NCBI RefSeq assembly: GCF_007483665.1
Contig: NZ_VIQO01000040.1
Span: forward strand, 1 to 64,000
Direction: 5' to 3'
Length of the DNA stretch: 64,000 nucleotides
DNA from: Catellatospora sichuanensis
Lineage (GTDB): Bacteria; Actinomycetota; Actinomycetes; Mycobacteriales; Micromonosporaceae
Shown: positions 1 through 64,000 of the stretch, in pieces
Position numbering within the stretch: the first letter of the stretch is position 1
Layout: each line of letters opens with the position of its first letter
Translations under genes and position numbers: made by a program
The notes under the pieces: generated by a model
Told to the model about the DNA's origin: nothing
The model's database searches: none
Seen by the model: only the letters and a program-made list of their open reading frames with translations

Positions 1-565
1 GCAGGTACCAGCGGCTGTGGCGCACGACGACCGCCCACGGGTCGACGTCCAGCTCGCGCTCATTGCCGGCCTCGGAGCGATACCGCAGGCGCACCCGCCG
101 GCGGTCCGCGCAGGCGTGCACCAGTTCGGTGGTGGTCTGTGGGTCGGGCCGGGCGGCACCACGATCGGGCGCCGGGGCGGTGGCCCGGCGTACCGCCTCG
201 GCCTGGGCGGCGACCGGCTCCGGCAGCGCCCGCACGATCTTGCCCAGCGCGCTGCCGACCGGGCCGGTCGGGTCGCCCGCGTCGTGGTGGCCGTCGAGGA
301 CCGCCATCACCAGGCCGAGCGCCTCCGTCGCGCTGAACACCAGCGGCGGCAGCCGCAGGCCGCGGCCCACCCGGTAGCCGCCGTACGGGCCGCGGACCGA
401 CTCGATCGGGATGCCCGCCTCGCGCAGGATGCCGACGTAGCGGCGGGCGGCGCGCTCGGACACGCCCAGCTTGTCGGCGATCCGGTCGGCGGTGATGCCA
501 GGGCTGCCCTGGAGAAGTTCCAGTGCCATCAGGGCCCGTGCGGTGGGGCTCGCGTCAGGTGTCAC
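1..565 (-). CDS. YafY/DeoR-type HTH regulator with WYL domain (partial)
   Basis: A GTG start at 565 is preceded by AGGACG; the reading frame stays open to the window edge, so about 188 codons are visible and the C-terminus is missing. Residues about 5-60 form a winged helix of the YafY type (ITADRIADKLGVSERAARR, then GPYGGYRVGRGLRLPPL). The start of a WYL ligand-binding domain follows near residue 150 (RRRVRLRYRSEAGNE, DPWAVVVRHSRWYL). Such proteins are cytoplasmic transcription regulators that sense small ligands or nucleotides through WYL. It is transcribed away from the cupin gene at 932, so it may control that gene. Family assignment is firm; target and ligand are unknown. Confidence 0.85.
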   Translation of the reverse strand, partial: MTPDASPTARALMALELLQGSPGITADRIADKLGVSERAARRYVGILREAGIPIESVRGPYGGYRVGRGLRLPPLVFSATEALGLVMAVLDGHHDAGDPTGPVGSALGKIVRALPEPVAAQAEAVRRATAPAPDRGAARPDPQTTTELVHACADRRRVRLRYRSEAGNERELDVDPWAVVVRHSRWYL

Positions 566-931
566 GAGGTCGTCCTTCCTGTACGCGGCGCCTATTCCGC
601 GACCGCTCGGCTGATTCCGGTCGTGAAACGTCCGGAACCGAATCTAGCGTGCTGATCATGACCGACACGACCCAGGAGGAAACCGATGGAGATCGGCATG
701 CTGTCGGCACTGGTGGCTCCCGCCCTCGCCAAGGAGCTGGCGAACAGCGCCATGCCTCATGCGCCGACGCGGCTGCCGATCGCCTGGTGGCGGCTCGGAC
801 GCCGCCTGCGCCGGGCGATGCTTCCTCACCCGACGCCTGGCCGAGGTGGCGCCAGACCCAACCTCGACCAGCACAGAGATCACATGAGTCTGTCTAGAAA
901 TCGAATCACGCAATACCGAAGGAGCCCTCCG
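566..931. other. Divergent intergenic region with an unassigned open frame from ATG 686
   Basis: AGGAGG at 674-679 sits 6 nt before ATG 686, an almost ideal ribosome binding site. The frame that opens there runs without a stop into the cupin gene (start 932) and would add 82 residues. That extension is Arg/Pro-rich and unlike any cupin N-terminus I know. The other forward frame ends in a natural-looking tail (RRLAEVAPDPTSTSTEIT) near 890. The stretch may therefore be a decayed small gene between the WYL regulator and the cupin. No product can be named. Confidence 0.35.
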
Positions 932-1402
932 ATGACACTGGTACGCGCCGCCCAGGCCGAAGTCCTCGACGCCGACCCGACAAGCGTGATCACCCTGATG
1001 TTCGACCACGAACACACCGACGGCGCACTCACCAGCAACCGCACGCTGCTCAAGGACGGCAACGCCGGTGCCCCGCCGCACCGGCACACCCGCTCCGGCG
1101 AGCTGTTCTTCATCCTCGACGGAGCCCTGGAGATGCTGGTCGGCGACGAGCTACGCATCCTGCGCGAGGGAGACGCTCTGTTCGTCCCGCCGAACACTAC
1201 CCACGCCTTCGCCCCAGCGCCTGGGCACGATGCCGACTTCCTGGTCGTCATCACCCCGGGCAAGCCCCGGTTCGACTACTACCGCCTCCTCGACCAGGTG
1301 CACAACGGCGAGGCTACCTGGCCGGAGGTCAACCAGACTCAGGATCTCTACGACAACCACTACGCCGAAAGCGCTGTGTGGACATGCCGCACGACTGATT
1401 AG
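932..1402 (+). CDS. Cupin-domain protein
   Basis: 156 residues, one cupin_2 barrel. Cupin motif 1 is visible as PHRHTRSGELFFILDG (two His and the Glu that usually hold the metal), and motif 2 as GDALFVPPNTTHAFAP (Pro and the third His). Metal-binding residues are therefore present, so it may be an enzyme or a small-molecule sensor; single-domain cupins cannot be assigned a reaction from sequence alone. The start at ATG 932 is chosen because AAGGAG lies 7 nt upstream. The frame also opens further upstream at 686 behind a strong ribosome binding site, which I treat as separate. It ends just before a strong hairpin terminator. Confidence 0.8.
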   Translation: MTLVRAAQAEVLDADPTSVITLMFDHEHTDGALTSNRTLLKDGNAGAPPHRHTRSGELFFILDGALEMLVGDELRILREGDALFVPPNTTHAFAPAPGHDADFLVVITPGKPRFDYYRLLDQVHNGEATWPEVNQTQDLYDNHYAESAVWTCRTTD

Positions 1403-1420
1403 AGGTTTCCCAAGATCTGT

Positions 1421-1465
1421 CCCACACCCGGCCAGGACCTGGCGCTTGTCCTGGCCGGGTGTGGG
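1421..1465. terminator. Strong hairpin terminator after the cupin gene
   Basis: Perfect 18-bp inverted repeat (arms 1421-1438 and 1448-1465, starting CCCACACCCGG) with a 9-nt loop, 18 nt after the cupin stop codon. There is no U-tract, as is usual for actinomycete terminators. Confidence 0.8.
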
Positions 1466-1512
1466 GATGCGACGAAGTGTGACCCGGCAAATAGAGGGGC
1501 TACGATCCGATC

Positions 1513-2070
1513 ATGAGCGAGACAGCACCACCTTTTTCTTCGACGGTCGGTTCGGCTGAGGCCGAGTCACTGCTTTCGGTTCTTGAGCGCAACCGGCGAA
1601 CCTTCGCCTGGAAGACGTGCGGGCTCGACGAGAAGGGCATGCGTGCAACCACCGCAGCCAGCTCCATGACCATCGGTGGTCTGGTCAAGCATGTGGCCCT
1701 GGTCGAGGCGGACTGGCTCGCCGTCAAACTCGCCGGCCAGGAATACGGGGCGCCCTGGGACGCCGTCGATTTCGACGCCGACCCGAACTGGGAATGGCGC
1801 ACCGGCGCCGTTGACCCTCCAGGCGAGGTTTATGCAGTTTGGCGAGCCGCGGTTGCACGGTCTCGGGAGCTCGTGGCCGAGGTGATCAAGGAGCGCGGCC
1901 TTGACGGGCCCGCTTCGTTGACCTGGCCCGACGGCCGCACGCCCACGGTCCGCGTCATGCTCCTGGACATGATCGAGGAATACGCCCGCCACACCGGCCA
2001 TGCGGACATTCTCCGGGAGGCGGTGGACGGTCGGGTGGGTGAAGGCGCCCCCAAGGACTTCACCTTCTGA
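1513..2070 (+). CDS. DinB-like / DUF664 family protein
   Basis: 185 residues. The pattern is that of the DinB/DUF664 four-helix bundle: an N-terminal helix, a first metal-ligand His at residue 60 (LVKHVALVEADWL), and a C-terminal HxxxH pair in EYARHTGHADILRE. These three His usually bind a divalent metal. In actinobacteria the family includes mycothiol-dependent S-transferases and isomerases, but many members have no known substrate. The gene stands alone between two hairpins and is expected to be cytoplasmic. Family is secure, reaction unknown. Confidence 0.85.
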   Translation: MSETAPPFSSTVGSAEAESLLSVLERNRRTFAWKTCGLDEKGMRATTAASSMTIGGLVKHVALVEADWLAVKLAGQEYGAPWDAVDFDADPNWEWRTGAVDPPGEVYAVWRAAVARSRELVAEVIKERGLDGPASLTWPDGRTPTVRVMLLDMIEEYARHTGHADILREAVDGRVGEGAPKDFTF

Positions 2071-2071
2071 A

Positions 2072-2089
2072 ACCGCCTCGTCTGGCGGT
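2072..2089. terminator. Small hairpin after the DinB-like gene
   Basis: ACCGCC and GGCGGT pair around a 6-nt loop directly after the stop codon; CCTTC/GAAGG extends the stem with a bulge. Weak candidate terminator. Confidence 0.35.
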
Positions 2090-2149
2090 GAAGGTCACAG
2101 TTGGTGTTGCCGGTTCCCGGCGGGTTGGCCCGATCCGTACCGTAACGGA

Positions 2150-3097
2150 ATGAATACTCGATCGGCTACGGCCGCGGACCTCGACCGGGTGCTCGCGTGG
2201 ACGGTGGAGGCCCCGGTGAGCTGGGTCGACGCGGACATGTATCGCTCGGAGGCCGCCGAGCGGCGGCACCGACCGGAGTGGACCTGGATCGCCGAGGACG
2301 ACGCCGGCCGGGTGGTGGCACGCGCGGTCTGGTGGGGTCGCAACGACAGCGACCTCCCAGCCGTGCTCGACTGCCTGTCGGTCGCCGAGTCGGTGGCGGA
2401 TCCCGTAGCGGTCGCCGCGGATTTGCTGGACACCGCGCACGCGGCGTTCGGCACACTGCCCATGTATCAGATCAAGCTCGCCACCAGGTGGGCCGACGAT
2501 CCGCGCACGGCCGCGGCCGTGCTGTGGCGGCGGGAGGCGGCGTACGCGGCGGGTCTCACCCACGAGGTGCAGCGGTTGCAATACGAGTGGCGCCCAGCTG
2601 ACGGCGTGCCCACGTCAAGCGGACGGCTCGTCTTCAGCCCTGAGCCCGACAACGCGGTGATGCTTGACGTTTTCCGACGTGTCGCAGCGGGCAGTCTCGA
2701 CGCCGAGACCCGCAGGAACCTCGCGGCCGTCGGCGCCGAGTCGACCGCCCGCAAGGAACTGGCGTTCTATCTGGACGCGCCGGGTGATCGGAGTTGGTGG
2801 CGACTGGCATACACGCCGGACGGTCAGCTCGCCGGTCTGGCCATCCCGTCGGCCACCCCGTACGGGCCGAACGTCGGCTACCTCGGGGTGCTGCCGGAGT
2901 TGCGGGGCAACGGCTATGTCGGCGACATCCTCGCCGAGGTGACCCGGTCGCACGCCGAGCGCGGCGCCACCCGAATCACGGCCACCACCGACCTCGGCAA
3001 CGCCCCGATGGCAGCGGCCTTCGGCCGTGCCGGGTACCGCAATACCGAGGCCCGAATCGTACTTTCGGTGCCCACGGTGCCCTACGCCGATCAGTAG
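2150..3097 (+). CDS. GNAT-family N-acetyltransferase
   Basis: 315 residues when started at ATG 2150, preceded by the weak TAACGGA; longer upstream openings overlap the DinB-like gene and look non-coding. The C-terminal third is a clear GNAT fold: LGVLPELRGNGYVGDIL carries the acetyl-CoA pyrophosphate loop (R/Q-x-x-G-x-G/A type), followed by TATTDLGNAPMAAAFGRAGY, the usual motif B. The N-terminal half may be a second, degenerate GNAT domain, as in tandem GNAT proteins of actinomycetes. It should acetylate an amine in the cytoplasm; the substrate cannot be told. It is followed by a decayed gene on the other strand. Confidence 0.85.
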   Translation: MNTRSATAADLDRVLAWTVEAPVSWVDADMYRSEAAERRHRPEWTWIAEDDAGRVVARAVWWGRNDSDLPAVLDCLSVAESVADPVAVAADLLDTAHAAFGTLPMYQIKLATRWADDPRTAAAVLWRREAAYAAGLTHEVQRLQYEWRPADGVPTSSGRLVFSPEPDNAVMLDVFRRVAAGSLDAETRRNLAAVGAESTARKELAFYLDAPGDRSWWRLAYTPDGQLAGLAIPSATPYGPNVGYLGVLPELRGNGYVGDILAEVTRSHAERGATRITATTDLGNAPMAAAFGRAGYRNTEARIVLSVPTVPYADQ

Positions 3098-3400
3098 ATC
3101 GTCGGATTCTGCTCGCTGACGAGGTCGGGCCCGTAGCGCCACGGCGTCGCACCCAAAGCAGCGGCGATTAGCTCTCTGACCAGCGCGTCCGCGTCATGCC
3201 ATCGATCAGGAACCGGTCTGACGGGCGCAACGCGGGTCGGACGGATTCGGCTGCCCCGCGGCGAGAGATTTCTCCAGGGCAGTGTCAGCCGGGCAGCTCA
3301 TGATCGGGGTGCCGCCTGGCGGGACGCGATCGACGACCCGGCCGACCTGACGGGTGTTGCCCAATCTCAGCGTCTCGCCGTGGCGACAGCTCCGGGGACG
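3098..3400 (-). pseudogene. Decayed gene remnant, product unknown
   Basis: Reading the minus strand, one frame (about 3400-3200) gives GETLRLGNTRQVGRVVDRVP and then PGGTPIMSCPADTALEKS before a stop. A second frame continues from about 3290 to the stop at 3098 with WHDADALVRELIAAALGATP and ends YGPDLVSEQNPTIY. Both have normal actinobacterial codon use and protein-like composition, and they overlap as expected for one gene broken by a frameshift. No start codon is evident. I do not recognise the family. Confidence 0.35.
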
Positions 3401-3841
3401 TTATGGGCTGATGCGGGCGGCGAGACTGTGCAGGGTGTGCACCTCGTCGAGGGTCAGCGGCCCGGCGAGGTGGGCGCGGACGGCCGGAGCTAGCACCTTG
3501 GCGGCCCTGTCCAGGGCGGCTAGGCCGTCATCGGTGAGGACGGCCTCGGTGCTGCGCCGGTCCGAGCGTGACAGCTCCCGAGTGATGTAGCCGGCATCTT
3601 CGAGGCGGTTGGCCAGTCGGCTGATACCGCTTTCACTGAAGCCGACCGAGCAGGCCAGATCCGTCATCCGTTGCCGCCGTCCAGGTGCGGCGTTCAGGCG
3701 CAGCAACACCTCGAACCAGGTCAGCGGCATCCCCGCACTTTCCCGGGCCGTCTGTTCCAGGGCCCCGGTGACCTGTTGAAAGGCGCGGACCACCTCGCCC
3801 CAGGCCTGCATGTACGGGTCGCTGAACGGGTCGGCTGCCAT
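3401..3841 (-). CDS. MarR-family transcriptional regulator
   Basis: 146 residues from ATG 3841 (an ATG at 3883 would add 14 residues). The MarR winged helix is plain: an N-terminal dimerisation helix, LTWFEVLLRLNAAPGRRQRM, the recognition helix SVGFSESGISRLANRLEDAG, and the wing YITRELSRSDRRSTEAVLTD. MarR proteins usually repress their own and adjacent genes and are released by phenolic ligands or oxidants. It is divergent from the NAD-dependent epimerase at 4026, and a 12-bp palindrome at 3940-3951 lies between them. The likely regulon is therefore this pair. Confidence 0.9.
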   Translation of the reverse strand: MAADPFSDPYMQAWGEVVRAFQQVTGALEQTARESAGMPLTWFEVLLRLNAAPGRRQRMTDLACSVGFSESGISRLANRLEDAGYITRELSRSDRRSTEAVLTDDGLAALDRAAKVLAPAVRAHLAGPLTLDEVHTLHSLAARISP

Positions 3842-3939
3842 ACCGACCAGATTACCGCCCTCAGCAAGTATTTGCCAACGCACGAATCATGTGCGATGGT
3901 TGCCATCGCAGAAGCTTGCAGACGCACGCATCTTATAAG

Positions 3940-3951
3940 TCAAACGTTTGA
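3940..3951. promoter_or_regulatory. Palindromic operator candidate for the MarR protein
   Basis: TCAAACGTTTGA is a perfect 12-bp palindrome in the AT-richer gap between the MarR gene and the divergent epimerase gene. Size and position fit a MarR operator. Confidence 0.5.
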
Positions 3952-4025
3952 AGAGAGTGGCTATGCCGACTAGCGCGCACACACGATCGTCTGACCGTAT
4001 TGCCGCCACCAGCGAGGAGAGCTCC

Positions 4026-5006
4026 GTGAACCCGCTGCCCGCAGCCACCCGCACCTACGTCGTGCTCGGCGCCAACGGTGGCGTCGGCTCCCACCTGGTC
4101 GACGTGCTGACCGCCGCCAACCGCCGCGTCCGCGCCGTCAGCCGCGCGCCACTGCCGGCCCACCGCAACGTCGAACACATGTCGGCCGACCTGCGCGACG
4201 CCGACCAGCTGCGGGCCGCCATCGACGGCGCCGACATCGTCTTCCACGCAGCCCAACCGCCGTACACCCGCTGGCCACAGGAATTTCCCGCCCTCACCAA
4301 CGACATCGCCTCGGCCACCGCATCCGCCGGCGCCCGGCTCGTCCTGGTCGACAACCTCTACATGTACGGACCCACCACCGCCCCGATGACCGAGGATCTG
4401 CCCTACGCCGCCACCGATCCCAAGGGCCGCACCCGCGCCGCCATGGCCACCTCCCTGCTCCAGCGTCACCACGCCGGTGAACTCGACGTCGTACTCGCCC
4501 GCGCCAGCGACTACTACGGCCCCCGGGGCGTCAACAGCGCCGCCGGCCAGACCCTGTTCGACGCCGCCCTCACCGGAACCAAGGCAAACCTCATCGGCTC
4601 ACTGGACCAGCCACACAGCTGGTCTTACCTGCCCGACATCGCCGACGCCCTCGTCCGGCTCGCGGACGCCCCCCACTCCGGCGGCCGCGCGTGGCACCTG
4701 CCCGCCGCCGAACCACTCACCCAACGCCAACTCGTCACCCTGGTCTACCAAGCAGCCGGACACCGGCCCCGCATGGCCGCCCTGCCCGGCGCCATCCACC
4801 GCGCGATCGCCACCGTCCACCCGATGCTCCGCGAGCTGTACAGCACCCGCTGGCAGTTCACCCACCCCTTCACCACCGACTGGACCGATTACGCCACCGA
4901 GATCGCCGCATTCACCCCGACCCCACACACCCAGGCCGTCCGCGCCACCCTCACCTGGTACAGCGAGCGTGCCGGCGTCCCTGCCCGGCCTACCGAAGCT
5001 GGATGA
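4026..5006 (+). CDS. NAD(P)-dependent epimerase/dehydratase (SDR family)
   Basis: 326 residues from GTG 4026, chosen because GCGAGGAGAG precedes it; an in-frame ATG at 3963 would add 21 poorly conserved residues. The N-terminal Rossmann motif is YVVLGANGGVGSHLV (GxxGxxG), followed by HMSADLRDADQLRAAIDGAD, the usual NmrA/extended-SDR strand, and a catalytic-type Tyr in NLYMYGP. The C-terminal half (SYLPDIADALVRLAD) is typical of extended SDRs acting on sugar nucleotides or related ketones. It is divergently controlled by a MarR protein, so it probably handles a reactive or toxic compound. Substrate unknown. Confidence 0.85.
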   Translation: MNPLPAATRTYVVLGANGGVGSHLVDVLTAANRRVRAVSRAPLPAHRNVEHMSADLRDADQLRAAIDGADIVFHAAQPPYTRWPQEFPALTNDIASATASAGARLVLVDNLYMYGPTTAPMTEDLPYAATDPKGRTRAAMATSLLQRHHAGELDVVLARASDYYGPRGVNSAAGQTLFDAALTGTKANLIGSLDQPHSWSYLPDIADALVRLADAPHSGGRAWHLPAAEPLTQRQLVTLVYQAAGHRPRMAALPGAIHRAIATVHPMLRELYSTRWQFTHPFTTDWTDYATEIAAFTPTPHTQAVRATLTWYSERAGVPARPTEAG

Positions 5007-5026
5007 GCACAAGACACCAACCAAAC

Positions 5027-5065
5027 CCACGGTGCGGACCTAGATCAACTATGTCCGCACCGTGG
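5027..5065. terminator. Bidirectional hairpin between convergent genes
   Basis: Perfect 13-bp stem (CCACGGTGCGGAC, 5027-5039, with 5053-5065) placed between the epimerase stop and the convergent ABC permease stop. Confidence 0.75.
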
Positions 5066-5108
5066 TGTTACCGGCTCGTAGATCGGCTTCGCACCTCCTC
5101 CCCAGCGA

Positions 5109-5852
5109 CTACTGCCAGCGGAAGAAGCGGACCGCGAGCGCGCAGGTGATCACGGCGTACACGGCCGTGACGGCGAGGTGCAAGGGCTGGGGCCAGTCGC
5201 CGGCCCACGCGGCCTGCATCGCCTGGGACGCGGCGCCCAGCGGCGTGAAGTCGGCGACCTGCCGCGCGCCCTCGGGCATCATCGGGCCGGGCGTCCACAC
5301 CCCGGCGAAGAACAACATCGGGAAGTACACCAGGGTGCCGATGCCGGCCGAGGCGCGGGCGTTCGGGGCGACGGCGGCGATGAGCAACGCGACCCCGGTC
5401 ATCGCGGCAGCGCCCAGCAGGTACGCGACCAGCAGCGCAGGCCAGTTCTCCGGGCCCCGGCTGCCGAACGCGACGGCGGCCGTGACCATCATCAGCGCCG
5501 AGCCGACCAGCAGCGCGGCCACGTTCACGCCGAGCTGTGCGCTGATCAGCGCCGACGGTTTGACGGGCGTCGTCGCCAGCCGGCGCAGCACGCCGCGCTC
5601 GCGGTACGCCGCGAGCACGCCGAGCAGCGTGGTCATGGTGACCGTGCCGATCGCCAGGGCCAGCACCACCGGCAGGTAGAGATTGATGGGCAGCTCGCCG
5701 TCGAAGTCGGCCGACGGTTCGCTGAACGCCGGGATGGCGTTGCCGAGCACCAGGATGAGGATGGTGGGGAAGGCCAGGGCGAAGAACGCGCCCACCGGAT
5801 CACGCAGGAACAGGCGTGCCTCGGTACCGGTCATTTGGGAGAGGGCAGACAT
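5109..5852 (-). CDS. ABC-2 type transporter permease
   Basis: 247 residues from ATG 5852, preceded by CAGGAG; the longer opening to 5942 would overlap the ATPase gene. Six hydrophobic segments are visible, among them AFFALAFPTILILVLGNAIP, the pair around LPVVLALAIGTVTMTTLLGV, and TLVYFPMLFFAGVWTPG, the usual ABC-2 membrane/re-entrant element before the last helix. It lies 13 nt downstream of the ATPase gene and forms a two-gene exporter, most likely for a drug, lipid or peptide. This type often serves antibiotic resistance when paired with a DesK-type two-component system, and one is encoded divergently here. Confidence 0.9.
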   Translation of the reverse strand: MSALSQMTGTEARLFLRDPVGAFFALAFPTILILVLGNAIPAFSEPSADFDGELPINLYLPVVLALAIGTVTMTTLLGVLAAYRERGVLRRLATTPVKPSALISAQLGVNVAALLVGSALMMVTAAVAFGSRGPENWPALLVAYLLGAAAMTGVALLIAAVAPNARASAGIGTLVYFPMLFFAGVWTPGPMMPEGARQVADFTPLGAASQAMQAAWAGDWPQPLHLAVTAVYAVITCALAVRFFRWQ

Positions 5853-5865
5853 GTCGGGCTCCTGC

Positions 5866-6603
5866 TCAGCTGGTGTGGGAAGGGGTGGTGGCCAGGGCGA
5901 GGAACGCGTCCTCAAGGTTGGCGCGGTAGCCGTCGACGTCACCGACGCCGGCGATCAGCCCGGCCGGGGTGTCGAGCGCGGCCAGCTCGCCGTCGACGAG
6001 CACGGCCAGCCGGTCGCACAGCCGCTCGGCCTCGTCCATGAAGTGAGTGACCAGCAGCACGGTCACGCCCCGGTCGCGGATCGCGCGGATCAGCTTCCAG
6101 ATCTCGCGCCGGGCGCGCGGGTCCAGCCCGGTGGTGAGCTCGTCGAGGATCGCCACGCGCGGATTGCCGACCAGGGCCAGCGCGATCGACAGCCGCTGCT
6201 TCTGCCCGCCGGACAGCTTCGCGTACGGCATGTTCACGTGCTCGGTGAGCCCGACCGAGGCCAGCAGCTCGCGCCAGTCGGCGGGGTCGGGGTAGAAAGA
6301 GGAGTACAGCGCCATCGCCTCGCCGACGCGCAGCCGGTCCTGCAGCTGGCTCTCCTGCAGCTGCACACCGACCAGGCCGCGCAGCTTCTCGTGATCGCGC
6401 CTGGCGTCCAGCCCGAGCACGGTGACGTCCCCCGCGTCGGGGGTACGCAGACCCGCGATGCACTCGACGGTGGTGGTCTTGCCGGCGCCGTTCTGGCCGA
6501 GAATGCCGAAGATCTCGCCCTCGGCGACGGTGAAGGAGATGCCGTTGACGACGGTACGGTCGCCGTACCGCTTGGTGAGTCCGTGGACTTCGATGACTGC
6601 CAT
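5866..6603 (-). CDS. ABC transporter ATP-binding protein
   Basis: 245 residues. All nucleotide-binding motifs are present: Walker A GQNGAGKTTT, Q-loop VGVQLQESQL, signature LSGGQKQR, Walker B VAILDELTTGLDP and the H-loop VTHFMDE. The Walker B glutamate is followed by Leu rather than the usual Pro (DEL for DEP), a mild variant. It energises the ABC-2 permease encoded 13 nt downstream. The start ATG 6603 lies 133 nt from the divergent kinase start at 6737, so both transcription units share one promoter region. Confidence 0.95.
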   Translation of the reverse strand: MAVIEVHGLTKRYGDRTVVNGISFTVAEGEIFGILGQNGAGKTTTVECIAGLRTPDAGDVTVLGLDARRDHEKLRGLVGVQLQESQLQDRLRVGEAMALYSSFYPDPADWRELLASVGLTEHVNMPYAKLSGGQKQRLSIALALVGNPRVAILDELTTGLDPRARREIWKLIRAIRDRGVTVLLVTHFMDEAERLCDRLAVLVDGELAALDTPAGLIAGVGDVDGYRANLEDAFLALATTPSHTS

Positions 6604-6736
6604 GCCGAGAAAGTTATGGCCGCCGTCCTCGGCCCGGTATGACGCTGCATGCCGAGTGCAGGTGTGGTTACCCCCACCCCCGCCGGGTGCCTTTCATCAG
6701 TGCGCCGAGCGCCGCCCATCGGCGACGATGGCGGGC

Positions 6737-8758
6737 ATGATCCGGTCGTACGCCCTCGCCCCGCTCCGCGGCCTGCTCCTCGCGCTGCTGGCGGTGGTCG
6801 GGCTCGCCACCTCGCTGCCGCTGATGATCTCCATCGCTGCGGTGGTCACCTACCCGGCAGTGCTGGGCACGGTCCGGGCCATGACCGGGCTGTCGCGGCG
6901 GCTGGCCGGCGACTGGGGCCGCACCGTCGTGGAGCCGCCCTACCGCACCGGGACCCCGCCGGTGCCGACGCAGCGCATGGACGGCTGGTACGAACACCAG
7001 GGCCAGCTGTACAAGACGCCGAACTACCCACGGTTCTTCCTGCGCATGGAGTGGCTGACCGAGGACCCCGCAACCGGCCGCGACTGGATGTGGCTGCTGC
7101 TGCTCGGACCGCTGGGCGCCCTGCTCGCGCTGGCCGGACCAGCGCTGCTCGTGGCGGGGGTGCTCGCCGTCGCAGGTGTCAACGCGGCCGGACGGGCGAC
7201 CGCCGCGGCGGTGGGTCTGCCGGAAACGGCGCTGACCTGGTGGGGGCTGCTACCGGACGGGCCCGCCTGGCAGACGGCCGCGGTCGGGGCCGCAGCAGCC
7301 GTCACCGGGCTGCTGGCCGGTCCGGCGCTGCTGCGCATGCACGGCCGATGGACCCGGCACTGGCTCGGGCATGCGAGCCGGTCCTGGTGGCACACGTCCG
7401 GTTTCGGGGCCTGGCTCAGCCGCGGCGGGCACGACACCTGGAAGGCCATGCTGCTGCTCGGGCTGTCGCTGACCGGGTTCGGCGTGTTCCTGCTGACCCT
7501 GCTGCTGACGATGGTCAGCGGCGGGTTCGGCATCGCCTGGCTGGCGTACGCGACCCGCCCGATGGTCAACCACTACCGGCGGCTGTGCGCGACCTGGGGC
7601 GGCATCGAACTGCCCGACCCGTACCGGCCGCGCGAGCCGGTGGCGGGGCCGGACCCGGACGGGCGCTACCGGGCCGGGCGCACCCTGTACGCCACCCGCG
7701 ACGGCGCCCACCGGGCCGGTTTCTTCCCCTGGATCCTCGGCGACCCGGCGACCTGGCGCGACCTGCTCTGGATGGCGACCGCGCCGCTCGTCGCGCTGGC
7801 CGCAGCGGTGCCCGGCGTGCTGCTCGGCATCGGCTACTTCGGACTGTTCTGGCAGGCGCTGTTCTGGCCGCTGTGGGCGGCTCCGCTCGGTCTCATCGCC
7901 GACGTGTGGATCAACCCCTGGTACATGTGGCAGCTGGTCACCCTGGGCATCCCCGCGGCGGCGGCCGTGCCCGGCTGGGTGTCGGTGCCGATCGGCCTGG
8001 CCGCCGGGCTGCTCGGCGTGCTGCTGGCCGGACCGGTGCTACGCCTGATCACCGGGTACGCGCGGCTGCTGCTGGCGCCGGGACGCTCGGCCCGGCTGGC
8101 ACACCGGGTCGAGCACCTGGCGCAGACCCGCGCCGACGCGGTCGACGCGCAGAGCGCCGAACTGCGCCGCATCGAACGCGACCTGCACGACGGGGCACAG
8201 GCCCGCCTCGTCGCGGTCGGGCTCAGCCTCGGCGCGGTCGAGCAGCTGATGGACCGCGACCCCGAAGCCGCTCGGGCACTGCTGGCACAGGCCCGGCAGA
8301 CCTCCGCCGCCGCCCTGTCCGACCTACGCGACCTGGTCCGCGGCATCCACCCGCCGGTGCTGGCCGAGCGCGGCCTGGCCGACGCCGTACGCGCGCTCGC
8401 CCTCGACGCGGCGCTGCCCGTGCAGGTGCACGCCGACCTGGCCGGGCACCCGCCCGCACCGATCGCCACCGCGGCGTACTTCGCAGTCGCCGAGGCGCTG
8501 GCCAACGCCGCCCGCCACGCCGGGGCCCGCCGCGTGGGCGTGGACATCCGGCACGCGGGCGGGCAACTGCGGGTCACCGTCACCGACGACGGCCGCGGTG
8601 GCGCCGACCCCGCCCGGGGCAGCGGCCTCACCGGCCTGCGCCGGCGGCTCGCCACCTTCGACGGAACGCTCGCCCTGCACAGTCCGCTGGGCGGCCCGAC
8701 CGTGCTGACGTTGGAGATACCGTGCGCGTTGTCCTCGCCGGGGACCGCTACCTGCTGA
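6737..8758 (+). CDS. DesK/NarL-type sensor histidine kinase
   Basis: 673 residues from ATG 6737. The N-terminal ~450 residues hold two related membrane sensor units, each with paired long hydrophobic segments (about 10-50, 120-190, 240-290, 330-440). Then comes HisKA_3 with phospho-acceptor His484 (RIERDLHDGAQARL) and a HATPase domain with N-box NAARHAGARRVG and G-box DGRGGADPARGSGLTGLRRR. This architecture normally signals to a LuxR/NarL response regulator encoded immediately downstream. Here that partner has decayed to a stub, so the kinase is orphaned unless it uses a regulator elsewhere. The divergent ABC exporter is a likely target. Confidence 0.9.
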   Translation: MIRSYALAPLRGLLLALLAVVGLATSLPLMISIAAVVTYPAVLGTVRAMTGLSRRLAGDWGRTVVEPPYRTGTPPVPTQRMDGWYEHQGQLYKTPNYPRFFLRMEWLTEDPATGRDWMWLLLLGPLGALLALAGPALLVAGVLAVAGVNAAGRATAAAVGLPETALTWWGLLPDGPAWQTAAVGAAAAVTGLLAGPALLRMHGRWTRHWLGHASRSWWHTSGFGAWLSRGGHDTWKAMLLLGLSLTGFGVFLLTLLLTMVSGGFGIAWLAYATRPMVNHYRRLCATWGGIELPDPYRPREPVAGPDPDGRYRAGRTLYATRDGAHRAGFFPWILGDPATWRDLLWMATAPLVALAAAVPGVLLGIGYFGLFWQALFWPLWAAPLGLIADVWINPWYMWQLVTLGIPAAAAVPGWVSVPIGLAAGLLGVLLAGPVLRLITGYARLLLAPGRSARLAHRVEHLAQTRADAVDAQSAELRRIERDLHDGAQARLVAVGLSLGAVEQLMDRDPEAARALLAQARQTSAAALSDLRDLVRGIHPPVLAERGLADAVRALALDAALPVQVHADLAGHPPAPIATAAYFAVAEALANAARHAGARRVGVDIRHAGGQLRVTVTDDGRGGADPARGSGLTGLRRRLATFDGTLALHSPLGGPTVLTLEIPCALSSPGTATC

Positions 8759-8828
8759 GGGGCTGATCCGGCTGCAGGAGGCGAACGGGTGCACCGTCGC
8801 CGACGACGAAGCTCCCACCACACGCTGA
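8722..8828 (+). pseudogene. Response-regulator remnant (receiver N-terminus only)
   Basis: A GTG at 8722, overlapping the kinase end as expected for a coupled gene, opens VRVVLAGDRYLLRG and stops. In the next frame GLIRLQEANGCTVADDE follows at once. Joined, they match the classical opening of a NarL-type receiver (VRVVLAEDHYLLREGLIRLLEANG), with a small deletion in the LREGL segment. Everything after about residue 35, including the phospho-Asp and the LuxR DNA-binding domain, is missing, and a hairpin follows. Confidence 0.75.
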
Positions 8829-8861
8829 TCTTGGAAGATCTTGTGTGTAGTGGGAGCTTCG
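8807..8861. terminator. Bidirectional hairpin between convergent genes
   Basis: Outer arms CGAAGCTCCCAC (8807-8818) and GTGGGAGCTTCG (8850-8861) pair perfectly; inner ACAC/GTGT and GATCTT/AAGATC extend the stem with small internal loops. It lies between the kinase operon and the convergent lectin gene. Confidence 0.7.
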
Positions 8862-8950
8862 TTCATGTCACCGCCGCCACGTCGCAGCGTCGCCAACCGG
8901 TAGCCGGCGTGTCGGCTGTGCTTTCAGGTCGAAGCAGGTGTTGGTGTTGC

Positions 8951-11371
8951 TCACCTCTTCCAGTAAACCCCTCCACCCGGTCCATACAGGACCAGGTTTC
9001 CGTCGGATTGGAGCGAGAGGCGGTCGGCTGCCGTCCCAGGGGTGACGCTGTGCCAGACGGCCCGGCCGTCGGGTCGGTAGACGACGAGGTTGCCGTCGGT
9101 TTGCAGGACGAGGCGTGAGCCGGGGTTGTTGTCGGTTCCGCTGCTCCAGATGGGCGGGCCGTTGGTGATGTACAGGACGAGGTTTCCGTCCCATTGCATG
9201 TACATCTCGTAGGCGCCGTTGTTGGAGCGCAGCCGCTGGCCGGGTTCCAGGGTGTGTCCTCGGAGCAGCACCGGGGGCCGCCAGTAGATCTGCCCGTCCG
9301 GTCCTTTCACGAAGAGGTTTCCGTCGGACCGGAGCATGAGGCGGTCGGCTGGTGTCCCGTGGGTGATGCTGTGCCAGAGGACTTGACCGTCTGGGCGGAG
9401 GACGACGGGGTTGCCCTCGGCGTTCATGAGCAGGCGCGAGCCGGGATTGCCTCCGGTTCCGCTGTCCCACACGACCGGGCCGTTGGTGACGTACAGGACG
9501 AGGTTTCCGTCCCATTGCATGTACATCTCGTAGGCGCCGTTGTTGGAGCGCAGCCGCTGGCCGGGTTCCAGGGTGTGTCCTCGCAGCAGCACCGGGGGCC
9601 GCCAGTAGATCTGCCCGTCCGGTCCTTTCACGAAGAGGTTTCCGTCGGACTGGAGCATGAGGCGGTCGGCTGGTGTCCCGTGGGTGATGCTGTGCCAGAG
9701 GACGTGACCGTCGGGCCGGAGGACGACCGGGTTGCCCTCGCCGTTCACGATGAGGCGTGAGCCGGGATTGCCTCCGGTTCCGGTGCTCCAGAAGGGCTGG
9801 CCTGCCTGAGACAGGACGAGATCTCCGTCTGCTGCCATGCGCAACTCGTAGGCGCCGTTGTTGGAGCGCAGCCGCTGGCCGGGTGCCAGGGTGTGTCCGC
9901 GGAGCAGCACCGGAGGCCGCCAGTAGGTGTGCCCATCAGGTGCGTTCAAGATGAGGTTTCCGTCGGGCCGGAGATTGAGGCGGTCGGCTGGTGTCCCGTC
10001 GGTGCCGCTTTCCCAGAGGGGGTGACCGTCGGGTCGGAGGACGACGAGGTTGCCGTCGGTCTGCAGCAGCAGGCGTGAGCCGGGGTTGCCTGCTGTTTCG
10101 CTGTTCCAGACGGGCTGGCCCGCCCGGTTCAGGACGACGTTGCCGTCTGCTGTCATGTGCATCTCGTAGCCGCCGTCGTTGGAACGCATCCGCTGACCGG
10201 GCTTCAAGGTGTGTCCTCGCAGCAGCACGTCCGAGATCGCCTGCTGGTCCACCCACTGACCGAGATCGTCGACGCGGATTTCGACGGCTGTGCGGTCGGT
10301 CGAGGTCGTGCCAAGGCAGCCGCCCTGGGTGGACCGGCTGTGCACAGCGACGAGTTGGCTGCTGGTGTTGACGGCAGGGCCGCCGCCGTCGCCCTTGCAC
10401 AGGAGCCCGGCGGTCACGTCGACGGCAAGCGTGGTTTCGGTGACTCCCGTCGTGGTCACGGTCGCCGCCTTCTGCGCGTCGGTGACCCACAGGCTGTCGG
10501 TGCGCCCGTATCCCAGGGCCTGCAGCGAGTCGCCGACGCTTTGCGCTGTCGTCGCCAGCGGGACCGGCGCGATGTCGGCGATGGCGACAGTGAGCCTGGC
10601 CAGGACCAGGTCACGATCGGTGCGCGGCGTCAAGTGGTCGATCGCGATCGGTGCATGGCCTGGGAAAGTGATCTGCGTCGGAGTGGCCGGTGCGCCTGCG
10701 GCGACAATCGGCTGGTCGGGGTTGTCGGCGAAGCAGCTGGCTGCGGTGAGGACCCATTGGGGTGCGATGAGGGTGGCGGTGCAGCTGTGCTGTCCGGTGG
10801 CGAGTTTGCCGACGGCGGCGTTGGTGCCGGTGACGGGGGCGGGGCCTGCGCCGGTGCGTAGCTGCAGCAGGATCGTGGGCGGGTTGTCGGGGTCGGCGCC
10901 GAGGCCGACCTGGGTGCTGCCGTCGGGGTCGACGTCGACGGTGATCTCGTCGCCGGTCTCGGTGGTGAGTTCGGCGGTGACGGCGTGTCCGGTGCCGGTG
11001 CGCTGGCCGTCGCCGCGGATCTCGTACACGCCGGGGACTTCGAGGTTGAGCCAGCCGGCGGCGGCGTTGACTTTGAAGCAGATCCGGCCGATGCCGTCGG
11101 CGCCGATGGTCTCGTCGGTGGTGTAGACCTTCAGTAGGCCGAAGTCGCCGGAGGGCGGCGTGGCGCAGTCGGCGATGACGATGTGCCCGTCGCCTGCGAG
11201 CAGTCGTACGTTCTGTGCGGCGAGGATCGCCGCCGCCCCCGGGTACGCGCCGTCCTCCACGAGCGATGGCAGAAGCGGATCGGCGTGGGCGGGGCTGGTC
11301 ACCGCCATGGCGCTTATCGAAATTCCGAGAATGATGCCGCAGGCACCCGCGCGGCGATGCCGTGATCGCAT
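8951..11371 (-). CDS. Secreted trypsin-fold pseudoprotease with four B-lectin units
   Basis: 806 residues from ATG 11371, where a signal peptide begins (cleavage after SPAHA, residue 30). Residues about 185-370 have the S1 trypsin fold: CTATLIAPQWVLTAASC, RDLVLARL and CKGDGGGPAV. The catalytic His is Ser212 (TAASC instead of TAAHC) and the catalytic Ser is Gly329 (GDGGGP instead of GDSGGP), while Asp254 remains, so it should not be a protease. Residues about 375-806 are four ~106-residue bulb-lectin units with RSNNGAYE and DGNLVLY-type mannose-binding strands. It is probably an extracellular glycan-binding protein. A related streptomycete family also shows TAASC, so the loss of His may be family-wide. 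Confidence 0.85.
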   Translation of the reverse strand: MRSRHRRAGACGIILGISISAMAVTSPAHADPLLPSLVEDGAYPGAAAILAAQNVRLLAGDGHIVIADCATPPSGDFGLLKVYTTDETIGADGIGRICFKVNAAAGWLNLEVPGVYEIRGDGQRTGTGHAVTAELTTETGDEITVDVDPDGSTQVGLGADPDNPPTILLQLRTGAGPAPVTGTNAAVGKLATGQHSCTATLIAPQWVLTAASCFADNPDQPIVAAGAPATPTQITFPGHAPIAIDHLTPRTDRDLVLARLTVAIADIAPVPLATTAQSVGDSLQALGYGRTDSLWVTDAQKAATVTTTGVTETTLAVDVTAGLLCKGDGGGPAVNTSSQLVAVHSRSTQGGCLGTTSTDRTAVEIRVDDLGQWVDQQAISDVLLRGHTLKPGQRMRSNDGGYEMHMTADGNVVLNRAGQPVWNSETAGNPGSRLLLQTDGNLVVLRPDGHPLWESGTDGTPADRLNLRPDGNLILNAPDGHTYWRPPVLLRGHTLAPGQRLRSNNGAYELRMAADGDLVLSQAGQPFWSTGTGGNPGSRLIVNGEGNPVVLRPDGHVLWHSITHGTPADRLMLQSDGNLFVKGPDGQIYWRPPVLLRGHTLEPGQRLRSNNGAYEMYMQWDGNLVLYVTNGPVVWDSGTGGNPGSRLLMNAEGNPVVLRPDGQVLWHSITHGTPADRLMLRSDGNLFVKGPDGQIYWRPPVLLRGHTLEPGQRLRSNNGAYEMYMQWDGNLVLYITNGPPIWSSGTDNNPGSRLVLQTDGNLVVYRPDGRAVWHSVTPGTAADRLSLQSDGNLVLYGPGGGVYWKR
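9150..10220. repeat. Four tandem lectin-coding repeats
   Basis: Period 321 bp between units one and two, then 318 and 318 bp (107, 106, 106 codons), measured at the recurring CTCGTAG string (9206, 9527, 9845, 10163). The two units nearest the 3' end of the gene are almost identical at DNA level over about 300 bp; the others have diverged more. Confidence 0.85.
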
Positions 11372-12035
11372 GTTTTCCCCCGTGTGTTCGTCTGATCCAG
11401 AACGTTGGCGACGGGACGCTAACGGCTGGCTTCGGCGAGCGTCAATGAACGATGTGACGGTTGCACAGAAGTGCAAACAGACACATCGTCGATGTGATCA
11501 GGCGCGGGTGTGACCCGTCCGCAGCGACGTGCTGCGGTTGAAGTGCCTGGTGGAGCGCCTATGCTGAGGAGCCGTTCGGCGCGATCATCGAGGTGCCGTC
11601 GAGTCGATCAAGGCGACAGCCCGGTGAAGATGCATCGATGACAACGGCGGCTGCCGTCTAGCCAGACGGGATGCAGTCGCGTGCCGGACACTGAGGCTAT
11701 TTCAACCTTATAGCCGTGGATGTCGCGGATTGATCAAAAGCAAGTAGTGTCCGGGCAGATTGGAGGCCGGCTGTCGCACCAGCGGGCGTGGTCTCCCGGG
11801 GCATTCCTGGTCGTCGGGCAGTGTTGCGCTGTCCGCGTGGCCGTTCTGTAGGTCTATTGGGATAGTCCAAATGCGATCGAAAAGCCCTGTATCGGACCAG
11901 GGCGGGCCCGATTAGGTTGCTGTGCTTGGGTTGTCAACGTTCGGTTGCCATGTGATGATCCCGTGGTGCTTGAGGCGATGATCTTGTCTCTCTAGTGCTT
12001 CCTTCTGAGAATGCTGAGCGGTTTCGGGGGCTGCG
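11372..12035. other. Long non-coding divergent region
   Basis: 664 bp between the lectin gene (minus) and the polymorphic toxin gene (plus). It is less GC-rich than its surroundings, and I see no coding frame with actinobacterial codon bias. An inverted pair CCGGACACT (11684-11692) and AGTGTCCGG (11746-11754) is present but too far apart to name. It should hold the promoters of both flanking genes. Confidence 0.5.
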
Positions 12036-15000
12036 ATGCGGCTAGATGTGCGTGCACACGTTTCTGCGATGGTTAGATCGCGGCGCCGGGGTGCGAAGCG
12101 CCTTTGGGTAATCGTCGCGGCGTTCATGGTGCTGATTTTGCTGGGCAACCTCATGCGGGTGACGCCGGCGAGCGCGGAGGATCCGGTAGCCGCTGATCGT
12201 TCCCAGGTGGTGGCGGCATGGCGCACCGGTGGGGCCAAAGTCCGTGCGGCCGCCGAGGTGGCGCTGCTTGGCTCGGACACCCTGGTGGGCGAGTTCCTGG
12301 CGACCGGATGGTCTGCCGCGCAACATCTGGATCGGCGCGACGCCCTCGTGCGGATGATCGCTGAGAGCGGACCGTCTATGCGCGCCGCAGCGCAGCGGGC
12401 GTTGGACGCCGATGCCGCCGGCGATCAGAATGCCATCGCAGAGTTCGTGAACATCGGGTGGCAGACGCCGTCGGACATCGACACCAGGCTCGCGGTCAAC
12501 CAGTTGATGTCCGCCTCCGGCCAGCAGGTGCGCGAGGCCGGCCAGGCGGTGCTCGATGCCGAGGATCCGCAGGCGATGCGGCAGTTCCTCGATTCCGGGT
12601 GGCATGCTCAGTGGAACACCGACCAACGGCTGCGGGTCAATCAGGCCATGGCCAGCGGCGGTCCGCAGGTGAAGGATGCCGGGCAGCGGGCTCTTGACGC
12701 TGGCACGCCGGAGGCGCTGGAAGGGTTTCTTGTCTACGGGTGGGCGGTGGCCTCGGCCCGCGACGAGGAGACCGCGTCTCTGTCGGATCTGCTAGCCCAG
12801 GCACAGGCCGCAGGAGAGGTGGCCGCGCAGGAGACGAAGAACGCCACGACCCAGGCCGACCAGGCCAGAGACGCCGCTAACGCGGCTCGGCTAGCTGCGC
12901 AGGAGGCCGCGGCGGCGACGGAAGCGGCCAGGGACAACATGGCTGAGGCGGAGGCGCAGGCCAACCGCGCCGCTAATGCCGCGACGCTTGCGGTGCAGGC
13001 GTCACAGACTGCGGTGAAGGCGGCGGCCGCGGCCGCCCGAGCCGCCCGGAGCGCATCCACCGCGGCCGCACGCGCGGCGACGGCGGCGGCCAAGGCCGGA
13101 AACGCGGCCGCTGAAGCGTACAGATCGGCCACTCATGCGGTCACCAGCTCGTCTCAGGCGGACGCTGCCCGGCAGAAGGCCGAGCAGGCCATGGCCGCTG
13201 CGGCCCGCGCCCGAGACCTTGCCGCGGTCGCTGACCAAGCCCGCACAGCGATCATGGCGAACGTCGAGGCAGCAAGGACGGCCTTTCAGACCGCCGTTTA
13301 CACGTTGCAGGCCGCTACGGCCAACGAAGACGCGGTCCGGTCCGTACAGCAGGCAGGCGGCGACGCCAAGGCTGCGATCGCGGCGGCCGCGCGGGCGCGG
13401 GCGGAGGCTGAGCGGGCGGTCCGGGCGACCAGAGCGGCCGAGGCTTACCTGAACGTGGCTCTTGACGCCACGGCCAAGTCCCGCGACGCGGCTCTACGCG
13501 CGGCAGCCAATGCCGAGGCGGCCGCGGCCGCGGCGATGGATGCCGCCGAACATGCCGGACAGGCCGGTGACGCCGCGCTGAAAGCCACCGCGCACGCCGA
13601 CGCCGCCACGGTCGCCGCGCAGGATGCGGTAGACGCCGCGCTCCAAGCCGGTGCAATATTCGAGGCGGCCCGCACAGCCGATGCCGAACGACTGGCAGTG
13701 GAGCGTGACCAGGGTCTCGAGGAAGCGCGGATAGCCGCCACCGCTTACGAAGCGCAGCAACAGGAAGCCAACTGGGACATCGATGCCGCCGCCAAGCGCG
13801 ACGCGCTGGCCAATCAGTTGATCGCAGAGGTGCTGAACCCGGCAACCGAGCCGACCGAAGCCGTGGCCTCCGCGCGCCAGGTGGCGCTGATTCTCGCGAC
13901 AGGGCAGGGCGCGTGGACTCAGCAAGGTGCCCTGGCCGCGCTAGCCGGCTCAGATGCCCAAGTGCTGGCATTCGTGCGGACCGGCATCGCCGTGGCGGCC
14001 GCCGCCGACAACCGCATGGCCGTCATGGAGTTGACCATGACGGGCAACACCGCACTTACGACCGCTGCCAACAACGCCCTTGCCGGCAGCGACGCCGCCG
14101 TGGCCACGTTCCTTCGCACGCAGAACTACCCGGGTCGCTACACCGCGGATCGGATGAAGGTCAACCAGATCCTGAGCGCGGCTATCAACGCTGGCGACGT
14201 CGTGCTGGCCCAGATGGCGCAGCAAGCCCTGGACGCCGAAGACCTGCGCGCGCTCCGCGACTTTCTCGACACCGGGCAATACACAGCCGCGATGATCGGC
14301 GAGCGGGTCATGGTCAACCAGATCATGGCAAACCCCGCGACCGGCCCCGAGGTGAAGGCTGCCGCGCAGATCGCCTTGGACGGACCGGCACCGGCGCTGC
14401 GTCACTTCTTGAGCACCGGCCAGTACACGGCCGCTGAACGCGACAACGAAGCCACCATCCACCTGGCTACGGTTGGCGGGATCCTCGCCAGGATCAACGA
14501 GGCCGCACAGACCTCCATGCAGAACGCGCAACTAGCGCAGGAGCTCGCCGCGCGGGCCCGAAATGACGCCGACCAAGCCAACGCCTATGCGCAGCAGGCT
14601 CAGGAATCGGCGGTTCGGGCGTCGGGCTACGTGGCGCAAGCAGTCGGCTTCGCCAACCAGGCCGCCGCGTCCGTCGGCAAAGCCGCTGCCGCAGTACAGA
14701 CCGCCCGCAACGCCGCCACTGCGGCCAACACGTCGGCCCGCTCCGCGATCCGGTCGGCGACGTGGGCGATCACTTCGTTCACGCTCGCTGTCGACGCCGC
14801 GAAGAACGCGCATGCCGAGGCGACCCGGGCGCTGAAGGCGGCAGAGGCTGCCGGTCTGGATGCCGAGGCCGCCCAAGCCGCGGCCGATCTGGCATTCGCC
14901 TCGTACAAGGCGGAGCGCAACGTCCAGATCGTTCAGTGTCAGCACGACGCCTCCAACAAGGCTCACGCTGCCTGGGAAGAGTACTTTGGCGATCCCGACA

Positions 15001-16415
15001 GCCCTTGGTACCAGAACTGCGTTGCGAACTTCATCGCCGACCCGAAGGAACTTGCCAACCGCGCTTACCGCAACGCGGGAATGTGCTTCTACCCTGCAGG
15101 TAGCCAGGCATTCCAGGACTGCCTGCACTCCGTGCTTGACCCGGGGTTCGTCAGCGGGCAGGTGCTGAACGTCGTCAACCAGATGCTCAAGCTGGCGACC
15201 GGCGTGGTGGCGTTTTCGGCGGTGGCTTTGGGTCTTGGCTGCCTCGTGTTCGCCCCTTGCGGCGCAGCGGCCAGTGCCCTGATCACGCTCGGCCAGGTCG
15301 GCTTCGAGGCCTACAAGCTCATCAACGGCGATCAGAGCATGTCTCAGACGCTGCTGAACCTCGGCACCATCGCGCTCGAAGCGATCGTTTTCGCCGGCAT
15401 CGCCAAACTGGTCAGTTCTGGTTTCCGGGCTGCCAAGGCGGCCTATGCCGCATACAAGGCCGGAGAACAGGTCCGTGCCCAGCTGACGGTGCTCAACCTG
15501 TCCAGGCTGCACATGGAACTACTCAACCGCCTGAGGACGTGCGTCGGCGGTCACAGCTTCGATCCGAACACGCCGGTCGTGATGGGCGACGGAAGCAACC
15601 GGCGCATCAGCGAAGTCCGGGTCGGCGACCAGGTGCTGGCCACCGACCCCGCAACAGGCCGCACCACCATCGAACCCGTCACCCAGCTGTGGCGAAACCT
15701 GGACCGGCAACTGACCCGCGTCGAAGTGCGAGGCGATGACGGCGGTACGGGTACCATCCGCACCACCCCATCCCATCCCCTCTGGGACAGCACCACGGCA
15801 TCGTGGGTCGACGCGGCCAAACTCAGCCCCGGACACCGGCTGTTCACGGCACCGGACCGCACGGCGACGGTCACCGCCGTTCGCACCGACCGCACAACGG
15901 CCGTCATGCACGACTTGACCGTGGCCAACACGCACACCTACTACGTGTTGGTCGACGGAATCCCCATCCTCGTGCACAACACCACGCCTTGCTTCAAGCT
16001 CGCCCTCGGGACGAGGGGGATCGACGAGGGCAACACTCACGAGTTCGCACGGGTTAAAGGACTACCCCACTACCTGGATCTTTCAGCGGACGAATGGGAG
16101 GGGCCCGTCATGCTAGCGGTGCAGGGGCCGCTCGGCGGCATAGCCACGGTCGAACTTCATGTCAATCTAAGAGGGTTCAAGGGCGATAACCCCATCGAAC
16201 AGTTCCGGCTCGCGGTGATAGCCGGGAGTGTGAAAGCCACCGCCAAGGCGACGCAGCGTGAGATGGCATGGATCGCCATGGCCGTCATCGACGGCAGGCG
16301 CGAGTGGTCCTCGGTAAAATTCTATGACAAGAACTGGAACCTCCTCACTCCCGAGCAGATGCCAGAGCCAGACTGGAGATCGATGGGCCTGCCTCTCTAC
16401 TGGTTCGACGACTAG
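12036..16415 (+). CDS. Polymorphic toxin: ALF repeats, Ala-rich helices, HINT, C-terminal toxin
   Basis: 1,459 residues. N-terminal signal/anchor RLWVIVAAFMVLILLG ending ASAED; ATG 12069 is an alternative start. Residues about 55-245 and 600-790 contain ALF repeats (VRAAAEVALLGSDTLVGEFL; REAGQAVLDAEDPQAMRQFL). Long Ala-rich coiled coils follow each block (about 250-580, 800-960). Then a Cys-bearing segment, a hydrophobic hairpin (about 1050-1110), and a HINT domain from Cys1169 (CVGGHSFDPNTPVVM) through TTPSHPLWD to VHN1315, with Thr as the next residue. The last 144 residues are the variable toxin, reminiscent of the type-27 polymorphic toxin pattern (tentative). Self-cleavage by HINT would release the toxin. 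The gene is 11 nt from its likely immunity gene. Confidence 0.85.
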   Translation: MRLDVRAHVSAMVRSRRRGAKRLWVIVAAFMVLILLGNLMRVTPASAEDPVAADRSQVVAAWRTGGAKVRAAAEVALLGSDTLVGEFLATGWSAAQHLDRRDALVRMIAESGPSMRAAAQRALDADAAGDQNAIAEFVNIGWQTPSDIDTRLAVNQLMSASGQQVREAGQAVLDAEDPQAMRQFLDSGWHAQWNTDQRLRVNQAMASGGPQVKDAGQRALDAGTPEALEGFLVYGWAVASARDEETASLSDLLAQAQAAGEVAAQETKNATTQADQARDAANAARLAAQEAAAATEAARDNMAEAEAQANRAANAATLAVQASQTAVKAAAAAARAARSASTAAARAATAAAKAGNAAAEAYRSATHAVTSSSQADAARQKAEQAMAAAARARDLAAVADQARTAIMANVEAARTAFQTAVYTLQAATANEDAVRSVQQAGGDAKAAIAAAARARAEAERAVRATRAAEAYLNVALDATAKSRDAALRAAANAEAAAAAAMDAAEHAGQAGDAALKATAHADAATVAAQDAVDAALQAGAIFEAARTADAERLAVERDQGLEEARIAATAYEAQQQEANWDIDAAAKRDALANQLIAEVLNPATEPTEAVASARQVALILATGQGAWTQQGALAALAGSDAQVLAFVRTGIAVAAAADNRMAVMELTMTGNTALTTAANNALAGSDAAVATFLRTQNYPGRYTADRMKVNQILSAAINAGDVVLAQMAQQALDAEDLRALRDFLDTGQYTAAMIGERVMVNQIMANPATGPEVKAAAQIALDGPAPALRHFLSTGQYTAAERDNEATIHLATVGGILARINEAAQTSMQNAQLAQELAARARNDADQANAYAQQAQESAVRASGYVAQAVGFANQAAASVGKAAAAVQTARNAATAANTSARSAIRSATWAITSFTLAVDAAKNAHAEATRALKAAEAAGLDAEAAQAAADLAFASYKAERNVQIVQCQHDASNKAHAAWEEYFGDPDSPWYQNCVANFIADPKELANRAYRNAGMCFYPAGSQAFQDCLHSVLDPGFVSGQVLNVVNQMLKLATGVVAFSAVALGLGCLVFAPCGAAASALITLGQVGFEAYKLINGDQSMSQTLLNLGTIALEAIVFAGIAKLVSSGFRAAKAAYAAYKAGEQVRAQLTVLNLSRLHMELLNRLRTCVGGHSFDPNTPVVMGDGSNRRISEVRVGDQVLATDPATGRTTIEPVTQLWRNLDRQLTRVEVRGDDGGTGTIRTTPSHPLWDSTTASWVDAAKLSPGHRLFTAPDRTATVTAVRTDRTTAVMHDLTVANTHTYYVLVDGIPILVHNTTPCFKLALGTRGIDEGNTHEFARVKGLPHYLDLSADEWEGPVMLAVQGPLGGIATVELHVNLRGFKGDNPIEQFRLAVIAGSVKATAKATQREMAWIAMAVIDGRREWSSVKFYDKNWNLLTPEQMPEPDWRSMGLPLYWFDD

Positions 16416-16426
16416 AGGTGAACGAC

Positions 16427-17098
16427 ATGTCGAACGGATTGAACACCGACCTCTACCCGGACGTGACCGAGGCGGGAGACCTGGCACGGGCCATCGAGAA
16501 ACTGGCGCTGCTCAACAAGATCGATCTAGGGGAGGTGACACTTCCCTACAGCTCCTATGCCCCGGCACGCATCAGCGCAGGCCGCGGCCGCATAGGCGTT
16601 GATCTGCGTCGCGATACGCGGCTGTACCAGATAGCGATTGCCGGGGATAGCCATAACTGGGCTTCGGGCGAGACCGATCAGCTCCTGGAGGTGGTCAAGG
16701 TCGCCGAAGCGTGGCGCCGCGGTGCAACGCTTCGCGAGCTGAACGCCCAGTTCCCCTTCATGACCTACACACCCATGGCCCAAGCATACGAGGACGGCAC
16801 CCATGTCCCGTTTCAATGGGACAGGCTCCTCAATGATCCCGACCTCGACCGCATCCGGCCGCTGATGAGAGCAGCGCGTGCCCATCCCCAGCTTCGTGAA
16901 CTGTTCCCGACAGTTAGCCACCTGACGCTTCTACGACTCGAAAGAGACCCCGCTGACCAATCCGCGGGACAGATACACATAGTCCTCACTCGCAACGGCG
17001 ATTACAGGGTCGACTACAACGGCGAAGACGAACAAAACTTCCCAACCATCGACTCGGCAATCCAAGCGGCTGCCTCCATCGCTGGGCCCGTGACCTGA
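16427..17098 (+). CDS. DUF6193-like protein, probable cognate immunity protein
   Basis: 223 residues from ATG 16427, preceded by AGAGGTGA; a GTG at 16418 is the alternative. The order of conserved pieces (YPDVTEAGDLARAIEKLA, then DLRRDTRLYQIAIAG, then ETDQLLEVVKVAEAWRRGAT, then NAQFPFM) matches the DUF6193 pattern as I remember it. No signal peptide or membrane segment, so it is cytoplasmic. Placement directly after a polymorphic toxin, on the same strand with an 11-nt gap, is the classic position of an immunity gene. Base composition of this gene and of the toxin tip is less GC-rich than the toxin backbone, as expected of an exchangeable cassette. Function as immunity is inferred from context. 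Confidence 0.7.
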   Translation: MSNGLNTDLYPDVTEAGDLARAIEKLALLNKIDLGEVTLPYSSYAPARISAGRGRIGVDLRRDTRLYQIAIAGDSHNWASGETDQLLEVVKVAEAWRRGATLRELNAQFPFMTYTPMAQAYEDGTHVPFQWDRLLNDPDLDRIRPLMRAARAHPQLRELFPTVSHLTLLRLERDPADQSAGQIHIVLTRNGDYRVDYNGEDEQNFPTIDSAIQAAASIAGPVT

Positions 17099-17208
17099 AC
17101 GGCTCTTACAAGATTTCGTAGCTCATGATCGTGGCGGTGGGTGAACCGCCCCAGTGCTGGTGGAGACCTCTTTCTTGAGAGGATCACCCCTATGCCGAAG
17201 CAGTGAGG

Positions 17209-17632
17209 TCATTTCATCCTGATCGGTGTCGATGTCGCGCGGTGTAGGGCCAGGATGGCCTGCGCGATGGCGCCGGTCTTGCTGACGGTGCAGCGCACGC
17301 GGGTGAGGATCTGCCAGCACTTGAGCGTGGCGAAGCCACGTTCGCCCGGAGCTCGCACAGCGGCGTGGCGGCGGTTGTAGGCCGCGGCCGCCGGGATCAA
17401 GGGCGTGTCTTTGCCGGCCCGCTTGCGGTGCACCCACCAGCGCTTGTGCTCGCCGGTACAGCGGACCCGGAAGGTGGTGATGATCGTCCCGTCGAGGACG
17501 GTCACCTTCCCGTGCCGTCCGGCCAGGACCTCATCCAGCTGTTCAGTGATCCGAAGGCTTCCGTCACGTCTGATGGACAGGCGTTCATCTTCAATCGGTT
17601 GCGCCGTGCGAGTGACGATATCCGGATGAATT
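17209..17632 (-). pseudogene. IS5-family transposase remnant with internal deletion
   Basis: The frame reads RITEQLDEVLAGRHGKVTVL, then DGTIITTFR, where IS5-type DDE transposases carry VLDGTLIPTDR (first catalytic Asp). It then jumps within a few residues to AAAAYNRRHAAVRAPGERGF and KCWQILTRVRCT, the C-terminal end of the same family. About 100 central residues, with the second Asp, are missing, and no N-terminal start is visible. The trailing sequence near 17190-17210 resembles an IS end. Inactive fragment between the toxin/immunity pair and the sigma factor gene. Confidence 0.6.
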
Positions 17633-17768
17633 CACGGACACGCGGGACATGATCCATTGGTGTTTGGCGACCGGGCACCCCGCCATGCCGACCGACCCCG
17701 GTGATGAGTTGTCGCGCCCGCACCCGTCATACCTACGACAGGACACGACGAGGCGGAAGGATGACGAG

Positions 17769-18767
17769 ATGAGTACGGACACTGGGCTGGAGGAGCTGGG
17801 CGTGAGCGGACTGGGCGAGGTCGACGAGCCGGCGTTCTCGGAGCTGACGGAGCGGCACCGGCGGGAGCTGCACGTGCACTGCTACCGGATGCTCGGTTCG
17901 TTCGAGGACGCCGAGGACACCGTGCAGGAGACGTTCCTGCGTGCCTGGCGACGGCGGGAGACCTACCAGGGGCGGTCGACGTTCCGGGCCTGGCTGTACC
18001 GGATCGCCACCAATGCCTGCCTGGACCTGCTCGCCAAGTGCCGCCCGGAGCCTGCGACCGGCGGCGAGGTGCTGTGGCTGCAGCCCTACCCGGACCGGCT
18101 GCTCGACGAACTGCCCACCGGCGACGCGGACGACCCGGAGACCGTCGCCGTCGCCCGGGAGACGATTGAGCTCGCGTACCTGGTCGCAGTCCAGCACCTC
18201 GCTCCGCGCCCACGGGCCGTGCTGATCATGCGGGACGTGGTCGGCTGGCCGGCGAAAGACGTCGCGGAGCTCCTCGGGGACTCCGTCAACTCCGTGAACA
18301 GCGCCCTGCAGCGGGCCCGCGCCGGCATGCGGGAGCATCTGCCCGCCGAGCGGCAGGACTGGACCGGCGGCGAGGAGGACGCCGGGACACGCGAGCTGGT
18401 GCGCCGCTACACCGACGCCAGCGTGGCCACCGACATCGACAGGCTCGCCGCCCTGCTGCGCGACGACGTCCGCTGCTCGATGCCGCCCACGCCGGGCCTG
18501 TACGTCGGCCGCGACACGGTGGTCAACGACTGGATCGAGAGCGGCTTCGTGGGTATGACGGGCCTGCGCACTGTCCTCACCTCCGTGAACCGGCAGCCCG
18601 CCGTCGCCTTCTACCTCTGGCAGGAGCAGGAGGGTGCGTACCTGCCGTTGACGATCGACGTCCTGCGTGTCACCGGCGGGGCGATCACCGAGATCCTCAC
18701 GTTCCACGATGACCAGTTCCCGCGGCTCGGGCTGCCGGAGCGCCTGTCGGCGGACGACACGGAGTAG
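17769..18767 (+). CDS. ECF sigma factor with SnoaL-like C-terminal domain (SigG/SigJ type)
   Basis: 332 residues from ATG 17769, preceded by GGAAGGA. Sigma region 2 is residues about 20-90 (HCYRMLGSFEDAEDTVQETF; FRAWLYRIATNACLDLLA) and region 4 about 150-200 (RAVLIMRDVVGWPAKDVAEL; NSVNSALQRARAG). The last 115 residues form a SnoaL/NTF2-like domain (VRRYTDASVATDIDRLAALL; PGLYVGRDTVVNDW). In such sigma factors that domain replaces or assists an anti-sigma factor and is thought to bind a ligand. The next gene, a small membrane protein at 18908, is probably its partner or target. Confidence 0.9.
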   Translation: MSTDTGLEELGVSGLGEVDEPAFSELTERHRRELHVHCYRMLGSFEDAEDTVQETFLRAWRRRETYQGRSTFRAWLYRIATNACLDLLAKCRPEPATGGEVLWLQPYPDRLLDELPTGDADDPETVAVARETIELAYLVAVQHLAPRPRAVLIMRDVVGWPAKDVAELLGDSVNSVNSALQRARAGMREHLPAERQDWTGGEEDAGTRELVRRYTDASVATDIDRLAALLRDDVRCSMPPTPGLYVGRDTVVNDWIESGFVGMTGLRTVLTSVNRQPAVAFYLWQEQEGAYLPLTIDVLRVTGGAITEILTFHDDQFPRLGLPERLSADDTE

Positions 18768-18907
18768 TCCCGGCGTGGACCCTCGCGCTGCGCTGTGGTC
18801 GTGGTGGAGTCGCGCGACGCGTTCGGCGTCGTCGCCCCCAGGGCCGGGACCGTCACCTGCCGGTCAACGCACCCCGTACACCAGTCATCGAACGATGGAG
18901 GAACGCC

Positions 18908-19363
18908 ATGAACAGCATGAATGACACCGGGGTCGACGCGGGACCGGCAGCGAACCAGACCGGCCACCCCCGCCGACTCCGCGGGCTCGCCGGCATCGGC
19001 TTCATCGCCACGCTCGCAGCGATGGCGGCCACCACTCTCGCCGCTGCGCTCGCCCAGGCCTTTGGCGTCGACTTCGAGGTCCCCGATGGCGGCGAGACTA
19101 TCCCGTTGGCCGGTTTCGCCGTGGTGACCGGCTTCTTCTCGGTCGTGGGCGTCGTCATTGCCGCCGCTCTACTGCGTTGGAGCGCTCGCCCCGCCGAGCG
19201 ATTCGTGTGGACGGCAGTGTCGCTGACCGCGATCTCGTTGGTCCCGCCCCTCCTGTCCGGGGCAAACACCGCCACCACCACCGCCCTCCTCGCGCTACAC
19301 CTCGTCCCCGCGACGGTGATGATCCCCACCCTGGCGCGGGGCCTCCGCACCCGGACCGCTTGA
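18908..19363 (+). CDS. Small four-helix membrane protein (DUF6069-like)
   Basis: 151 residues from ATG 18908 with GGAGGAACGCC upstream. Four membrane helices are visible: LAGIGFIATLAAMAATTLAA, LAGFAVVTGFFSVVGVVIAA, FVWTAVSLTAISLVPPLL, and ATTTALLALHLVPATVMIPT. Layout and spacing fit DUF6069-type proteins of actinobacteria, which have no known function. It lies 140 nt after the sigma factor gene on the same strand, with no evident terminator between, so co-transcription or sigma-dependent expression is plausible. Confidence 0.7.
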   Translation: MNSMNDTGVDAGPAANQTGHPRRLRGLAGIGFIATLAAMAATTLAAALAQAFGVDFEVPDGGETIPLAGFAVVTGFFSVVGVVIAAALLRWSARPAERFVWTAVSLTAISLVPPLLSGANTATTTALLALHLVPATVMIPTLARGLRTRTA

Positions 19364-19637
19364 CGATCCCGCTACGTGACAAAGCGCGGCACAGAGGCGT
19401 GCGCGAGCGCCCGAACGCGGGCTCCGGAGCTGCCAACCTCCATTCCAGGTCTCTTGCTTGGCCGATTCGGGAGTTGCGTCGGCCGCGGACGGCATCGGTG
19501 GATGCGGAGCCCGGATGCGCGGCCACTTCGGACGGTGGGCAAGCGTCGGTTCTGCGCGGCGTATACCGGCCTGGCTCGTTAGGTGCATTCTCGTTAGTCT
19601 GCTCCTGATTGCACGAAACAATGCAAAGGAGCCAAAA

Positions 19638-20114
19638 GTGTTCGTACGACGGTTGGTGCAGGCAGGTGTCGCGATCGGCATGCTCGCGGTCTCGGTGCTC
19701 GGGCTGAGCTCACCCGCGAACGCCGTCCCGACGAGCTTCGTGGCGAAGGCGGTCCACGCGGGCGGCGCAGGCAAGCTCGCCGTCCAGGCGACCGGTGGCC
19801 TGACCTGGTACAACCGGTCCGTCACCGTCACGTCGGTGAAGTTCTACGCCAGCCCCGGCGAATGCGGTTACGTCGCCATCTGGGCATACGTGGGCAACGC
19901 CGATGTGGATCACAAGTTCTACCCGTCCTCCGGTAGCTACTGCGGGGGCAGCACGGGCAAGTGGTTTACGGTCGGCAACGTCCCGCTCGACGGCAGCGCG
20001 TACTCGGGCGGGATCACCGAGGTGTACATCGTCGTCTTCGACGAGACCCACAGCGGCCAGGGCTGGGCCCTCTGCGCCCGGGCCAGCTTCGCCTGCTCCA
20101 CCGCGCAGATGTGA
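19638..20114 (+). CDS. Small secreted beta-rich protein
   Basis: 158 residues from GTG 19638, preceded by AAAGGAG. The signal peptide is clear (RRLVQAGVAIGMLAVSVLGL, cleavage after PANA). The mature part is about 130 residues, rich in Gly, Tyr and Ser, with four Cys (GECGYVAIWAYVG, SYCGGST, ALCARASFACST) that could make two disulfides, and strand-like hydrophobic alternation. No catalytic motif is seen. It is a single gene with its own promoter region. I do not recognise the family; it is an extracellular protein of unknown role. Confidence 0.7.
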   Translation: MFVRRLVQAGVAIGMLAVSVLGLSSPANAVPTSFVAKAVHAGGAGKLAVQATGGLTWYNRSVTVTSVKFYASPGECGYVAIWAYVGNADVDHKFYPSSGSYCGGSTGKWFTVGNVPLDGSAYSGGITEVYIVVFDETHSGQGWALCARASFACSTAQM

Positions 20115-20509
20115 TCCTCAAAGTATTGTCCTGAGGACATCGAACGCCGCGGTCGGCGGACGAAACGTGGAGCCGACATTCCCGCCGGGAGGCGACGGCT
20201 GGCAGGCATGGGACGCCAGCAACGATCCACTTGGGCCGGCCTCCGCTTTGATCAAGCGGGGGCCCGGCTCGCAAGTGGGCCTGGCCCGAGTCCCGGTGGG
20301 GCTCCGCGGGATGATGATCCGCAGCGATTCGGCAATCGTCGACGTCCGGCCCGTCCATCCGGGCGACGGTCGACGATCATGACGGGCATCTGGCTCGACG
20401 TGCAGGTTCGGCCGAAGGCCGCCATACAGCTGCCCGTCGGGACGTCCGCCGCCGAACGCGGTGCGCCGTTGCCCGATTTGCTAGATAAGCGACGGTATGC
20501 TGACGGCTC
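20115..20509. other. Intergenic region without a supported gene
   Basis: 395 bp. Frames here lack starts, ribosome sites and protein-like composition. TGTCCT and AGGACA pair around one base near 20131-20143. TATGCT near 20496 is a possible -10 box for the next gene, which would then be almost leaderless. Confidence 0.5.
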
Positions 20510-22342
20510 GTGACTGCCGACCCCGTGAAGCATGGTTCCGCAGCCAGCGGCTTGCAGCCCAGGGCGCCGGTGCGCCACCGCGGACGCTGGGACGCCGCGG
20601 CCGCGGCGGTGATGTCGACGGGCGCACTGACCGTGACCTGGAACCTGAGCCGCGACGTGCCCGGCACGATGAACGTCAACTTCGCCGACCAGCACCAGTT
20701 CGAGTTCTTCCTCGCCCACGGCCTCGCCGTGGTGCGAGACGGCCAGCACCCGCTGCACACCACAGCGATGAACTTTCCCGACGGCGTCAACGCGATGGCC
20801 AACACCTCGGTGCTCGGACTGTCGTTGCTGCTGTCCCCGCTGACGATGACACTCGGCACCCACACGACGTTCCTGGTGCTGCTCGTGCTGGCCTTCGCGG
20901 TCACCGGCGCGACCTGGTACGCGCTGCTCTCCCGCCTCGTCGTCGCCTCGCCGGCGGCGGCACTGGTCGGGGCGGCCTGGTGCGCCTTCGCACCGGCCAT
21001 GGTGTCGCACGGCAACGCCCATCCCAACATCGTCGGCCAGTTCCTCGTCCCCCTCATCGTGTGGCAGGTCCTGCGAGCCGCGAACCGCCGCCGCCCGTGG
21101 CGCGACGGGACGATCCTGGCCGTGCTCGTGATCTGGCAGTCCTTCATCAACGAGGAGATACTGCTGTTCACCGCGCTGGCACTCGGGCTGTTCACCGGGC
21201 TCGCCGCCGTGATGCGCCCCGACCTGCGTGCGTCGGCCCGGCCGCTGCTGGCGGCGCTGACGGTGACCGGCCTGATCGCAGGCACAGCGCTGGCCTACCC
21301 GCTGTGGTGGCAGTTCGCCGGCCCGCAGGCATACCACGGCCTCGGCGAGCACATCCCCACCTACGGCAACGACCTCGGCTCGCTGTTCACCTACTCGACG
21401 CAGTCACTGGCCAGTGCGGCACTGCCCGAGCAGCTCGCGACTCCCGCGCCGGCGCCGAACGAGACCGAGGAGACGACCTATTTCGGGTTGCCGCTGACGC
21501 TGCTGCTGCTCGGACTGGTGTGGCGGATGCGCCGCGAGCGCACCGTGCTGGTGCTCGCGGCCGTCGCGGGCTTGTTCCTGGTGCTGTCCTTCGGCATCGA
21601 GGTCAGCTGGTGGGGCCGGCCGCTGCTCGCCGGGCCGTGGCGGGCCGTGGCGGGGTTGCCGATCCTGGATTCGGTCGTGCCGGCGCGGCTGGCGCTGGTG
21701 ACGGTCGCGGTGGTGGGTGTGCTGCTGGCGCTCGGCGCAGAGCGGGCTGCGTCCGCCGGTCTGCCGCGGCGGTCGGCCGTCGCCCTGCTGGCGGCTTATG
21801 CGGTGGCGCTGCTGCCGGCGGTGCCGACGCCGCTGGAGACGCTGCGCCGCCACCCCGCGCCTGCGGTGCTGAGCAGCGGCGTGCTCGACGCGTACGTCGG
21901 CGCCGGGCACGGGATCATGTTCGTCCCGCCGGCGCGGTATGCCGTGCCCGAGCCGATGGGCTGGCTGGCCGAGGGAGGGCTGCGCTACCGCATGGCCGGT
22001 GGTTACTTCCTCGGCCCCGGCGGTGTCGGCGGGCGTGGCATTCCGGCGGCGCCGGCCAGGTTCTTCGACACCTGGCTGTACGAGGTCCGCCGCACCGGCC
22101 GGGTGCCGCCGATCACCGCGGAGCAGCGGGCGCAGGCGGTGGCAGATCTGCGGCGCTGGCGCGTCGACGCCCTGGTATTGGGTCCGACCAAGCGGCCGGG
22201 TCGGTTGCGTGCTGCGGTGACGAGGCTGCTGGGGGTCACGCCGCAGTACACCGGCGGTACAAGCTGGGTGTGGGACGTGCGCCTGCTCGTCTGGGGCCGG
22301 GCCGGTGATGCGGCACCCGTGCTGCCGGGCAAGGTGCCCTGA
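20510..22342 (+). CDS. Polytopic membrane protein, GT-C glycosyltransferase-like
   Basis: 610 residues from GTG 20510. About ten to twelve hydrophobic helices run from residue 30 to 445 (VLGLSLLLSPLTMTLG, FLVLLVLAFAVTGATWYALL, PLTLLLLGLVWRM). The first extracytoplasmic loop contains NFADQHQFEFFLAHGL, where GT-C enzymes of the mannosyl- and arabinosyltransferase type carry their acidic catalytic pair. The last ~160 residues form a soluble domain (GRVPPITAEQRAQAVADL). A polyprenyl-phosphate-sugar-dependent transferase working on the outer face of the membrane is the best guess. No neighbouring cell-wall genes support a specific substrate. Confidence 0.6.
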   Translation: MTADPVKHGSAASGLQPRAPVRHRGRWDAAAAAVMSTGALTVTWNLSRDVPGTMNVNFADQHQFEFFLAHGLAVVRDGQHPLHTTAMNFPDGVNAMANTSVLGLSLLLSPLTMTLGTHTTFLVLLVLAFAVTGATWYALLSRLVVASPAAALVGAAWCAFAPAMVSHGNAHPNIVGQFLVPLIVWQVLRAANRRRPWRDGTILAVLVIWQSFINEEILLFTALALGLFTGLAAVMRPDLRASARPLLAALTVTGLIAGTALAYPLWWQFAGPQAYHGLGEHIPTYGNDLGSLFTYSTQSLASAALPEQLATPAPAPNETEETTYFGLPLTLLLLGLVWRMRRERTVLVLAAVAGLFLVLSFGIEVSWWGRPLLAGPWRAVAGLPILDSVVPARLALVTVAVVGVLLALGAERAASAGLPRRSAVALLAAYAVALLPAVPTPLETLRRHPAPAVLSSGVLDAYVGAGHGIMFVPPARYAVPEPMGWLAEGGLRYRMAGGYFLGPGGVGGRGIPAAPARFFDTWLYEVRRTGRVPPITAEQRAQAVADLRRWRVDALVLGPTKRPGRLRAAVTRLLGVTPQYTGGTSWVWDVRLLVWGRAGDAAPVLPGKVP

Positions 22343-22455
22343 CGGCGGCCCGGCAGCGGGCCGCCGGCGCGCGGCACATCGCTCGAGGCGGTCGCGTCAT
22401 GACACGTCCGTATGCGACCTGTCGTGGCGCTGTCTGCTGCGCCGGCAGTGGAAGG

Positions 22456-22857
22456 TCAGCGGATCGGCTGGCCGAGACCGATCAGGTTGCCTTCGCTGTC
22501 GTGGAACCACGCTGCGCGTTCGCCGGTGCCGGCGTGCGGGTAGTTGCCGTCGAGGTCGGCGATCCCGTCAACGGTACGCATGCCGGGCAGGTCGACATCC
22601 TCGAACACGACGCCACGCTCGCGCAGCGTGCGCACCGTAGCTTCGATGTCGTCGACCTCGAACGCGAGCTGGGTGTGCTCGCCCGACGGCACGCCGGCGG
22701 ACTCGAACAGCGCGAACCGGCCGGCGGCGCATTCGTAGAGCAGGCCACCGGGGCGCTGCGCGACAGGTTCCAGGCCGAGCTTGTCGGCGTAGAACGCGCG
22801 CGCCCGCGCCATGTCCTGCGCGGGCAAACGGGCCGAGACGCGACTGCCACCGAGCAT
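22456..22857 (-). CDS. VOC/glyoxalase-fold protein
   Basis: 133 residues from ATG 22857. Typical single-chain vicinal-oxygen-chelate protein with two beta-alpha-beta-beta-beta modules: VSARLPAQDMARARAFYADK, LGLEP, then the second module HTQLAFEVDDIEATVRTLRE, DLDGNYPHAGTGERAAWFHD, SEGNLIGL. In the VOC fold, His/Glu metal ligands are expected near the start of strands; His and the EGN segment are present. Members include glyoxalase, extradiol dioxygenase and antibiotic-binding proteins, so the reaction cannot be given. It is a stand-alone cytoplasmic protein convergent with the gene at 20510. Confidence 0.85.
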   Translation of the reverse strand: MLGGSRVSARLPAQDMARARAFYADKLGLEPVAQRPGGLLYECAAGRFALFESAGVPSGEHTQLAFEVDDIEATVRTLRERGVVFEDVDLPGMRTVDGIADLDGNYPHAGTGERAAWFHDSEGNLIGLGQPIR

Positions 22858-22978
22858 CCCGTCAGCGTAAGCCGTCCGGCGTGCGCGGAGCCCGCGAAAC
22901 CCGGTATCCGGGCCGGTGGAGGTCCTCAAACTGGACGCGGCGGCGCCTGGTCGAGCACCGACCAGGCGTCCGTCGACC

Positions 22979-23027
22979 CCGCCCCGGCCGACCACATCGA
23001 TAGTCGACGACATGGTCGGCGGGGCGG
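22979..23027. terminator. Hairpin downstream of the B-lectin gene
   Basis: CCGCCCCGGCCGACCA (22979-22994) pairs with 23013-23027, with one bulged base and an 18-nt loop. A second hairpin (CGCCTGGTCG, 22944-22953 with 22959-22968) follows. Both lie just after the stop at 23035 on the minus strand. Confidence 0.65.
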
Positions 23028-23034
23028 GTACCTG

Positions 23035-23949
23035 CTAGAACTGGCCGCCGGTGCCGGTCTGCCAGAACACCTGCCAGGTGGACCAGGACCGAAGGACCAG
23101 GTTCCCGTCGTTCTGCAGCACCAGCTCCGGGCTGGGGCCCGCCCCGACGGTGTTCGACGCCCACACCGCCGCGGCGCCGGGGGCGGAGCTGTTGTAGACG
23201 ACCAGGTTTCCGTCTGTCTGCATCCGGGTTTCACGGATACTCATGCCGTAGACGTTGGTGTGGTACGTGCCGGCGGACCACAGCACGCTGTTGGCGGGCC
23301 CGTACAGGACCAGGTTGCCGTCCTGCTGCTGCATCAGGTGGTAGATCCCGTTGTACGAGGACAGGTAACGCAGTGTGGTGAGACGGTAGTTGGTCGGCAT
23401 GCTGCCGACATAAGGGTTGTGGGTGTCCTGCTCGGACAGGCCCATCAGCATCCGGACTACTGAACCGTCCCAGCGTGCCAGGTAGAAGCGACCCTGGTTG
23501 GTGACCATCAGGTGGGTCGCGCCGGAGCCGCCGGTGTTCGATGCCCAGGCAACGCTTCCGTTGGGACGGTAGATGACCAGGTTGCCGTCGCTCTGCATGT
23601 CGACCACGTTGCCGGGCTGGCCGCCGGTGTTGCTGGCCCACCAGTCATACGGGCCCCGGCAGATGTTGGGCTGGGCCCATCCGCAGGGTGAGGGCCCGTA
23701 GGCGACCAGGTTTCCGTCTGTCTGCATCAGTAGGCCGAAGCGGCCGTCGGGTGACAGGATGTACTGACCGGCGGACAGGCTCATGTTCGCGTTGAGCTGG
23801 GTGCCGATTCTGGTCGCGCCGACGAACGCACCCGTCCGGACGGCACCGGCATGGGCGGCCGGGGCACTGACAGTGACAGAAATCCCGGTGGCGGCGACGA
23901 TGCCGGCGACCGTCACGGCCAACCGGCGCTTCCACTTGAGTCGTTGCAT
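23035..23949 (-). CDS. Secreted B-lectin (mannose-binding bulb-lectin) protein
   Basis: 304 residues from ATG 23949, which has GAGGAG just upstream; ATG 23961 adds four residues. A signal peptide is evident (RRLAVTVAGIVAATGISVTV, cleavage after AAHA). The mature protein is made of bulb-lectin repeats: LSAGQYILSPDGRFGLLMQ, then repeated QTDGNLVAYGP, QSDGNLVIYRP, QQDGNLVLYGP, QTDGNLVVYNS and QNDGNLVLRS. These match the QxDxNxVxY mannose-binding consensus. It should be an extracellular glycan-binding protein and is related in fold to the C-terminal half of the protein at 8951-11371. It is divergent from the gene at 24261. Confidence 0.9.
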   Translation of the reverse strand: MQRLKWKRRLAVTVAGIVAATGISVTVSAPAAHAGAVRTGAFVGATRIGTQLNANMSLSAGQYILSPDGRFGLLMQTDGNLVAYGPSPCGWAQPNICRGPYDWWASNTGGQPGNVVDMQSDGNLVIYRPNGSVAWASNTGGSGATHLMVTNQGRFYLARWDGSVVRMLMGLSEQDTHNPYVGSMPTNYRLTTLRYLSSYNGIYHLMQQQDGNLVLYGPANSVLWSAGTYHTNVYGMSIRETRMQTDGNLVVYNSSAPGAAAVWASNTVGAGPSPELVLQNDGNLVLRSWSTWQVFWQTGTGGQF

Positions 23950-24260
23950 CGTACTCCTCATCAGTGATGTGGATCGGTGAAGCTGCGGCGCGGTAACGGT
24001 TCTGATGGTCGCGGCCCGGCGGCCACCGCGCGTCGGCCCGGCGTGCTACTCCGGCGGTCCACCCCGGATGAGCGGTGGGCGGCCGCCGGATCCACCTGTG
24101 GGCGCAGTCCGGCGCCGACACACGCTCGCGGTCGTAGGACAACCCAGCCCCAGGGATGGCTCGGACCACCTGAAAGGGACGTAAAGCCGACCGTTCGCGA
24201 GATCGACGCGCATCCGACGGGCTACTACTCTGCGGATGCCTTCGATCAGGGGAGTACGAG
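23950..24260. other. Divergent promoter region
   Basis: 311 bp between the lectin gene and the gene at 24261. No convincing coding frame. TACTACTCTGC near 24223 and GGGAG at 24250 are the only signals I can point to. Confidence 0.4.
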
Positions 24261-24833
24261 ATGTGTATGGGAACAACGGTTCATGCCGACATCCGGGTGT
24301 CCATCCAGGATCGCAACGCCCCCGACCGGGCCGCCGGTCACCTCGCCGCCGCCGTGCTGGTGGACGGGGACGCGGTGCTCGTGCCGAACCCGGGGCCCGA
24401 GCTGCTCGACCCGTCTGCCGAACTGGAGGTCCTGATCTTCTCGGCCGACCCGAAAGCGCACCTGCCGATCGAGGTCATCCCGGTGTGGAAATGGAGCCCG
24501 TTCCACCTGACCGGCGCGCAGGCGCCGCTGGCGGTCATCGGCAGGCTTCGTCACCACTCCGGCTACAGCGCGCAGATCGGCGCGGTGGACCCCCGCGAGC
24601 TGGCCGCCGCGACGGCAGAGCACGGCGGGGACCTGTGGGCGTCGCTCAACGGACTGGCCGCGGTGCCGGCCGGGATCGCCGACATCAGCGGCGAACTGCT
24701 GACCGAGATCTCACGCGTCGAGCGCGAGCAGCGCCGCCCGCGCAGATCAGAGCATGAATTCGACTCCTACGAGCAGTTGGTCGCCGGTTTCTGCATCTTC
24801 TTCTGCTTCTGCAACCCGCACGGCCCCAAGTAG
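24261..24833 (+). CDS. Uncharacterised protein with Cys-rich C-terminal tail
   Basis: 190 residues from ATG 24261 behind GGGGAGTACGAG. I do not recognise a family. Residues about 8-105 are beta-rich (AAGHLAAAVLVDGDAVLVPN; AELEVLIFSADP; LAVIGRLRHHSGYSAQIG) and loosely recall the first barrel of trypsin-like proteins without a catalytic triad. Residues 108-160 are helical. The last 22 residues hold an unusual tail, AGFCIFFCFCNPHGPK, with three Cys among aromatic residues. It lies 6 nt before the kinase gene at 24840 and so is the first gene of a three-gene operon with the two-component pair. It may be a signal partner of the kinase, but that is inference. Confidence 0.6.
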   Translation: MCMGTTVHADIRVSIQDRNAPDRAAGHLAAAVLVDGDAVLVPNPGPELLDPSAELEVLIFSADPKAHLPIEVIPVWKWSPFHLTGAQAPLAVIGRLRHHSGYSAQIGAVDPRELAAATAEHGGDLWASLNGLAAVPAGIADISGELLTEISRVEREQRRPRRSEHEFDSYEQLVAGFCIFFCFCNPHGPK

Positions 24834-24839
24834 CCGGTG

Positions 24840-26156
24840 ATGGCGACCGTTGTTCCGGCCGTCACGCGGCGGACCGTGCTGCTCGACACGCTGCTGGCGC
24901 TCGGCGTCGGCGTACTGGACGTGGCGCTCTTCTCCACCGCCGGCGCCAACCTCGACGGCAGCGACCCACGTTCGCTGCCCCCGCTGCTCATCGGGGCGTA
25001 CGGCCTGCTCGGCGCGGCGGCACTGATCGGGCGGCGACGGTACCCGGCTGTAGTGCTGGCGGCCGCCTGCCTGCACGCGCTCATCGGGACGGCGCTGGTG
25101 GCCGGTTACCAGCCGGTCATCGTGCTGCTGGTGGCGATGTACACCGTCGGCGCCTACCGGCCGCTGCGGTTCAGCTGGTTGATCGGTCCGGCGCTGCTGC
25201 CCTACGCGGTGATCGCCGGCAATGAGGCCTGGCGGGCGGAGCGTGCCGGAGCGGGCCGGTTCTGGCCGGTGCTGGCCGCGCTGCTCGCGATCTACGCGCT
25301 GTTCATCGCCGGGGTCTGGGCAGTCGGCTACTGGGCGGGGCTGAACCGGCGGCGGCTGGCCGCTGCGGAGAAGCGACGCGCCGAGGCGGCCGCCCGTGCG
25401 GTCAATGCCGAACGGCAGCGGATCTCCGGGGAGTTGCACGACATCGTCGCGCACGCGGTGACCGTGATGGTGCTGCAGGCCAGTGGCGCACAGCGGGTGC
25501 TGCGGCGGGACCCGGACCGGGCCTCGGCCGCGCTGGACCAGATCGCCGCGCAGGGCCAGCAGGCGATCAGCGAGTTGCGCCGGTTGCTCGCCCTGCTGCG
25601 TGACGACGAGCCTGTCGGCGGGCCGCAGCCCGGGTTGGCCGAGCTGCCGGCCCTGCTGGATTGGTTCCGCGACCTCGGGGTGACTGTGCACTGGGCAGAG
25701 TCCGGCACCGCCCGCGCTGTGGATCCGAGCGTCGGGCTGGCCGTCTACCGCACGGTGCAGGAGGCGCTCACCAACGTGGTCCGGCACGCCGGCCGTTCGG
25801 CGCAGGCCACCGTGCAGCTGGGCTGGCAGCCGGCGCGGCTGTCGGTCACCGTCACCGACGGCGGCCGCACCGGCGATGACCAAGCCGACGGTGACCAGCC
25901 GGCAGCCGAGTCGGCAGCCCACCCACCGGCCGCCGACCAGCAGCCGGCCGACCCCGGAAACGCCCACCCGCGAGAGTCGATCGCCGGTCTGTCCACCGGT
26001 AACGGGCTGGCCGGTCTGCGCGAACGGGTCCGGCTGATCGGCGGGCAGCTGGCGGTCGGACCCGCCGAGCCGGCCGGATTTCAGGTGGCCGCGACGCTGC
26101 CGGCGGTCACCCAGCCGGCCGTCCTGCAGCTGACCGGCGCGGGTGATCCGGCATGA
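24840..26156 (+). CDS. DesK/NarL-type sensor histidine kinase
   Basis: 438 residues from ATG 24840. The first 165 residues hold about five membrane helices (LPPLLIGAYGLLGAAALIG, VVLAAACLHALIGTALVAGY, FWPVLAALLAIYALFIAGVW). HisKA_3 follows with His200 (RISGELHDIVAHAVTVMVLQ) and a HATPase domain (EALTNVVRHAGRSAQATVQL; NGLAGLRERVRLIGG). A Pro/Ala/Asp-rich insert of about 45 residues separates the N-box from the G-box, which is longer than usual. Its stop overlaps the response-regulator start (ATGA), so the two are translationally coupled and form a complete two-component system. Confidence 0.95.
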   Translation: MATVVPAVTRRTVLLDTLLALGVGVLDVALFSTAGANLDGSDPRSLPPLLIGAYGLLGAAALIGRRRYPAVVLAAACLHALIGTALVAGYQPVIVLLVAMYTVGAYRPLRFSWLIGPALLPYAVIAGNEAWRAERAGAGRFWPVLAALLAIYALFIAGVWAVGYWAGLNRRRLAAAEKRRAEAAARAVNAERQRISGELHDIVAHAVTVMVLQASGAQRVLRRDPDRASAALDQIAAQGQQAISELRRLLALLRDDEPVGGPQPGLAELPALLDWFRDLGVTVHWAESGTARAVDPSVGLAVYRTVQEALTNVVRHAGRSAQATVQLGWQPARLSVTVTDGGRTGDDQADGDQPAAESAAHPPAADQQPADPGNAHPRESIAGLSTGNGLAGLRERVRLIGGQLAVGPAEPAGFQVAATLPAVTQPAVLQLTGAGDPA

Positions 26157-26845
26157 GCATCCGGGTGCTGCTGGCCGACGATCAGCAGCTGGTACGGTCC
26201 GGGATCGCGATGCTGCTGGCCGGCGAGCCGGACATCGAGATCGTCGGCGAGTGCGCCGACGGCACGGCAGCCGTCGCCGCGGCCGGCGCGCAGCAGCCGG
26301 ATGTCGTGCTGATGGACGTCCGGATGCCCGGCATGGACGGGGTGGCCGCCACCCGGGAGATCACCTCGGACGACTTCTCCGGCGACCCCGACCGGCCGAT
26401 CCGGGTGATCATCCTGACGACCTATCACGTGGACGAGACGGTCTACGCGGCACTGCGGGCCGGCGCGTCCGGCTTCCTGCTCAAGGACGCCGCACCGACC
26501 GAACTGGCGCTCGCGGTGCGCGCGGTCGCCGGCGGTGAGGCCTGGCTCGACCCGGCGGTGGCCCGCACCATGATCGACGACTTCACAGCCCGTCCCGAGG
26601 CGGCGATCGGCGTGCCCGGCCGGCTGTCAACGCTGACCGGGCGGGAGCGGGATGTGCTGGTGCTGGTGGCTCACGGCTTGTCCAATGCGGAGATCGCCCG
26701 TCGGTTGCTGATCGGTGAGGCCACCGTCAAGACGCATCTGGGCCGGGTGCTGATGAAGCTGGGGCTGCGCGACCGGGCCCAGGCGGTCGCGCTGGCCTAC
26801 CAGAGCGGGCTGGTGGTGCCCGGCGTTTCCCCGAACCTCACCTAG
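26153..26845 (+). CDS. NarL/FixJ-family response regulator
   Basis: 230 residues. The receiver domain (1-125) has the acidic pair in VLLADDQQLVRSG, phospho-acceptor Asp55 (VVLMDVRMPGMDG), the conserved Thr in ILTTYHVDE and Lys in GFLLKDAAP. The C-terminal LuxR helix-turn-helix is TGRERDVLVLVAHGLSNAEI with TVKTHLGRVLMKLGL. It is the cognate regulator of the kinase that it overlaps by 4 nt. Targets are probably the operon itself and the gene at 24261. Confidence 0.95.
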   Translation: MSIRVLLADDQQLVRSGIAMLLAGEPDIEIVGECADGTAAVAAAGAQQPDVVLMDVRMPGMDGVAATREITSDDFSGDPDRPIRVIILTTYHVDETVYAALRAGASGFLLKDAAPTELALAVRAVAGGEAWLDPAVARTMIDDFTARPEAAIGVPGRLSTLTGRERDVLVLVAHGLSNAEIARRLLIGEATVKTHLGRVLMKLGLRDRAQAVALAYQSGLVVPGVSPNLT

Positions 26846-27080
26846 TGCTGCGAGCATCACTGCCGCGGGCTTTCCCCGGCGAGCGGTATCGGTGTTGCGC
26901 CGTGCAAGCGCAGCCGCACCCTGCGCGGCCCATCTCCGGTCCAGCGTGGCGGGTGTCTGCCATGACAAGAGTTTGCCAGCGTGCATCTCTGGTCCTGCGG
27001 CATCCGGTGACACATCATGTTGATCCACCGGCCGAGCAGCACCGTCCACGAGGTCGGTACAGCCACCGGAAGGTCGCCGC

Positions 27081-30000
27081 ATGCGAAAGCCACCACGCCT
27101 GCTCGTCGCCACGATCGCCGTCCTCGCCGCGACGTCCGCGGTCGCCGTCGCCTCGCCCGGCAGCGCCGGCGCACTGGTCGCAGCGTTGCCGCCGCCGACG
27201 GGCACCACGGTGACGCTGGTCACCGGTGACCGCGTCACCATCTCCGGCACCGGCGCGAACCTGCAGGTCGACACGGTCACCCCGGCCCGGGGCCGGGAGA
27301 ACATGGTCTTCGCGCGGGTGCGCCTGGAAGGCCACGAGTACGTCTATCCCGCCGATGCGGCCAGCCTGGTCCAGTCAGGACGCGTCGACCGCCGGCTGTT
27401 CGACGTGACCGGCCTCGTCAGCGCAGGCTACGACGACACACGCACCGGCCGGCTGCCAGTGCTCATCGACCGCGCCCCCGGTGCCGCGCGGACGGCCGCA
27501 CCTGAGGGCGCGCGCACCACCAGGACGCTCGACCGGCTCGGCATGAACGCCCTCGATGTCGACAAAGCACAGGCCGCCGGTGTATGGCAGCACCTCACCG
27601 GTGCCCAGGGACCGGGCGGCGCCTTCGGCCGGACCACCCTGGCCAGGGGCATCGACCGGGTGACCCTCGACGGGCGGGTGCAGGCCAGCCTCGACGAGAG
27701 CGTGCCGCAGATCGGCGCCGACAAGGCACACCGCGCGGGCCTGACCGGCACGGGAGTCACCGTCGCCGTCCTGGACACCGGCTACGACGTCGAGCATCCC
27801 GACTTCGCCGGTGTCGTCACCGGCGGCATGGACTTCACCGAAGAGGGCACCGTCGACGACGGCAACGGACACGGCACCCACGTCGCATCCATCATCGCCG
27901 GCACCGGCGCCGCCTCCTCGGGCCGGTACGCCGGGGTGGCACCCGGCGCGAAGCTGCTGGTCGGCAAGGTCCTCAACCGCTGGGGCAACGGCAGCGAGAG
28001 CCAGGTGCTGGCAGGCATGGAATGGGCAGCCGCCTCCGGCGCCCGCGTGGTCAACATGAGCCTCGGCTCGTCGCTTGCCACCGACGGCACCGACCCGCTG
28101 TCGCTGGCACTCAACGAGCTGACCCGAACCACCGGCACCCTGTTCGTGGTCGCCGCCGGCAACTCCGGCGCCTACCAGACCATCGACTCGCCCGGAGCCG
28201 CCGACGAGGCCCTGACCGTCGGCTCGGTCACCAAGACCGGTGAGATGTCCGCGTTCTCCAGCCGCGGCCCCCGCTACGGTGACTACGGCATCAAGCCCGA
28301 CGTGGTCGCACCGGGCAGCGACATCGTCGCCGCCCGCGCCGCCGGGGCGTTCCCGTCCCTGGCGGTCTCCGAACGCTATGCCCGCCTGTCCGGCACGTCG
28401 ATGGCCACCCCGCACGTCGCCGGGGCCGCGGCGATCCTCGCCCAGGCCCACCCCGACTGGCGGGCCGCTCAGCTGAAGGCCGCGATCACCGGCACCGCCG
28501 TGCCGGTACGCGACGCCGACGTCTACGAGCAGGGCGCGGGACGCGTCGACGTGGCCGCCGCGGTCGCCAGCACCCTGTATGCGACCCCGGCGAACCTGGG
28601 CACCACCCACCTGACCTGGCCCTACACTTCGCAGCAGCCGCAGATCCGGACGTTGACCTACCGCAACTCCGGCACGTCGGCGGTGACGCTGCGCCTGGAC
28701 CAGCAGCTTCGCGACTTCGGCGGCGAGCGTGCACCCCACGGCATGGTCCGGCTGTCCGAGTCGCGGGTGACCGTGCCCGCCGGCGGCGAAGCAAAGGTCG
28801 ACATCACCGTCGACCCGGGCCGCAGCGCCGCAGGCAAGTTCGGCGGGTGGGTCATCGGTCACGGCCCGGGCGGGCAGGAGATCCGCACACCCCTTGCCGT
28901 CTACGCCGAGGCCGAAACGCACCTGCTCACCCTGTCCCGGGCGCCGATACCCGCCGGCAAGGACCGGTCCGGTGCGCTGACCTTCGTACAAGATGAGGCC
29001 ACGGGGTCGTCGTGGTATGTCAGCGTCGGCGACGAGCCGGTGGAACTGCCGCTGCCCGCCGGCACCTACCGGATCTTCGGCCATCGCTACGAAGACACCT
29101 TCACCGGCAGCGCCCCGAAGATCGTGCACTTCGCACACCGGCTCGTCATGGACCGCGCCCGGGCGCTCACGCCCGACGCCGGAGCGTCCAAGCCGGTGCA
29201 GCGCACCCTCGACGTCGCCGACACCCGCATGGTCGACGGCACGACCGGGATCCTGTCGCAGCCCCCCGGCGTGAGCGGCAGCGGCCTGCTCGCCCCGCTG
29301 CTCTACGGCCGCCACCAGGTCGAAGCCATCCCCAGCACCACGCAGATGCGCGGTCTCACCTTCCTCAGCACCGCCGCATGGCAGCAGCCGCTGCTGTCGG
29401 CCGTCATGCTCGGCGGCGAGCAGCTGAATCTGGAACCGAGCCTGATCAGCCCGGATGAGTTTCGGGGCGAGGTCACCGGCGACGTCGTCGACGTCGGCTG
29501 GGGTGCACCGGAGGACGTGGCGGGCATGGACCTGGCAGGCCGGGTCGTGCTGTTCACCCCCGGCTGGGGGTTGCCGTTCGACCAGCACCAGGTGCGCCTG
29601 GATACGATCATGGCCAAGGGGCCCGCTGCCGTGCTGCTCAGCGACGGCTGGGCCTACGGCGGGCAGGCGCCCCTGCTGATGGTGCAGACCTGGGCGGTCC
29701 AGGCACTGCGAGAGCAGCTGTCCGCAGGGCCCGTACAGGTCAGGGTTCGTGGAATCCGGGCGTCGTCGGACGTCTACTACGTGGCGCACACGGTCGACGG
29801 TCGTGTGCCGGACGGAGCGAGCTGGCATGACCGCGCCGGCGACCTGGCGTCGGTAACGACGCGGGTGGCCACGCCGGGACTCAATGATCGGCTGCGCCGG
29901 ATGGCAGCGATCGCTTACCAGGGCGGCCAGCCGCTGCCCGCGGCCGGCGCGACGATCCGCCTGCCGCAGGAGCTGACCGTGCACTACACCCCGGGCGTGG

Positions 30001-30815
30001 AATGGAGCACCTCGACCTACTACCTGCTGTTCGGGGAGGAGCAGGTGACCGCCGTGGCGCCGATGACCTCCGGCCCGGTCGCCTACCGCAAGGGCGCGGA
30101 CCAGGCCGAGTCGTGGTTCGCGGCGCCGTTCGGGCCGTCGCTGACCGTCGCCGGCACGAACTGGGAGACCGGCGACGCGGTTCCTTACGCCTTCCGCCGC
30201 GGGGACAAGATCGAGATCGCGTTGCCGATGTTCTCCGACGCGCACGGCCACGCCACGTCACCGGCGTCGACGTTCGACACCGGCAGCACCGTGCTGCTGC
30301 GTGCCGACGGCACGGAGGTCGGCCGCGCAGACGTCCCCGCCCAGGGCGTGTTCGACGTGCCCGCCACACGGTCGCGATACCGGCTCACGGCATCGGCCAA
30401 GCGCGACGTCTACGGGTGGCCGCTGTCGGTGGAAGTCCGCAACGAGTGGACCTTCACCTCCGGGCATGTGCGCGGTGACGCGCTCGAGCCGCTGCCGCTG
30501 ATGGACGTCCGCTACGACCTGCCGGTAGACGCATTGGGCACCGCCACAGCCGGACACGAGCTCGTGTTCACCGTCTCGGGGACCCACCAGCTCGGCTCGG
30601 CGGCGCAGAAGACACGCGTCGTCGGCGCACAGGTGTGGTGGTCGACCGACGACGGCACGACCTGGCAGATCGCCGCGTCCACCGCGGCGGCCGGCGGATG
30701 GCGTGTGGTCGTGCCGAACCCGGACACCGGCTTCGTCTCGCTGCGCACCCAGCTCACCGACGCTCACGGTGACACCGTGACCGAAACGATCATTCGGGCC
30801 TACCAGGTCGCCTGA
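27081..30815 (+). CDS. Large secreted subtilisin-like serine protease (S8)
   Basis: 1,244 residues. Signal peptide at the start (LLVATIAVLAATSAVAVASP), a propeptide to about residue 205, then an S8 domain with Asp232 (VTVAVLDTGYDVEHPDF), His264 (GNGHGTHVAS), oxyanion Asn in VVAAGNSG, and Ser440 (LSGTSMATPHVAGAAA); all catalytic residues are intact. The C-terminal ~740 residues are beta-rich modules (Fn3/PKD-like, with a PA-like segment near 790-890 around DLAGRVVLFTP). There is no transmembrane anchor or LPXTG. An extracellular protease of the large multi-domain type common in actinomycetes, transcribed alone and followed by a strong terminator. Confidence 0.95.
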   Translation: MRKPPRLLVATIAVLAATSAVAVASPGSAGALVAALPPPTGTTVTLVTGDRVTISGTGANLQVDTVTPARGRENMVFARVRLEGHEYVYPADAASLVQSGRVDRRLFDVTGLVSAGYDDTRTGRLPVLIDRAPGAARTAAPEGARTTRTLDRLGMNALDVDKAQAAGVWQHLTGAQGPGGAFGRTTLARGIDRVTLDGRVQASLDESVPQIGADKAHRAGLTGTGVTVAVLDTGYDVEHPDFAGVVTGGMDFTEEGTVDDGNGHGTHVASIIAGTGAASSGRYAGVAPGAKLLVGKVLNRWGNGSESQVLAGMEWAAASGARVVNMSLGSSLATDGTDPLSLALNELTRTTGTLFVVAAGNSGAYQTIDSPGAADEALTVGSVTKTGEMSAFSSRGPRYGDYGIKPDVVAPGSDIVAARAAGAFPSLAVSERYARLSGTSMATPHVAGAAAILAQAHPDWRAAQLKAAITGTAVPVRDADVYEQGAGRVDVAAAVASTLYATPANLGTTHLTWPYTSQQPQIRTLTYRNSGTSAVTLRLDQQLRDFGGERAPHGMVRLSESRVTVPAGGEAKVDITVDPGRSAAGKFGGWVIGHGPGGQEIRTPLAVYAEAETHLLTLSRAPIPAGKDRSGALTFVQDEATGSSWYVSVGDEPVELPLPAGTYRIFGHRYEDTFTGSAPKIVHFAHRLVMDRARALTPDAGASKPVQRTLDVADTRMVDGTTGILSQPPGVSGSGLLAPLLYGRHQVEAIPSTTQMRGLTFLSTAAWQQPLLSAVMLGGEQLNLEPSLISPDEFRGEVTGDVVDVGWGAPEDVAGMDLAGRVVLFTPGWGLPFDQHQVRLDTIMAKGPAAVLLSDGWAYGGQAPLLMVQTWAVQALREQLSAGPVQVRVRGIRASSDVYYVAHTVDGRVPDGASWHDRAGDLASVTTRVATPGLNDRLRRMAAIAYQGGQPLPAAGATIRLPQELTVHYTPGVEWSTSTYYLLFGEEQVTAVAPMTSGPVAYRKGADQAESWFAAPFGPSLTVAGTNWETGDAVPYAFRRGDKIEIALPMFSDAHGHATSPASTFDTGSTVLLRADGTEVGRADVPAQGVFDVPATRSRYRLTASAKRDVYGWPLSVEVRNEWTFTSGHVRGDALEPLPLMDVRYDLPVDALGTATAGHELVFTVSGTHQLGSAAQKTRVVGAQVWWSTDDGTTWQIAASTAAAGGWRVVVPNPDTGFVSLRTQLTDAHGDTVTETIIRAYQVA

Positions 30816-30836
30816 TTCGCATGCGGTTCGAAAGTC

Positions 30837-30869
30837 GATGGGGCACCGCCGTATCGGCGGTGCCCCATC
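30837..30869. terminator. Strong terminator after the S8 protease gene
   Basis: Perfect 15-bp stem (arms 30837-30851 and 30855-30869, GATGGGGCACCGCCG) with a TAT loop, 21 nt after the stop codon. Confidence 0.85.
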
Positions 30870-30895
30870 ACCTCGGCAACCGGATCCTGCCCAGA

Positions 30896-31141
30896 CAACT
30901 CGGCACGGCGCTGACCGACCACCTCGACACCGTCGGACACAGGGTGTTCTCATCCAACGGCGAGATACTCGCCACCGCGGGCAGCGACGGCGACGTTGTG
31001 GTCTGGGACCTCAGACCGATATGCGAACTTCGCAAACACCTCGACGAAACAACCTGCCTCGTGACCGACGGAGGCCTGGACCGCGAGCAATGGACCCGTT
31101 ACCCGTCCACGCTGGACTACCAGGACACGTGTGATCGCTGA
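30896..31141 (+). pseudogene. C-terminal remnant of a WD40-repeat protein
   Basis: The frame reads SSNGEILATAGSDGDVVVWD, LRPICELRKHL, then GGLDREQWTRYPSTLDYQDT, CDR, stop. This is the usual end of actinobacterial WD40 (often nSTAND/NACHT-WD40) proteins: FSPDGRTLATAGSDGTVRLWDL, then a short tail with LTRAEWARY and a terminal Cys. Only the final blade survives. An ATG at 30821 lies inside the terminator of the previous gene and is unlikely to be used. Confidence 0.65.
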
Positions 31142-31185
31142 TGCCCAGCTGGCGGGTGGCAGGGGCCTGGCCGCAGACCAGGTAG

Positions 31186-31677
31186 TCAGCGGGCGGTCTT
31201 GCGGTGCCGGTTCTCGATGATGTCGTAAAGTTCCTGGGCGTCCCGCAGGTATTGGAGGCCGAACTCGGTCATCCGCCCGTCTCGCAGGTGCACCATGTAC
31301 TGCACGTGGTGGATGGCACGAATGCCGCCTTGGACCACCATTTGTGAGCTGCTCGTGCGGGACACGTCTGTCCACCGCACCACCAGTTTGACCTTCCCGT
31401 TGACCCCGACCTGTGCGAACCCTCGCTCGTACAGGTAGAACCCGGTGTTGACGCGTGACAGCGTGGAGTACGTCAGGAAGGCTCCGCCGGGCAGCAGGAA
31501 CAGTCCGATGACGATGTACCACGGCGCGCCCATGCACAGCAGGAACAGCCCGAACCCGGTGAGGGCCACGCCGAAGTAGCTGTGCAGCGGCACATGGCCG
31601 TGATAGCGCCGCTCGAAGCGGCCCAGGTCGAGTCGGGCGGCCTCTGCGGCGACCGCAGCCGGGATCCTCGCAGCCAC
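31186..31677 (-). CDS. Membrane protein with PH-like cytoplasmic domain (DUF6585-like)
   Basis: 163 residues from GTG 31677, preceded by GGGGAGG. Two adjacent membrane helices span residues about 33-70 (YFGVALTGFGLFLLCMGAPW, YIVIGLFLLPGGAFLTY). A beta-rich domain follows (NTGFYLYERGFAQVGVNGKV; VVRWTDVSRTSSS; VQYMVHLRDGRMTEFGLQYL; DAQELYDIIENR) that resembles the PH-like fold of DUF6585 proteins. Its role is unknown. It is a single gene next to the tautomerase/TetR unit and points the same way. Confidence 0.7.
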   Translation of the reverse strand: MAARIPAAVAAEAARLDLGRFERRYHGHVPLHSYFGVALTGFGLFLLCMGAPWYIVIGLFLLPGGAFLTYSTLSRVNTGFYLYERGFAQVGVNGKVKLVVRWTDVSRTSSSQMVVQGGIRAIHHVQYMVHLRDGRMTEFGLQYLRDAQELYDIIENRHRKTAR

Positions 31678-31827
31678 AGCGCCTCCCCGTTCTCACCACC
31701 AGTGCTCGGTCCGTCCAGAATAGACGTACGTGCCTCGCGGCCGCTGGCTTCGACCCCTCCCACCTTTCAAGCGCCGCCGTGTTCGACGACGTAGCCTTGG
31801 CCCGGGCGGTCCCGCCCTGGTGGGTGC

Positions 31828-32325
31828 TTAGGCGGTAGGGATGCCTCGTTCCTGGCGGCTCTTGGCGACGCGGTGCTCTGCCACCTGGCGTGCTTTGTCG
31901 GCGTCGCCGATGACGGCGCCCAGGATGTCGGCGAGGCCGTTGACGCGGCCCGATGCGCCCCAGTGGCCTTCGGGGATCTCCAGCGGGAAGACCCAGACCC
32001 GGCTGTGGGCGTTCTCGTCGCCGGAACCCTCGGCGCGCACGATGGCTTCGGTGACCTCGGAGACGAGCTGCTGCTTCTTGGCTGCGCCGTTCAGCTGCCC
32101 CTCCGGCACCCCGGCGATGACCCGGTAGTGCGGCTTGTCCGGGGTGGCACCGCCGACGAAGACCTCAGGCCGGTGCAGGAAGACCCAGGAGATCTGGCGG
32201 ACGAAGGCGTTGGACGGGTCGGCGCCCTCGGCGCGCAGCAGGATCGAGGTCAGCTCGTCCATCAGGGTGCGCTCGGTGTCCGGGTCGATGGCGCCGGCGG
32301 GAATGTAGACGTCGAGCATGGGCAT
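31828..32325 (-). CDS. Tautomerase-superfamily protein
   Basis: 165 residues from ATG 32325, with GAGGAG in place. Removal of Met exposes Pro1 (MPMLDVYIPAGAI), the catalytic base of 4-oxalocrotonate tautomerase-type enzymes. The chain is about twice the length of 4-OT, with a second unit from about residue 68 (HYRVIAGVPEGQLNGAAKKQ, SEVTEAIVRAEGS), like the fused tautomerases of the MSAD/cis-CaaD group. It follows the TetR gene by 73 nt and is probably repressed by it. The substrate is unknown; such enzymes act on 2-oxo acids or unsaturated and halogenated acids. Confidence 0.85.
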   Translation of the reverse strand: MPMLDVYIPAGAIDPDTERTLMDELTSILLRAEGADPSNAFVRQISWVFLHRPEVFVGGATPDKPHYRVIAGVPEGQLNGAAKKQQLVSEVTEAIVRAEGSGDENAHSRVWVFPLEIPEGHWGASGRVNGLADILGAVIGDADKARQVAEHRVAKSRQERGIPTA

Positions 32326-32398
32326 GAGATCTCCTCAGGGTGGGATGTGAAACGGTCCGCCGCAGCGGTGATGGGTGTCTTGCGGAGGCGAGGCCGGG

Positions 32399-32959
32399 TC
32401 AGAGCAGCGCGGTCAGCTCGGCGACGACGTCGTCCAGCGGTGCGGTGCTGCGCTGTGCCCGGGCCAGGATCACCGCGCCCTCGACGGCGGCGACGGTGAG
32501 CGTGGCCAGCGTGGCGGCCCGCTGCGGCGGGACGCCGTGCGTGATCAGCAGGTCGCGGTACTGCTCCTGCCAGCCGGTGAACACCTCACGGGCGATCTCG
32601 GCGGCGGCCGGGATCTGGTCGCCGCCGACGGTCAGCGCGACGATCGGGCAGCCCGAGCGGTAGTCGCCCGCGATCAGCAACGAGCCGTAGAACTCGGCCA
32701 ATGCCGCCAGTGCCTGTCGCGGGTGCACCAGTCCGTCGTCGTGCCGGAGGAACGCCGACATGCGCTCGCCGGCAGCCCGGGCCGCGGCGGTGATCAGCTC
32801 TTCCCGGCCGCCCGGGAAGTGGTGGTACACCGACCCTCGCGGCGCGCCACTGTCGGCGAGCACGCCGTCGATCGTGGTACCTGCCGCACCGCGGGTGGCC
32901 AACAGTTTCACCGCGCTGTTGATCATGCGTTCGCGACTGCTGCCCTTGTCCCGGACCAT
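32399..32959 (-). CDS. TetR-family regulator (LmrA/YxaF-like)
   Basis: 186 residues. The N-terminal HTH is RERMINSAVKLLATRGAAGT with DSGAPRGSVYHHFPGGREEL, the pattern of the LmrA/YxaF subgroup (GAPRGSLYHHFPGGKEEL). The C-terminal part is the ligand-binding helical domain (YRSGCPIVALTVGG; VAAVEGAVILARAQR). A perfect palindrome at 32990-33005 lies 31 nt upstream of the start and should be its operator. The downstream tautomerase gene is the likely target, giving a two-gene self-regulated unit. Confidence 0.9.
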   Translation of the reverse strand: MVRDKGSSRERMINSAVKLLATRGAAGTTIDGVLADSGAPRGSVYHHFPGGREELITAAARAAGERMSAFLRHDDGLVHPRQALAALAEFYGSLLIAGDYRSGCPIVALTVGGDQIPAAAEIAREVFTGWQEQYRDLLITHGVPPQRAATLATLTVAAVEGAVILARAQRSTAPLDDVVAELTALL

Positions 32960-32989
32960 CGGCGCCTCCTTGCCTGCCGTTCTATGGAG

Positions 32990-33005
32990 TATGGCCTAGG
33001 CCATA
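32990..33005. promoter_or_regulatory. TetR operator palindrome
   Basis: TATGGCCTAGGCCATA is a perfect 16-bp palindrome, 31 nt upstream of the TetR gene start at 32959. Length and position fit autorepression. Confidence 0.65.
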
Positions 33006-33182
33006 TTCGTTCGCAAGGTCTGATCCGGCGGGGTGTGCGGCCGAGCTGGGAACTCGACGGGCCCGTCCGATCCGCCGCTCACCCGGTGATGCGGCCCAGG
33101 GGGCGCCGCGCCTCGGGCCGGCCGCGACGCGAGGTCTTTTCTTCGGTTCCTGGCGTCGGGGGCTTGCCTCGGCCATCCGCGA

Positions 33183-33247
33183 TAACAATACTCACGGTAA
33201 CGTAATGGCTGTCTCGGAGATCACACCGGGAGAGCGCTGTCGTCACC
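33183..33247 (+). promoter_or_regulatory. Shared leader element, copy 1 (before GMC oxidase)
   Basis: TAACAATACTC (33183-33193), GTAACG (33197-33202), GGAGATCACA (33216-33225) and CGTCACC (33241-33247) recur in the same order and spacing at 37946-38008. It starts 187 nt upstream of the oxidase start codon. Probably a common promoter/operator. Confidence 0.65.
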
Positions 33248-33369
33248 GATCTTGATCCGCTCTCGAAGCGGAAGGCGGCGATGACGGCACACAGCCGGGC
33301 ACGAGGCGCTTGTTCAACCGGACGGGTGCCGACCACGGTTTTGACCCTTTCGCGGAAGGTTCACCCCTC

Positions 33370-35076
33370 ATGACCACCCTCGATTACGACGTGCTCGTCA
33401 TCGGCTCCGGCTTCGGCGGGGCAGTCTCGGCCCTGCGGCTGACGGAGAAGAACTACCGGGTCGGTGTGCTCGAAGCCGGCCGGCGCTACGCCAGCGAGGA
33501 ACTGCCCAAGACCTCCTGGGACGCGAGCAGGTTCGTCTGGGCACCCGCGCTGGGCCTGTACGGCATCCAGCGGATCCACCTGCTCAAAGACGTCGTCATC
33601 CTGGGTGGCGCGGGCGTCGGCGGGGGATCGCTGAACTACGCCAACACGCTGTACCAGCCGCCCGCGCCGTTCTTCGCAGACCCGCAGTGGGCCGCCATCA
33701 CCGACTGGCGTGAAGAGCTCGAGCCGCACTACGACCAGGCCCGGCGCATGCTCGGCGTCACCATGAACCCCACCGTCACCGCAGCCGACAAGGTCCTGCG
33801 GTCGGTCGCCGACGACATGGGCGTCGGCCACACGTTCACGGCGACGCCGGTGGGCGTGGTCTTCGGCAGCGAGGGCCAGAAGCGCGGCACCGAGATCGAC
33901 GACCCGTTCTTCGGCGGCGCCGGGCCCAGGCGCAACACCTGCATCGAGTGCGGCTCCTGCATGACGGGCTGCCGGTACAACGCCAAGAACACCCTGGACA
34001 AGAACTACCTGTACCTGGCGGAGCAGAGCGGCTGCGAGATCCACCCGATGACCACGGTCGTGGACGTGAAGCCGCTGCCGGGCGGCGGGTACACCGTGCA
34101 CACCGTGACGACGGGCAAGTCGGCCTGGCGCCGGCGCAACCGGCGTGCCTTCACCGCGGCGCAGGTCGTGTTCTCGGCGGGCACCTACAACACCCAGAAG
34201 CTGCTGCACCGGCTGCGCGACAGCGGGTCGCTGCCTAACGTCTCCGGCCGGCTCGGCCAGCTGAGCCGCACCAACTCCGAGTCCATCCTCGGCGTCAAGG
34301 CGCGGGCGAAGAACATCGCGTACACCCAGGGCGTGGCGATCACCTCGTCGATCCACATCGACGAGCACACCCACATCGAGCCGGTGCGCTACGGCAAGGG
34401 CAGCAACCTGATGGGCCTGCTGCAGACGGCGCTGACCGACGGGGACCAGGGCCACCCGCGCTGGGTCACCTGGCTCAAGACGATGCTCACCCAGCCGCGG
34501 CACTGGGGCTGGTTCCCGCCGAAGGCCTGGTCCGAGAAGACGATCATCCTGCTGGTGATGCAGGCGCTGGACAACTCCATCACCGTCCGCGGGCGCAGGA
34601 GCCTGCTGGGCCGGTACAAGCTCACCTCCGGCCCCGGGCACGGCAAGCCGAACCCGACCTGGATCCCCGCGGCCAACGACGCCGCCCGCCGGGTCGCGGC
34701 CAAGATCGACGGTATCGCCGGCGGCACCATCGGCGAGATCGCCAACATCCCGATGACGGCCCACTTCATCGGCGGCTGCCCGATCGGCGACTCGCCCGCG
34801 ACCGGCGTCGTCGACCCCTACCAGCGGCTGTTCGGGCACCCGGGCGTGCACGTCGCCGACGGCTCGACCGTGTCGGCGAACCTGGGTGTGAACCCGTCGC
34901 TGACCATCACCGCCCAGGCCGAGCGGGCCATGTCGTTCTGGCCCAACCGCGGCGAGCCCGACCCGCGGCCCGCGCTGGGTTCGGCGTACCGGCGCCTGGC
35001 CCCGGTCGCACCGGCCCGGCCTGCCGTTCCCGCCGACGCGCCTGCCGCACTGCGCCAGGCCGGCACCACGTCGTGA
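33370..35076 (+). CDS. GMC-family FAD oxidoreductase (alcohol/cholesterol oxidase-like)
   Basis: 568 residues from ATG 33370. The FAD dinucleotide fold is VLVIGSGFGGAVSALRL (GxGxxG, residues 11-17), with the GMC signature region LGGAGVGGGSLNYAN (79-92). The C-terminal block is GGCPIGDSPATGVVDPYQRL and HVADGSTVSANLGVNPSLTI, which holds the active-site Asn in GMC enzymes. Residues 191-201 read CIECGSCMTGC, a CxxCxxCxxxC motif able to hold an iron-sulfur cluster. The family includes ChoD-like sterol oxidases and long-chain alcohol oxidases. With the alkyl sulfatase next door, oxidation of fatty alcohol to aldehyde is the best reading; sterol oxidation is the alternative. Confidence 0.85.
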   Translation: MTTLDYDVLVIGSGFGGAVSALRLTEKNYRVGVLEAGRRYASEELPKTSWDASRFVWAPALGLYGIQRIHLLKDVVILGGAGVGGGSLNYANTLYQPPAPFFADPQWAAITDWREELEPHYDQARRMLGVTMNPTVTAADKVLRSVADDMGVGHTFTATPVGVVFGSEGQKRGTEIDDPFFGGAGPRRNTCIECGSCMTGCRYNAKNTLDKNYLYLAEQSGCEIHPMTTVVDVKPLPGGGYTVHTVTTGKSAWRRRNRRAFTAAQVVFSAGTYNTQKLLHRLRDSGSLPNVSGRLGQLSRTNSESILGVKARAKNIAYTQGVAITSSIHIDEHTHIEPVRYGKGSNLMGLLQTALTDGDQGHPRWVTWLKTMLTQPRHWGWFPPKAWSEKTIILLVMQALDNSITVRGRRSLLGRYKLTSGPGHGKPNPTWIPAANDAARRVAAKIDGIAGGTIGEIANIPMTAHFIGGCPIGDSPATGVVDPYQRLFGHPGVHVADGSTVSANLGVNPSLTITAQAERAMSFWPNRGEPDPRPALGSAYRRLAPVAPARPAVPADAPAALRQAGTTS

Positions 35077-35269
35077 TCCGCAGCTGGCCCGGCCTGGTGA
35101 CCCGGGCGAGTCCGGCCGCGATCCACGACACCGCGGGCCGCAGGCACGACGTGCCCGCCCGCGACCAGGCCCCGGCAGGGGCGGGCACCGACAGACGGCG
35201 ACGGCGCATTCCGGCCGATCCGATTCACAGGTCCGAGTCTTCTCGGACGCGCGCACGCGGAGGTACAGC

Positions 35270-37072
35270 ATGAACGACACACTCGACTTCGGTGACCGGA
35301 CCGATTTCGACAACGCCGACCGGGGCTTCGTGGCGGCGCTGACGCCCGGCGTCGTCACGGCCGCCGACGGGCGGGTCGTGTGGGACGCCGATGCATGGAC
35401 CTCGCTGCTGTCCGGCGACTGCCCGGACACGGCGAATCCCAGCCTGTGGCGGCAGAGCCAGTTGTGCGCCCGCCAGGGCCTGTATGAGGTCACCGAGGGC
35501 GTCTACCAGGTGCGCGGCCTGGACATCTCGAACATGACGATCGTCGAGGGCGACACCGGGATCATCGTCATCGACCCGCTGCTCAGCGTCGAGACGGCGG
35601 CGGCGGCGCTGCGCCTGTACCGCGCACACCGCGGCGACCGCGCCGTGACCGCGCTGATCTACAGCCACTCCCACGCCGACCACTTCGGCGGTGCCGCCGG
35701 GGTCACCGACGGCAGCGTCCCGATCATCGCGCCGGTCGGTTTCATGGAGCACGCCGTGGCCGAGAACGTGTACGCCGGCACGGCGATGACCCGCCGGGCG
35801 ACGTTCATGTACGGCGCCACCCTGCCGACCGGCCCGGCCGGGCAGATCGGGTTCGGGCTGGGCCTGGCCTCCTCCTCGGGTACCGTGTCGCTGTTCCCGC
35901 CCACGATCGACATCACGCACACCGGGCAGGAGGAGACCGTCGACGGCGTGCGGATCGTGTTCCAGCTGACGCCGGGCACCGAGGCGCCGTCGGAGATGAA
36001 CTTCCTGTTCCCCGACCGCCGGGCCCTGTGCATGGCCGAGAACGCCACGCACAACATGCACAACGTGCTGACCCTGCGCGGTGCGCTGGTGCGCGACGCC
36101 CGGATCTGGTCGCGGTACATCACCGAGGCGATCACCATGTTCGACGGGCAGGCCGACGTCCTGTTCGCCTCGCACCACTGGCCGACCTGGGGCCGCGAGA
36201 ACTGGGTGCGGTTCCTGTCCGAGCAGGGCGACCTGTACGCCTTCCTGCACGACCAGACGCTGCGGCTGGCCAACCAGGGCCACACCGGGTCGGAGATCGC
36301 CGAGATGATCCAGCTGCCGCCGGGGCTGGATTCGGCGTGGCATGCGCGCGGCTACTACGGGTCGGTGTCGCACAACGTCAAGGCCGTCTACCAGCGCTAC
36401 CTCGGCTGGTTCGACGGCAACCCCGTCAACCTGTGGCAGCACCCGCCCGTCGAGACGGCCAAGCGTTACGTCGACTGCTTCGGCGGCCTCGATGCCCTGC
36501 TGGCCAAGGCACGTGACTTCGTCGCCGGCGGGGACCCGCGGTTCGCCGCGCAGCTGCTGCAGCACGCCGTGTTCGCCGACCCCGACCACGGCGGTGCGAA
36601 GGAGCTGCTGGCCCAGGTGTACGAGACGCTCGGCCACGGGGCCGAGAACGGCATCTGGCGCAACTTCTACCTGACCGGTGCGCAGGAGCTGCGGCACGGC
36701 CCGAACGTCACCCCGATCGATTTGGGCGCCGGCATGGCCGCGGTGCTGTCGATCGAGCAGATCTTCGACACCCTGGCGATCCGGGTCGACGCCCCCAAGG
36801 CCTGGCACGACACCATCGTCATCGACTGGACGTTCACCGACCTGGGCCAGTCGTATCGCACGACGCTGCGCAACGGCGTGATCCTGCAGCAGCAGAACCC
36901 GCCCGCCGGGCAGCCCGACCTGAGCCTGACCCTGACCAAGCGGGACCTGCTGGGCATGCTGGGCGGCAAGGGCCCGGGCGGCGCCGCCCACGACGGTGAC
37001 CTGGGCGTCCTGGCGCGCCTGGTCGGCTACCTCGACGCGTCCGACCCGAAGTTCGCGATCGTCACGCCGTGA
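35270..37072 (+). CDS. Alkyl sulfatase, metallo-beta-lactamase fold (SdsA1/BDS1-like)
   Basis: 600 residues. The binuclear metal motif is SHSHADHFGG (His133, His135, Asp137, His138). A second cluster of acids and His follows at PGTEAPSEMNFLFPDRRALC and ENATHNMHN, as in SdsA1. The middle (YVDCFGGLDALLAKARDFV, then HGGAKELLAQVYETLGHG) matches the helical dimerisation domain, and the last ~130 residues (GMAAVLSIEQIFDTLAIRVD; LTLTKRDLLGMLGG) the SCP2-like lipid-binding domain. This is the full three-domain layout of type III alkyl sulfatases, which hydrolyse dodecyl sulfate and similar esters to alcohol plus sulfate. No signal peptide is seen, unlike secreted SdsA1, so the enzyme may act inside the cell after uptake. 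Confidence 0.92.
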   Translation: MNDTLDFGDRTDFDNADRGFVAALTPGVVTAADGRVVWDADAWTSLLSGDCPDTANPSLWRQSQLCARQGLYEVTEGVYQVRGLDISNMTIVEGDTGIIVIDPLLSVETAAAALRLYRAHRGDRAVTALIYSHSHADHFGGAAGVTDGSVPIIAPVGFMEHAVAENVYAGTAMTRRATFMYGATLPTGPAGQIGFGLGLASSSGTVSLFPPTIDITHTGQEETVDGVRIVFQLTPGTEAPSEMNFLFPDRRALCMAENATHNMHNVLTLRGALVRDARIWSRYITEAITMFDGQADVLFASHHWPTWGRENWVRFLSEQGDLYAFLHDQTLRLANQGHTGSEIAEMIQLPPGLDSAWHARGYYGSVSHNVKAVYQRYLGWFDGNPVNLWQHPPVETAKRYVDCFGGLDALLAKARDFVAGGDPRFAAQLLQHAVFADPDHGGAKELLAQVYETLGHGAENGIWRNFYLTGAQELRHGPNVTPIDLGAGMAAVLSIEQIFDTLAIRVDAPKAWHDTIVIDWTFTDLGQSYRTTLRNGVILQQQNPPAGQPDLSLTLTKRDLLGMLGGKGPGGAAHDGDLGVLARLVGYLDASDPKFAIVTP

Positions 37073-37091
37073 CGGTGACGCCTCCGGCGGG

Positions 37092-37138
37092 CTGCCGCGC
37101 CCGCCGTCGACCCCTCCGGTCGGCGGCGGGCACGGCAG
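37092..37138. terminator. Hairpin after the alkyl sulfatase gene
   Basis: CTGCCGCGCCCGCCG (37092-37106) pairs with 37124-37138 with one mismatch. It starts 20 nt after the stop codon. Confidence 0.65.
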
Positions 37139-37265
37139 CCTGCCGGACGCTCCGTCGGCGAGCCGGGGCCGCCGCGCCGCTGCCGGGGCGTGTCGCGAGT
37201 CGTCTCCGGCCGCAACGGCTCTGCTCGCCCGGGGCAACCGACGGAGCCACCCGTAGGCTTCCGAC

Positions 37266-37865
37266 ATGACCGGTGTGCGGGTGAATCGGACGCAGCGGGG
37301 GCCGGGACGGCCCCGGGAGGAGCGCGTCACCGGTGCGGTCCTGTCGGCGGTGCTGGACCTGGTGGCCGAGCAGGGCGTCAGCGCGGTGACGATGGACGCG
37401 GTGGCCGCTCGTGCCGGGGTGAGCAAGCCTGCGATCTACCGGCGCTGGCCGGGCAAGCACGACCTGTTCATCGCGGCGGCCGAGACCCGCGTCGGGGTGC
37501 TGTCCGTGCCGGATCTGGGCGACTTCCGCGCCGAGTTGCGGGCGGTGCTGGACGCGCGTGTCGAGGTCTACCGGATGCCGGGCACGGCCCGTCTGCTGGC
37601 GGGGATGGTCGTCGCGGCCGAGGAGGGCGGGGAGGTACGCGAGGCGTACCTGCGCTATGCCGCCCGGATCATGAGCGAGACCCGGAAGATCCTGGAGCGC
37701 GGGATCGCCCGTGGCGACGTACGCGCCGACGTCGACGTGCAGGCTGCGGCCACCCTGGTCGCCGCTCCGCTGATCTTCCGGTTGATGATCGAGCAGGAGC
37801 TGCCCGACGACCGCTTCGCCGCGGATCTCGCCGACATGATCGCCCGAGCGGTCGGCGCTGCCTGA
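37266..37865 (+). CDS. TetR-family transcriptional regulator of the cluster
   Basis: 199 residues from ATG 37266. The N-terminal HTH is GAVLSAVLDLVAEQGVSAVT with DAVAARAGVSKPAIYRRWPG, the standard TetR recognition helix. The C-terminal domain is AcrR-like (TetR_C with LIFRLMIEQELPDDRFAADL). It sits between the sulfatase and the transporter genes on the same strand, so it is the natural regulator of the block. The shared leader element at 33183 and 37946, with the TACTC-GAGTA inverted halves in the second copy, is the candidate operator. Confidence 0.9.
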   Translation: MTGVRVNRTQRGPGRPREERVTGAVLSAVLDLVAEQGVSAVTMDAVAARAGVSKPAIYRRWPGKHDLFIAAAETRVGVLSVPDLGDFRAELRAVLDARVEVYRMPGTARLLAGMVVAAEEGGEVREAYLRYAARIMSETRKILERGIARGDVRADVDVQAAATLVAAPLIFRLMIEQELPDDRFAADLADMIARAVGAA

Positions 37866-38210
37866 GGCTTGCTGTCCGAGTCGGCGCTCGGCTGTGGGCG
37901 CCTGTTCATTTTCTTTCCGCAGGCCCTTGCCTTGGCGACGAGTAATAACAATACTCCGAGTAACGAAAGTCGGAGTGTGGGAGGTCACAGGTGAGGGTCG
38001 TCGTCACCGGCCGGCCGTCCCTGCGCCGACGAGCCGACCGGGCGTGGCCGGCGGGTGCGGAAACCCACGGCACCTGCCGCGCCCGAGAGCGGAAAGCGGC
38101 TGACGAGAGTCTGCCCGCGCACCCGCGCGACGGCACGCAGAACACATACCCGGCCCGCTTTCTTGAACGCTGAAACCGTCCCCGAATCCTGCAGCCACCG
38201 CGGAGCAACC
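37866..38210. other. Leader region of the MFS gene
   Basis: 345 bp. It carries copy 2 of the shared leader element (37946-38008) and about 200 bp of untranslated leader. The frame is open back to 38055, but the extension is Arg/Pro-rich and has no ribosome site. Confidence 0.55.
37946..38008 (+). promoter_or_regulatory. Shared leader element, copy 2 (before MFS transporter)
   Basis: TAACAATACTC (37946-37956), GTAACG (37960-37965), GGAGGTCACA (37980-37989) and CGTCACC (38002-38008), in the order and spacing of copy 1 to within 1-3 nt. TACTC and GAGTA (37952-37962) form an inverted repeat around one base. Confidence 0.65.
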
Positions 38211-39533
38211 GTGACCGACACCGAAGTCGCACCCGCAACGCCCCCGAGTCCCTCCGGGAATGCGCCAAACAACCGCCGCCGCGCATGGATCGTCACCGCC
38301 ATGCTCGTCGCCTTCATGATGATCAACTTTGCAGACAAGTCGATCCTGGGCCTGGCCGCCGACCCGATCCGAGAAGACCTGGGCCTGTCCGCGACCCAGT
38401 TCGGCACGGCCAACAGCGCCTTCTTCCTGCTGTTCTCCATCTTCGGCGCCGTCGGCGGCCTGCTGGCCGACCGGGTGCGCCCCCGGTGGCTGCTGCTGGG
38501 CATGGTCCTGCTCTGGTCGGTGTCCCAGGCCCCGCTGGCGCTCGGCGCGGGCGTGGCCATGCTGTTCGCCTCCCGGGTCATGCTCGGCGCTGCGGAAGGC
38601 CCCGCCTTCCCCATCGCCCAGCAGACCACCCTGTCCTGGTTCCCGAACAACAAGCGCAACCTGCCCAGCGCGCTGATCACCGCCGGCACCACCTTCGGCG
38701 TCGTCATCGCCGCACCCGGCCTGACCTGGGTGATCACCGAGCACGGCTGGCGCTCCGCGTTCGGGGTGGTGGCCGTCGCCGGCGTGCTGTGGGCCCTGGT
38801 ATGGGCGTTCGTCGGCAAGGAGGGCCCGCACGCCGTCGCGACCGACCAGGACACCACCCCCGACACGGCGACCCCGGCCGACCCCGAACCGGCAGCGGGC
38901 AACGTCGGCTACCGCCGCATCCTCGCCACCCGCTCCTGGATCGGCGTCACCGCCGCCTACTTCGGCACCTACTGGATGGTCGCGCTGACCGTCGCCTGGC
39001 TGCCCTCGTACCTGCACGACGGGCTCGGCTACTCCAAGACCACCGCGGCCAACCTGGTCGCACTGCTGTGGGCCGTCAACGCCGTGGCGCTGCTCGGCCA
39101 GGCCGGGCTCACCGGATGGCTGCTGCGCCGCGGAGTCAGCAGCCGCTGGGCCCGCGCCCGGGTCGGCGGCATCACCCTGCTCGTCAGCGCAGCCGGCTGC
39201 CTGGCCCTGTCCGCCGGCCAGGGCGGCCCACTCACCGTCCTGCTGCTGATCGCCGCCTTCGGCATCTGCGGAGTGATGGCGACCATCGCGGTCACCACCG
39301 TCGCCGAGATCGCGCCCGCCGCCCGCCGCGGCGGAGCCCTGGGCATCATGAACGGCGTCGTGACCACCGCGGGCCTGATCGCACCCATCCTCGTCGGCCG
39401 CCTGGTCGACACCCAGGGCGCGGCCGGATACCAGCAAGCCGTGCTGATCTCCGCAGGCGTGCTCCTGCTCGGCGGCCTCGCCGCGGTCACCCTCGTCGAC
39501 CCGGCCCGCGACAGGCAACGCCTGGCCCAGTGA
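38211..39533 (+). CDS. MFS transporter (anion/organic-acid symporter type)
   Basis: 440 residues from GTG 38211 with CGGAG upstream. Twelve membrane helices in two halves. Helix 1 (WIVTAMLVAFMMINFADKSI) and the loop 2-3 motif (GGLLADRVRPRWLLLGMVLL) are of the kind seen in the ACS/sugar-acid group of MFS importers. The mid-loop (about 210-240) is Asp/Thr/Pro-rich. The second half has YFGTYWMVALTVAWLPSYLH and MNGVVTTAGLIAPILVG. As part of the alkyl-sulfate block it could import the sulfate ester or a carboxylate product; import rather than efflux is inferred from the family. Confidence 0.85.
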   Translation: MTDTEVAPATPPSPSGNAPNNRRRAWIVTAMLVAFMMINFADKSILGLAADPIREDLGLSATQFGTANSAFFLLFSIFGAVGGLLADRVRPRWLLLGMVLLWSVSQAPLALGAGVAMLFASRVMLGAAEGPAFPIAQQTTLSWFPNNKRNLPSALITAGTTFGVVIAAPGLTWVITEHGWRSAFGVVAVAGVLWALVWAFVGKEGPHAVATDQDTTPDTATPADPEPAAGNVGYRRILATRSWIGVTAAYFGTYWMVALTVAWLPSYLHDGLGYSKTTAANLVALLWAVNAVALLGQAGLTGWLLRRGVSSRWARARVGGITLLVSAAGCLALSAGQGGPLTVLLLIAAFGICGVMATIAVTTVAEIAPAARRGGALGIMNGVVTTAGLIAPILVGRLVDTQGAAGYQQAVLISAGVLLLGGLAAVTLVDPARDRQRLAQ

Positions 39534-39720
39534 CCCGCCGCGCCACCCGGCCGCACGCCTCCACCCGAAGCAGGCAGCGGCCGGGTGCGCCGCGCACGAC
39601 CGCCCCCCCGCCGCGATCAGCAGCGCGGCGACCGGTGCGGGCGGTCGCCCCGACCGCCCCGGCTGATCCCGGCAGCCGACGAACCGATCCACCCAGCTCG
39701 CATCCCATGGAGACCCGAAC

Positions 39721-41205
39721 ATGACCAACCTTGCCCACAACCTGGCTGCCTCAGCGACCGGCGACGGCGCCGCCCCCGCCATCCGGCTCGGCGACGCGGT
39801 GGTGTCCTACGCACAGCTCGACGCCGCCAGCGCCCGGGTCGCCGGACTGCTGCGCAACCGCGGCGTGCGGCCCGGTGACCGGGTCGGCATCATGCTGCCC
39901 AACGTGCCGCAGTTCGCCGCCGCCTACTACGGCATCCTGCGCGCCGGCGCCGTCGTGGTCCCGATGAACGTGCTGCTCAAGTCCCGCGAGGTGGCGTTCT
40001 ACCTACGCGACTCGCAGGCCAAACTGGTACTGGCCTGGCACGGCTTCGCCGCCGACGCCGTAGCCGGCGCGGCCGCCGCCGGCACCGACTGCATGCTGGT
40101 CACGCCGGGCGAGTTCGAGGCACTGCTCGGCGCCACCACACCCCAGGACGAGATCGTCGAGCGCGAGGCGGGCGACACCGCCGTCATCCTGTACACCTCG
40201 GGCACCACCGGCACGCCCAAGGGCGCCGAGCTGACCCACGCCAACCTGGCCCGCAACGCGCAGGTCGCGATCGGCCTGCTCGCGCTGACCCCCGGCGACG
40301 TCGTGCTCGGCGCGCTGCCGCTGTTCCACTCGTTCGGGCAGACCTGCGGCCTCAACGCCGCGATCGCGGGCGGGGCGTGCCTGGCACTTGTGCCGCGCTT
40401 CGACCCGCAGGCCGTGCTCGCCACGATCCACCAGCACCGCGTCACGGTCTTCGAAGGCGTGCCGACCATGTACGTCGCGCTGCTGGCCCACCCGGAGCGG
40501 GCCACGTTCGACGTGGACAGCCTGCGGCTGTGCGTGTCCGGCGGCGCGGCGCTGCCGGTCGAGGTCATGCGCGGGTTCGAGGCGGCGTTCGGCTGCGTCA
40601 TCCTCGAGGGCTACGGACTGTCGGAGACCTCGCCGATCGCGTCGTTCAACCACGCCGACCGCGAGCGCAAGGCCGGTTCGATCGGCACGCCGGTCGCCGG
40701 GGTGGAGATGGCGCTGCGTGACGTCGCCAACGGCGTCGGGGAGATCGTCATCCGGGGTCACAACATCATGAAGGGGTACTGGGGCCGTCCTGACGCGACC
40801 GCGGAGGCGATCGACGCCGACGGCTGGTTCCGTTCCGGTGACCTGGCCCGTGTCGACGACGAAGGTTTCTATTTCATCGTCGACCGCAAGAAGGACCTGA
40901 TCATCCGCGGTGGGTACAACGTGTACCCGCGCGAGGTCGAGGAACTGCTGTACGAGCACCCGGCCGTACGCGAGGCCGCCGTCATCGGCATCGCGCACCC
41001 CGAGCTGGGCGAGGAGATCTGCGCGGTGGTCGCGCTGAAAGCCGGTGCCACGGTCACCGCCGAGGAGCTGCGCGAGCACGTCAAGGCACAGGCCGCGGCG
41101 TACAAGTACCCGCGGCACGTGTGGATCGTCACCGAGCTGCCGAAGTCCCCGACCGGCAAGATCCTCAAGCGGGAGATCGAGACGCCCGCAGGGCTGACCG
41201 CCTGA
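39721..41205 (+). CDS. Long-chain acyl-CoA synthetase (FadD-like)
   Basis: 494 residues. ANL-superfamily motifs are complete: P-loop LYTSGTTGTPKG (158-168), GYGLSETSP (adenine and Thr/Glu), DGWFRSGDLARVDDEGFYFI, the hinge RKKDLIIRGGYNVYPREVEE and catalytic Lys480 in SPTGKILKREI. Length and motifs fit medium/long-chain fatty acid CoA ligases. It would activate the fatty acid released by the sulfatase/oxidase/dehydrogenase route for beta-oxidation. It starts 187 nt after the MFS gene, on the same strand. Confidence 0.92.
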   Translation: MTNLAHNLAASATGDGAAPAIRLGDAVVSYAQLDAASARVAGLLRNRGVRPGDRVGIMLPNVPQFAAAYYGILRAGAVVVPMNVLLKSREVAFYLRDSQAKLVLAWHGFAADAVAGAAAAGTDCMLVTPGEFEALLGATTPQDEIVEREAGDTAVILYTSGTTGTPKGAELTHANLARNAQVAIGLLALTPGDVVLGALPLFHSFGQTCGLNAAIAGGACLALVPRFDPQAVLATIHQHRVTVFEGVPTMYVALLAHPERATFDVDSLRLCVSGGAALPVEVMRGFEAAFGCVILEGYGLSETSPIASFNHADRERKAGSIGTPVAGVEMALRDVANGVGEIVIRGHNIMKGYWGRPDATAEAIDADGWFRSGDLARVDDEGFYFIVDRKKDLIIRGGYNVYPREVEELLYEHPAVREAAVIGIAHPELGEEICAVVALKAGATVTAEELREHVKAQAAAYKYPRHVWIVTELPKSPTGKILKREIETPAGLTA

Positions 41206-41235
41206 CACCACGCCGCCTGCGGGCGGCCCCAGGAC

Positions 41236-41274
41236 ACCGCCGCCTGCCGTCGGTCAGGAACGGCAGGCGGCGGT
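41236..41274. terminator. Hairpin between acyl-CoA ligase and aldehyde dehydrogenase genes
   Basis: Perfect 15-bp stem (ACCGCCGCCTGCCGT, 41236-41250 with 41260-41274), 9-nt loop. It suggests that the last gene of the block is expressed at a different level or from its own promoter. Confidence 0.75.
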
Positions 41275-41379
41275 TCCCCCGCCTCGAAGCAGGTCCCCGC
41301 TCCGATCCCGCACCGACGCACCTCCTATGCGGGCCGGCGGGAGCCGACCGCCCCATCGCCGAGAAGGACGTCACCGCCG

Positions 41380-43095
41380 ATGAGCCTCAGTCCCACCGTC
41401 ACCGCCCGACTCGACCAGATGATCGCCGAGCTGTCCGACGGCGAGCGCGCCTGGGCCCGAGAACCGCTGGCCTCCCGGCGTGCCCTGCTGATGCAGGTGC
41501 ACGCCAACGTCGCCGCGCACGCCGACGAATGGGTCCGCATCGCGGGCAGCATCAAGCAGCTGCCCGCCGGTTCTGCGCTGCTCGGCGAGGAGTGGACCAG
41601 CGGCCCGTGGGCGGTCCTGGAGTACGCGCCCGCGCTGGCCGAGACGTTGACCCGCCTCGAGCAGGGCCGTGACCTGCTCGACGGGTGCCGGGTCGGGACC
41701 GCGCCCGGCGGCCGCGTCACCGTCGACGTGCTGCCGTACCACGTCTACGACCGCCTGCTGCTCAGCGGTTTCAACGCCCAGGTGTGGATGGAACCCGGCG
41801 TCACCGAGCAGGAGACCCGCCAACAGGCAGGGCTGGCGCAGCGGACGCCCGAACGCACCGCGGGCGTCGCCGTGGTCATGGGCGCGGGCAACATCTTCTC
41901 GATCGCGCCGCTGGACACGCTCTACCAGCTGTACGCGTACAACCGGGTGGTCCTGCTCAAACTCAACCCGGTCACCGACCCCCTGCTGCCGGTCCTGACC
42001 GCGGTGTTCGCCCCGCTCATCGACCGCGGCTACGTACGCATCGTCACCGGCGACGCCGCCGCGGGCGACCACCTGGTCAATCATGCCGACGTGGACGCCG
42101 TGCACATCACCGGCAGCGAAGCCACCCACGACGTGATCGTCTGGGGTGCCGGTGCCGCCGGGGCCGCCGGTAAAGCCGCGGGCACCCCACGCCTGACCAA
42201 ACCGATCACCAGCGAACTCGGCGGAGTGTGCCCGACGATCGTGATGCCCGGCCGCTGGTCGAAGGCCGACCTCCGTTTCCAGGCCGAGCACATCGCCACC
42301 CAGCGACTGCACAACAGCGGCTTCAACTGCATCGCCGCCCAGGTCGTCATCGTCAGCGCGGACTGGCCGCAGAAGCAGGAGTTCTTCGCCGCACTGCGCA
42401 CGGCATTCGCGGCCGCACCCGCCCGCCCCGCCTGGTATCCAGGCTGCGACCTGCGGGTGGCCGGCGCACGGCGGACGCACCCGAGCTACGAGACCGTCGG
42501 CGGCACCGCCGAACGCACTCTGCTGTGGAACCTCGACCTCGCCGACAACGCAGAGCCGGCGTTCAACACCGAATACTTCGGACCGGTCCTCGGCGTCGCC
42601 GAGCTGCCCGGCACCGGCCTGGACTTCCTCGACGCCGCGGTCGACGCCGCCAACGAGCGGCTGCACGGCACCCTGGGCGCCAACCTGGTGATCGACCCCC
42701 GCACCCGGCGACGGCTCGGCGCGCAACTGCGCGAGCGCATCGCCCGGCTGCGCTACGGCACGATCGGAGTCAACGCCTGGACCGCCGTGGGCTACCTGGC
42801 CGCCCGCGCCACCTGGGGCGCATACCCCGGGCACACCCTCGACGACGTCCAGAGCGGCCGCGGCGTGGTGCACAACGCGCTACTGCTGCACCGCCCCGAA
42901 CGAACCGTCGTGTCCGGGCCGTTCCGGCCGCTGCCCCGCTCGATCATGACGGGAGAGTTCAGCATCATGCCCAAACCGCCATGGTTCGTCACCAACCGCA
43001 CCGCGGCCACGACCGGACGGCGGCTCGCCGGGTTCGCCGCGCGGCCCCGCTGGGCCGCCCTGATCGGCATCTTCGCCTCCGCGCTACGCGGGTGA
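41380..43095 (+). CDS. Aldehyde dehydrogenase family protein
   Basis: 571 residues, with AGAAGGA near the ATG. The ALDH core is present: Lys194 in VVLLKLNPV (cofactor), HITGSEATHD, catalytic Glu279 in KPITSELGG and the nucleophile Cys317 in HNSGFNCIAAQVV. It is longer than standard ALDH (about 490): about 70 extra residues occur in the N-terminal part and a Pro/Arg-rich tail of about 55 follows IMPKPPWFV. It resembles the long actinobacterial ALDH group. In this block it would oxidise long-chain aldehyde to fatty acid, between the GMC oxidase and the acyl-CoA ligase. Confidence 0.85.
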   Translation: MSLSPTVTARLDQMIAELSDGERAWAREPLASRRALLMQVHANVAAHADEWVRIAGSIKQLPAGSALLGEEWTSGPWAVLEYAPALAETLTRLEQGRDLLDGCRVGTAPGGRVTVDVLPYHVYDRLLLSGFNAQVWMEPGVTEQETRQQAGLAQRTPERTAGVAVVMGAGNIFSIAPLDTLYQLYAYNRVVLLKLNPVTDPLLPVLTAVFAPLIDRGYVRIVTGDAAAGDHLVNHADVDAVHITGSEATHDVIVWGAGAAGAAGKAAGTPRLTKPITSELGGVCPTIVMPGRWSKADLRFQAEHIATQRLHNSGFNCIAAQVVIVSADWPQKQEFFAALRTAFAAAPARPAWYPGCDLRVAGARRTHPSYETVGGTAERTLLWNLDLADNAEPAFNTEYFGPVLGVAELPGTGLDFLDAAVDAANERLHGTLGANLVIDPRTRRRLGAQLRERIARLRYGTIGVNAWTAVGYLAARATWGAYPGHTLDDVQSGRGVVHNALLLHRPERTVVSGPFRPLPRSIMTGEFSIMPKPPWFVTNRTAATTGRRLAGFAARPRWAALIGIFASALRG

Positions 43096-43098
43096 GGC

Positions 43099-43133
43099 GT
43101 GCCCCCGGGCCGCGCGGAGCAACCCGGGGGCAC
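43099..43133. terminator. Terminator at the end of the alkyl-sulfate block
   Basis: Perfect 11-bp stem GTGCCCCCGGG (43099-43109 with 43123-43133), 4 nt after the ALDH stop codon. Confidence 0.8.
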
Positions 43134-43262
43134 ACCCATCGCAACCGCGTCAGCGGGGAGCCAATCGCGCCCCAACCTGGCAGGCCCGACCTTCACTGAT
43201 CGATCGCCGGCAGGTCGATGCACTGACGCCGGGACCGGCGGGGCGTGTACTACGCTGCGGCC

Positions 43263-43490
43263 GTGCAAACAGCCGACGAGATCCTCGCTCAGCTCGACGA
43301 GGCTGCACGCGAATCCAGCTTCGCCGATCCCGGGCATCCGTACTTTCGCGACACTGCGGGCCAGCACATCCGGGTGCCGGTGTGTTCGCGTTGCGCACCG
43401 CGGATGCGCGTGCAACTCTCGTCCTTGCCTCCCCGCCGGGCCGAACCACGATCCGACCTCGGTTTCCAAGATCCTTGGAGAAGCGTATGA
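43263..43490 (+). CDS. Short ORF, possible truncated DUF7003-like protein
   Basis: 75 residues from GTG 43263. The first ~35 residues (VQTADEILAQLDEAARESSF, then ADPGHPYFRDTAGQHIR) look like the beginning of a larger protein, similar to openings such as TAEEILDQLD in DUF7003 proteins. After that the sequence is Arg/Pro-rich and not protein-like, suggesting a frameshift or deletion. Its stop overlaps the next start (ATGA at 43487-43490), which could couple translation. Either a gene remnant or a small leader ORF. Confidence 0.4.
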   Translation: MQTADEILAQLDEAARESSFADPGHPYFRDTAGQHIRVPVCSRCAPRMRVQLSSLPPRRAEPRSDLGFQDPWRSV

Positions 43491-44029
43491 GTGATGAAGG
43501 CACTGTCACCGGCAAGGTGGTCGTGAACAGGGCGATGTCGCTGGACGGCTTCATCGCAGGTCCTGGCCACGCGATGGACTGGATCTTCGAGTACATGACT
43601 GCGGATACGGTCCCGGAGGTCATGACGGCCACGGGCGCCATGCTCATCGGCCGGGGCACTTACGAGGTCGGCAAGCGTATGGCCGACCAGGACGCCAGCT
43701 ACGACGGGGGAGCGCAGTTCGTCCTCACCCACAATCCTCCCGCCGAGCCGGACCCTGCCGTCACATTCCTCACCTGTGGACTTGAGCAAGCCGTTGCCAC
43801 GGCACGCAGCGCCGCGGGCGGCAAGAACCTGGAGATCCTCGGCGCCGATGTGGCCGCCCAGTGTCTGCAGCGCGGGCTCGTCGACGAGATCCTGGTGTAT
43901 GTCCTACCGCTGCTGCTCGGCGACGGTGTCCGTTTCTCGCCTCCAGGCCTCGGCAGGATCGACCTGGAACCTTTCAGCAATACCCAGTCGGGCGCCGTCA
44001 CCATGCTCCGCTTCCGCGTGCGGAAGTAG
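43487..44029 (+). CDS. Dihydrofolate reductase-like (RibD C-terminal) protein
   Basis: 180 residues from ATG 43487, with TTGGAG upstream. The fold is that of the DHFR/RibD_C family: VVVNRAMSLDGFIAGPGHAM, WIFEYMTADTVPEVM, AMLIGRGTYEVGKRM, FVLTHNPPAEPD, NLEILGADVAAQCLQRGLVD and EILVYVLPLLLGDGVRFSP. These small stand-alone actinobacterial proteins bind NADPH; their substrate is not known and they are not the housekeeping DHFR. Upstream in-frame sequence to 43382 has no ribosome site and is not counted. Confidence 0.9.
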   Translation: MSDEGTVTGKVVVNRAMSLDGFIAGPGHAMDWIFEYMTADTVPEVMTATGAMLIGRGTYEVGKRMADQDASYDGGAQFVLTHNPPAEPDPAVTFLTCGLEQAVATARSAAGGKNLEILGADVAAQCLQRGLVDEILVYVLPLLLGDGVRFSPPGLGRIDLEPFSNTQSGAVTMLRFRVRK

Positions 44030-44256
44030 GCGCAGCCCTCCAACGGCTACAGCGCTGTCCCTGAACGTTTGCCGGGTGTGATCAGGGAGCTTGGGGTCGT
44101 GGGCGTCCCCAGCGTTGCTGGCGTTCGCTGCCGATGCGGTCGCGTTCGCGGCGTTGTGCGGCCGTCGGTGTGATGCCCGACAGGCCGTCCGCTGGCGTGC
44201 GGGTCGAGTCCGATCTGCCGCACTGCCGCTTGCTGTCGTGTCAGATCCGTCCCCGA

Positions 44257-44868
44257 TTATTCCATCGCTGTGGGAATCCGTCCGCCGCCGGCTAGGAGCG
44301 CCTCTCCGAACCGGCGCAAGTTCTCGCGCCACTGGGCTTCGGGTTGTGGTGGCAAGATGTCGTCCCAGGTGGCCAGCCACGTGCCGCGTGCCTGCACGAA
44401 CCCTTCGGGTCGTCCGTAGAACCACAAGTGCAGGTGGGCGCCGCCGTCGCCCCACCGGGCCATGTGGACGCGGGCGATGCCGCCGATCGCCGTGTACGCC
44501 CGCTCAACCCGGAAGATCATCGAGCCGAGTTCGGCCACCAATGGCGGTGTGAGGTCGCCGAGGTCGTGGTGTGCACGGGGATGCAGGAACACGATCGCGG
44601 GCAGGCCGGGCGGTTCGGCGGTCGTCGACACGCGCCAGTTGTCGTCAACCCATAGGTAGTCGGAGTCCGGTCGGTTGCACGACTGACACTCGGCCGGGCC
44701 CGCCGCACCGTGTCGTGGCGGCTCAGGGAGCTCGGGCTGCTCGAACGGTTTGATCACCAGCTCGCCACTGAACGGGAAGTTGTCCCAGTCGACGACCGGT
44801 GGCCGCCGACCAGTTTCGCCGACGACCATCTGGTCCAGATGTGGATGTCCGAGGTTGTGTGCAGGCAT
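44257..44868 (-). CDS. HIT-like domain protein
   Basis: 203 residues from ATG 44868. The region GDLTPPLVAELGSMIFRVER, then ARVHMARWGDGGAHLHLWFY with GRPEGF, matches the HIT fold, where HLHLWF stands for the His-triad HxHxx motif; one of the usual three His is not clearly present. A short CQSCNRPDSDYLWVDDNW segment near residue 62 looks like half of a zinc site or a linker strand seen in this family. Likely a nucleotide hydrolase or transferase relative; activity uncertain because the triad is imperfect. Confidence 0.7.
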   Translation of the reverse strand: MPAHNLGHPHLDQMVVGETGRRPPVVDWDNFPFSGELVIKPFEQPELPEPPRHGAAGPAECQSCNRPDSDYLWVDDNWRVSTTAEPPGLPAIVFLHPRAHHDLGDLTPPLVAELGSMIFRVERAYTAIGGIARVHMARWGDGGAHLHLWFYGRPEGFVQARGTWLATWDDILPPQPEAQWRENLRRFGEALLAGGGRIPTAME

Positions 44869-45292
44869 GAGCCGGATTCTGGCATAACGAAACGCCCGCT
44901 GTGATCCGCAGTCCCACGGCGCCGGGCTGCCGATCCCGGCGGGCGGACGTCCGCGATTGCTTCCAGACCGGGCCAATCGCCGGGGCGACGTCTTGGCGAG
45001 GGGAAGGATGTTCCTGGAGCTGGTCGCGTTGTCCAAGTCTCGGGTGCTACCTCGATCACCGTGGTCCTGGTGCGTGGCCCTTGACGGCGTTGATTGCGGA
45101 TCACTGCCACCGCGCTCGACGACCAAGCGCCGGATGTGTAGAGGTGAGGCGGGTTCAGGCCGGCCGCTGCCCGGCAGTGATCCACAGACTGGTCCTAGCA
45201 GGACATCAACGATTCGTTTTTGCCTTTACACATGGCAATGTCCGTCCGTCCCACCGGACCTGTGGTGGCACCGCCCATGCACACTCACCGAC
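44869..45292. other. Intergenic region without a supported gene
   Basis: 424 bp between divergent genes. Frames on both strands are open for long stretches only because of high GC. An AT-richer patch at 45205-45240 (TTCGTTTTTGCCTTTACACA) probably belongs to the promoter of the gene at 45293. Confidence 0.45.
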
Positions 45293-45745
45293 ATGTCTAA
45301 GCGTCTGCCCAGGGTCACCGACCCGAGTTCCCGGATCGGGGTCACCCTGCTCACCGCCCTACTGCTGGTGCTCTTGGTTGCGCTGGCCGGGTGGGGGCGG
45401 GACCAGGCCCGGGGCGCAGACGTGGATGCCGAGGTGATCGCGGTGACGGTTGGCGAGCGCAGCGAGAGCTCCTACACCGTACGGTTCGAGACCCGGACCG
45501 GACAGGTCTGCGAGTCGGTCATGCGCCCGGAAAGCAAGTCCGCGCCACGCGAGGTCTACCCAGGTGACCGGGTGCCGATGCACTACCCGGAGCACGGGCC
45601 GTGCGAGAACGTGAAGCCTAGAGGGACCCTCGGCCCGTGGGGCCCGTTCTGGCTCGTATTCGCGTTCTTCCTGGTGTGCAGCGGCTGCGCCGCAGTCGCG
45701 TGGTGGTGGCCCGAAGCGTTCGGCCATGCCGTCCAGGACGACTGA
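45293..45745 (+). CDS. DUF3592-type two-helix membrane protein
   Basis: 150 residues from ATG 45293. One membrane helix near the N-terminus (IGVTLLTALLLVLLVALAGW) and one near the C-terminus (FWLVFAFFLVCSGCAAVAWW) flank an outside beta-rich domain of about 75 residues (VDAEVIAVTVGERSESSYTV; REVYPGDRVPMHYPEHGPC). This is the DUF3592 layout. Two Cys in the domain (GQVCESV, HGPCENV) could form a disulfide. Role unknown. Confidence 0.7.
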   Translation: MSKRLPRVTDPSSRIGVTLLTALLLVLLVALAGWGRDQARGADVDAEVIAVTVGERSESSYTVRFETRTGQVCESVMRPESKSAPREVYPGDRVPMHYPEHGPCENVKPRGTLGPWGPFWLVFAFFLVCSGCAAVAWWWPEAFGHAVQDD

Positions 45746-45880
45746 ACGGGTTGGATCCAAACCGCCGGCGGTCGAGCACTGCCCCTTCCAGGCCTTCGAG
45801 GTCCAGGTTTAGTACGGCAGCAGCATGTATTGCTTTCCTGCCGGTAGCAGCCGCCGCATGCGGCGGCGAAGTCCTCCCCG

Positions 45881-46453
45881 TCAGCCGGCCTGCTCGGTGG
45901 CGATCTCGCGCACGATCGGGCCCAGCTCGGCGGCGGTGGTCGCCTTGCGCAGCACGGCCGCGACCCGGCCCTGCCGGTCGATAATCAGCGTGGCAGGGAT
46001 GGAGACGGGAGGTATGTCGGTGAAGCGCAGCGACAGCCGACCGCCCGGGTCGAAGATGCTCGGGTACGAGTTGCGGACGGCCACGAACGCCTTGGCAGTG
46101 TCCCGGCCGTCGCGGGTGTTGATGCCCAGGAAGATGACCCCGCTCGCAGCGGTGTCCTTGGCAACCTGCTCCAGGTCGGCGGCCTCCAGTCGGCAGGGCG
46201 GACACGAACTCGCCCAAAAGTTCACGACCACCACGCTGCCCCGCTCGGCCGCCATGTCGTACAAGCCGCCGTCGAGCAGCTCACCGGTGACCGCGGGGGC
46301 CGCCTTGCGCTCGGCGACAGGGAAGCGCAGCACGTCGCCCACGGCGGGCGGCTTCTCGCCGTCACCGCAGGCCGCCAGCGTGGTCGTGGCCAGCCCCGCC
46401 ACGGCGAGCGCCAGCACGGAGCGGCGGCGGTGGGATCGTGAGCGTGACGTCAC
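45881..46453 (-). CDS. TlpA/ResA-like thioredoxin-fold lipoprotein
   Basis: 190 residues from GTG 46453. A lipobox ends at Cys29 (VAGLATTTLAACGDG), so it should be anchored outside the cell membrane. The redoxin domain has the active site CPPC (Cys84, Cys87, in NFWASSCPPCRLE), GVIFLGINTRDG, the cis-Pro in FTDIPPVSIPATLIIDRQGR. This is the standard form for thiol reduction outside the membrane, for example in cytochrome c maturation or protein disulfide handling. No ccs/ccd genes adjoin it, so a general extracytoplasmic thiol role is more likely. Confidence 0.92.
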   Translation of the reverse strand: MTSRSRSHRRRSVLALAVAGLATTTLAACGDGEKPPAVGDVLRFPVAERKAAPAVTGELLDGGLYDMAAERGSVVVVNFWASSCPPCRLEAADLEQVAKDTAASGVIFLGINTRDGRDTAKAFVAVRNSYPSIFDPGGRLSLRFTDIPPVSIPATLIIDRQGRVAAVLRKATTAAELGPIVREIATEQAG

Positions 46454-46712
46454 GGACCCATCATGCCCCCCGTCCAACTCCGCTCCCAGAGTGGGCCGCT
46501 GGCGTGCTATCTGCCGCCAGAGCCACAGCCGCCTGCATCCAAGCTGGACAGCTCGATCAGCGACCAGCCGGCCGCTGTACCGCATGACTCACCGCAGCGC
46601 CCTTCATGCCGCTGCCGTATTAGATCGTGCGGCCGCTGGTCGGTGAGGGGGCGCGCGGCTGGGCAATGGGCGTCGCGCCGTTTTCGCGGCGGCGGTGGGG
46701 GCCGGACGCGGC
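46454..46712. other. Intergenic region with a possible minus-strand gene end
   Basis: 259 bp. On the minus strand a frame ends in GWSLIELSSLDAGGCGSGGR and a stop at 46507. The composition looks like a real C-terminus, but there is no start codon with a ribosome site. Possibly a small-gene remnant. Confidence 0.3.
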
Positions 46713-47534
46713 TCAGTAGAGCTGCATCGACCCGGTCCGCTGCGCCCGTGCTTCCCCGATCCGCAGCAGCGTCGCGGTACCTGCGACGAGCAGGAGGCAG
46801 AGTACGCCGAGTAGCCCCAGGGGCCCGGCCACGCCGCTGAGGGGTTCGGCGTCGAGCAGGGCACCGCGCAGCACGGCGAGGCTGCTGGTCAGGGGGAATG
46901 CCAGGCCGATTGCTTTGATGACGACCGGCATCGCGAACAGCGGCAGCCGCACGCCGGCGACGAACCACAGGGGGTCGTCCAGGAGCGTGTAGAGGAACGC
47001 CGAGTCGCGGGAGAAGAGCAGCAGGCTGTTGAGGAACGTCCCCCAGGCGAGGGCGGGTATCACCAGGGCGAGCGCGGCGACCGCGTACATGCCCGGGTGG
47101 GCGACGTGTAGGGAGCCGCTCGCCGTGGCGGCGGCGACCGCGAAGCAGCCGGCGAGCCATGTGTTCTGCACCAGAGCCCCGGTTCCGTTCGCCAGCACCA
47201 GCGCGAACCTGCTGGCGGGGGACAGGAAGAGCAGTTCCATGGTGCCGCTGATCCGCTCGAACGAGAAGTGCCAGGCTGACTGTACGAGCGAGAAGTAGAA
47301 CATGTAGGCGAAGGCGCCCGTGGCGAGGAAGGCGAGCAGGCGCACCGGTTGGGCCGCCACCGGCCAGCGCTCGCCGATGCCGGGCGTTTCCAGCAGCGGC
47401 AGCATCGTGTAATAGGTGATCGCGAGCTGCAGTGCCGGCCAGATCAGCATGGAGAAGACGACGAGCGGGCCGCCGAACATGCGCCGGTGCTGCTTGAACG
47501 CCTCGGCGCCGATGACCCGTAGTGCGTGCCTCAC
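46713..47534 (-). CDS. ABC-2 type transporter permease (second subunit)
   Basis: 273 residues from GTG 47534, which overlaps the ATPase stop (GTGA). Six membrane helices, including FGGPLVVFSMLIWPALQLAI, PVRLLAFLATGAFAYMFYFS, FAVAAATASGSLHVAHPG and LGLLGVLCLLLVAGTATLL. RISGTMELLFLSPASRFALV, between helices 2 and 3, is the coupling-helix signature of ABC-2 permeases (E-G-T-x-x-x-L). It is the last gene of a three-gene exporter with the ATPase at 47531 and the permease at 48541. Confidence 0.9.
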   Translation of the reverse strand: MRHALRVIGAEAFKQHRRMFGGPLVVFSMLIWPALQLAITYYTMLPLLETPGIGERWPVAAQPVRLLAFLATGAFAYMFYFSLVQSAWHFSFERISGTMELLFLSPASRFALVLANGTGALVQNTWLAGCFAVAAATASGSLHVAHPGMYAVAALALVIPALAWGTFLNSLLLFSRDSAFLYTLLDDPLWFVAGVRLPLFAMPVVIKAIGLAFPLTSSLAVLRGALLDAEPLSGVAGPLGLLGVLCLLLVAGTATLLRIGEARAQRTGSMQLY

Positions 47535-48544
47535 GAAGCCACCGCCGACGGCTGGCGGGCGGCGTCGGCGAGGGCGATGATGGCGTCCTCCAGCGTGGGC
47601 GGGGTGACCTCGAGCCGGGCGATGGCGCCACCGGCGGTGACGATCGTGGTGGCGAGTTCCCCGGCCAGATCCGCGCTGTGGCGAAGCGTGTAGCGGGGCC
47701 GCAGATCGTCGTCGACACCGGTGGTGATCTGGGCGCCGGTGCGCATGGCGAGTGTCTCGACGGCGTGGTCGACGTCGTCGACGGCTGCGGCGAGGCTCAC
47801 CTCGACGGTGTGCTGGCGCTCGGCCATCGTGGTGAGTTCGGCGGGTGTGCCCTGCGCGACGAGGCGTCCGGCGGCGATGACGTAGATGTCGGCGCACAGC
47901 TGTTCGACCTCGGCGAGGTAGTGGGAGGTGAGCAGTACGCCGACGCCGTCGCGGGCGAGGTCGGCCACGACGGCGCGCAGGTCGCGGGCGATCGGCGCGT
48001 CCAGGCCGAGGGTGGGTTCGTCGAGCAGCAGGTAGGCGGGCCGGTTGATCAGTCCGCGGGCGATCGACAGGCGCTGGCGCATTCCCTTGGAGTAGCGTTC
48101 GACCCGCTGGTCTGCCGCGTGCTCGAGGCCCACCAGGGCCAGCAGTTCGGCGATGCGTGCCTTGAGCTGCGCCTTGGGCACGTCGTAGAGCTGCCCGAAG
48201 TACCAGAGGTTCTCCCGGCCGGTCAGGCGCGTGTACACCATGCGTTCCCCGCCGGCGATCATGTTGATCCGGCGGCGTACCTCACGCGCGTCCTTCACGA
48301 GGTCCAGGTCGTCGACCGTGGCGCGGCCCGAGGTGGGGCGCAGCAGGGTCGCGAGCATCCGGATCGTGGTGGTCTTGCCCGCGCCGTTGAGCCCGAGCAA
48401 GCCGGTGACCTGCCCGGCCGGGATGCGCAGGCTGAGCCCGTCGACGGCGGGGGCGGCCCGGAGCGGCTTGCCCGGCTTCCACCATGGACGCTCCACCACT
48501 GGGTAGGTTTTGCGCAGGTCGTCGGTGGCGATGGCGCGCATCAT
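47531..48544 (-). CDS. ABC transporter ATP-binding protein
   Basis: 337 residues from ATG 48544, overlapping the upstream permease stop by 4 nt (ATGA). Walker A GLLGLNGAGKTTT, signature YSKGMRQRLS, Walker B AYLLLDEPTLGLDA and H-loop LLTSHYLAEVE are all present. The signature YSKGM and the long C-terminal domain (about 230-337) are typical of DrrA/NatA-type exporters with separate permeases. It serves the two ABC-2 permeases on either side. The HxlR-redoxin regulator gene is divergent from this operon. Confidence 0.95.
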   Translation of the reverse strand: MMRAIATDDLRKTYPVVERPWWKPGKPLRAAPAVDGLSLRIPAGQVTGLLGLNGAGKTTTIRMLATLLRPTSGRATVDDLDLVKDAREVRRRINMIAGGERMVYTRLTGRENLWYFGQLYDVPKAQLKARIAELLALVGLEHAADQRVERYSKGMRQRLSIARGLINRPAYLLLDEPTLGLDAPIARDLRAVVADLARDGVGVLLTSHYLAEVEQLCADIYVIAAGRLVAQGTPAELTTMAERQHTVEVSLAAAVDDVDHAVETLAMRTGAQITTGVDDDLRPRYTLRHSADLAGELATTIVTAGGAIARLEVTPPTLEDAIIALADAARQPSAVAS

Positions 48545-49350
48545 GCGCTCGCTCCTCTCGTGATGGCACGCCGCTCGGCGTGGGGCAGGACCAGCAGGCC
48601 GACGGCGGCGTAGAGGCAGCCGAGGGCGAGGCAGATCAGCAGGTCGCCGGTGACCTGTTGGATGGGCGCGGCGTGCAGGGTGGCGGCGCGTAGGACCCGC
48701 ATCGCGGCGGTGGCGGGCAGCAACTCGCCGAGGAAGGTCAGCGGCGCCGGGAGCAGTGCGGCCGGGAACGTGAAGCCGCACAGGAGCCCGACCACGCAGA
48801 ACAGGGTGTTCTGGGTGATGTGGGCTTCGCCGGCTGAGATCATGATTGCGCTGATGGGAATGGACAGGCCGAAGACGGCGACGAACGCGGCGAGGATCGC
48901 GGCCGCGAAGCTCACCGGGTCGGGTACCGGCAGCCGCACGCCGAGCAGCAGTGCGGTCCCGAGCAGGCAGCACAGTTCCAGGATGGACGTGATGAAGGCC
49001 TGCGCGGCGACGCCGAGCAGGTAGGGCAGGCGCATGGCCGGCGTGAGCATCTGGCTTTCCAGCGTGCCTTCGCGCTGCTCGGTGATCTGGGCTTTCGCCA
49101 CCCACAGGACCATCCGGGTGGTGAACATGAGCGCCGCCGCACCCACCGTGACGTAGCCGAGGTAGTCGGACGTGCCGGACGAGGCTCCGAACCAGGCTGA
49201 GACCCGCCCGCCCCCGATCGCCCGATACGACAGCAGTGCCACGACGACGGTGAAGATGCCCGGGCCGAGCGTGCCGATGAAGTAGGACCACGGGTAGGCC
49301 CGCCGCGTCACCAGCCAGTTGCGCTTCAGCGTCGCCCACGCCGTCACCAT
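48541..49350 (-). CDS. ABC-2 type transporter permease (first subunit)
   Basis: 269 residues from ATG 49350, preceded by AGGCGGGG. Six membrane helices (GTLGPGIFTVVVALLSYRAI; LPYLLGVAAQAFITSILELC; FAAAILAAFVAVFGLSIPIS; DLLICLALGCLYAAVGLLVL). The coupling motif is QREGTLESQMLTPAMR. First gene of the exporter operon; the two permeases are distantly similar, so the transporter is a heterodimer of membrane subunits. Its start is 82 nt from the divergent HxlR-redoxin gene, so the promoters overlap. Confidence 0.9.
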   Translation of the reverse strand: MVTAWATLKRNWLVTRRAYPWSYFIGTLGPGIFTVVVALLSYRAIGGGRVSAWFGASSGTSDYLGYVTVGAAALMFTTRMVLWVAKAQITEQREGTLESQMLTPAMRLPYLLGVAAQAFITSILELCCLLGTALLLGVRLPVPDPVSFAAAILAAFVAVFGLSIPISAIMISAGEAHITQNTLFCVVGLLCGFTFPAALLPAPLTFLGELLPATAAMRVLRAATLHAAPIQQVTGDLLICLALGCLYAAVGLLVLPHAERRAITRGASA

Positions 49351-49432
49351 GCGCCCCGCCTCAGTTTCTTTTAGGAACTCACTGGGTTTCGATTGGGAAC
49401 GTATCATGGGGCAGGTACGGAGGGAAACCCTG

Positions 49433-50302
49433 ATGATCAAGCCACGCGACGACGAGACATGCGGCATCGCTCAGGCCGCCGCCGTCATCGGCGACTGGTG
49501 GAGCCTGCTGATCCTGCGTGAGATCGCCCGCGGCCACCGCCGATTCGACCAGCTCGCAGCCGAGCTGCCGATCTCCCGCAAAGTCCTCACCGAACGCCTC
49601 GGCCACCTCGTCGAGCACGACGTGGTGCAGCGGCAGCCCTACCAGAGCAACCCGGTGCGCCATGAGTACCTGCTCACCCCCGCCGGGCACGGGCTGCTGC
49701 CGGTGCTCGTCAGCATGCAGGACTGGGCCGACCGGTACGTGCTCGGCGACGGGACGCTGACGGCGACGGCCCCCGGCGGCGACGCCGACCGCGAGGCGGC
49801 CCGGGCCAGGGCCCTGCCGGGCAGCCGGGTACCGGCCGGGCTCACCCTGCCCAGCACGCGCGGCAACACCGGCGACGTGGTGGGCGACACGGACCTGACC
49901 GTGCTGTTCACCTATCCCGCCACCGGTGCCTCGGTGCCCCCCGGCTGGAGCCGGATTCCCGGCGCGCTCGGATGCACGCTGGAGAACCGGCTCTTTCGCG
50001 ACGCGTGGGCCCATTTCATTCAGGCCGGCGCCACCGTCCACGGCGTCAGCACCCAGCGCCCGGACGAGCAGGCCGCCTTCGCCGACGCCGAGCAGATTCC
50101 GTTCCCGCTGCTGTCCGACGTGGACCTGGAGTTCGCCGCCGCCCTCAGGCTACCGACCTTCCGGGCCGCGCAGCAGATCCGGCACAAGCGGATCATCCTC
50201 GTCGTCGACCGCGACCGGGTCGTGCGGCACAGCATCTACCCCGTCACCGACATACCGAGCGCGGTCAGCGAGGTCCTGGAGCTGGCACGAGGCGCAGCGT
50301 GA
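49433..50302 (+). CDS. HxlR winged-helix regulator fused to a peroxiredoxin-like domain
   Basis: 289 residues from ATG 49433, preceded by GGAGGG; ATG 49406 is an alternative. Residues 1-105 are an HxlR domain with the hallmark N-terminal Cys (ETCGIAQAAAVIGDWWSLLI), then RFDQLAAELPISRKVLTERL and HEYLLTPAGHGLLPVL. Residues about 140-285 are AhpC/Bcp-like: TDLTVLFTYPATGASVPPGW, GALGCTLENRLFRDAWAHF with a Cys at the peroxidatic position, then HGVSTQRPDEQAAFADAEQI, PFPLLSDVDLEFAAALRL and KRIILVVDRDRVVRHSIYPV. It is therefore probably a thiol-based redox or electrophile sensor controlling the divergent ABC exporter. Confidence 0.85.
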   Translation: MIKPRDDETCGIAQAAAVIGDWWSLLILREIARGHRRFDQLAAELPISRKVLTERLGHLVEHDVVQRQPYQSNPVRHEYLLTPAGHGLLPVLVSMQDWADRYVLGDGTLTATAPGGDADREAARARALPGSRVPAGLTLPSTRGNTGDVVGDTDLTVLFTYPATGASVPPGWSRIPGALGCTLENRLFRDAWAHFIQAGATVHGVSTQRPDEQAAFADAEQIPFPLLSDVDLEFAAALRLPTFRAAQQIRHKRIILVVDRDRVVRHSIYPVTDIPSAVSEVLELARGAA

Positions 50303-50486
50303 CCGCGGCTGTTCAAGCAGTGAGCAAGACCCGCCGGGACACGATCCGGAAAATGCCACAGAGGAGGCCCTGCCGCTGCACCATCGCAAAGTCGCCGAAC
50401 CGGGACAGGCCTGTCCTCGGGAGTCCGGGCCGGATCCGTGCGGTGCAGGGCGGCGAAGGTGGCCGTGGGCTGCCAGACTCTCGGGC

Positions 50487-50789
50487 GTGCGCCGCTTCCA
50501 TCTTCTTTTCGCCTCGGCCGTCATGCTGGACCTCGCCGGGCTGGTGCTGATCCTGTTGGCGTTCGCCGACGTCGCCGGCAGCTCCATACCGCCGCAGGAC
50601 GCGACACCGGCCGTGTCCGCGGCCCACGAAGCCTCCATCGAGAAGGCCTCCGCGCACCTGGTCGAGGCCCTGATCCTCGCCGCGGTACTCGGCGCGATCT
50701 CCACAGTCCTGATCGTCCTGGGCGTGCGCGCCCGGCGACGTCACCGCCAGGCCGCCGCCCACACCGTGGGGCCGGTGGAGCGGCAATGA
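50487..50789 (+). CDS. Small two-helix membrane protein
   Basis: 100 residues from GTG 50487. Two membrane helices (FASAVMLDLAGLVLILLAFA and LVEALILAAVLGAISTVLIV) with an Ala/Ser/Pro-rich outside loop, ending in an Arg-rich cytoplasmic tail (RARRRHRQ). No motif points to a function. It follows the HxlR-redoxin gene on the same strand after 184 nt and may be independent. Confidence 0.55.
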   Translation: MRRFHLLFASAVMLDLAGLVLILLAFADVAGSSIPPQDATPAVSAAHEASIEKASAHLVEALILAAVLGAISTVLIVLGVRARRRHRQAAAHTVGPVERQ

Positions 50790-50861
50790 TGCAGTCCAAC
50801 GGGCAAGGGCCGCGCGTAAATGAAGTCGAAGTCCTTGCCCCGCGCTGATACAAACGTCGCC

Positions 50862-52460
50862 ATGTCATCTCTGCTCACACGCCAGGCGGTACGCCTCCTG
50901 GCGGTTGTCACGTGTACGGGGCTCGTGGGAGCAGCGTCGCCGGCCGCTGCGGCACCGGCCGATCCACTGAGCATCAAATCCATCAACTTCTCGGTCGACC
51001 ACGTCGACGCCCGCGGCGACTGGACCGTCGTCCCACTGGAATGGACGGTCCGCGACGCCGACCCCGCTGCCGAGCAGGTGCTCGGCCAGGTGAAACTGCA
51101 CGCGCTGGACGGGGCCGGCAACCGCGTCGGCCAGGTCTACGAGATCGATTTCGAGTTCGGCGAGCAGTGGTACACCGAGGCGCAGTTCGTCTCGGGCACG
51201 CCGCAGGAGTCGACGTACCACTACGACTTCGTCGTGCCGCGATACGGCAAGACGAAGCAGGCGTTATGGGCGGTCACCGAGGTCACCCTCAAGGACGACC
51301 GGGGTGCCGAGGCGAGCGTGCGCGGCACCGCGCTGGGCGCGGCGACGCTGAAGGCGAGGACGCTGGTCGACTCCACGCCGCCGAGTGTCCAGTACTTCAA
51401 CTGGGAGGCGATCCAGGCCGACAAGCCGTACGTGTACGTCAAGGACACGATCGGCTACCAGTCGTTCTACGCCCCAGTGTCCGACGGTGGCGCGGGCTTC
51501 TGGAAGGGGACGCTGCGGCTGGCCGGGCCGGGCGGGCGCACCCTGGACACCGACTTCGAACTCAAGTACTTCACCGACGACAAGAGCTGCGGGCGCTACA
51601 CGGGCGGCGACCTCTACGGGCCCAGTTGCGGGATCCTCGTGCAGTTCCCGCCCGGCACCGCGTCCGGGCAGTGGCGGGTCGCGGAGCTGATCCTGGTCGA
51701 CAACGTCGGCAACACGGCGTCGCTGACCGGACTGGCCCCGGACACCGTGATCACGGTGACGTCCAACGAGACGGTCAGCGCGAGCGGGTTCACCGCGACA
51801 CCGAACCCGGTCGACAACTGGAACGCCGACGTGACCGCCCGGGTGGGCGCCACGATCACCGGCGCCCAGAACGGTGTCACGGAGATCGTCGTGGAGTTCG
51901 ACGTCTTCGGCTGCCGGCAGACGTCCACCACGCCGACCGACGACGGCAACGGGAAGTACTCGGTGCCGGTGCGGGTGCCGAGGCAGGTCAAGCAGTGCAA
52001 CGTGCTGGGCTTCACCGCCAAGGACGGTGCCGGCAACGTGGCCGCGTACGGCCCGGACTACGGCGCGCCCGCGGTCGGGCTGCGGATCGACCGGCTGGCC
52101 AACACCACACCGCCCACGGCGACCGGGGCCACGCTGACGCCGACCACGATCGCGCGCAGCCAGGCGGGCAACGTGGCGCCGAAGCTCACGGTGCAGGTCG
52201 TGGCGCCGATCGCGCCGGTGGGCAGCTACTCGCTCTACCTGTACGACGCCGAAGGCACGATCGTGGCCCAGCAGGGCGGCGGCACCTCCGTCGTCAACGG
52301 CGTGCTGACCGTCTACGGCTACCTGCCCTACGGCATCGAGGCCGGCGACTACACGTACGGGTTCGTCCTCCACGACGGCAGCGGGCTGAGCACGACGTAC
52401 GGGCCGGAAGGGCTGCCGGTACCCGGCGGTCCGCTCCTGCTCACCGTCACCGACGCCTGA
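50862..52460 (+). CDS. Secreted multi-domain Ig-like beta protein
   Basis: 532 residues from ATG 50862, which opens a signal peptide (LLTRQAVRLLAVVTCTGLVG, cleavage after AAAA); ATG 50820 is an alternative. TTGCC and GATACA just upstream may be promoter boxes for a nearly leaderless message. The mature protein is four or five beta-sandwich units separated by Thr/Pro linkers (VDSTPPSVQYFNWEAI; NTTPPTATGATLTPTTIA), each with DxxGN-type calcium-binding turns (LVDNVGNTASL; KDGAGNVAAYG). No enzymatic motif or wall anchor. Probably an extracellular adhesive or structural protein. Confidence 0.75.
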   Translation: MSSLLTRQAVRLLAVVTCTGLVGAASPAAAAPADPLSIKSINFSVDHVDARGDWTVVPLEWTVRDADPAAEQVLGQVKLHALDGAGNRVGQVYEIDFEFGEQWYTEAQFVSGTPQESTYHYDFVVPRYGKTKQALWAVTEVTLKDDRGAEASVRGTALGAATLKARTLVDSTPPSVQYFNWEAIQADKPYVYVKDTIGYQSFYAPVSDGGAGFWKGTLRLAGPGGRTLDTDFELKYFTDDKSCGRYTGGDLYGPSCGILVQFPPGTASGQWRVAELILVDNVGNTASLTGLAPDTVITVTSNETVSASGFTATPNPVDNWNADVTARVGATITGAQNGVTEIVVEFDVFGCRQTSTTPTDDGNGKYSVPVRVPRQVKQCNVLGFTAKDGAGNVAAYGPDYGAPAVGLRIDRLANTTPPTATGATLTPTTIARSQAGNVAPKLTVQVVAPIAPVGSYSLYLYDAEGTIVAQQGGGTSVVNGVLTVYGYLPYGIEAGDYTYGFVLHDGSGLSTTYGPEGLPVPGGPLLLTVTDA

Positions 52461-52468
52461 CCTGACGT

Positions 52469-52505
52469 GCAGGGAGCCGGCCGGGCGACCTGGCCGGCTC
52501 CTTGC
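52469..52505. terminator. Hairpin after the Ig-like protein gene
   Basis: GCAGGGAGCCGGCC (52469-52482) pairs with 52492-52505 with one G-T wobble; 9-nt loop. Confidence 0.75.
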
Positions 52506-52528
52506 TCACCTCTGAGGAAACCCAGACG

Positions 52529-52693
52529 ATGACCTCCTCCACTCCCGCCTACGCGGTGCCCGGCGTCCAGCCGGCCGGCGGCAGCAGCGATCTGACCAGC
52601 GTCGAGTACGCCGTCGAACAGCTCGCCGCCCAGCCCCTCGTCGCCGCCCACCGCGCGTACGCCCGCCACCGCGAGATCGACCTGCCGTACTGA
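52529..52693 (+). CDS. Small protein of unknown function
   Basis: 54 residues from ATG 52529 with CTGAGGAAAC upstream. Sequence is Ala/Ser-rich at the start, then helical (SDLTSVEYAVEQLAAQPLVA, HRAYARHREIDLPY). It has no Cys, signal peptide or membrane helix. It lies just after a terminator and before a decayed gene. It is short, but it has a good ribosome site and normal codon use. No family recognised. Confidence 0.4.
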   Translation: MTSSTPAYAVPGVQPAGGSSDLTSVEYAVEQLAAQPLVAAHRAYARHREIDLPY

Positions 52694-52767
52694 TCACGGG
52701 CACGCCACGACATCGGCCCTGTCACGGCGGGTTGACCACCAGCGGCGGTGACACAGGGGCCGCTACG

Positions 52768-53070
52768 TCACTGCCCGTAGACGTCGACTGCGGTGACGAA
52801 CGACGGATCGACGCGCACGGCCGCCACCTCCGAGATGCGGACGGTCCGTGCAAGATACACCGTTCATCCTGCGGACCGAGGGGAGCTGCAGGTGCCGATG
52901 CAGCCAGCTCTCGATGTCGTCCATCGCGGCGCCGACCCGGAGCAGCGCGGACGACTCGATGCGCGCTCGCCGGTGCGAGGCCGGCACCAGGACCGCACCC
53001 GACTGAGAGGCGCGCCCGATCGGGTTGCCGGCGGCTCGCGGACAGAAGGCCACGAGCCGCCGGAGTTCTG
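52768..53070 (-). pseudogene. Decayed gene remnant, product unknown
   Basis: In one minus-strand frame, IESSALLRVGAAMDDIESWL, HRHLQLPSVRRMN is followed after a single frame change by VYLARTVRISEVAAVRVDPS, FVTAVDVYGQ and a stop at 52768. Both parts are protein-like and abut exactly where the frame changes, so this is a broken gene. It starts right after the GH16 stop codon. Family not recognised. Confidence 0.4.
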
Positions 53071-54438
53071 CTAAGGCTGGGCTACCAGCCGGAACGACTG
53101 CGCCCCGGTGCCGTTGCAGGTGTACTGCACCAGCTGCACACTGTCGGCGGTGGAAGCGCCCGGGACGTCGAGGCACTTGCCGCTGTGCACGGACACGAAG
53201 TGGTAGTAGCCGCCGCCTTCGGCTACCGGTATCCACTGCTGGTTTCCGCCGCCGCCGTAGGCCCACAGGTGTACGACCGCATTGTCCGCGGCGGACACCC
53301 CGCTCACGTCGATGACCTGGGCGGAGTTGTTCCGGTTGTTGATGCGTACGTTGCTGCCGCCGGTGGGCTGGAACAGGTACTGCTGGGCGTTGGAGTTGTT
53401 GCAGGTGTACTGCTGGATCGCGGTGCCGTTGGCGGTGCCCGAGGCGCGAGCGTCGACGCATTTGCCGCTGGTCTTGTTGACGATGCTGTACCAGGTCGTG
53501 GAGGGGATCGGCCCGCCGCCGCCGCCGGGATCGGGGCAGGTGCCGCCTGTTCCGACGGTGTCCACGTGTGTGGTCCCCGAGCCGCGGTAGGCGTTGACCC
53601 GGTTGCGGGCGACGTCGCCCGAGATGACCTCGTTGCCGGCGAAGTAGAGCCAGTCGACCTGCTGGATGTAGGTGCTGCGGCCGCCGGTGTGGCCGGAGCT
53701 GTCGATGAACCACAGGTTGTAGTTGATCGACATCGGTGTCTCGGGGTAGTACTTGTCGCCGTGGTCGGCGACCAGCGTGCCGTCGATGAAGTATTTGACG
53801 CGGCCGCCGCTGACCTGTGCCACCAGGTCGTGCCAGCCGTTGTAGCTGCGCCGCTGGACGGAGTGGACGTTGTCGGCGATCCACGGGTCGGCCTGGTAGG
53901 TCTCCCAGGTGGTTTCGAAGAATGCCGAACCCGTCTCGCCCCATCCTCCGTTGGCCAGGTATTCGAAGTCGATCTCGCCGTAGCTGGGATCCATCGAGTA
54001 GGCCAGTGGGGTGATCGTGAAGAAGGTCTCCACGATGCGGTCGCCGTCGTTTCCGGCTACCGGTGCGTCGGTGAAGCGGACACGACTGGCGTAGGTGCCC
54101 TCGAAGAACTTGCGCTGGTGGTAGATCTCCGTCTGTGCCGTGCCGGCGCCGGTGCCGTCGGTGTAGGACGACAGCTGGAGGACTTTCTGCCCGTCCGCGA
54201 CGGGGAACGTCACGTTGGAGGGCAGCCATGAGGCGCCGGGTATGCCCGGTCCGCCGCCTCCGCCGCGGACCGTCCAGTGGCGTGCTGACAGGTTCGGATC
54301 GGTTGACGAGCTGTACTGAAAGTCGTCGAACAGGACGCTGCAGCTGGCGGCAGCCGCGGGTCGGGGCTCGGCGACGCTGACCAGCCCGGCGGCGATCAGC
54401 AGGATCGCGGCGCTTGAGGCAGCGGGTTTTCGGAACAC
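53071..54438 (-). CDS. Secreted GH16 glucanase with ricin-type lectin domain
   Basis: 455 residues. Signal peptide (SAAILLIAAGLVSVAEPRP, cleavage near AAA-ASC). The GH16 domain (about 33-285) carries the catalytic EIDFE motif: SYGEIDFEYLANG with Glu155, Asp157 and Glu159, plus GWHDLVAQVSGGRVKYFIDG. A Gly/Pro linker (GTCPDPGGGGGPIP) leads to a C-terminal ricin B/CBM13 domain (about 318-455) with two clear QQW/QxF-type repeats (NGTAIQQYTCNNSNAQQYLF; GNQQWIPVAEGG; DSVQLVQYTCNGTGAQSFRL). It probably hydrolyses beta-1,3 or beta-1,3-1,4 glucan outside the cell, bound through its lectin domain. Confidence 0.93.
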   Translation of the reverse strand: MFRKPAASSAAILLIAAGLVSVAEPRPAAAASCSVLFDDFQYSSSTDPNLSARHWTVRGGGGGPGIPGASWLPSNVTFPVADGQKVLQLSSYTDGTGAGTAQTEIYHQRKFFEGTYASRVRFTDAPVAGNDGDRIVETFFTITPLAYSMDPSYGEIDFEYLANGGWGETGSAFFETTWETYQADPWIADNVHSVQRRSYNGWHDLVAQVSGGRVKYFIDGTLVADHGDKYYPETPMSINYNLWFIDSSGHTGGRSTYIQQVDWLYFAGNEVISGDVARNRVNAYRGSGTTHVDTVGTGGTCPDPGGGGGPIPSTTWYSIVNKTSGKCVDARASGTANGTAIQQYTCNNSNAQQYLFQPTGGSNVRINNRNNSAQVIDVSGVSAADNAVVHLWAYGGGGNQQWIPVAEGGGYYHFVSVHSGKCLDVPGASTADSVQLVQYTCNGTGAQSFRLVAQP

Positions 54439-54494
54439 TAGGACCTCCCAGGGACGGCGGGAATTATGTTCACGATGACATCGAGATAGTGAAA

Positions 54495-54522
54495 ATTATG
54501 ACTGTGATACTCCACTAGTCAA
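54495..54522 (-). promoter_or_regulatory. Promoter of the GH16 gene
   Basis: On the minus strand TTGACT (54522-54517) and CATAAT (54500-54495) are separated by 16 bp, close to the sigma-70 consensus and about 57 nt upstream of the GH16 start at 54438. Confidence 0.65.
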
Positions 54523-54578
54523 GAGTTTTTAGATGAGCAAACGCTCTCCTGCATCGTGATCAGTGCAGGAGACCACTG

Positions 54579-54592
54579 TGGAAGCGCTCTCA
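54579..54592. promoter_or_regulatory. LacI-type operator candidate
   Basis: TGGAAGCGCTCTCA resembles the TGGGAGCGCTCCCA site of CebR-like LacI repressors (inner GAGCGCTC core partly kept). It is about 60 bp upstream of the -35 box of the GH16 promoter. Confidence 0.4.
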
Positions 54593-54919
54593 GCACGCTC
54601 GGTGTCCACCGGGATCTGGGTGCACGCGTCCGAGATGGTTGGGGTCGCTCCCGCCGTAGAGGTGCCGAGGCCGGAACGCCGCCGGGGGTCCGCCACTAGA
54701 TCAACTGATCGACACTGACCGCGTCGGGAGTTTCGGTTGTGTCGCCCTCGGACGCCAACCAAGACCGTCAAAAGAGAACTGTCCGGCACCGCAAATGCGG
54801 GGGACAGACAGGTCAACGACAAGCCGAGTGCCTGATTAACAACCCGCCTGCGGGTGCGGACGGCGGACGTCGAAGGCAGCTGGTGCGGCGGCGGCGGGAC
54901 GTTAGGGGGCGTCGAGCCC

Positions 54920-55147
54920 TCAGGTGTTCCGCTTTCGTCGTTCAAGCAGCGCTATCGCCGCCAACGTCACGATCAGAGTCGCCAGGGGCAGGATCCAGCG
55001 CAGAGCACCGGCGTCGTCGCCCAAGGCCAATCGCCACAGTCCTCCGCGGCCCACCCCAAGCCCGATCTGGATGAGTGGGAACACGCCCAGTGTGATACCA
55101 ACCACGAGGAGTAGTCCCTGCCAGCCCTCGATCACCTTGCGGGACAT
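54920..55147 (-). CDS. Small two-helix membrane protein
   Basis: 75 residues from ATG 55147, preceded by GAGGGGAGGG. Two membrane helices (GLLLVVGITLGVFPLIQIGL and LRWILPLATLIVTLAAIALL) and a basic C-terminus (ERRKRN). No function can be assigned. It lies 113 nt downstream of the truncated MFS gene on the same strand. Confidence 0.6.
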   Translation of the reverse strand: MSRKVIEGWQGLLLVVGITLGVFPLIQIGLGVGRGGLWRLALGDDAGALRWILPLATLIVTLAAIALLERRKRNT

Positions 55148-55260
55148 GTCGTCCCTCCCCTCTCCGTCAGCCGACGCAGCCGGAGCATACGTCGAACGGG
55201 TTCGACGGAGTTTCATAGTGCTCGTAGAAGGACCAGGTCACCAGGGTCGTGACCCGGCCG

Positions 55261-56505
55261 TCAGTCGGCGTCGTCGGTCAGCCGCCGCTGCTGCGACAGC
55301 AGCACGCTGACCAGCGCGATGGCCAGGCCGAGCCCGGCAGCCACGAGGAAGACCACGTCGTAGCCGGCGGCCAGGGCGGCGGCCGGGGAACTCCCGCCGG
55401 CTTCCATCGCGGTTCTGGCACTGGCGGCTGTGGCGAGAACCGCCAGGCCTACCGAACCGCCTACCTGGCTGGCGGTGTTGGCCAGGCCGCCGATGATCCC
55501 CGCGTCGCCCTCGGGAACGTCGGCGGTCGCCGCGGCCATGAGGGTGGGGAAGGTTAGCCCGATGCCGGCCGCGATGAGCAGGGTGGGTCCGAGCACGCCG
55601 GTGATGTAGCCGCTGTCGGCGTCGGCCTGGGCGAGCCAGCCGAAACCTGCCAGGAAGCAGGCGCAGCCTGCCAGCACGAGCGTACGCACACCGGTTCGTG
55701 GCAGCAGGGCGGCGGCCAATCGCGCGATGACCATGAACGTCACCGCCGCGGGTGTCTGCCCGAGTCCGGTTCGGAGCGCGCTGTAGCCGAGTACGTTCTG
55801 CAGGAACAGCGACGTGAAATACCACATCGCGATGGCGATGCCTCCGAACAGCAGCAGCATGACGTTGCTGACGGCCACGTTCCGGATTCTGAACAGCCGC
55901 AGGGGCATCATCGGCTGGGCGGTGAAACGCGCCTGCATCACGGTGAAGGTGACGAGCAGGATCAGGCCCGCGACGGCCGGCCCGACGACTTGCACGGACG
56001 TCCAGCCCTGGTCGGCGCTGTGCATGACCCCGTAGATCAGCGCGGCCAGCCCTGCCGACGCGGTGACCGCACCGATGAGGTCGAGCGATTCCCGCCGGCC
56101 GGTTCGCATGCCGGGCAGCGCCATGACGGCCATGGTGATCAGTGCCGCGCCGATCGGTACGTTGATCAGGAAGACCCACCGCCACGACAGGCCGGTGGTG
56201 ATGGCACCGCCCGCGAGCGCGCCGGCCATCCCGCCTATACCGCCTGCGGCAGACCATGCACCGAACGCCTTGGCTCGCACGTTCGGCTCGGTGAAGTGGG
56301 TGTTGATCACGGCCAGTGTCGCCGGGGCCATCATGGCGGCTCCCATGCCCTGCGCGATGCGGGCCGCGACCAGGATCTCAGGAGCGGTTGCCAAGCCGCT
56401 TACCAGGCTTGAGGCGGAGCTCAGGACCATGACCGGCAACGTCGATACCAGGCGCGCCCGCCAACCACACGGCGACCGGGTCAGCGGGTAGAGCGGGTGC
56501 AGGTG
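55261..56505 (-). pseudogene. DHA2-type MFS transporter, N-terminally truncated
   Basis: From about residue 25 on, the sequence is a normal DHA2/EmrB-like drug exporter: VAARIAQGMGAAMMAPATLA (motif C), WRWVFLINVPIGAALI, about twelve helices, ending SVLLSQQRRLTDDAD. The open frame begins only at 56505 with HPLYPLTRSPCGWRARLVST, a degraded version of the loop 2-3 motif, preceded by an in-frame stop. Helices 1 and 2, about 75 residues, are missing, and the only starts are TTG 56439 or internal ATGs. Probably non-functional. Confidence 0.7.
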
Positions 56506-56648
56506 TCACCGTGCCGCAGCCGGCGCGAACACGGCGGTCCGTGGTTCATCGCCGTCGGGGTCATCGCTCGGGGCGCCTACAGCTTGGTGGCCACGTTGAA
56601 CCCGCGGGCACCTGTTGGAGCCGACGGCGGCGGTCGGCCGAGTGCGAA

Positions 56649-56679
56649 GTGCCGGGTCTGCAGGTGACAGACCCGGCAC
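56649..56679. terminator. Terminator of the xylanase gene
   Basis: Perfect 12-bp stem GTGCCGGGTCTG (56649-56660 with 56668-56679), 7-nt loop, 12 nt after the stop codon on the minus strand. Confidence 0.8.
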
Positions 56680-56690
56680 AACTGGGGTGC

Positions 56691-57968
<1,278 letters not shown>

Positions 57969-58012
57969 TCATCGATGGCCAGTGTCGGGCGGCCTGCCGA
58001 TGGTTGTCAACG

Positions 58013-58024
58013 ACTTCCGGAAGT
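58013..58024. promoter_or_regulatory. Palindrome upstream of the xylanase gene
   Basis: ACTTCCGGAAGT is a perfect 12-bp palindrome, followed by TATCGAAAG. It lies 231 nt upstream of the GH11 start. Similar GAAGTTTCCGAA-type sequence stands before the NlpC/P60 gene. Confidence 0.4.
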
Positions 58025-58372
58025 TATCGAAAGGATCGCCACGATGCAGGTCACCTGCAGGATGCGAATCTGTACGTATACGGCGTGGCTATGGACCTCA
58101 CCGCTTCAATGCGATCGAGCCGCTCATCGGCGGGCCACCCCGCCCGACAGCGAGATCATCGTCGAGTTCGGCGAAAGTTTCGGACCCGATCCGACGCTCC
58201 GTATCGCCTTGCCGTCCGCTGGGGAAGGCCACGAGCGCGTATTCGCTCAGCGACCATTCGTGCTTGACGCGCCTGCCGCACCCGCGGGCAGGGGCGGTCG
58301 TCGACGGGCGAACGCTTCCTTGGCGTACGCCGCGTGACAGGACTGCCGCAGGAGGAGGCATGAAGCTCTTGG

Positions 58373-58423
58373 CTGCACGCGGGGAGTCCCGCTGTCGACG
58401 ACAGCGGGACTCCCCGCGTGCAG
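58373..58423. terminator. Very strong hairpin after the NlpC/P60 gene
   Basis: Arms of 25 bp (58373-58397 and 58399-58423, beginning CTGCACGCGGGGAGTCCC) pair perfectly around one base. It stands 21 nt after the stop codon (58445, minus strand) and may stop transcription from both sides. Confidence 0.85.
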
Positions 58424-58444
58424 ACTCGGCCACCTCGTCCTGGT

Positions 58445-59347
58445 TCATACTCCCGGAACGCGGTGCGCGGTGTAGGACGAGCTGTTCAGGTAGCTGGTGG
58501 CGTCGCTGATCACCACGCCCGTCCAGGTGCCGTCAGGGTTCTGCCACTTAGGCGTCGCCTCGAGGACCGACGCCACCCCGTCGCCGTCGCCGTCGCCGAG
58601 GTAGACCGCGACGTGGCCGTACTTGGCGAGGAGGTCCCCGACCCGGATCTGGGACTTCGGGACGGACGGCACACCGTCCTTGACGGCGGTCGAACTGTGC
58701 CAGTTGAACGGAACGCCTGCGTTCTGGAACATCTTCACGATCAGGCCGGAGCAGTCGAATCCTTTGACGCCGGCCGGCTGCTTGTAGACGCGGGTCTGGC
58801 CGCACGTGCGGCCGTCGTGGTTGAGCGTGGTGGAGGGCACGGTCCCGTATCGGTACGTTCCGGCCGCGCAGCCCACGTAGATCGCGTCGAGCTGGGCCAG
58901 ACCGTAGCTCAGGGCCTGGCGCACCTTTGTCGACGGTGACTCCGTGACCTTGCAGTGGGTCATGTAGTACGGGATGCCGTTGGCGGGGATGCCCACCGCC
59001 TGGCTGCCGTCGAGGTAGTAGCGGAAGTCGTCGTTCGAGTAGATGGAGACGCTCGCGACCGCGCCGACCTTCCACTCGCCCGGCGCTGCGACGTAGGTCT
59101 GGTCGGATTGGAAACCGACTCCTGGACGGTGGACCTGGACCCTTGCCGTGTGCGCTGTCGAGGTGCCGTTGAGCAGGAGGTTCTCGACTTGGTAGACACC
59201 GCCGTAGGCTGTGACCTTGGTCCAGCAGGCGCCGACGTGAGGGTCGGTGCGGTAGAAGGTCCAATCGGCGTGGGCGGCTGGGGTGAACAGGGTGGCGCCC
59301 AGGACAGCTGCTGCTGCCACGGCGCTGATGCGACGCAACACCGACAT
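58445..59347 (-). CDS. Secreted NlpC/P60-family hydrolase
   Basis: 300 residues. Signal peptide (ISAVAAAAVLGATLFTPAAH, cleavage after HA-D). An N-terminal module (about 28-135) is beta-rich with paired Cys. The C-terminal NlpC/P60 domain has catalytic Cys199 (VKGFDCSGLIVKMFQNAG) and His245 (AKYGHVAVYLGDG); a third polar residue is expected just after. Such enzymes cut peptidoglycan stem peptides or related amides outside the cell. A 240-bp leader with an inverted repeat precedes the gene. Confidence 0.9.
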   Translation of the reverse strand: MSVLRRISAVAAAAVLGATLFTPAAHADWTFYRTDPHVGACWTKVTAYGGVYQVENLLLNGTSTAHTARVQVHRPGVGFQSDQTYVAAPGEWKVGAVASVSIYSNDDFRYYLDGSQAVGIPANGIPYYMTHCKVTESPSTKVRQALSYGLAQLDAIYVGCAAGTYRYGTVPSTTLNHDGRTCGQTRVYKQPAGVKGFDCSGLIVKMFQNAGVPFNWHSSTAVKDGVPSVPKSQIRVGDLLAKYGHVAVYLGDGDGDGVASVLEATPKWQNPDGTWTGVVISDATSYLNSSSYTAHRVPGV

Positions 59348-59551
59348 GACTCCATACCTTTCATAGACGGGCTTTCACCCCACGATCGGTCGTGTCCGGT
59401 GTGGGGACACTGCCGAAAGTGTCGCCGTTTCGGGTACTCCTCGAGGGCGTCGTGTGGAGCCATGGGAAGGATTGCCGGGATGGCGAACACCTCGCGCGAC
59501 CGGGGTGGCCAGGGGACCGCTGGGGGATCGGTAACCACCAATGTTCGAAGA

Positions 59552-59586
59552 GAAGTTCAAAATTTTCAAGAGTCTTCGGAAACTTC
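59552..59586. promoter_or_regulatory. Inverted repeat upstream of the NlpC/P60 gene
   Basis: GAAGTT (59552-59557) and AACTTC (59581-59586) flank an AT-rich core with near-palindromic TTCAAAATTTTCAA and TTCGGAA. Candidate operator or promoter, 205 nt upstream of the start at 59347. Confidence 0.4.
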
Positions 59587-59785
59587 TTTCATGAAGCCGC
59601 TGGACCTGTTGGCTGCGCGCCACCGTGGATCCGGGGATCATCGACGGGTTGGCCATGCGCGAGGCACGCCACCGCGGGCGGTATCCGACGTTCGCCGGCA
59701 GCGCAGCAGCAAGCGCATCGCGGGAAGGCGGCTGGGGTCCCGTCCGTCGGCGGTGAACGCGGCAGTGACCGCAAGGCAGCTCGGC

Positions 59786-60137
59786 CGGCGTCGATTACCC
59801 GTAGTTCGGTGTGTTCGATGTCGTAGTCTGATCCCTTGGCCGGCTGGAGGACCGCGGCGATCTTCTTGCCGTCAGGGGAGATGGACACGCCCGGCGAGCG
59901 ACCTGCGGTCACCAGGGCCATCTCGCCTGACTGCAGATCCACCCGCAAGATGCCGTATTGCGACTTCCACAGCGTGGAGACGAGCAGGCTCCGGTCGTCC
60001 GGTGTCGCCGCCGCGGCCAGCGGGTCGCCCAGACCCTTCACCACGGAGGTCGGCTGGTCGACGCCAGGCGTCCACCGGTAGACGTTCCACGGCTGGCCCG
60101 TCCGGGCGGCACCCGACTTGCCGTTGCTAATTCCATA
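59786..60137 (-). pseudogene. Beta-propeller (TolB/PD40-like) gene, C-terminal part
   Basis: The minus-strand frame from 60137 reads GISNGKSGAARTGQPWNVYR, WTPGVDQPTSVVKGL, TPDDRSLLVSTLWKSQYGIL and SPGVSISPDGKKIAAVLQP, with the SPDGKKIA repeat of TolB/PD40 propellers. It continues to RVIDAG near 59786, where the sequence loses its protein-like character, so the 3' end has also decayed. It is the continuation of the fragment at 61867-62298, cut by the IS element between them. Confidence 0.7.
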
Positions 60138-60340
60138 GTCAGGTATCAGCAATCCCGGCCTTTCGGGCGGGAAGGTTCTTGCCGTCACCGAAGCGTGGCC
60201 GCTTCGGCTTGGCGAAGATCTCTCGTTTCTGTCCGCTGGTGCGGGGTTGCGCCACCTGCCTGCCCACCCGGCCGCGTATGCGGCCGGGTGGTGGTGCGGG
60301 TCTTACGGTCGGCTCCACGAAGGTTCGACGCTTGCGCGTC
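60138..60340 (-). ncRNA. Predicted omega RNA region of TnpB
   Basis: In this family the guide RNA covers the 3' part of tnpB and the right end, with the guide taken from the flank just beyond. Here the right end is 60138 and the guide would begin with TATGGAATTAGC reading left. Position follows from family knowledge; its 5' limit is a guess. Confidence 0.4.
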
Positions 60341-61594
60341 CTGGTCTCCGGCCACTCCGGTACCAGTCGAAACAGCCGCCGCGAGGGCGGCGAGGTTACG
60401 TGCGGCGTTGGCATCGCGGTCCATCACCAGCGGACACTGCTCGCAGGCGAACACCCGGACGTGCAGCGGCAGCTTGGCCTTCACCGCGCCGCAGTCCGAG
60501 CAGGTCTTCGACGAGGGCAACCAGCGGTCGGCCACAACGGTGACCCCACCGGCCCACCCGCCCTTGTAGGTCAGCTGTCGGCGGATCTGCCCGAACCCGG
60601 CATCGGCGATCTTTCGGGCCAGCCGCCGGTTGCGCAGCATCCCGGCCACGTTCAGATCCTCGACCACCACCGTGCCGTACCCGGCCCGGATCCTGGTGGT
60701 GAGTTTGTGCAGCCCGTCAGCGCGCAGATCGGCGACACGGTAGTGGACCCGGTTGCGTTCGGCGTCGGCTTTGACCCACCGCCGCGACGGTGTGCGGCCG
60801 GTGCGCCGGTCCGGTCCCTGACGCCGCGAGACCCGCCGCGACAGCCGGCGCAGCCGGGACAAGGCCGTGTCGAGGTGTGCGGGGTTGGGCTCGTAGGTGA
60901 TCTGCCCGGTGCTGTCGGCCAGCACCGCCAGATGCCTCACCCCCAGGTCGACGCCCACAACGACGTCCGGCCGCGCCGGCCTGCGCGCCTGGCGCGCGAC
61001 CTCGACCTGCAACGACACGAACCACCGCCCACGGGCGAAGCTGACCGTCGCGGACAGGATCCGGGCCGTCCCGGCATCCAGACGGCGGGCGAGTTTACGG
61101 GTGTTCTCGTGGGTACGGATGCTGCCCAGTCGCGGCAACGTCACATGCCGCCGGTCCGGCTCCACCCGCATCGTCCCGGTCGTGAACCGGCACGAGGGCC
61201 GCGCCCGGTGCTTGGACTTGAACCGAGGCAAGCCCACCGGCCTACCCTTGCGGACACCCCGCTTGGACTTGGTGTAGTTGTCGAACGCGGCCGCCGCGTT
61301 GGCCAGACCGGTGCTGTACGACTCCTTGGAGTTGTCGGCCCACCAGCCCGCGAACCTCGGATCGGTGTGTTTGGCCTCGTTGAACGCTTTACGCAGCGCG
61401 GGCAGCGACCACGACCGCCACGGCACGAGATCCGCCTCGGTCACACCGTAGGACTGCTCGGCCCTGCGCTGCCACCAGCACGCCGTTATCCACGACACCG
61501 CCCAGTTGTAGGCGGCACGCGCCGCACCGCAATGCGAACGCAACGCGGCCTGCTGACCGGCGTTCGGGTCAATAGCGAACCGGTACGCCTGCAC
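60185..61594 (-). CDS. tnpB: TnpB RNA-guided nuclease (IS200/IS605 family)
   Basis: 469 residues from GTG 61594 (VQAYRFAIDPNAGQQAALRS, the usual TnpB opening); GTG 61597 is equally possible and the frame is open to 61696. The RuvC-like nuclease is complete: Asp in VVGVDLGVRHLAVL, Glu in VVVEDLNVAGML and Asp in VMDRDANAARNL. The zinc finger is KTCSDCG ... CEQC. The C-terminal tail is Arg/Thr-rich. TnpB proteins cut DNA guided by an omega RNA made from the 3' end of the gene and the right end of the element, which promotes retention of the element. No tnpA accompanies it. Confidence 0.92.
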   Translation of the reverse strand: MQAYRFAIDPNAGQQAALRSHCGAARAAYNWAVSWITACWWQRRAEQSYGVTEADLVPWRSWSLPALRKAFNEAKHTDPRFAGWWADNSKESYSTGLANAAAAFDNYTKSKRGVRKGRPVGLPRFKSKHRARPSCRFTTGTMRVEPDRRHVTLPRLGSIRTHENTRKLARRLDAGTARILSATVSFARGRWFVSLQVEVARQARRPARPDVVVGVDLGVRHLAVLADSTGQITYEPNPAHLDTALSRLRRLSRRVSRRQGPDRRTGRTPSRRWVKADAERNRVHYRVADLRADGLHKLTTRIRAGYGTVVVEDLNVAGMLRNRRLARKIADAGFGQIRRQLTYKGGWAGGVTVVADRWLPSSKTCSDCGAVKAKLPLHVRVFACEQCPLVMDRDANAARNLAALAAAVSTGTGVAGDQDAQASNLRGADRKTRTTTRPHTRPGGQAGGATPHQRTETRDLRQAEAATLR

Positions 61595-61866
61595 CACGAA
61601 CCCGGCCCGCGGCTCGAACCTGTTCACCCCCGACTGCCCCCGCACGCGACGACCCACCCGCCGCGCAAGGACCGCCCCACGCCGACAGGTCCCCAAGCGG
61701 CGACAACCTCAAGGCCGGCCGGCAACAGGCGAAGCAGCACATACCGACAATACATGTCGCTGTATCAGCGCGTTCACCGGCTGAACCCGCGACCGTCGCC
61801 AACCCTGCACCAAGCCCCAGGCAGCCACCATACGTGCCGAGCTCTGACTACATTCGTCGATAAATA

Positions 61867-62298
61867 CGGGAGCAGTTCGCAACCCTGCGACGTCGGTGAG
61901 GCGAAGACAAGCAGGCCCTTGCCGTCCTTACGCAGGATCGGATGGACGACGCGGCCGTCGGCCGTGCACTCGGCCGACGCGTCCCGGAACCAGGTGAAGT
62001 CGACCGCCCAGGTGTGACCGTCGAAGGTCACCGGGCCCGGGATCCGCTCGGCGCCCTTGCGGGTCACCCGCGCAATGCCGGCACAGATCGAGGTGCTGTG
62101 CGAGACATAGCCCTCCTGTATTCCGGGCGCCCAGGTGACGGCGCCCGCCGGGGTGCCACCGAGCATCGCCAGTTCCTCGATCTTCGCAGTCGAGGTTTCG
62201 TAGGCCACGAGCCCGTTCCAGCACCCCGTTGGCCACCCGGAGTCCGTATGCAGCACTCTCGGCGATACCTCGAGCATGCTGGACGGGATTGCGGATGA
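61867..62298 (-). pseudogene. Beta-propeller (TolB/PD40-like) gene, N-terminal part
   Basis: The minus-strand frame reads MLEVSPRVLHTDSGWPTGCW, NGLVAYETSTAKIEELAML, GHTWAVDFTWFRDASAECTA, DGRVVHPILRKDGKGLLVFA, SPTSQGCELLPY and then enters the IS. Joined to the part at 60137 it gives CELLPYGISNGKSG without a break. No signal peptide or start with a ribosome site is visible near 62298, so the 5' end may be lost too. Likely a secreted or membrane-anchored propeller protein before disruption. Confidence 0.65.
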
Positions 62299-63041
62299 CC
62301 TGCCCGCCACGGTCTGCCGATCCCGCTGATCACGTGGCAGCCCAAGGTGGACAGGCACGCGCCGAGTCGGGTCCGGCAAGTCGTGGGTGGCCTGCGCACC
62401 GACGCTAACGCATCGGGTCCGCCCTGCGCGGGGCCGTCTATGAAAGCACACAGGACGTTCACGCCATCAGCACTGCCGCGGGCCGACCAGCCTGCCCTGC
62501 CCATGCCGTGGCACGTCATCGACACTTTCTCCACGGACAGGACAGAGTTCGCTTGCGGCATACGGGTGACGCCGCCCGCGGACTCGGGTGCGGGTGCCCC
62601 ACCTTGCGGTGGCGGCCGGGTCGGGCCGCGCACCGGTTCGGCGTGCTTGACACGTCGTGGGGGCGTTGGCCAGGATGAGGCCCGTCAATACGAGCTCGCG
62701 ACGGGGGCGACTCTTGGACGCGCAAGCCTCGATGACTGCGCCATATCCGTTCGATGTCCTGACGTGTGTGGCGTCCGGGAAACCGCAGCACGCGTCCGGT
62801 CCGGACTTCGTCGGATCCGGAGACCGCCTGCTTGGCGGCACGGTCGACATCGCATACGCCGGCCAGCGCTGGACGATATGGCGACCGCTCACGATCTCCC
62901 TCACCTCGGTCTGGGCTCCACACCGGAACTCCCCCCGACGCCGGCGCGTGTCGCCGGGTCCCGTGCCGCCGCGGTTTCGTGACGTCGATCCCGTCGGTGC
63001 CGGCAGGCCGGCTGCCGTGACCAGTTCGAAGGAGTGATCCC
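62299..63041. other. Region without a supported gene
   Basis: 743 bp. Open frames on both strands (for example MTAPYPFDVLTCVASGKPQ from 62731, plus) lack ribosome sites and normal codon bias. AAGGAG at 63029-63034 belongs to the MFS gene that follows. May contain further remnants of the disrupted propeller gene. Confidence 0.4.
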
Positions 63042-64000
63042 ATCAACGAGTCGAGGGACGACGGCGCGCTCGCACGCAACCGGCAGGCGGTGGCCGCGCT
63101 GCTGGCCCTGGCGGTCGGGGCGTTCTGCTACGTCGCCATGGAGACCATGCCCATCGGGCTGTTGCCGCTGATCTCCGAGGACCTGGGGGTATCGCTGGCC
63201 GACGCCGGACTGCTGGTCACCGGCTACGGCCTCACCGTGGCGATCGTGTCGGTGCCGCTGGCGTACCTCACCCGCAGGGTGCCACGCCGCCTGCTGTTCT
63301 CGGTGCTGCTGGCGGTGTTCGTCGTCGCCACCCTGGCCTCGGCCATCGCGGAGAACTACGCGGTACTGCTCGGCGCACGGGTGGTGGTGGCGCTGAGCCA
63401 GGCCGTCTTCTGGGGAGTGGTCGGCCCGGCAGCGGCCGGCCTGTTCTCCGTGGAGGTGCGCGGCAGGGCCACCGCGACAGTGTTCGGCGGTGGGGCCATC
63501 GCACCGATGCTCGGCGTGCCCGCCGGCACGTGGCTCGGCCAGCAGGTCGGCTGGCGGTGGACCTTCGTCGCGCTGGCCGCCGTCGGCCTGGTGACACTGC
63601 TGCTGCTGGCCGTGTTGATGCCGAGCGTGCCGGTGGGTCAGGGCCACGCCGCCACCGGCACCGCACCCAGCGTCCGGCGGTTCTGGATCCTGATCGCCGT
63701 CACCACGCTGTCCATCACCGGCCTGTTCACCGCGTTCACCTACACCACACCGTTCCTGACCGACGTCGCAGGCTTCCCGGTGGCCGCCATCAGCCCGCTG
63801 CTGCTGCTGCGCGGGGTCGTCGACTTCGGTGGCATCGCGGTCGCCGGCGTGTTCGTCGACCGGCGCCCCCGGGCGGTCATGGCGGGCTCGGTCGCGGTGA
63901 TGGCGGTGTCGCTCACCGGCATGTACGCCTTCGCCGGGGTCCAGATCGCGACGGCGGCGGCGCTCGCACTGTCGGGGTTCGCGCTCGGCGCGTTGACCCC
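63042..64000 (+). CDS. MFS efflux transporter (DHA1 type), 3' end outside the window
   Basis: About 319 codons are visible and open at the window end. Helix 1 and following are typical DHA1: VAALLALAVGAFCYVAMETM, PIGLLPLISEDLGVSLADAG, LLVTGYGLTVAIVSVPLAYL, TRRVPRRLLFSVLLAVFVVA, then motif C-like GGGAIAPMLGVPAGTWLGQQ. About nine helices are seen. AAGGAG (63029-63034) sits 7 nt before codon 63042, but that codon is ATC, not ATG/GTG/TTG. The next possible start, GTG 63090, would begin inside helix 1. Either ATC is used, or the start is mutated. Confidence 0.8.
   Translation, partial: MNESRDDGALARNRQAVAALLALAVGAFCYVAMETMPIGLLPLISEDLGVSLADAGLLVTGYGLTVAIVSVPLAYLTRRVPRRLLFSVLLAVFVVATLASAIAENYAVLLGARVVVALSQAVFWGVVGPAAAGLFSVEVRGRATATVFGGGAIAPMLGVPAGTWLGQQVGWRWTFVALAAVGLVTLLLLAVLMPSVPVGQGHAATGTAPSVRRFWILIAVTTLSITGLFTAFTYTTPFLTDVAGFPVAAISPLLLLRGVVDFGGIAVAGVFVDRRPRAVMAGSVAVMAVSLTGMYAFAGVQIATAAALALSGFALGALT

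Follow-up and report, generated by a model that had tools for sequence, protein, structure and literature searches.

The window analysed here is a 64,000-nucleotide stretch of the genome of the soil actinomycete Catellatospora sichuanensis (contig NZ_VIQO01000040.1), and it bears on its forward strand six open reading frames which ORF calling and Pfam searches place in the order GMC oxidase, alkyl sulfatase, TetR, MFS, ligase and ALDH. The first (33370..35076) encodes a GMC-family flavin oxidase with Pfam GMC_oxred_N/C domains; the second (35270..37072) a type III alkyl sulfatase of the metallo-beta-lactamase (MBL) class, also recognised by Pfam; and the third (37266..37865) a TetR-family regulator with a TetR_C_11 domain, which is proposed to be a repressor. 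They are followed by Pfam-identified genes for an MFS transporter (38211..39533, within a reading frame that opens at 38055), an AMP-forming, FadD-like acyl-CoA ligase (39721..41205) and a divergent aldehyde dehydrogenase (ALDH; 41380..43095) of 571 residues, in which the Pfam match covers residues 161-345 only. Third-position GC of 0.90-0.96 fits each of the six frames. The sequence-only reading had placed these six genes on one strand in this order, and was borne out, with Pfam naming the expected family for every gene. Its further claim, that catalytic motifs are complete in each enzyme, held in motif checks on the sulfatase and the ALDH and for the His and Asn of the GMC protein; the ligase was identified through its Pfam domains only.

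Two promoter-like elements are present on the same strand, each consisting of TTGCCT and AATACT separated by 17 bases, one upstream of the GMC gene (33164..33192) and the other upstream of the MFS gene (37927..37955). The same operator-like inverted repeat lies over the -10 element of both, at 33182..33202 (ATAACAATACTCACGGTAACG) and at 37945..37965 (ATAACAATACTCCGAGTAACG), again on the forward strand. A sigma-70 scan returned no promoter at a requirement of 9 matches out of 12, of which these elements have 8 by hand count. A very strong forward-strand hairpin 3' of the sulfatase gene (37073..37200, z -7.3) is a possible transcription end, and a strong one separates the ligase and ALDH genes (41206..41300, z -3.9); none of note follows the GMC gene (z -0.7). 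The sole terminator-like site with a T run is found after the TetR gene (37883-37902), and shuffled sequences yield 2.7 by chance. The second promoter and operator before the MFS gene, together with intergenic gaps of 174-345 bases across the block, make one six-gene operon unlikely, and with the hairpins also taken into account the single transcription unit that had been supposed was rejected in favour of what are probably two or more units. The terminator said to close the block survives in part: the end hairpin (43096..43140, near 43098-43140) is real, at -39 kcal/mol and z -3.3, but lacks a run of T.

The sulfatase exceeds the cut-offs for PF00753, PF14863 and PF14864 (the MBL, alkyl-sulfatase dimerisation and SCP2-like C-terminal domains), and PF14863 has no other match in the host genome. 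The zinc motif [TS]HxHxDHxGG is present as SHSHADHFGG at residues 132-141, together with E238, an AE pair with E257, and H302/303, in a spacing that is not the same as that printed for SlfS. At the positions of Ser233 and Phe250 in Pisa1, alignment places Tyr and Gly, which is the primary-alkyl form by the rule given in the accessible text of PMC5426288; SdsAP requires this Tyr and Gly for dodecyl sulfate. By its domains and motifs, then, the protein is assigned as a type III alkyl sulfatase, with alkyl sulfate hydrolysis as its predicted activity. It resembles SdsA1, SdsAP and Pisa1 in domains and zinc motif and, at the substrate site, in having the Tyr and Gly of the SdsA type; it differs from them in that a crude hydropathy check gave no evident export signal and in being a member of a larger proposed regulon.

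The nearest model to the GMC protein is that of cholesterol oxidase (NF058674); it is closest to cholesterol oxidase structures also, and retains His and Asn at the aligned cholesterol oxidase positions. This likeness would favour sulfates of sterols or of other ring alcohols as substrates, with the GMC enzyme oxidising a 3-beta-hydroxysteroid released by the sulfatase. We consider that reading very improbable: the score of 633.9 bits is below the cholesterol-oxidase cut-off of 850, the ALDH and ligase fit a primary alcohol, the sulfatase carries primary-alkyl determinants, and a homologous GMC protein is found in the slf operon discussed below. The sterol marker KshA (PF19298) also has no match in the host genome, although this is one marker, for which the control set provided no positive above the cut-off. 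The GMC enzyme is instead proposed to catalyse the alcohol to aldehyde step. Relatives of it at 1e-100 occur in 284 of 394 genomes of the class, a count that leaves their gene contexts aside. AlphaFold models of the GMC protein and the ALDH had mean pLDDT values of 27.5 and 37.4, respectively. In the ALDH, N171, K194, E279 and C317, which we take to be the catalytic residues, are invariant in all six aligned sequences. Members of this ALDH family in eight other loci that were read lie near other GMC oxidases (three), amine oxidases (three) or neither (two), so the family is not specific to sulfate esters. The transporter is distantly like organic-anion symporters (TIGR00893, 182.5 bits against a cut-off of 395), and is proposed to be an importer.

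These assignments suggest a TetR-controlled regulon for the use of alcohol sulfate esters, most plausibly long- or medium-chain primary ones, and we hold this to be probable. The MFS protein would import the anionic sulfate ester, from which a cytosolic zinc sulfatase would remove the sulfate by hydrolysis to leave the alcohol. Oxidation by the GMC flavoenzyme would then give the aldehyde, the ALDH would turn this into the acid, and the ligase would form acyl-CoA. At each promoter, TetR would occupy the inverted repeat that covers the -10 element, to be released upon binding a compound of the pathway.

A search across genomes showed that the block recurs. The TetR is found in 11 of 354 Micromonosporaceae genomes, and all six genes together, searched for via the TetR, in nine of the 354, that of C. 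sichuanensis included, in two gene orders; in a tenth genome of the family the block is present with the TetR displaced. The distribution is patchy, with the TetR in five of 11 Catellatospora genomes. A scan of named genomes, in which the best 80 of 230 sulfatase relatives were kept, gave five at 86-88% identity that carry the partner genes; beside the remaining 75 of those 80 (67% or less), no GMC or ALDH gene was present in the DNA examined. None of the 15 flanking genes of the window has a convincing homologue at the eight other cluster loci compared. Since the block recurs in other genomes, and in two gene orders, while the flanking genes are not shared, a chance neighbourhood was rejected.

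The operator-like site was sought in 16 genomes picked for having the cluster. All 25 sites with no more than one mismatch lie either at the cluster (23) or at a FabH-like KAS III gene (two), and with up to three mismatches there were 46 matches, against 18 with a reversed control. TTG begins exactly 20 bases upstream of the repeat in 32 of 32 filtered cluster or KAS III sites; the promoter filter itself demanded TTG[CT] within -25 to -16, so the finding is one of fixed position and not of presence. The filtered list had 33 rows, from which one chance site with four mismatches inside the window was excluded. A known operator site in another genome (G401) has TTGA, also at -20, and failed the TTG[CT] filter. 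A site near an enoyl-CoA hydratase-like gene (genome G334) was dropped, having three mismatches and a TTG away from -20. It is on the co-occurrence of sites that binding of the TetR to the inverted repeats, proposed to be as a repressor, is predicted.

In one other Catellatospora, the TetR, MFS and ALDH genes are accompanied by a dioxygenase of the TauD/AtsK superfamily, which replaces both GMC oxidase and sulfatase, and the same replacement is seen in all six genomes outside the family that carry a close TetR, which we guess to be probably Streptomyces and Streptosporangiaceae. PF02668 was found in both of the stand-in dioxygenases scanned, and the iron site HxD...H is kept, as WHSDH and QHYA, in all seven sequences. 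The stand-in is closest in sequence to taurine dioxygenases; at the position of TauD His70, presumably the sulfonate/sulfate-binding His, all seven have Asn (by hand count on the alignment), so its binding of sulfate may differ from that by AtsK. These features, and the rarity of the TetR (11 of 354 genomes), would suit a different organosulfur compound as substrate, for instance a sulfonate or a sulfated natural product, for which alkyl sulfates would be stand-ins at best; type III sulfatases are not expected to act on sulfonates, and we judge this reading quite improbable. AtsK and Rv3406, the type II alkyl sulfatases, form aldehyde and sulfate in a single reaction (PMC3675115 and PMC3920027, in their accessible parts); the stand-in shares their superfamily but scores closer to TauD and differs by its Asn. 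The Catellatospora dioxygenase stretch has no window-like ligase, and such a ligase is close by in only three of the six other-family genomes (50-60% identical), the remaining three having a 31% ligase 7 kb away, a 35% ligase, or none. FastTree trees of TetR, MFS and ALDH disagree on the branching of the Catellatospora dioxygenase locus, which groups with the other dioxygenase genomes in the TetR tree (0.71) and among the sulfatase clusters in those of MFS and ALDH (0.30 for ALDH). In two species, genes for a formylglycine-type sulfatase and a formylglycine-generating enzyme lie downstream of the MBL sulfatase gene, and in a third genome a relative of that sulfatase is preceded by an operator site with two mismatches.

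The idea of one catabolic route with its own importer and regulator gains support from what is observed directly in these genomes, namely the conserved linkage of the gene families, the common operator-like sites and, most strongly, the exchange with a dioxygenase and the additional sulfatases; it is the single transcription unit that had to be given up. The sequence-only reading had also named a contrary case, conservation of the set without the sulfatase and with sterol genes. Half of this was encountered: there are loci elsewhere in which TetR, MFS and ALDH lack the sulfatase, but their partner is a dioxygenase of the TauD family; the KshA marker gave no match in the host genome.

The third operator site in the host genome precedes, at position 28262 of a different contig, the FabH-like KAS III gene. 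Its product scores 353.6 against TIGR00747 (cut-off 292.1) and keeps the Cys-His-Asn motifs (GCAGF 140, HQAN 277, GNTS 307); the nearest structure is 1mzj, and the second-best set comprises 1m1m and others, which we take to be mycobacterial FabH. Wherever a TetR-bearing genome has a close copy of this gene (six genomes), the operator site precedes it; the site is missing in all four relatives that have KAS III genes (76-92%) without the TetR. No such site occurs at the second KAS III copy of C. coxensis, and a close KAS III is missing in five of the 11 cluster-bearing Micromonosporaceae. With KAS III as a third target, part of the acyl-CoA may enter fatty-acid synthesis, by condensation with malonyl-ACP, as described in the accessible part of PMC4549310 for PA3286/FabW and mycobacterial FabH, which channel acyl-CoA in this way; the operator-linked protein is like them in exceeding the FabH cut-off and in its motifs, and differs in its nearest structure. 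Sulfur scavenging would give the block another purpose, release of sulfate, with oxidase, ALDH and ligase clearing leftover alcohol or aldehyde. More than one sulfatase class is linked to the block in relatives, and Rv3406 supports growth with 2-ethylhexyl sulfate as sulfur source (PMC3675115, accessible part); but the ligase in the block and the KAS III behind the same site in six genomes point to use of the carbon chain, and we think scavenging unlikely. A fuller form of the proposed regulon can be put forward only tentatively: sulfate-ester salvage under one TetR/operator pair, in which the front end could be either a zinc sulfatase with a flavin oxidase or a single iron/2-oxoglutarate dioxygenase and would, in two species, also include a formylglycine sulfatase with its activator. 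In Catellatospora and one Micromonospora the pair would further control a dedicated KAS III, which would load the freed chain directly into fatty-acid synthesis, so that it might be both built into lipids and burned.

The enzyme combination is not new, since a 2012 paper (PMC3346939, here and below as far as its accessible text goes) reported it for slfRCHSL, the slf operon on plasmid pP62BP1 of Psychrobacter; growth of its host on dodecyl sulfate is mentioned by the authors as data not shown. That locus likewise unites alkyl sulfatase, GMC oxidase, ALDH and ligase with a regulator, and the same chain from alkyl sulfate to acyl-CoA was proposed for it. The GMC proteins of window and slf are 38.6% identical and the sulfatases 42%, whereas the ligases are only 25.7% identical, and the slf ALDH belongs to another subfamily, the window's ALDH giving no match in the slf locus at 1e-3. 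The slf regulator is an AraC protein and not a TetR, its five ORFs as described include no transporter where the window has an MFS gene, its sulfatase has a signal peptide, and, unlike the window's block, it resides on a gammaproteobacterial plasmid.

In actinobacteria the block would be an equivalent of the slf operon, one that is controlled by a TetR and has a defined operator-like site. It also offers a natural exchange, since front enzymes of unrelated families have been taken into one regulon for apparently the same job, and it points to what one branch of the cholesterol-oxidase-like GMC family, a very common one, may do. It was observed long ago (cited in PMC3346939) that some of the dodecyl sulfate carbon reaches membrane lipids, and the KAS III target is a concrete candidate for the enzyme by which it may do so.

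Six genes encoding a GMC oxidase, an MBL alkyl sulfatase, a TetR regulator, an MFS transporter, an AMP-forming ligase and an aldehyde dehydrogenase (ALDH) lie at 33370-43095 of the window, all on the + strand and in the order claimed by the sequence-only reading, which had united them in one route from alkyl sulfate to acyl-CoA. The most likely function, as far as it can be read from sequence, is that a sulfate ester would be taken in, its sulfate removed, and the alcohol converted through aldehyde and acid into acyl-CoA, under control of the TetR protein, which some pathway compound would release. The sulfatase has the zinc motif, is the one protein of the 9.45-Mb genome that matches the alkyl-sulfatase dimerisation domain, and has six solved relatives, including PSdsA (4nur, the best), Pisa1, YjcS and SdsA1. 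Alignment with the solved relatives places Tyr and Gly at the positions taken by Ser233 and Phe250 in Pisa1, a secondary-alkyl sulfatase; in SdsAP, change of either residue is reported to abolish dodecyl sulfate activity (PMC5426288). No signal peptide was evident at the sulfatase N-terminus in a crude hydropathy check, which would make an importer necessary. A distant likeness to organic-anion symporters is seen in the MFS protein. The ALDH retains, on a sequence check, Cys, Glu, Asn and Lys, which we take to be its catalytic residues. At a cut-off of 1e-100 the genome has one more GMC gene from the subfamily of the window's, and 284 of 394 class genomes have relatives.

The same chain of reactions is proposed for the slf operon (slfRCHSL: AraC, ALDH, GMC, sulfatase, ligase) of Psychrobacter plasmid pP62BP1, for which growth of the host on SDS is mentioned as data not shown (PMC3346939). 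The GMC oxidases (38.6%) and sulfatases (42%) of the two systems are homologous, whereas the ligases are weakly so (25.7%) and the ALDHs have no detectable homology. Our literature search found an alkyl sulfatase together with a GMC oxidoreductase solely in PMC3346939 and, among the papers listed, no actinobacterial counterpart of slf; this is weak evidence of novelty, because most subscription papers lay outside the search.

The sequence-only reading had proposed a genome-wide search for the same gene order. The TetR query matched 11 of 354 Micromonosporaceae genomes, including five of 11 in the window's genus, and all six genes occur together in nine of them, our own included (in one, G640, the sulfatase extends to the edge of the stretch covered); the other two are a split cluster in Micromonospora chaiyaphumensis and a dioxygenase-type cluster in G100. 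A sulfatase scan of named genomes found partner genes at five of the best 80 of 230 loci, at 86-88% sulfatase identity and in two gene orders (C. paridis, C. coxensis, M. fulviviridis, M. chaiyaphumensis and A. regularis), and no GMC or ALDH gene in the flanks covered at the other 75, some under 10 kb per side. In M. chaiyaphumensis TetR lies several kb away, adjoined by pieces of GMC and ligase genes; these second pieces (L282:78-464 and L216) are a sign of rearrangement. The 15 crudely called flanking genes of the window block have no convincing homologue in eight other cluster loci, with one weak 34% hit; nor has the minus-strand pair upstream of the block (31828-32959), a TetR (TetR_C_13_2) gene and a tautomerase-like gene.

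A single six-gene transcription unit looks unlikely on closer analysis. Two copies of the same 21-base operator-like site, at 33182-33202 before the GMC gene and 37945-37965 before the MFS gene, each overlap a promoter-like pair, TTGCCT-17-AATACT, and hairpins follow the sulfatase gene (z -7.3) and the ligase gene (z -3.9) inside the block as well as the block end (z -3.3), with z -0.7 3' of the GMC gene. Because of the second site with its promoter-like pair and the internal hairpins, we read the block as at least two transcription units sharing a single TetR regulator rather than one operon. Searching the whole genome with ATAACAATACTCNNNGTAACG at up to three mismatches gave one further match, at C10:28262 on another contig, and zero for the reversed control pattern.

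The survey was extended to 16 genomes chosen for the TetR cluster; since the pattern derives from their own sites, the informative part is the scarcity of others. At up to one mismatch there were 25 sites, 23 in the cluster and two at a FabH-like KAS III gene (G000, G100); at two mismatches eight, of which one is at a G090 sulfatase and the other seven belong to the cluster or to KAS III; and at three mismatches 13 hits, ten elsewhere and three on the opposite strand of sites already counted. The total of 46 compares with 18 for the control pattern at up to three mismatches, not split by mismatch. A promoter filter was passed by 32 sites from the cluster and KAS III, and in all of these TTG starts exactly 20 bases 5' of the repeat; the filter required TTG[CT] anywhere from -25 to -16, so the finding is the fixed position.

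In our genome KAS III (L135:5072-6130, C10) has a 0-mismatch site 151 bases 5' of the match start, and is treated as a putative regulon member. Genes at least 76% identical have an upstream site in six of six genomes with TetR and in none of four Catellatospora without it, among them G572, whose KAS III is 92% identical to ours; by hand count the split has a chance of 1 in 210, with C. coxensis counted once and shared ancestry ignored. In C. coxensis only the copy beside TetR has the site, the second copy having none. KAS III lies inside the cluster, divergent from TetR, in C. coxensis and G640 (Micromonospora). It is an add-on, as five of the 11 cluster-bearing Micromonosporaceae lack a close copy.

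The front of the route appears exchangeable. G100, which belongs to the window's genus, has the gene order TetR (87%)-dioxygenase-MFS (87%)-ALDH (80%); GMC, sulfatase and ligase are absent from the 20 kb covered, and a whole-genome sulfatase search gave zero matches. Within the class sample TetR (1e-40) occurs in seven of 394 genomes, our own included, and in the remaining six a dioxygenase of the same family adjoins it, with MFS 51-65% and ALDH 44-45% identical (in G458 on a different contig from TetR/dioxygenase) and, in three, a ligase 50-60% identical nearby. The sequence-only reading had counted it against its own route if the oxidase, MFS, ligase and ALDH set were conserved elsewhere with sterol genes and no sulfatase; in G100 and these six, MFS and ALDH do stay with TetR, and the dioxygenase takes the place of GMC plus sulfatase. 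An operator-like site lies directly 5' of the dioxygenase in all seven. The enzyme (PF02668) is nearest TauD, with AtsK and Rv3406 scoring lower. Type II sulfatases of the TauD superfamily convert alkyl sulfate to aldehyde and sulfate in a single step (PMC3920027, PMC3675115), a reaction equal to those of the sulfatase and GMC oxidase combined. All seven dioxygenases have Phe at the TauD Tyr73 position, where AtsK and Rv3406 likewise have a hydrophobic residue; Asn at the TauD His70 position, again in all seven, speaks against filing them as type II sulfatases.

Neighbours were read for eight of the 28 ALDH homologues retrieved from 38 listed places: GMC oxidases lie near three (Pfam-checked in two), amine oxidases near three (Pfam-checked in one) and neither near two, which fits an aldehyde acceptor served by varied front ends. 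The amine oxidase-like genes are in stretches L166, L168 and L170, with a Pfam check in L166 only, and their closeness to this unusual ALDH family suggests that elsewhere it handles amine-derived aldehydes. On an Embleya plasmid (L315:6271-9692) GMC (63%) and ALDH (51%) relatives adjoin each other, with zero sulfatase matches within the 17.6 kb covered.

C. coxensis and M. chaiyaphumensis also encode, 3' of the MBL sulfatase and in the same direction, a formylglycine-generating enzyme (PF03781, by Pfam in one and from sequence in the other) and a formylglycine-type sulfatase (PF00884, by Pfam in both; CSPTR motif). Neither sulfatase has its own upstream site, both sitting 3' of other genes. 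An 83% relative in G090, of the genus of A. regularis, lies outside the cluster behind a two-mismatch operator-like site, TTG likewise at -20; a TauE/SafE permease gene adjoins it, with the site between (L279:5485-8910). Some relative occurs in ten of 17 genomes searched; no such upstream site was found for those of 65-67% at four other places or for the window genome's at 46%.

The catabolic interpretation, drawn from these comparisons, is strengthened in its predicted chemistry, corrected in its transcription, and extended by the putative operator, the dioxygenase exchange and KAS III. The acyl-CoA would pass to beta-oxidation and, in genomes with KAS III, to fatty-acid synthesis as well.
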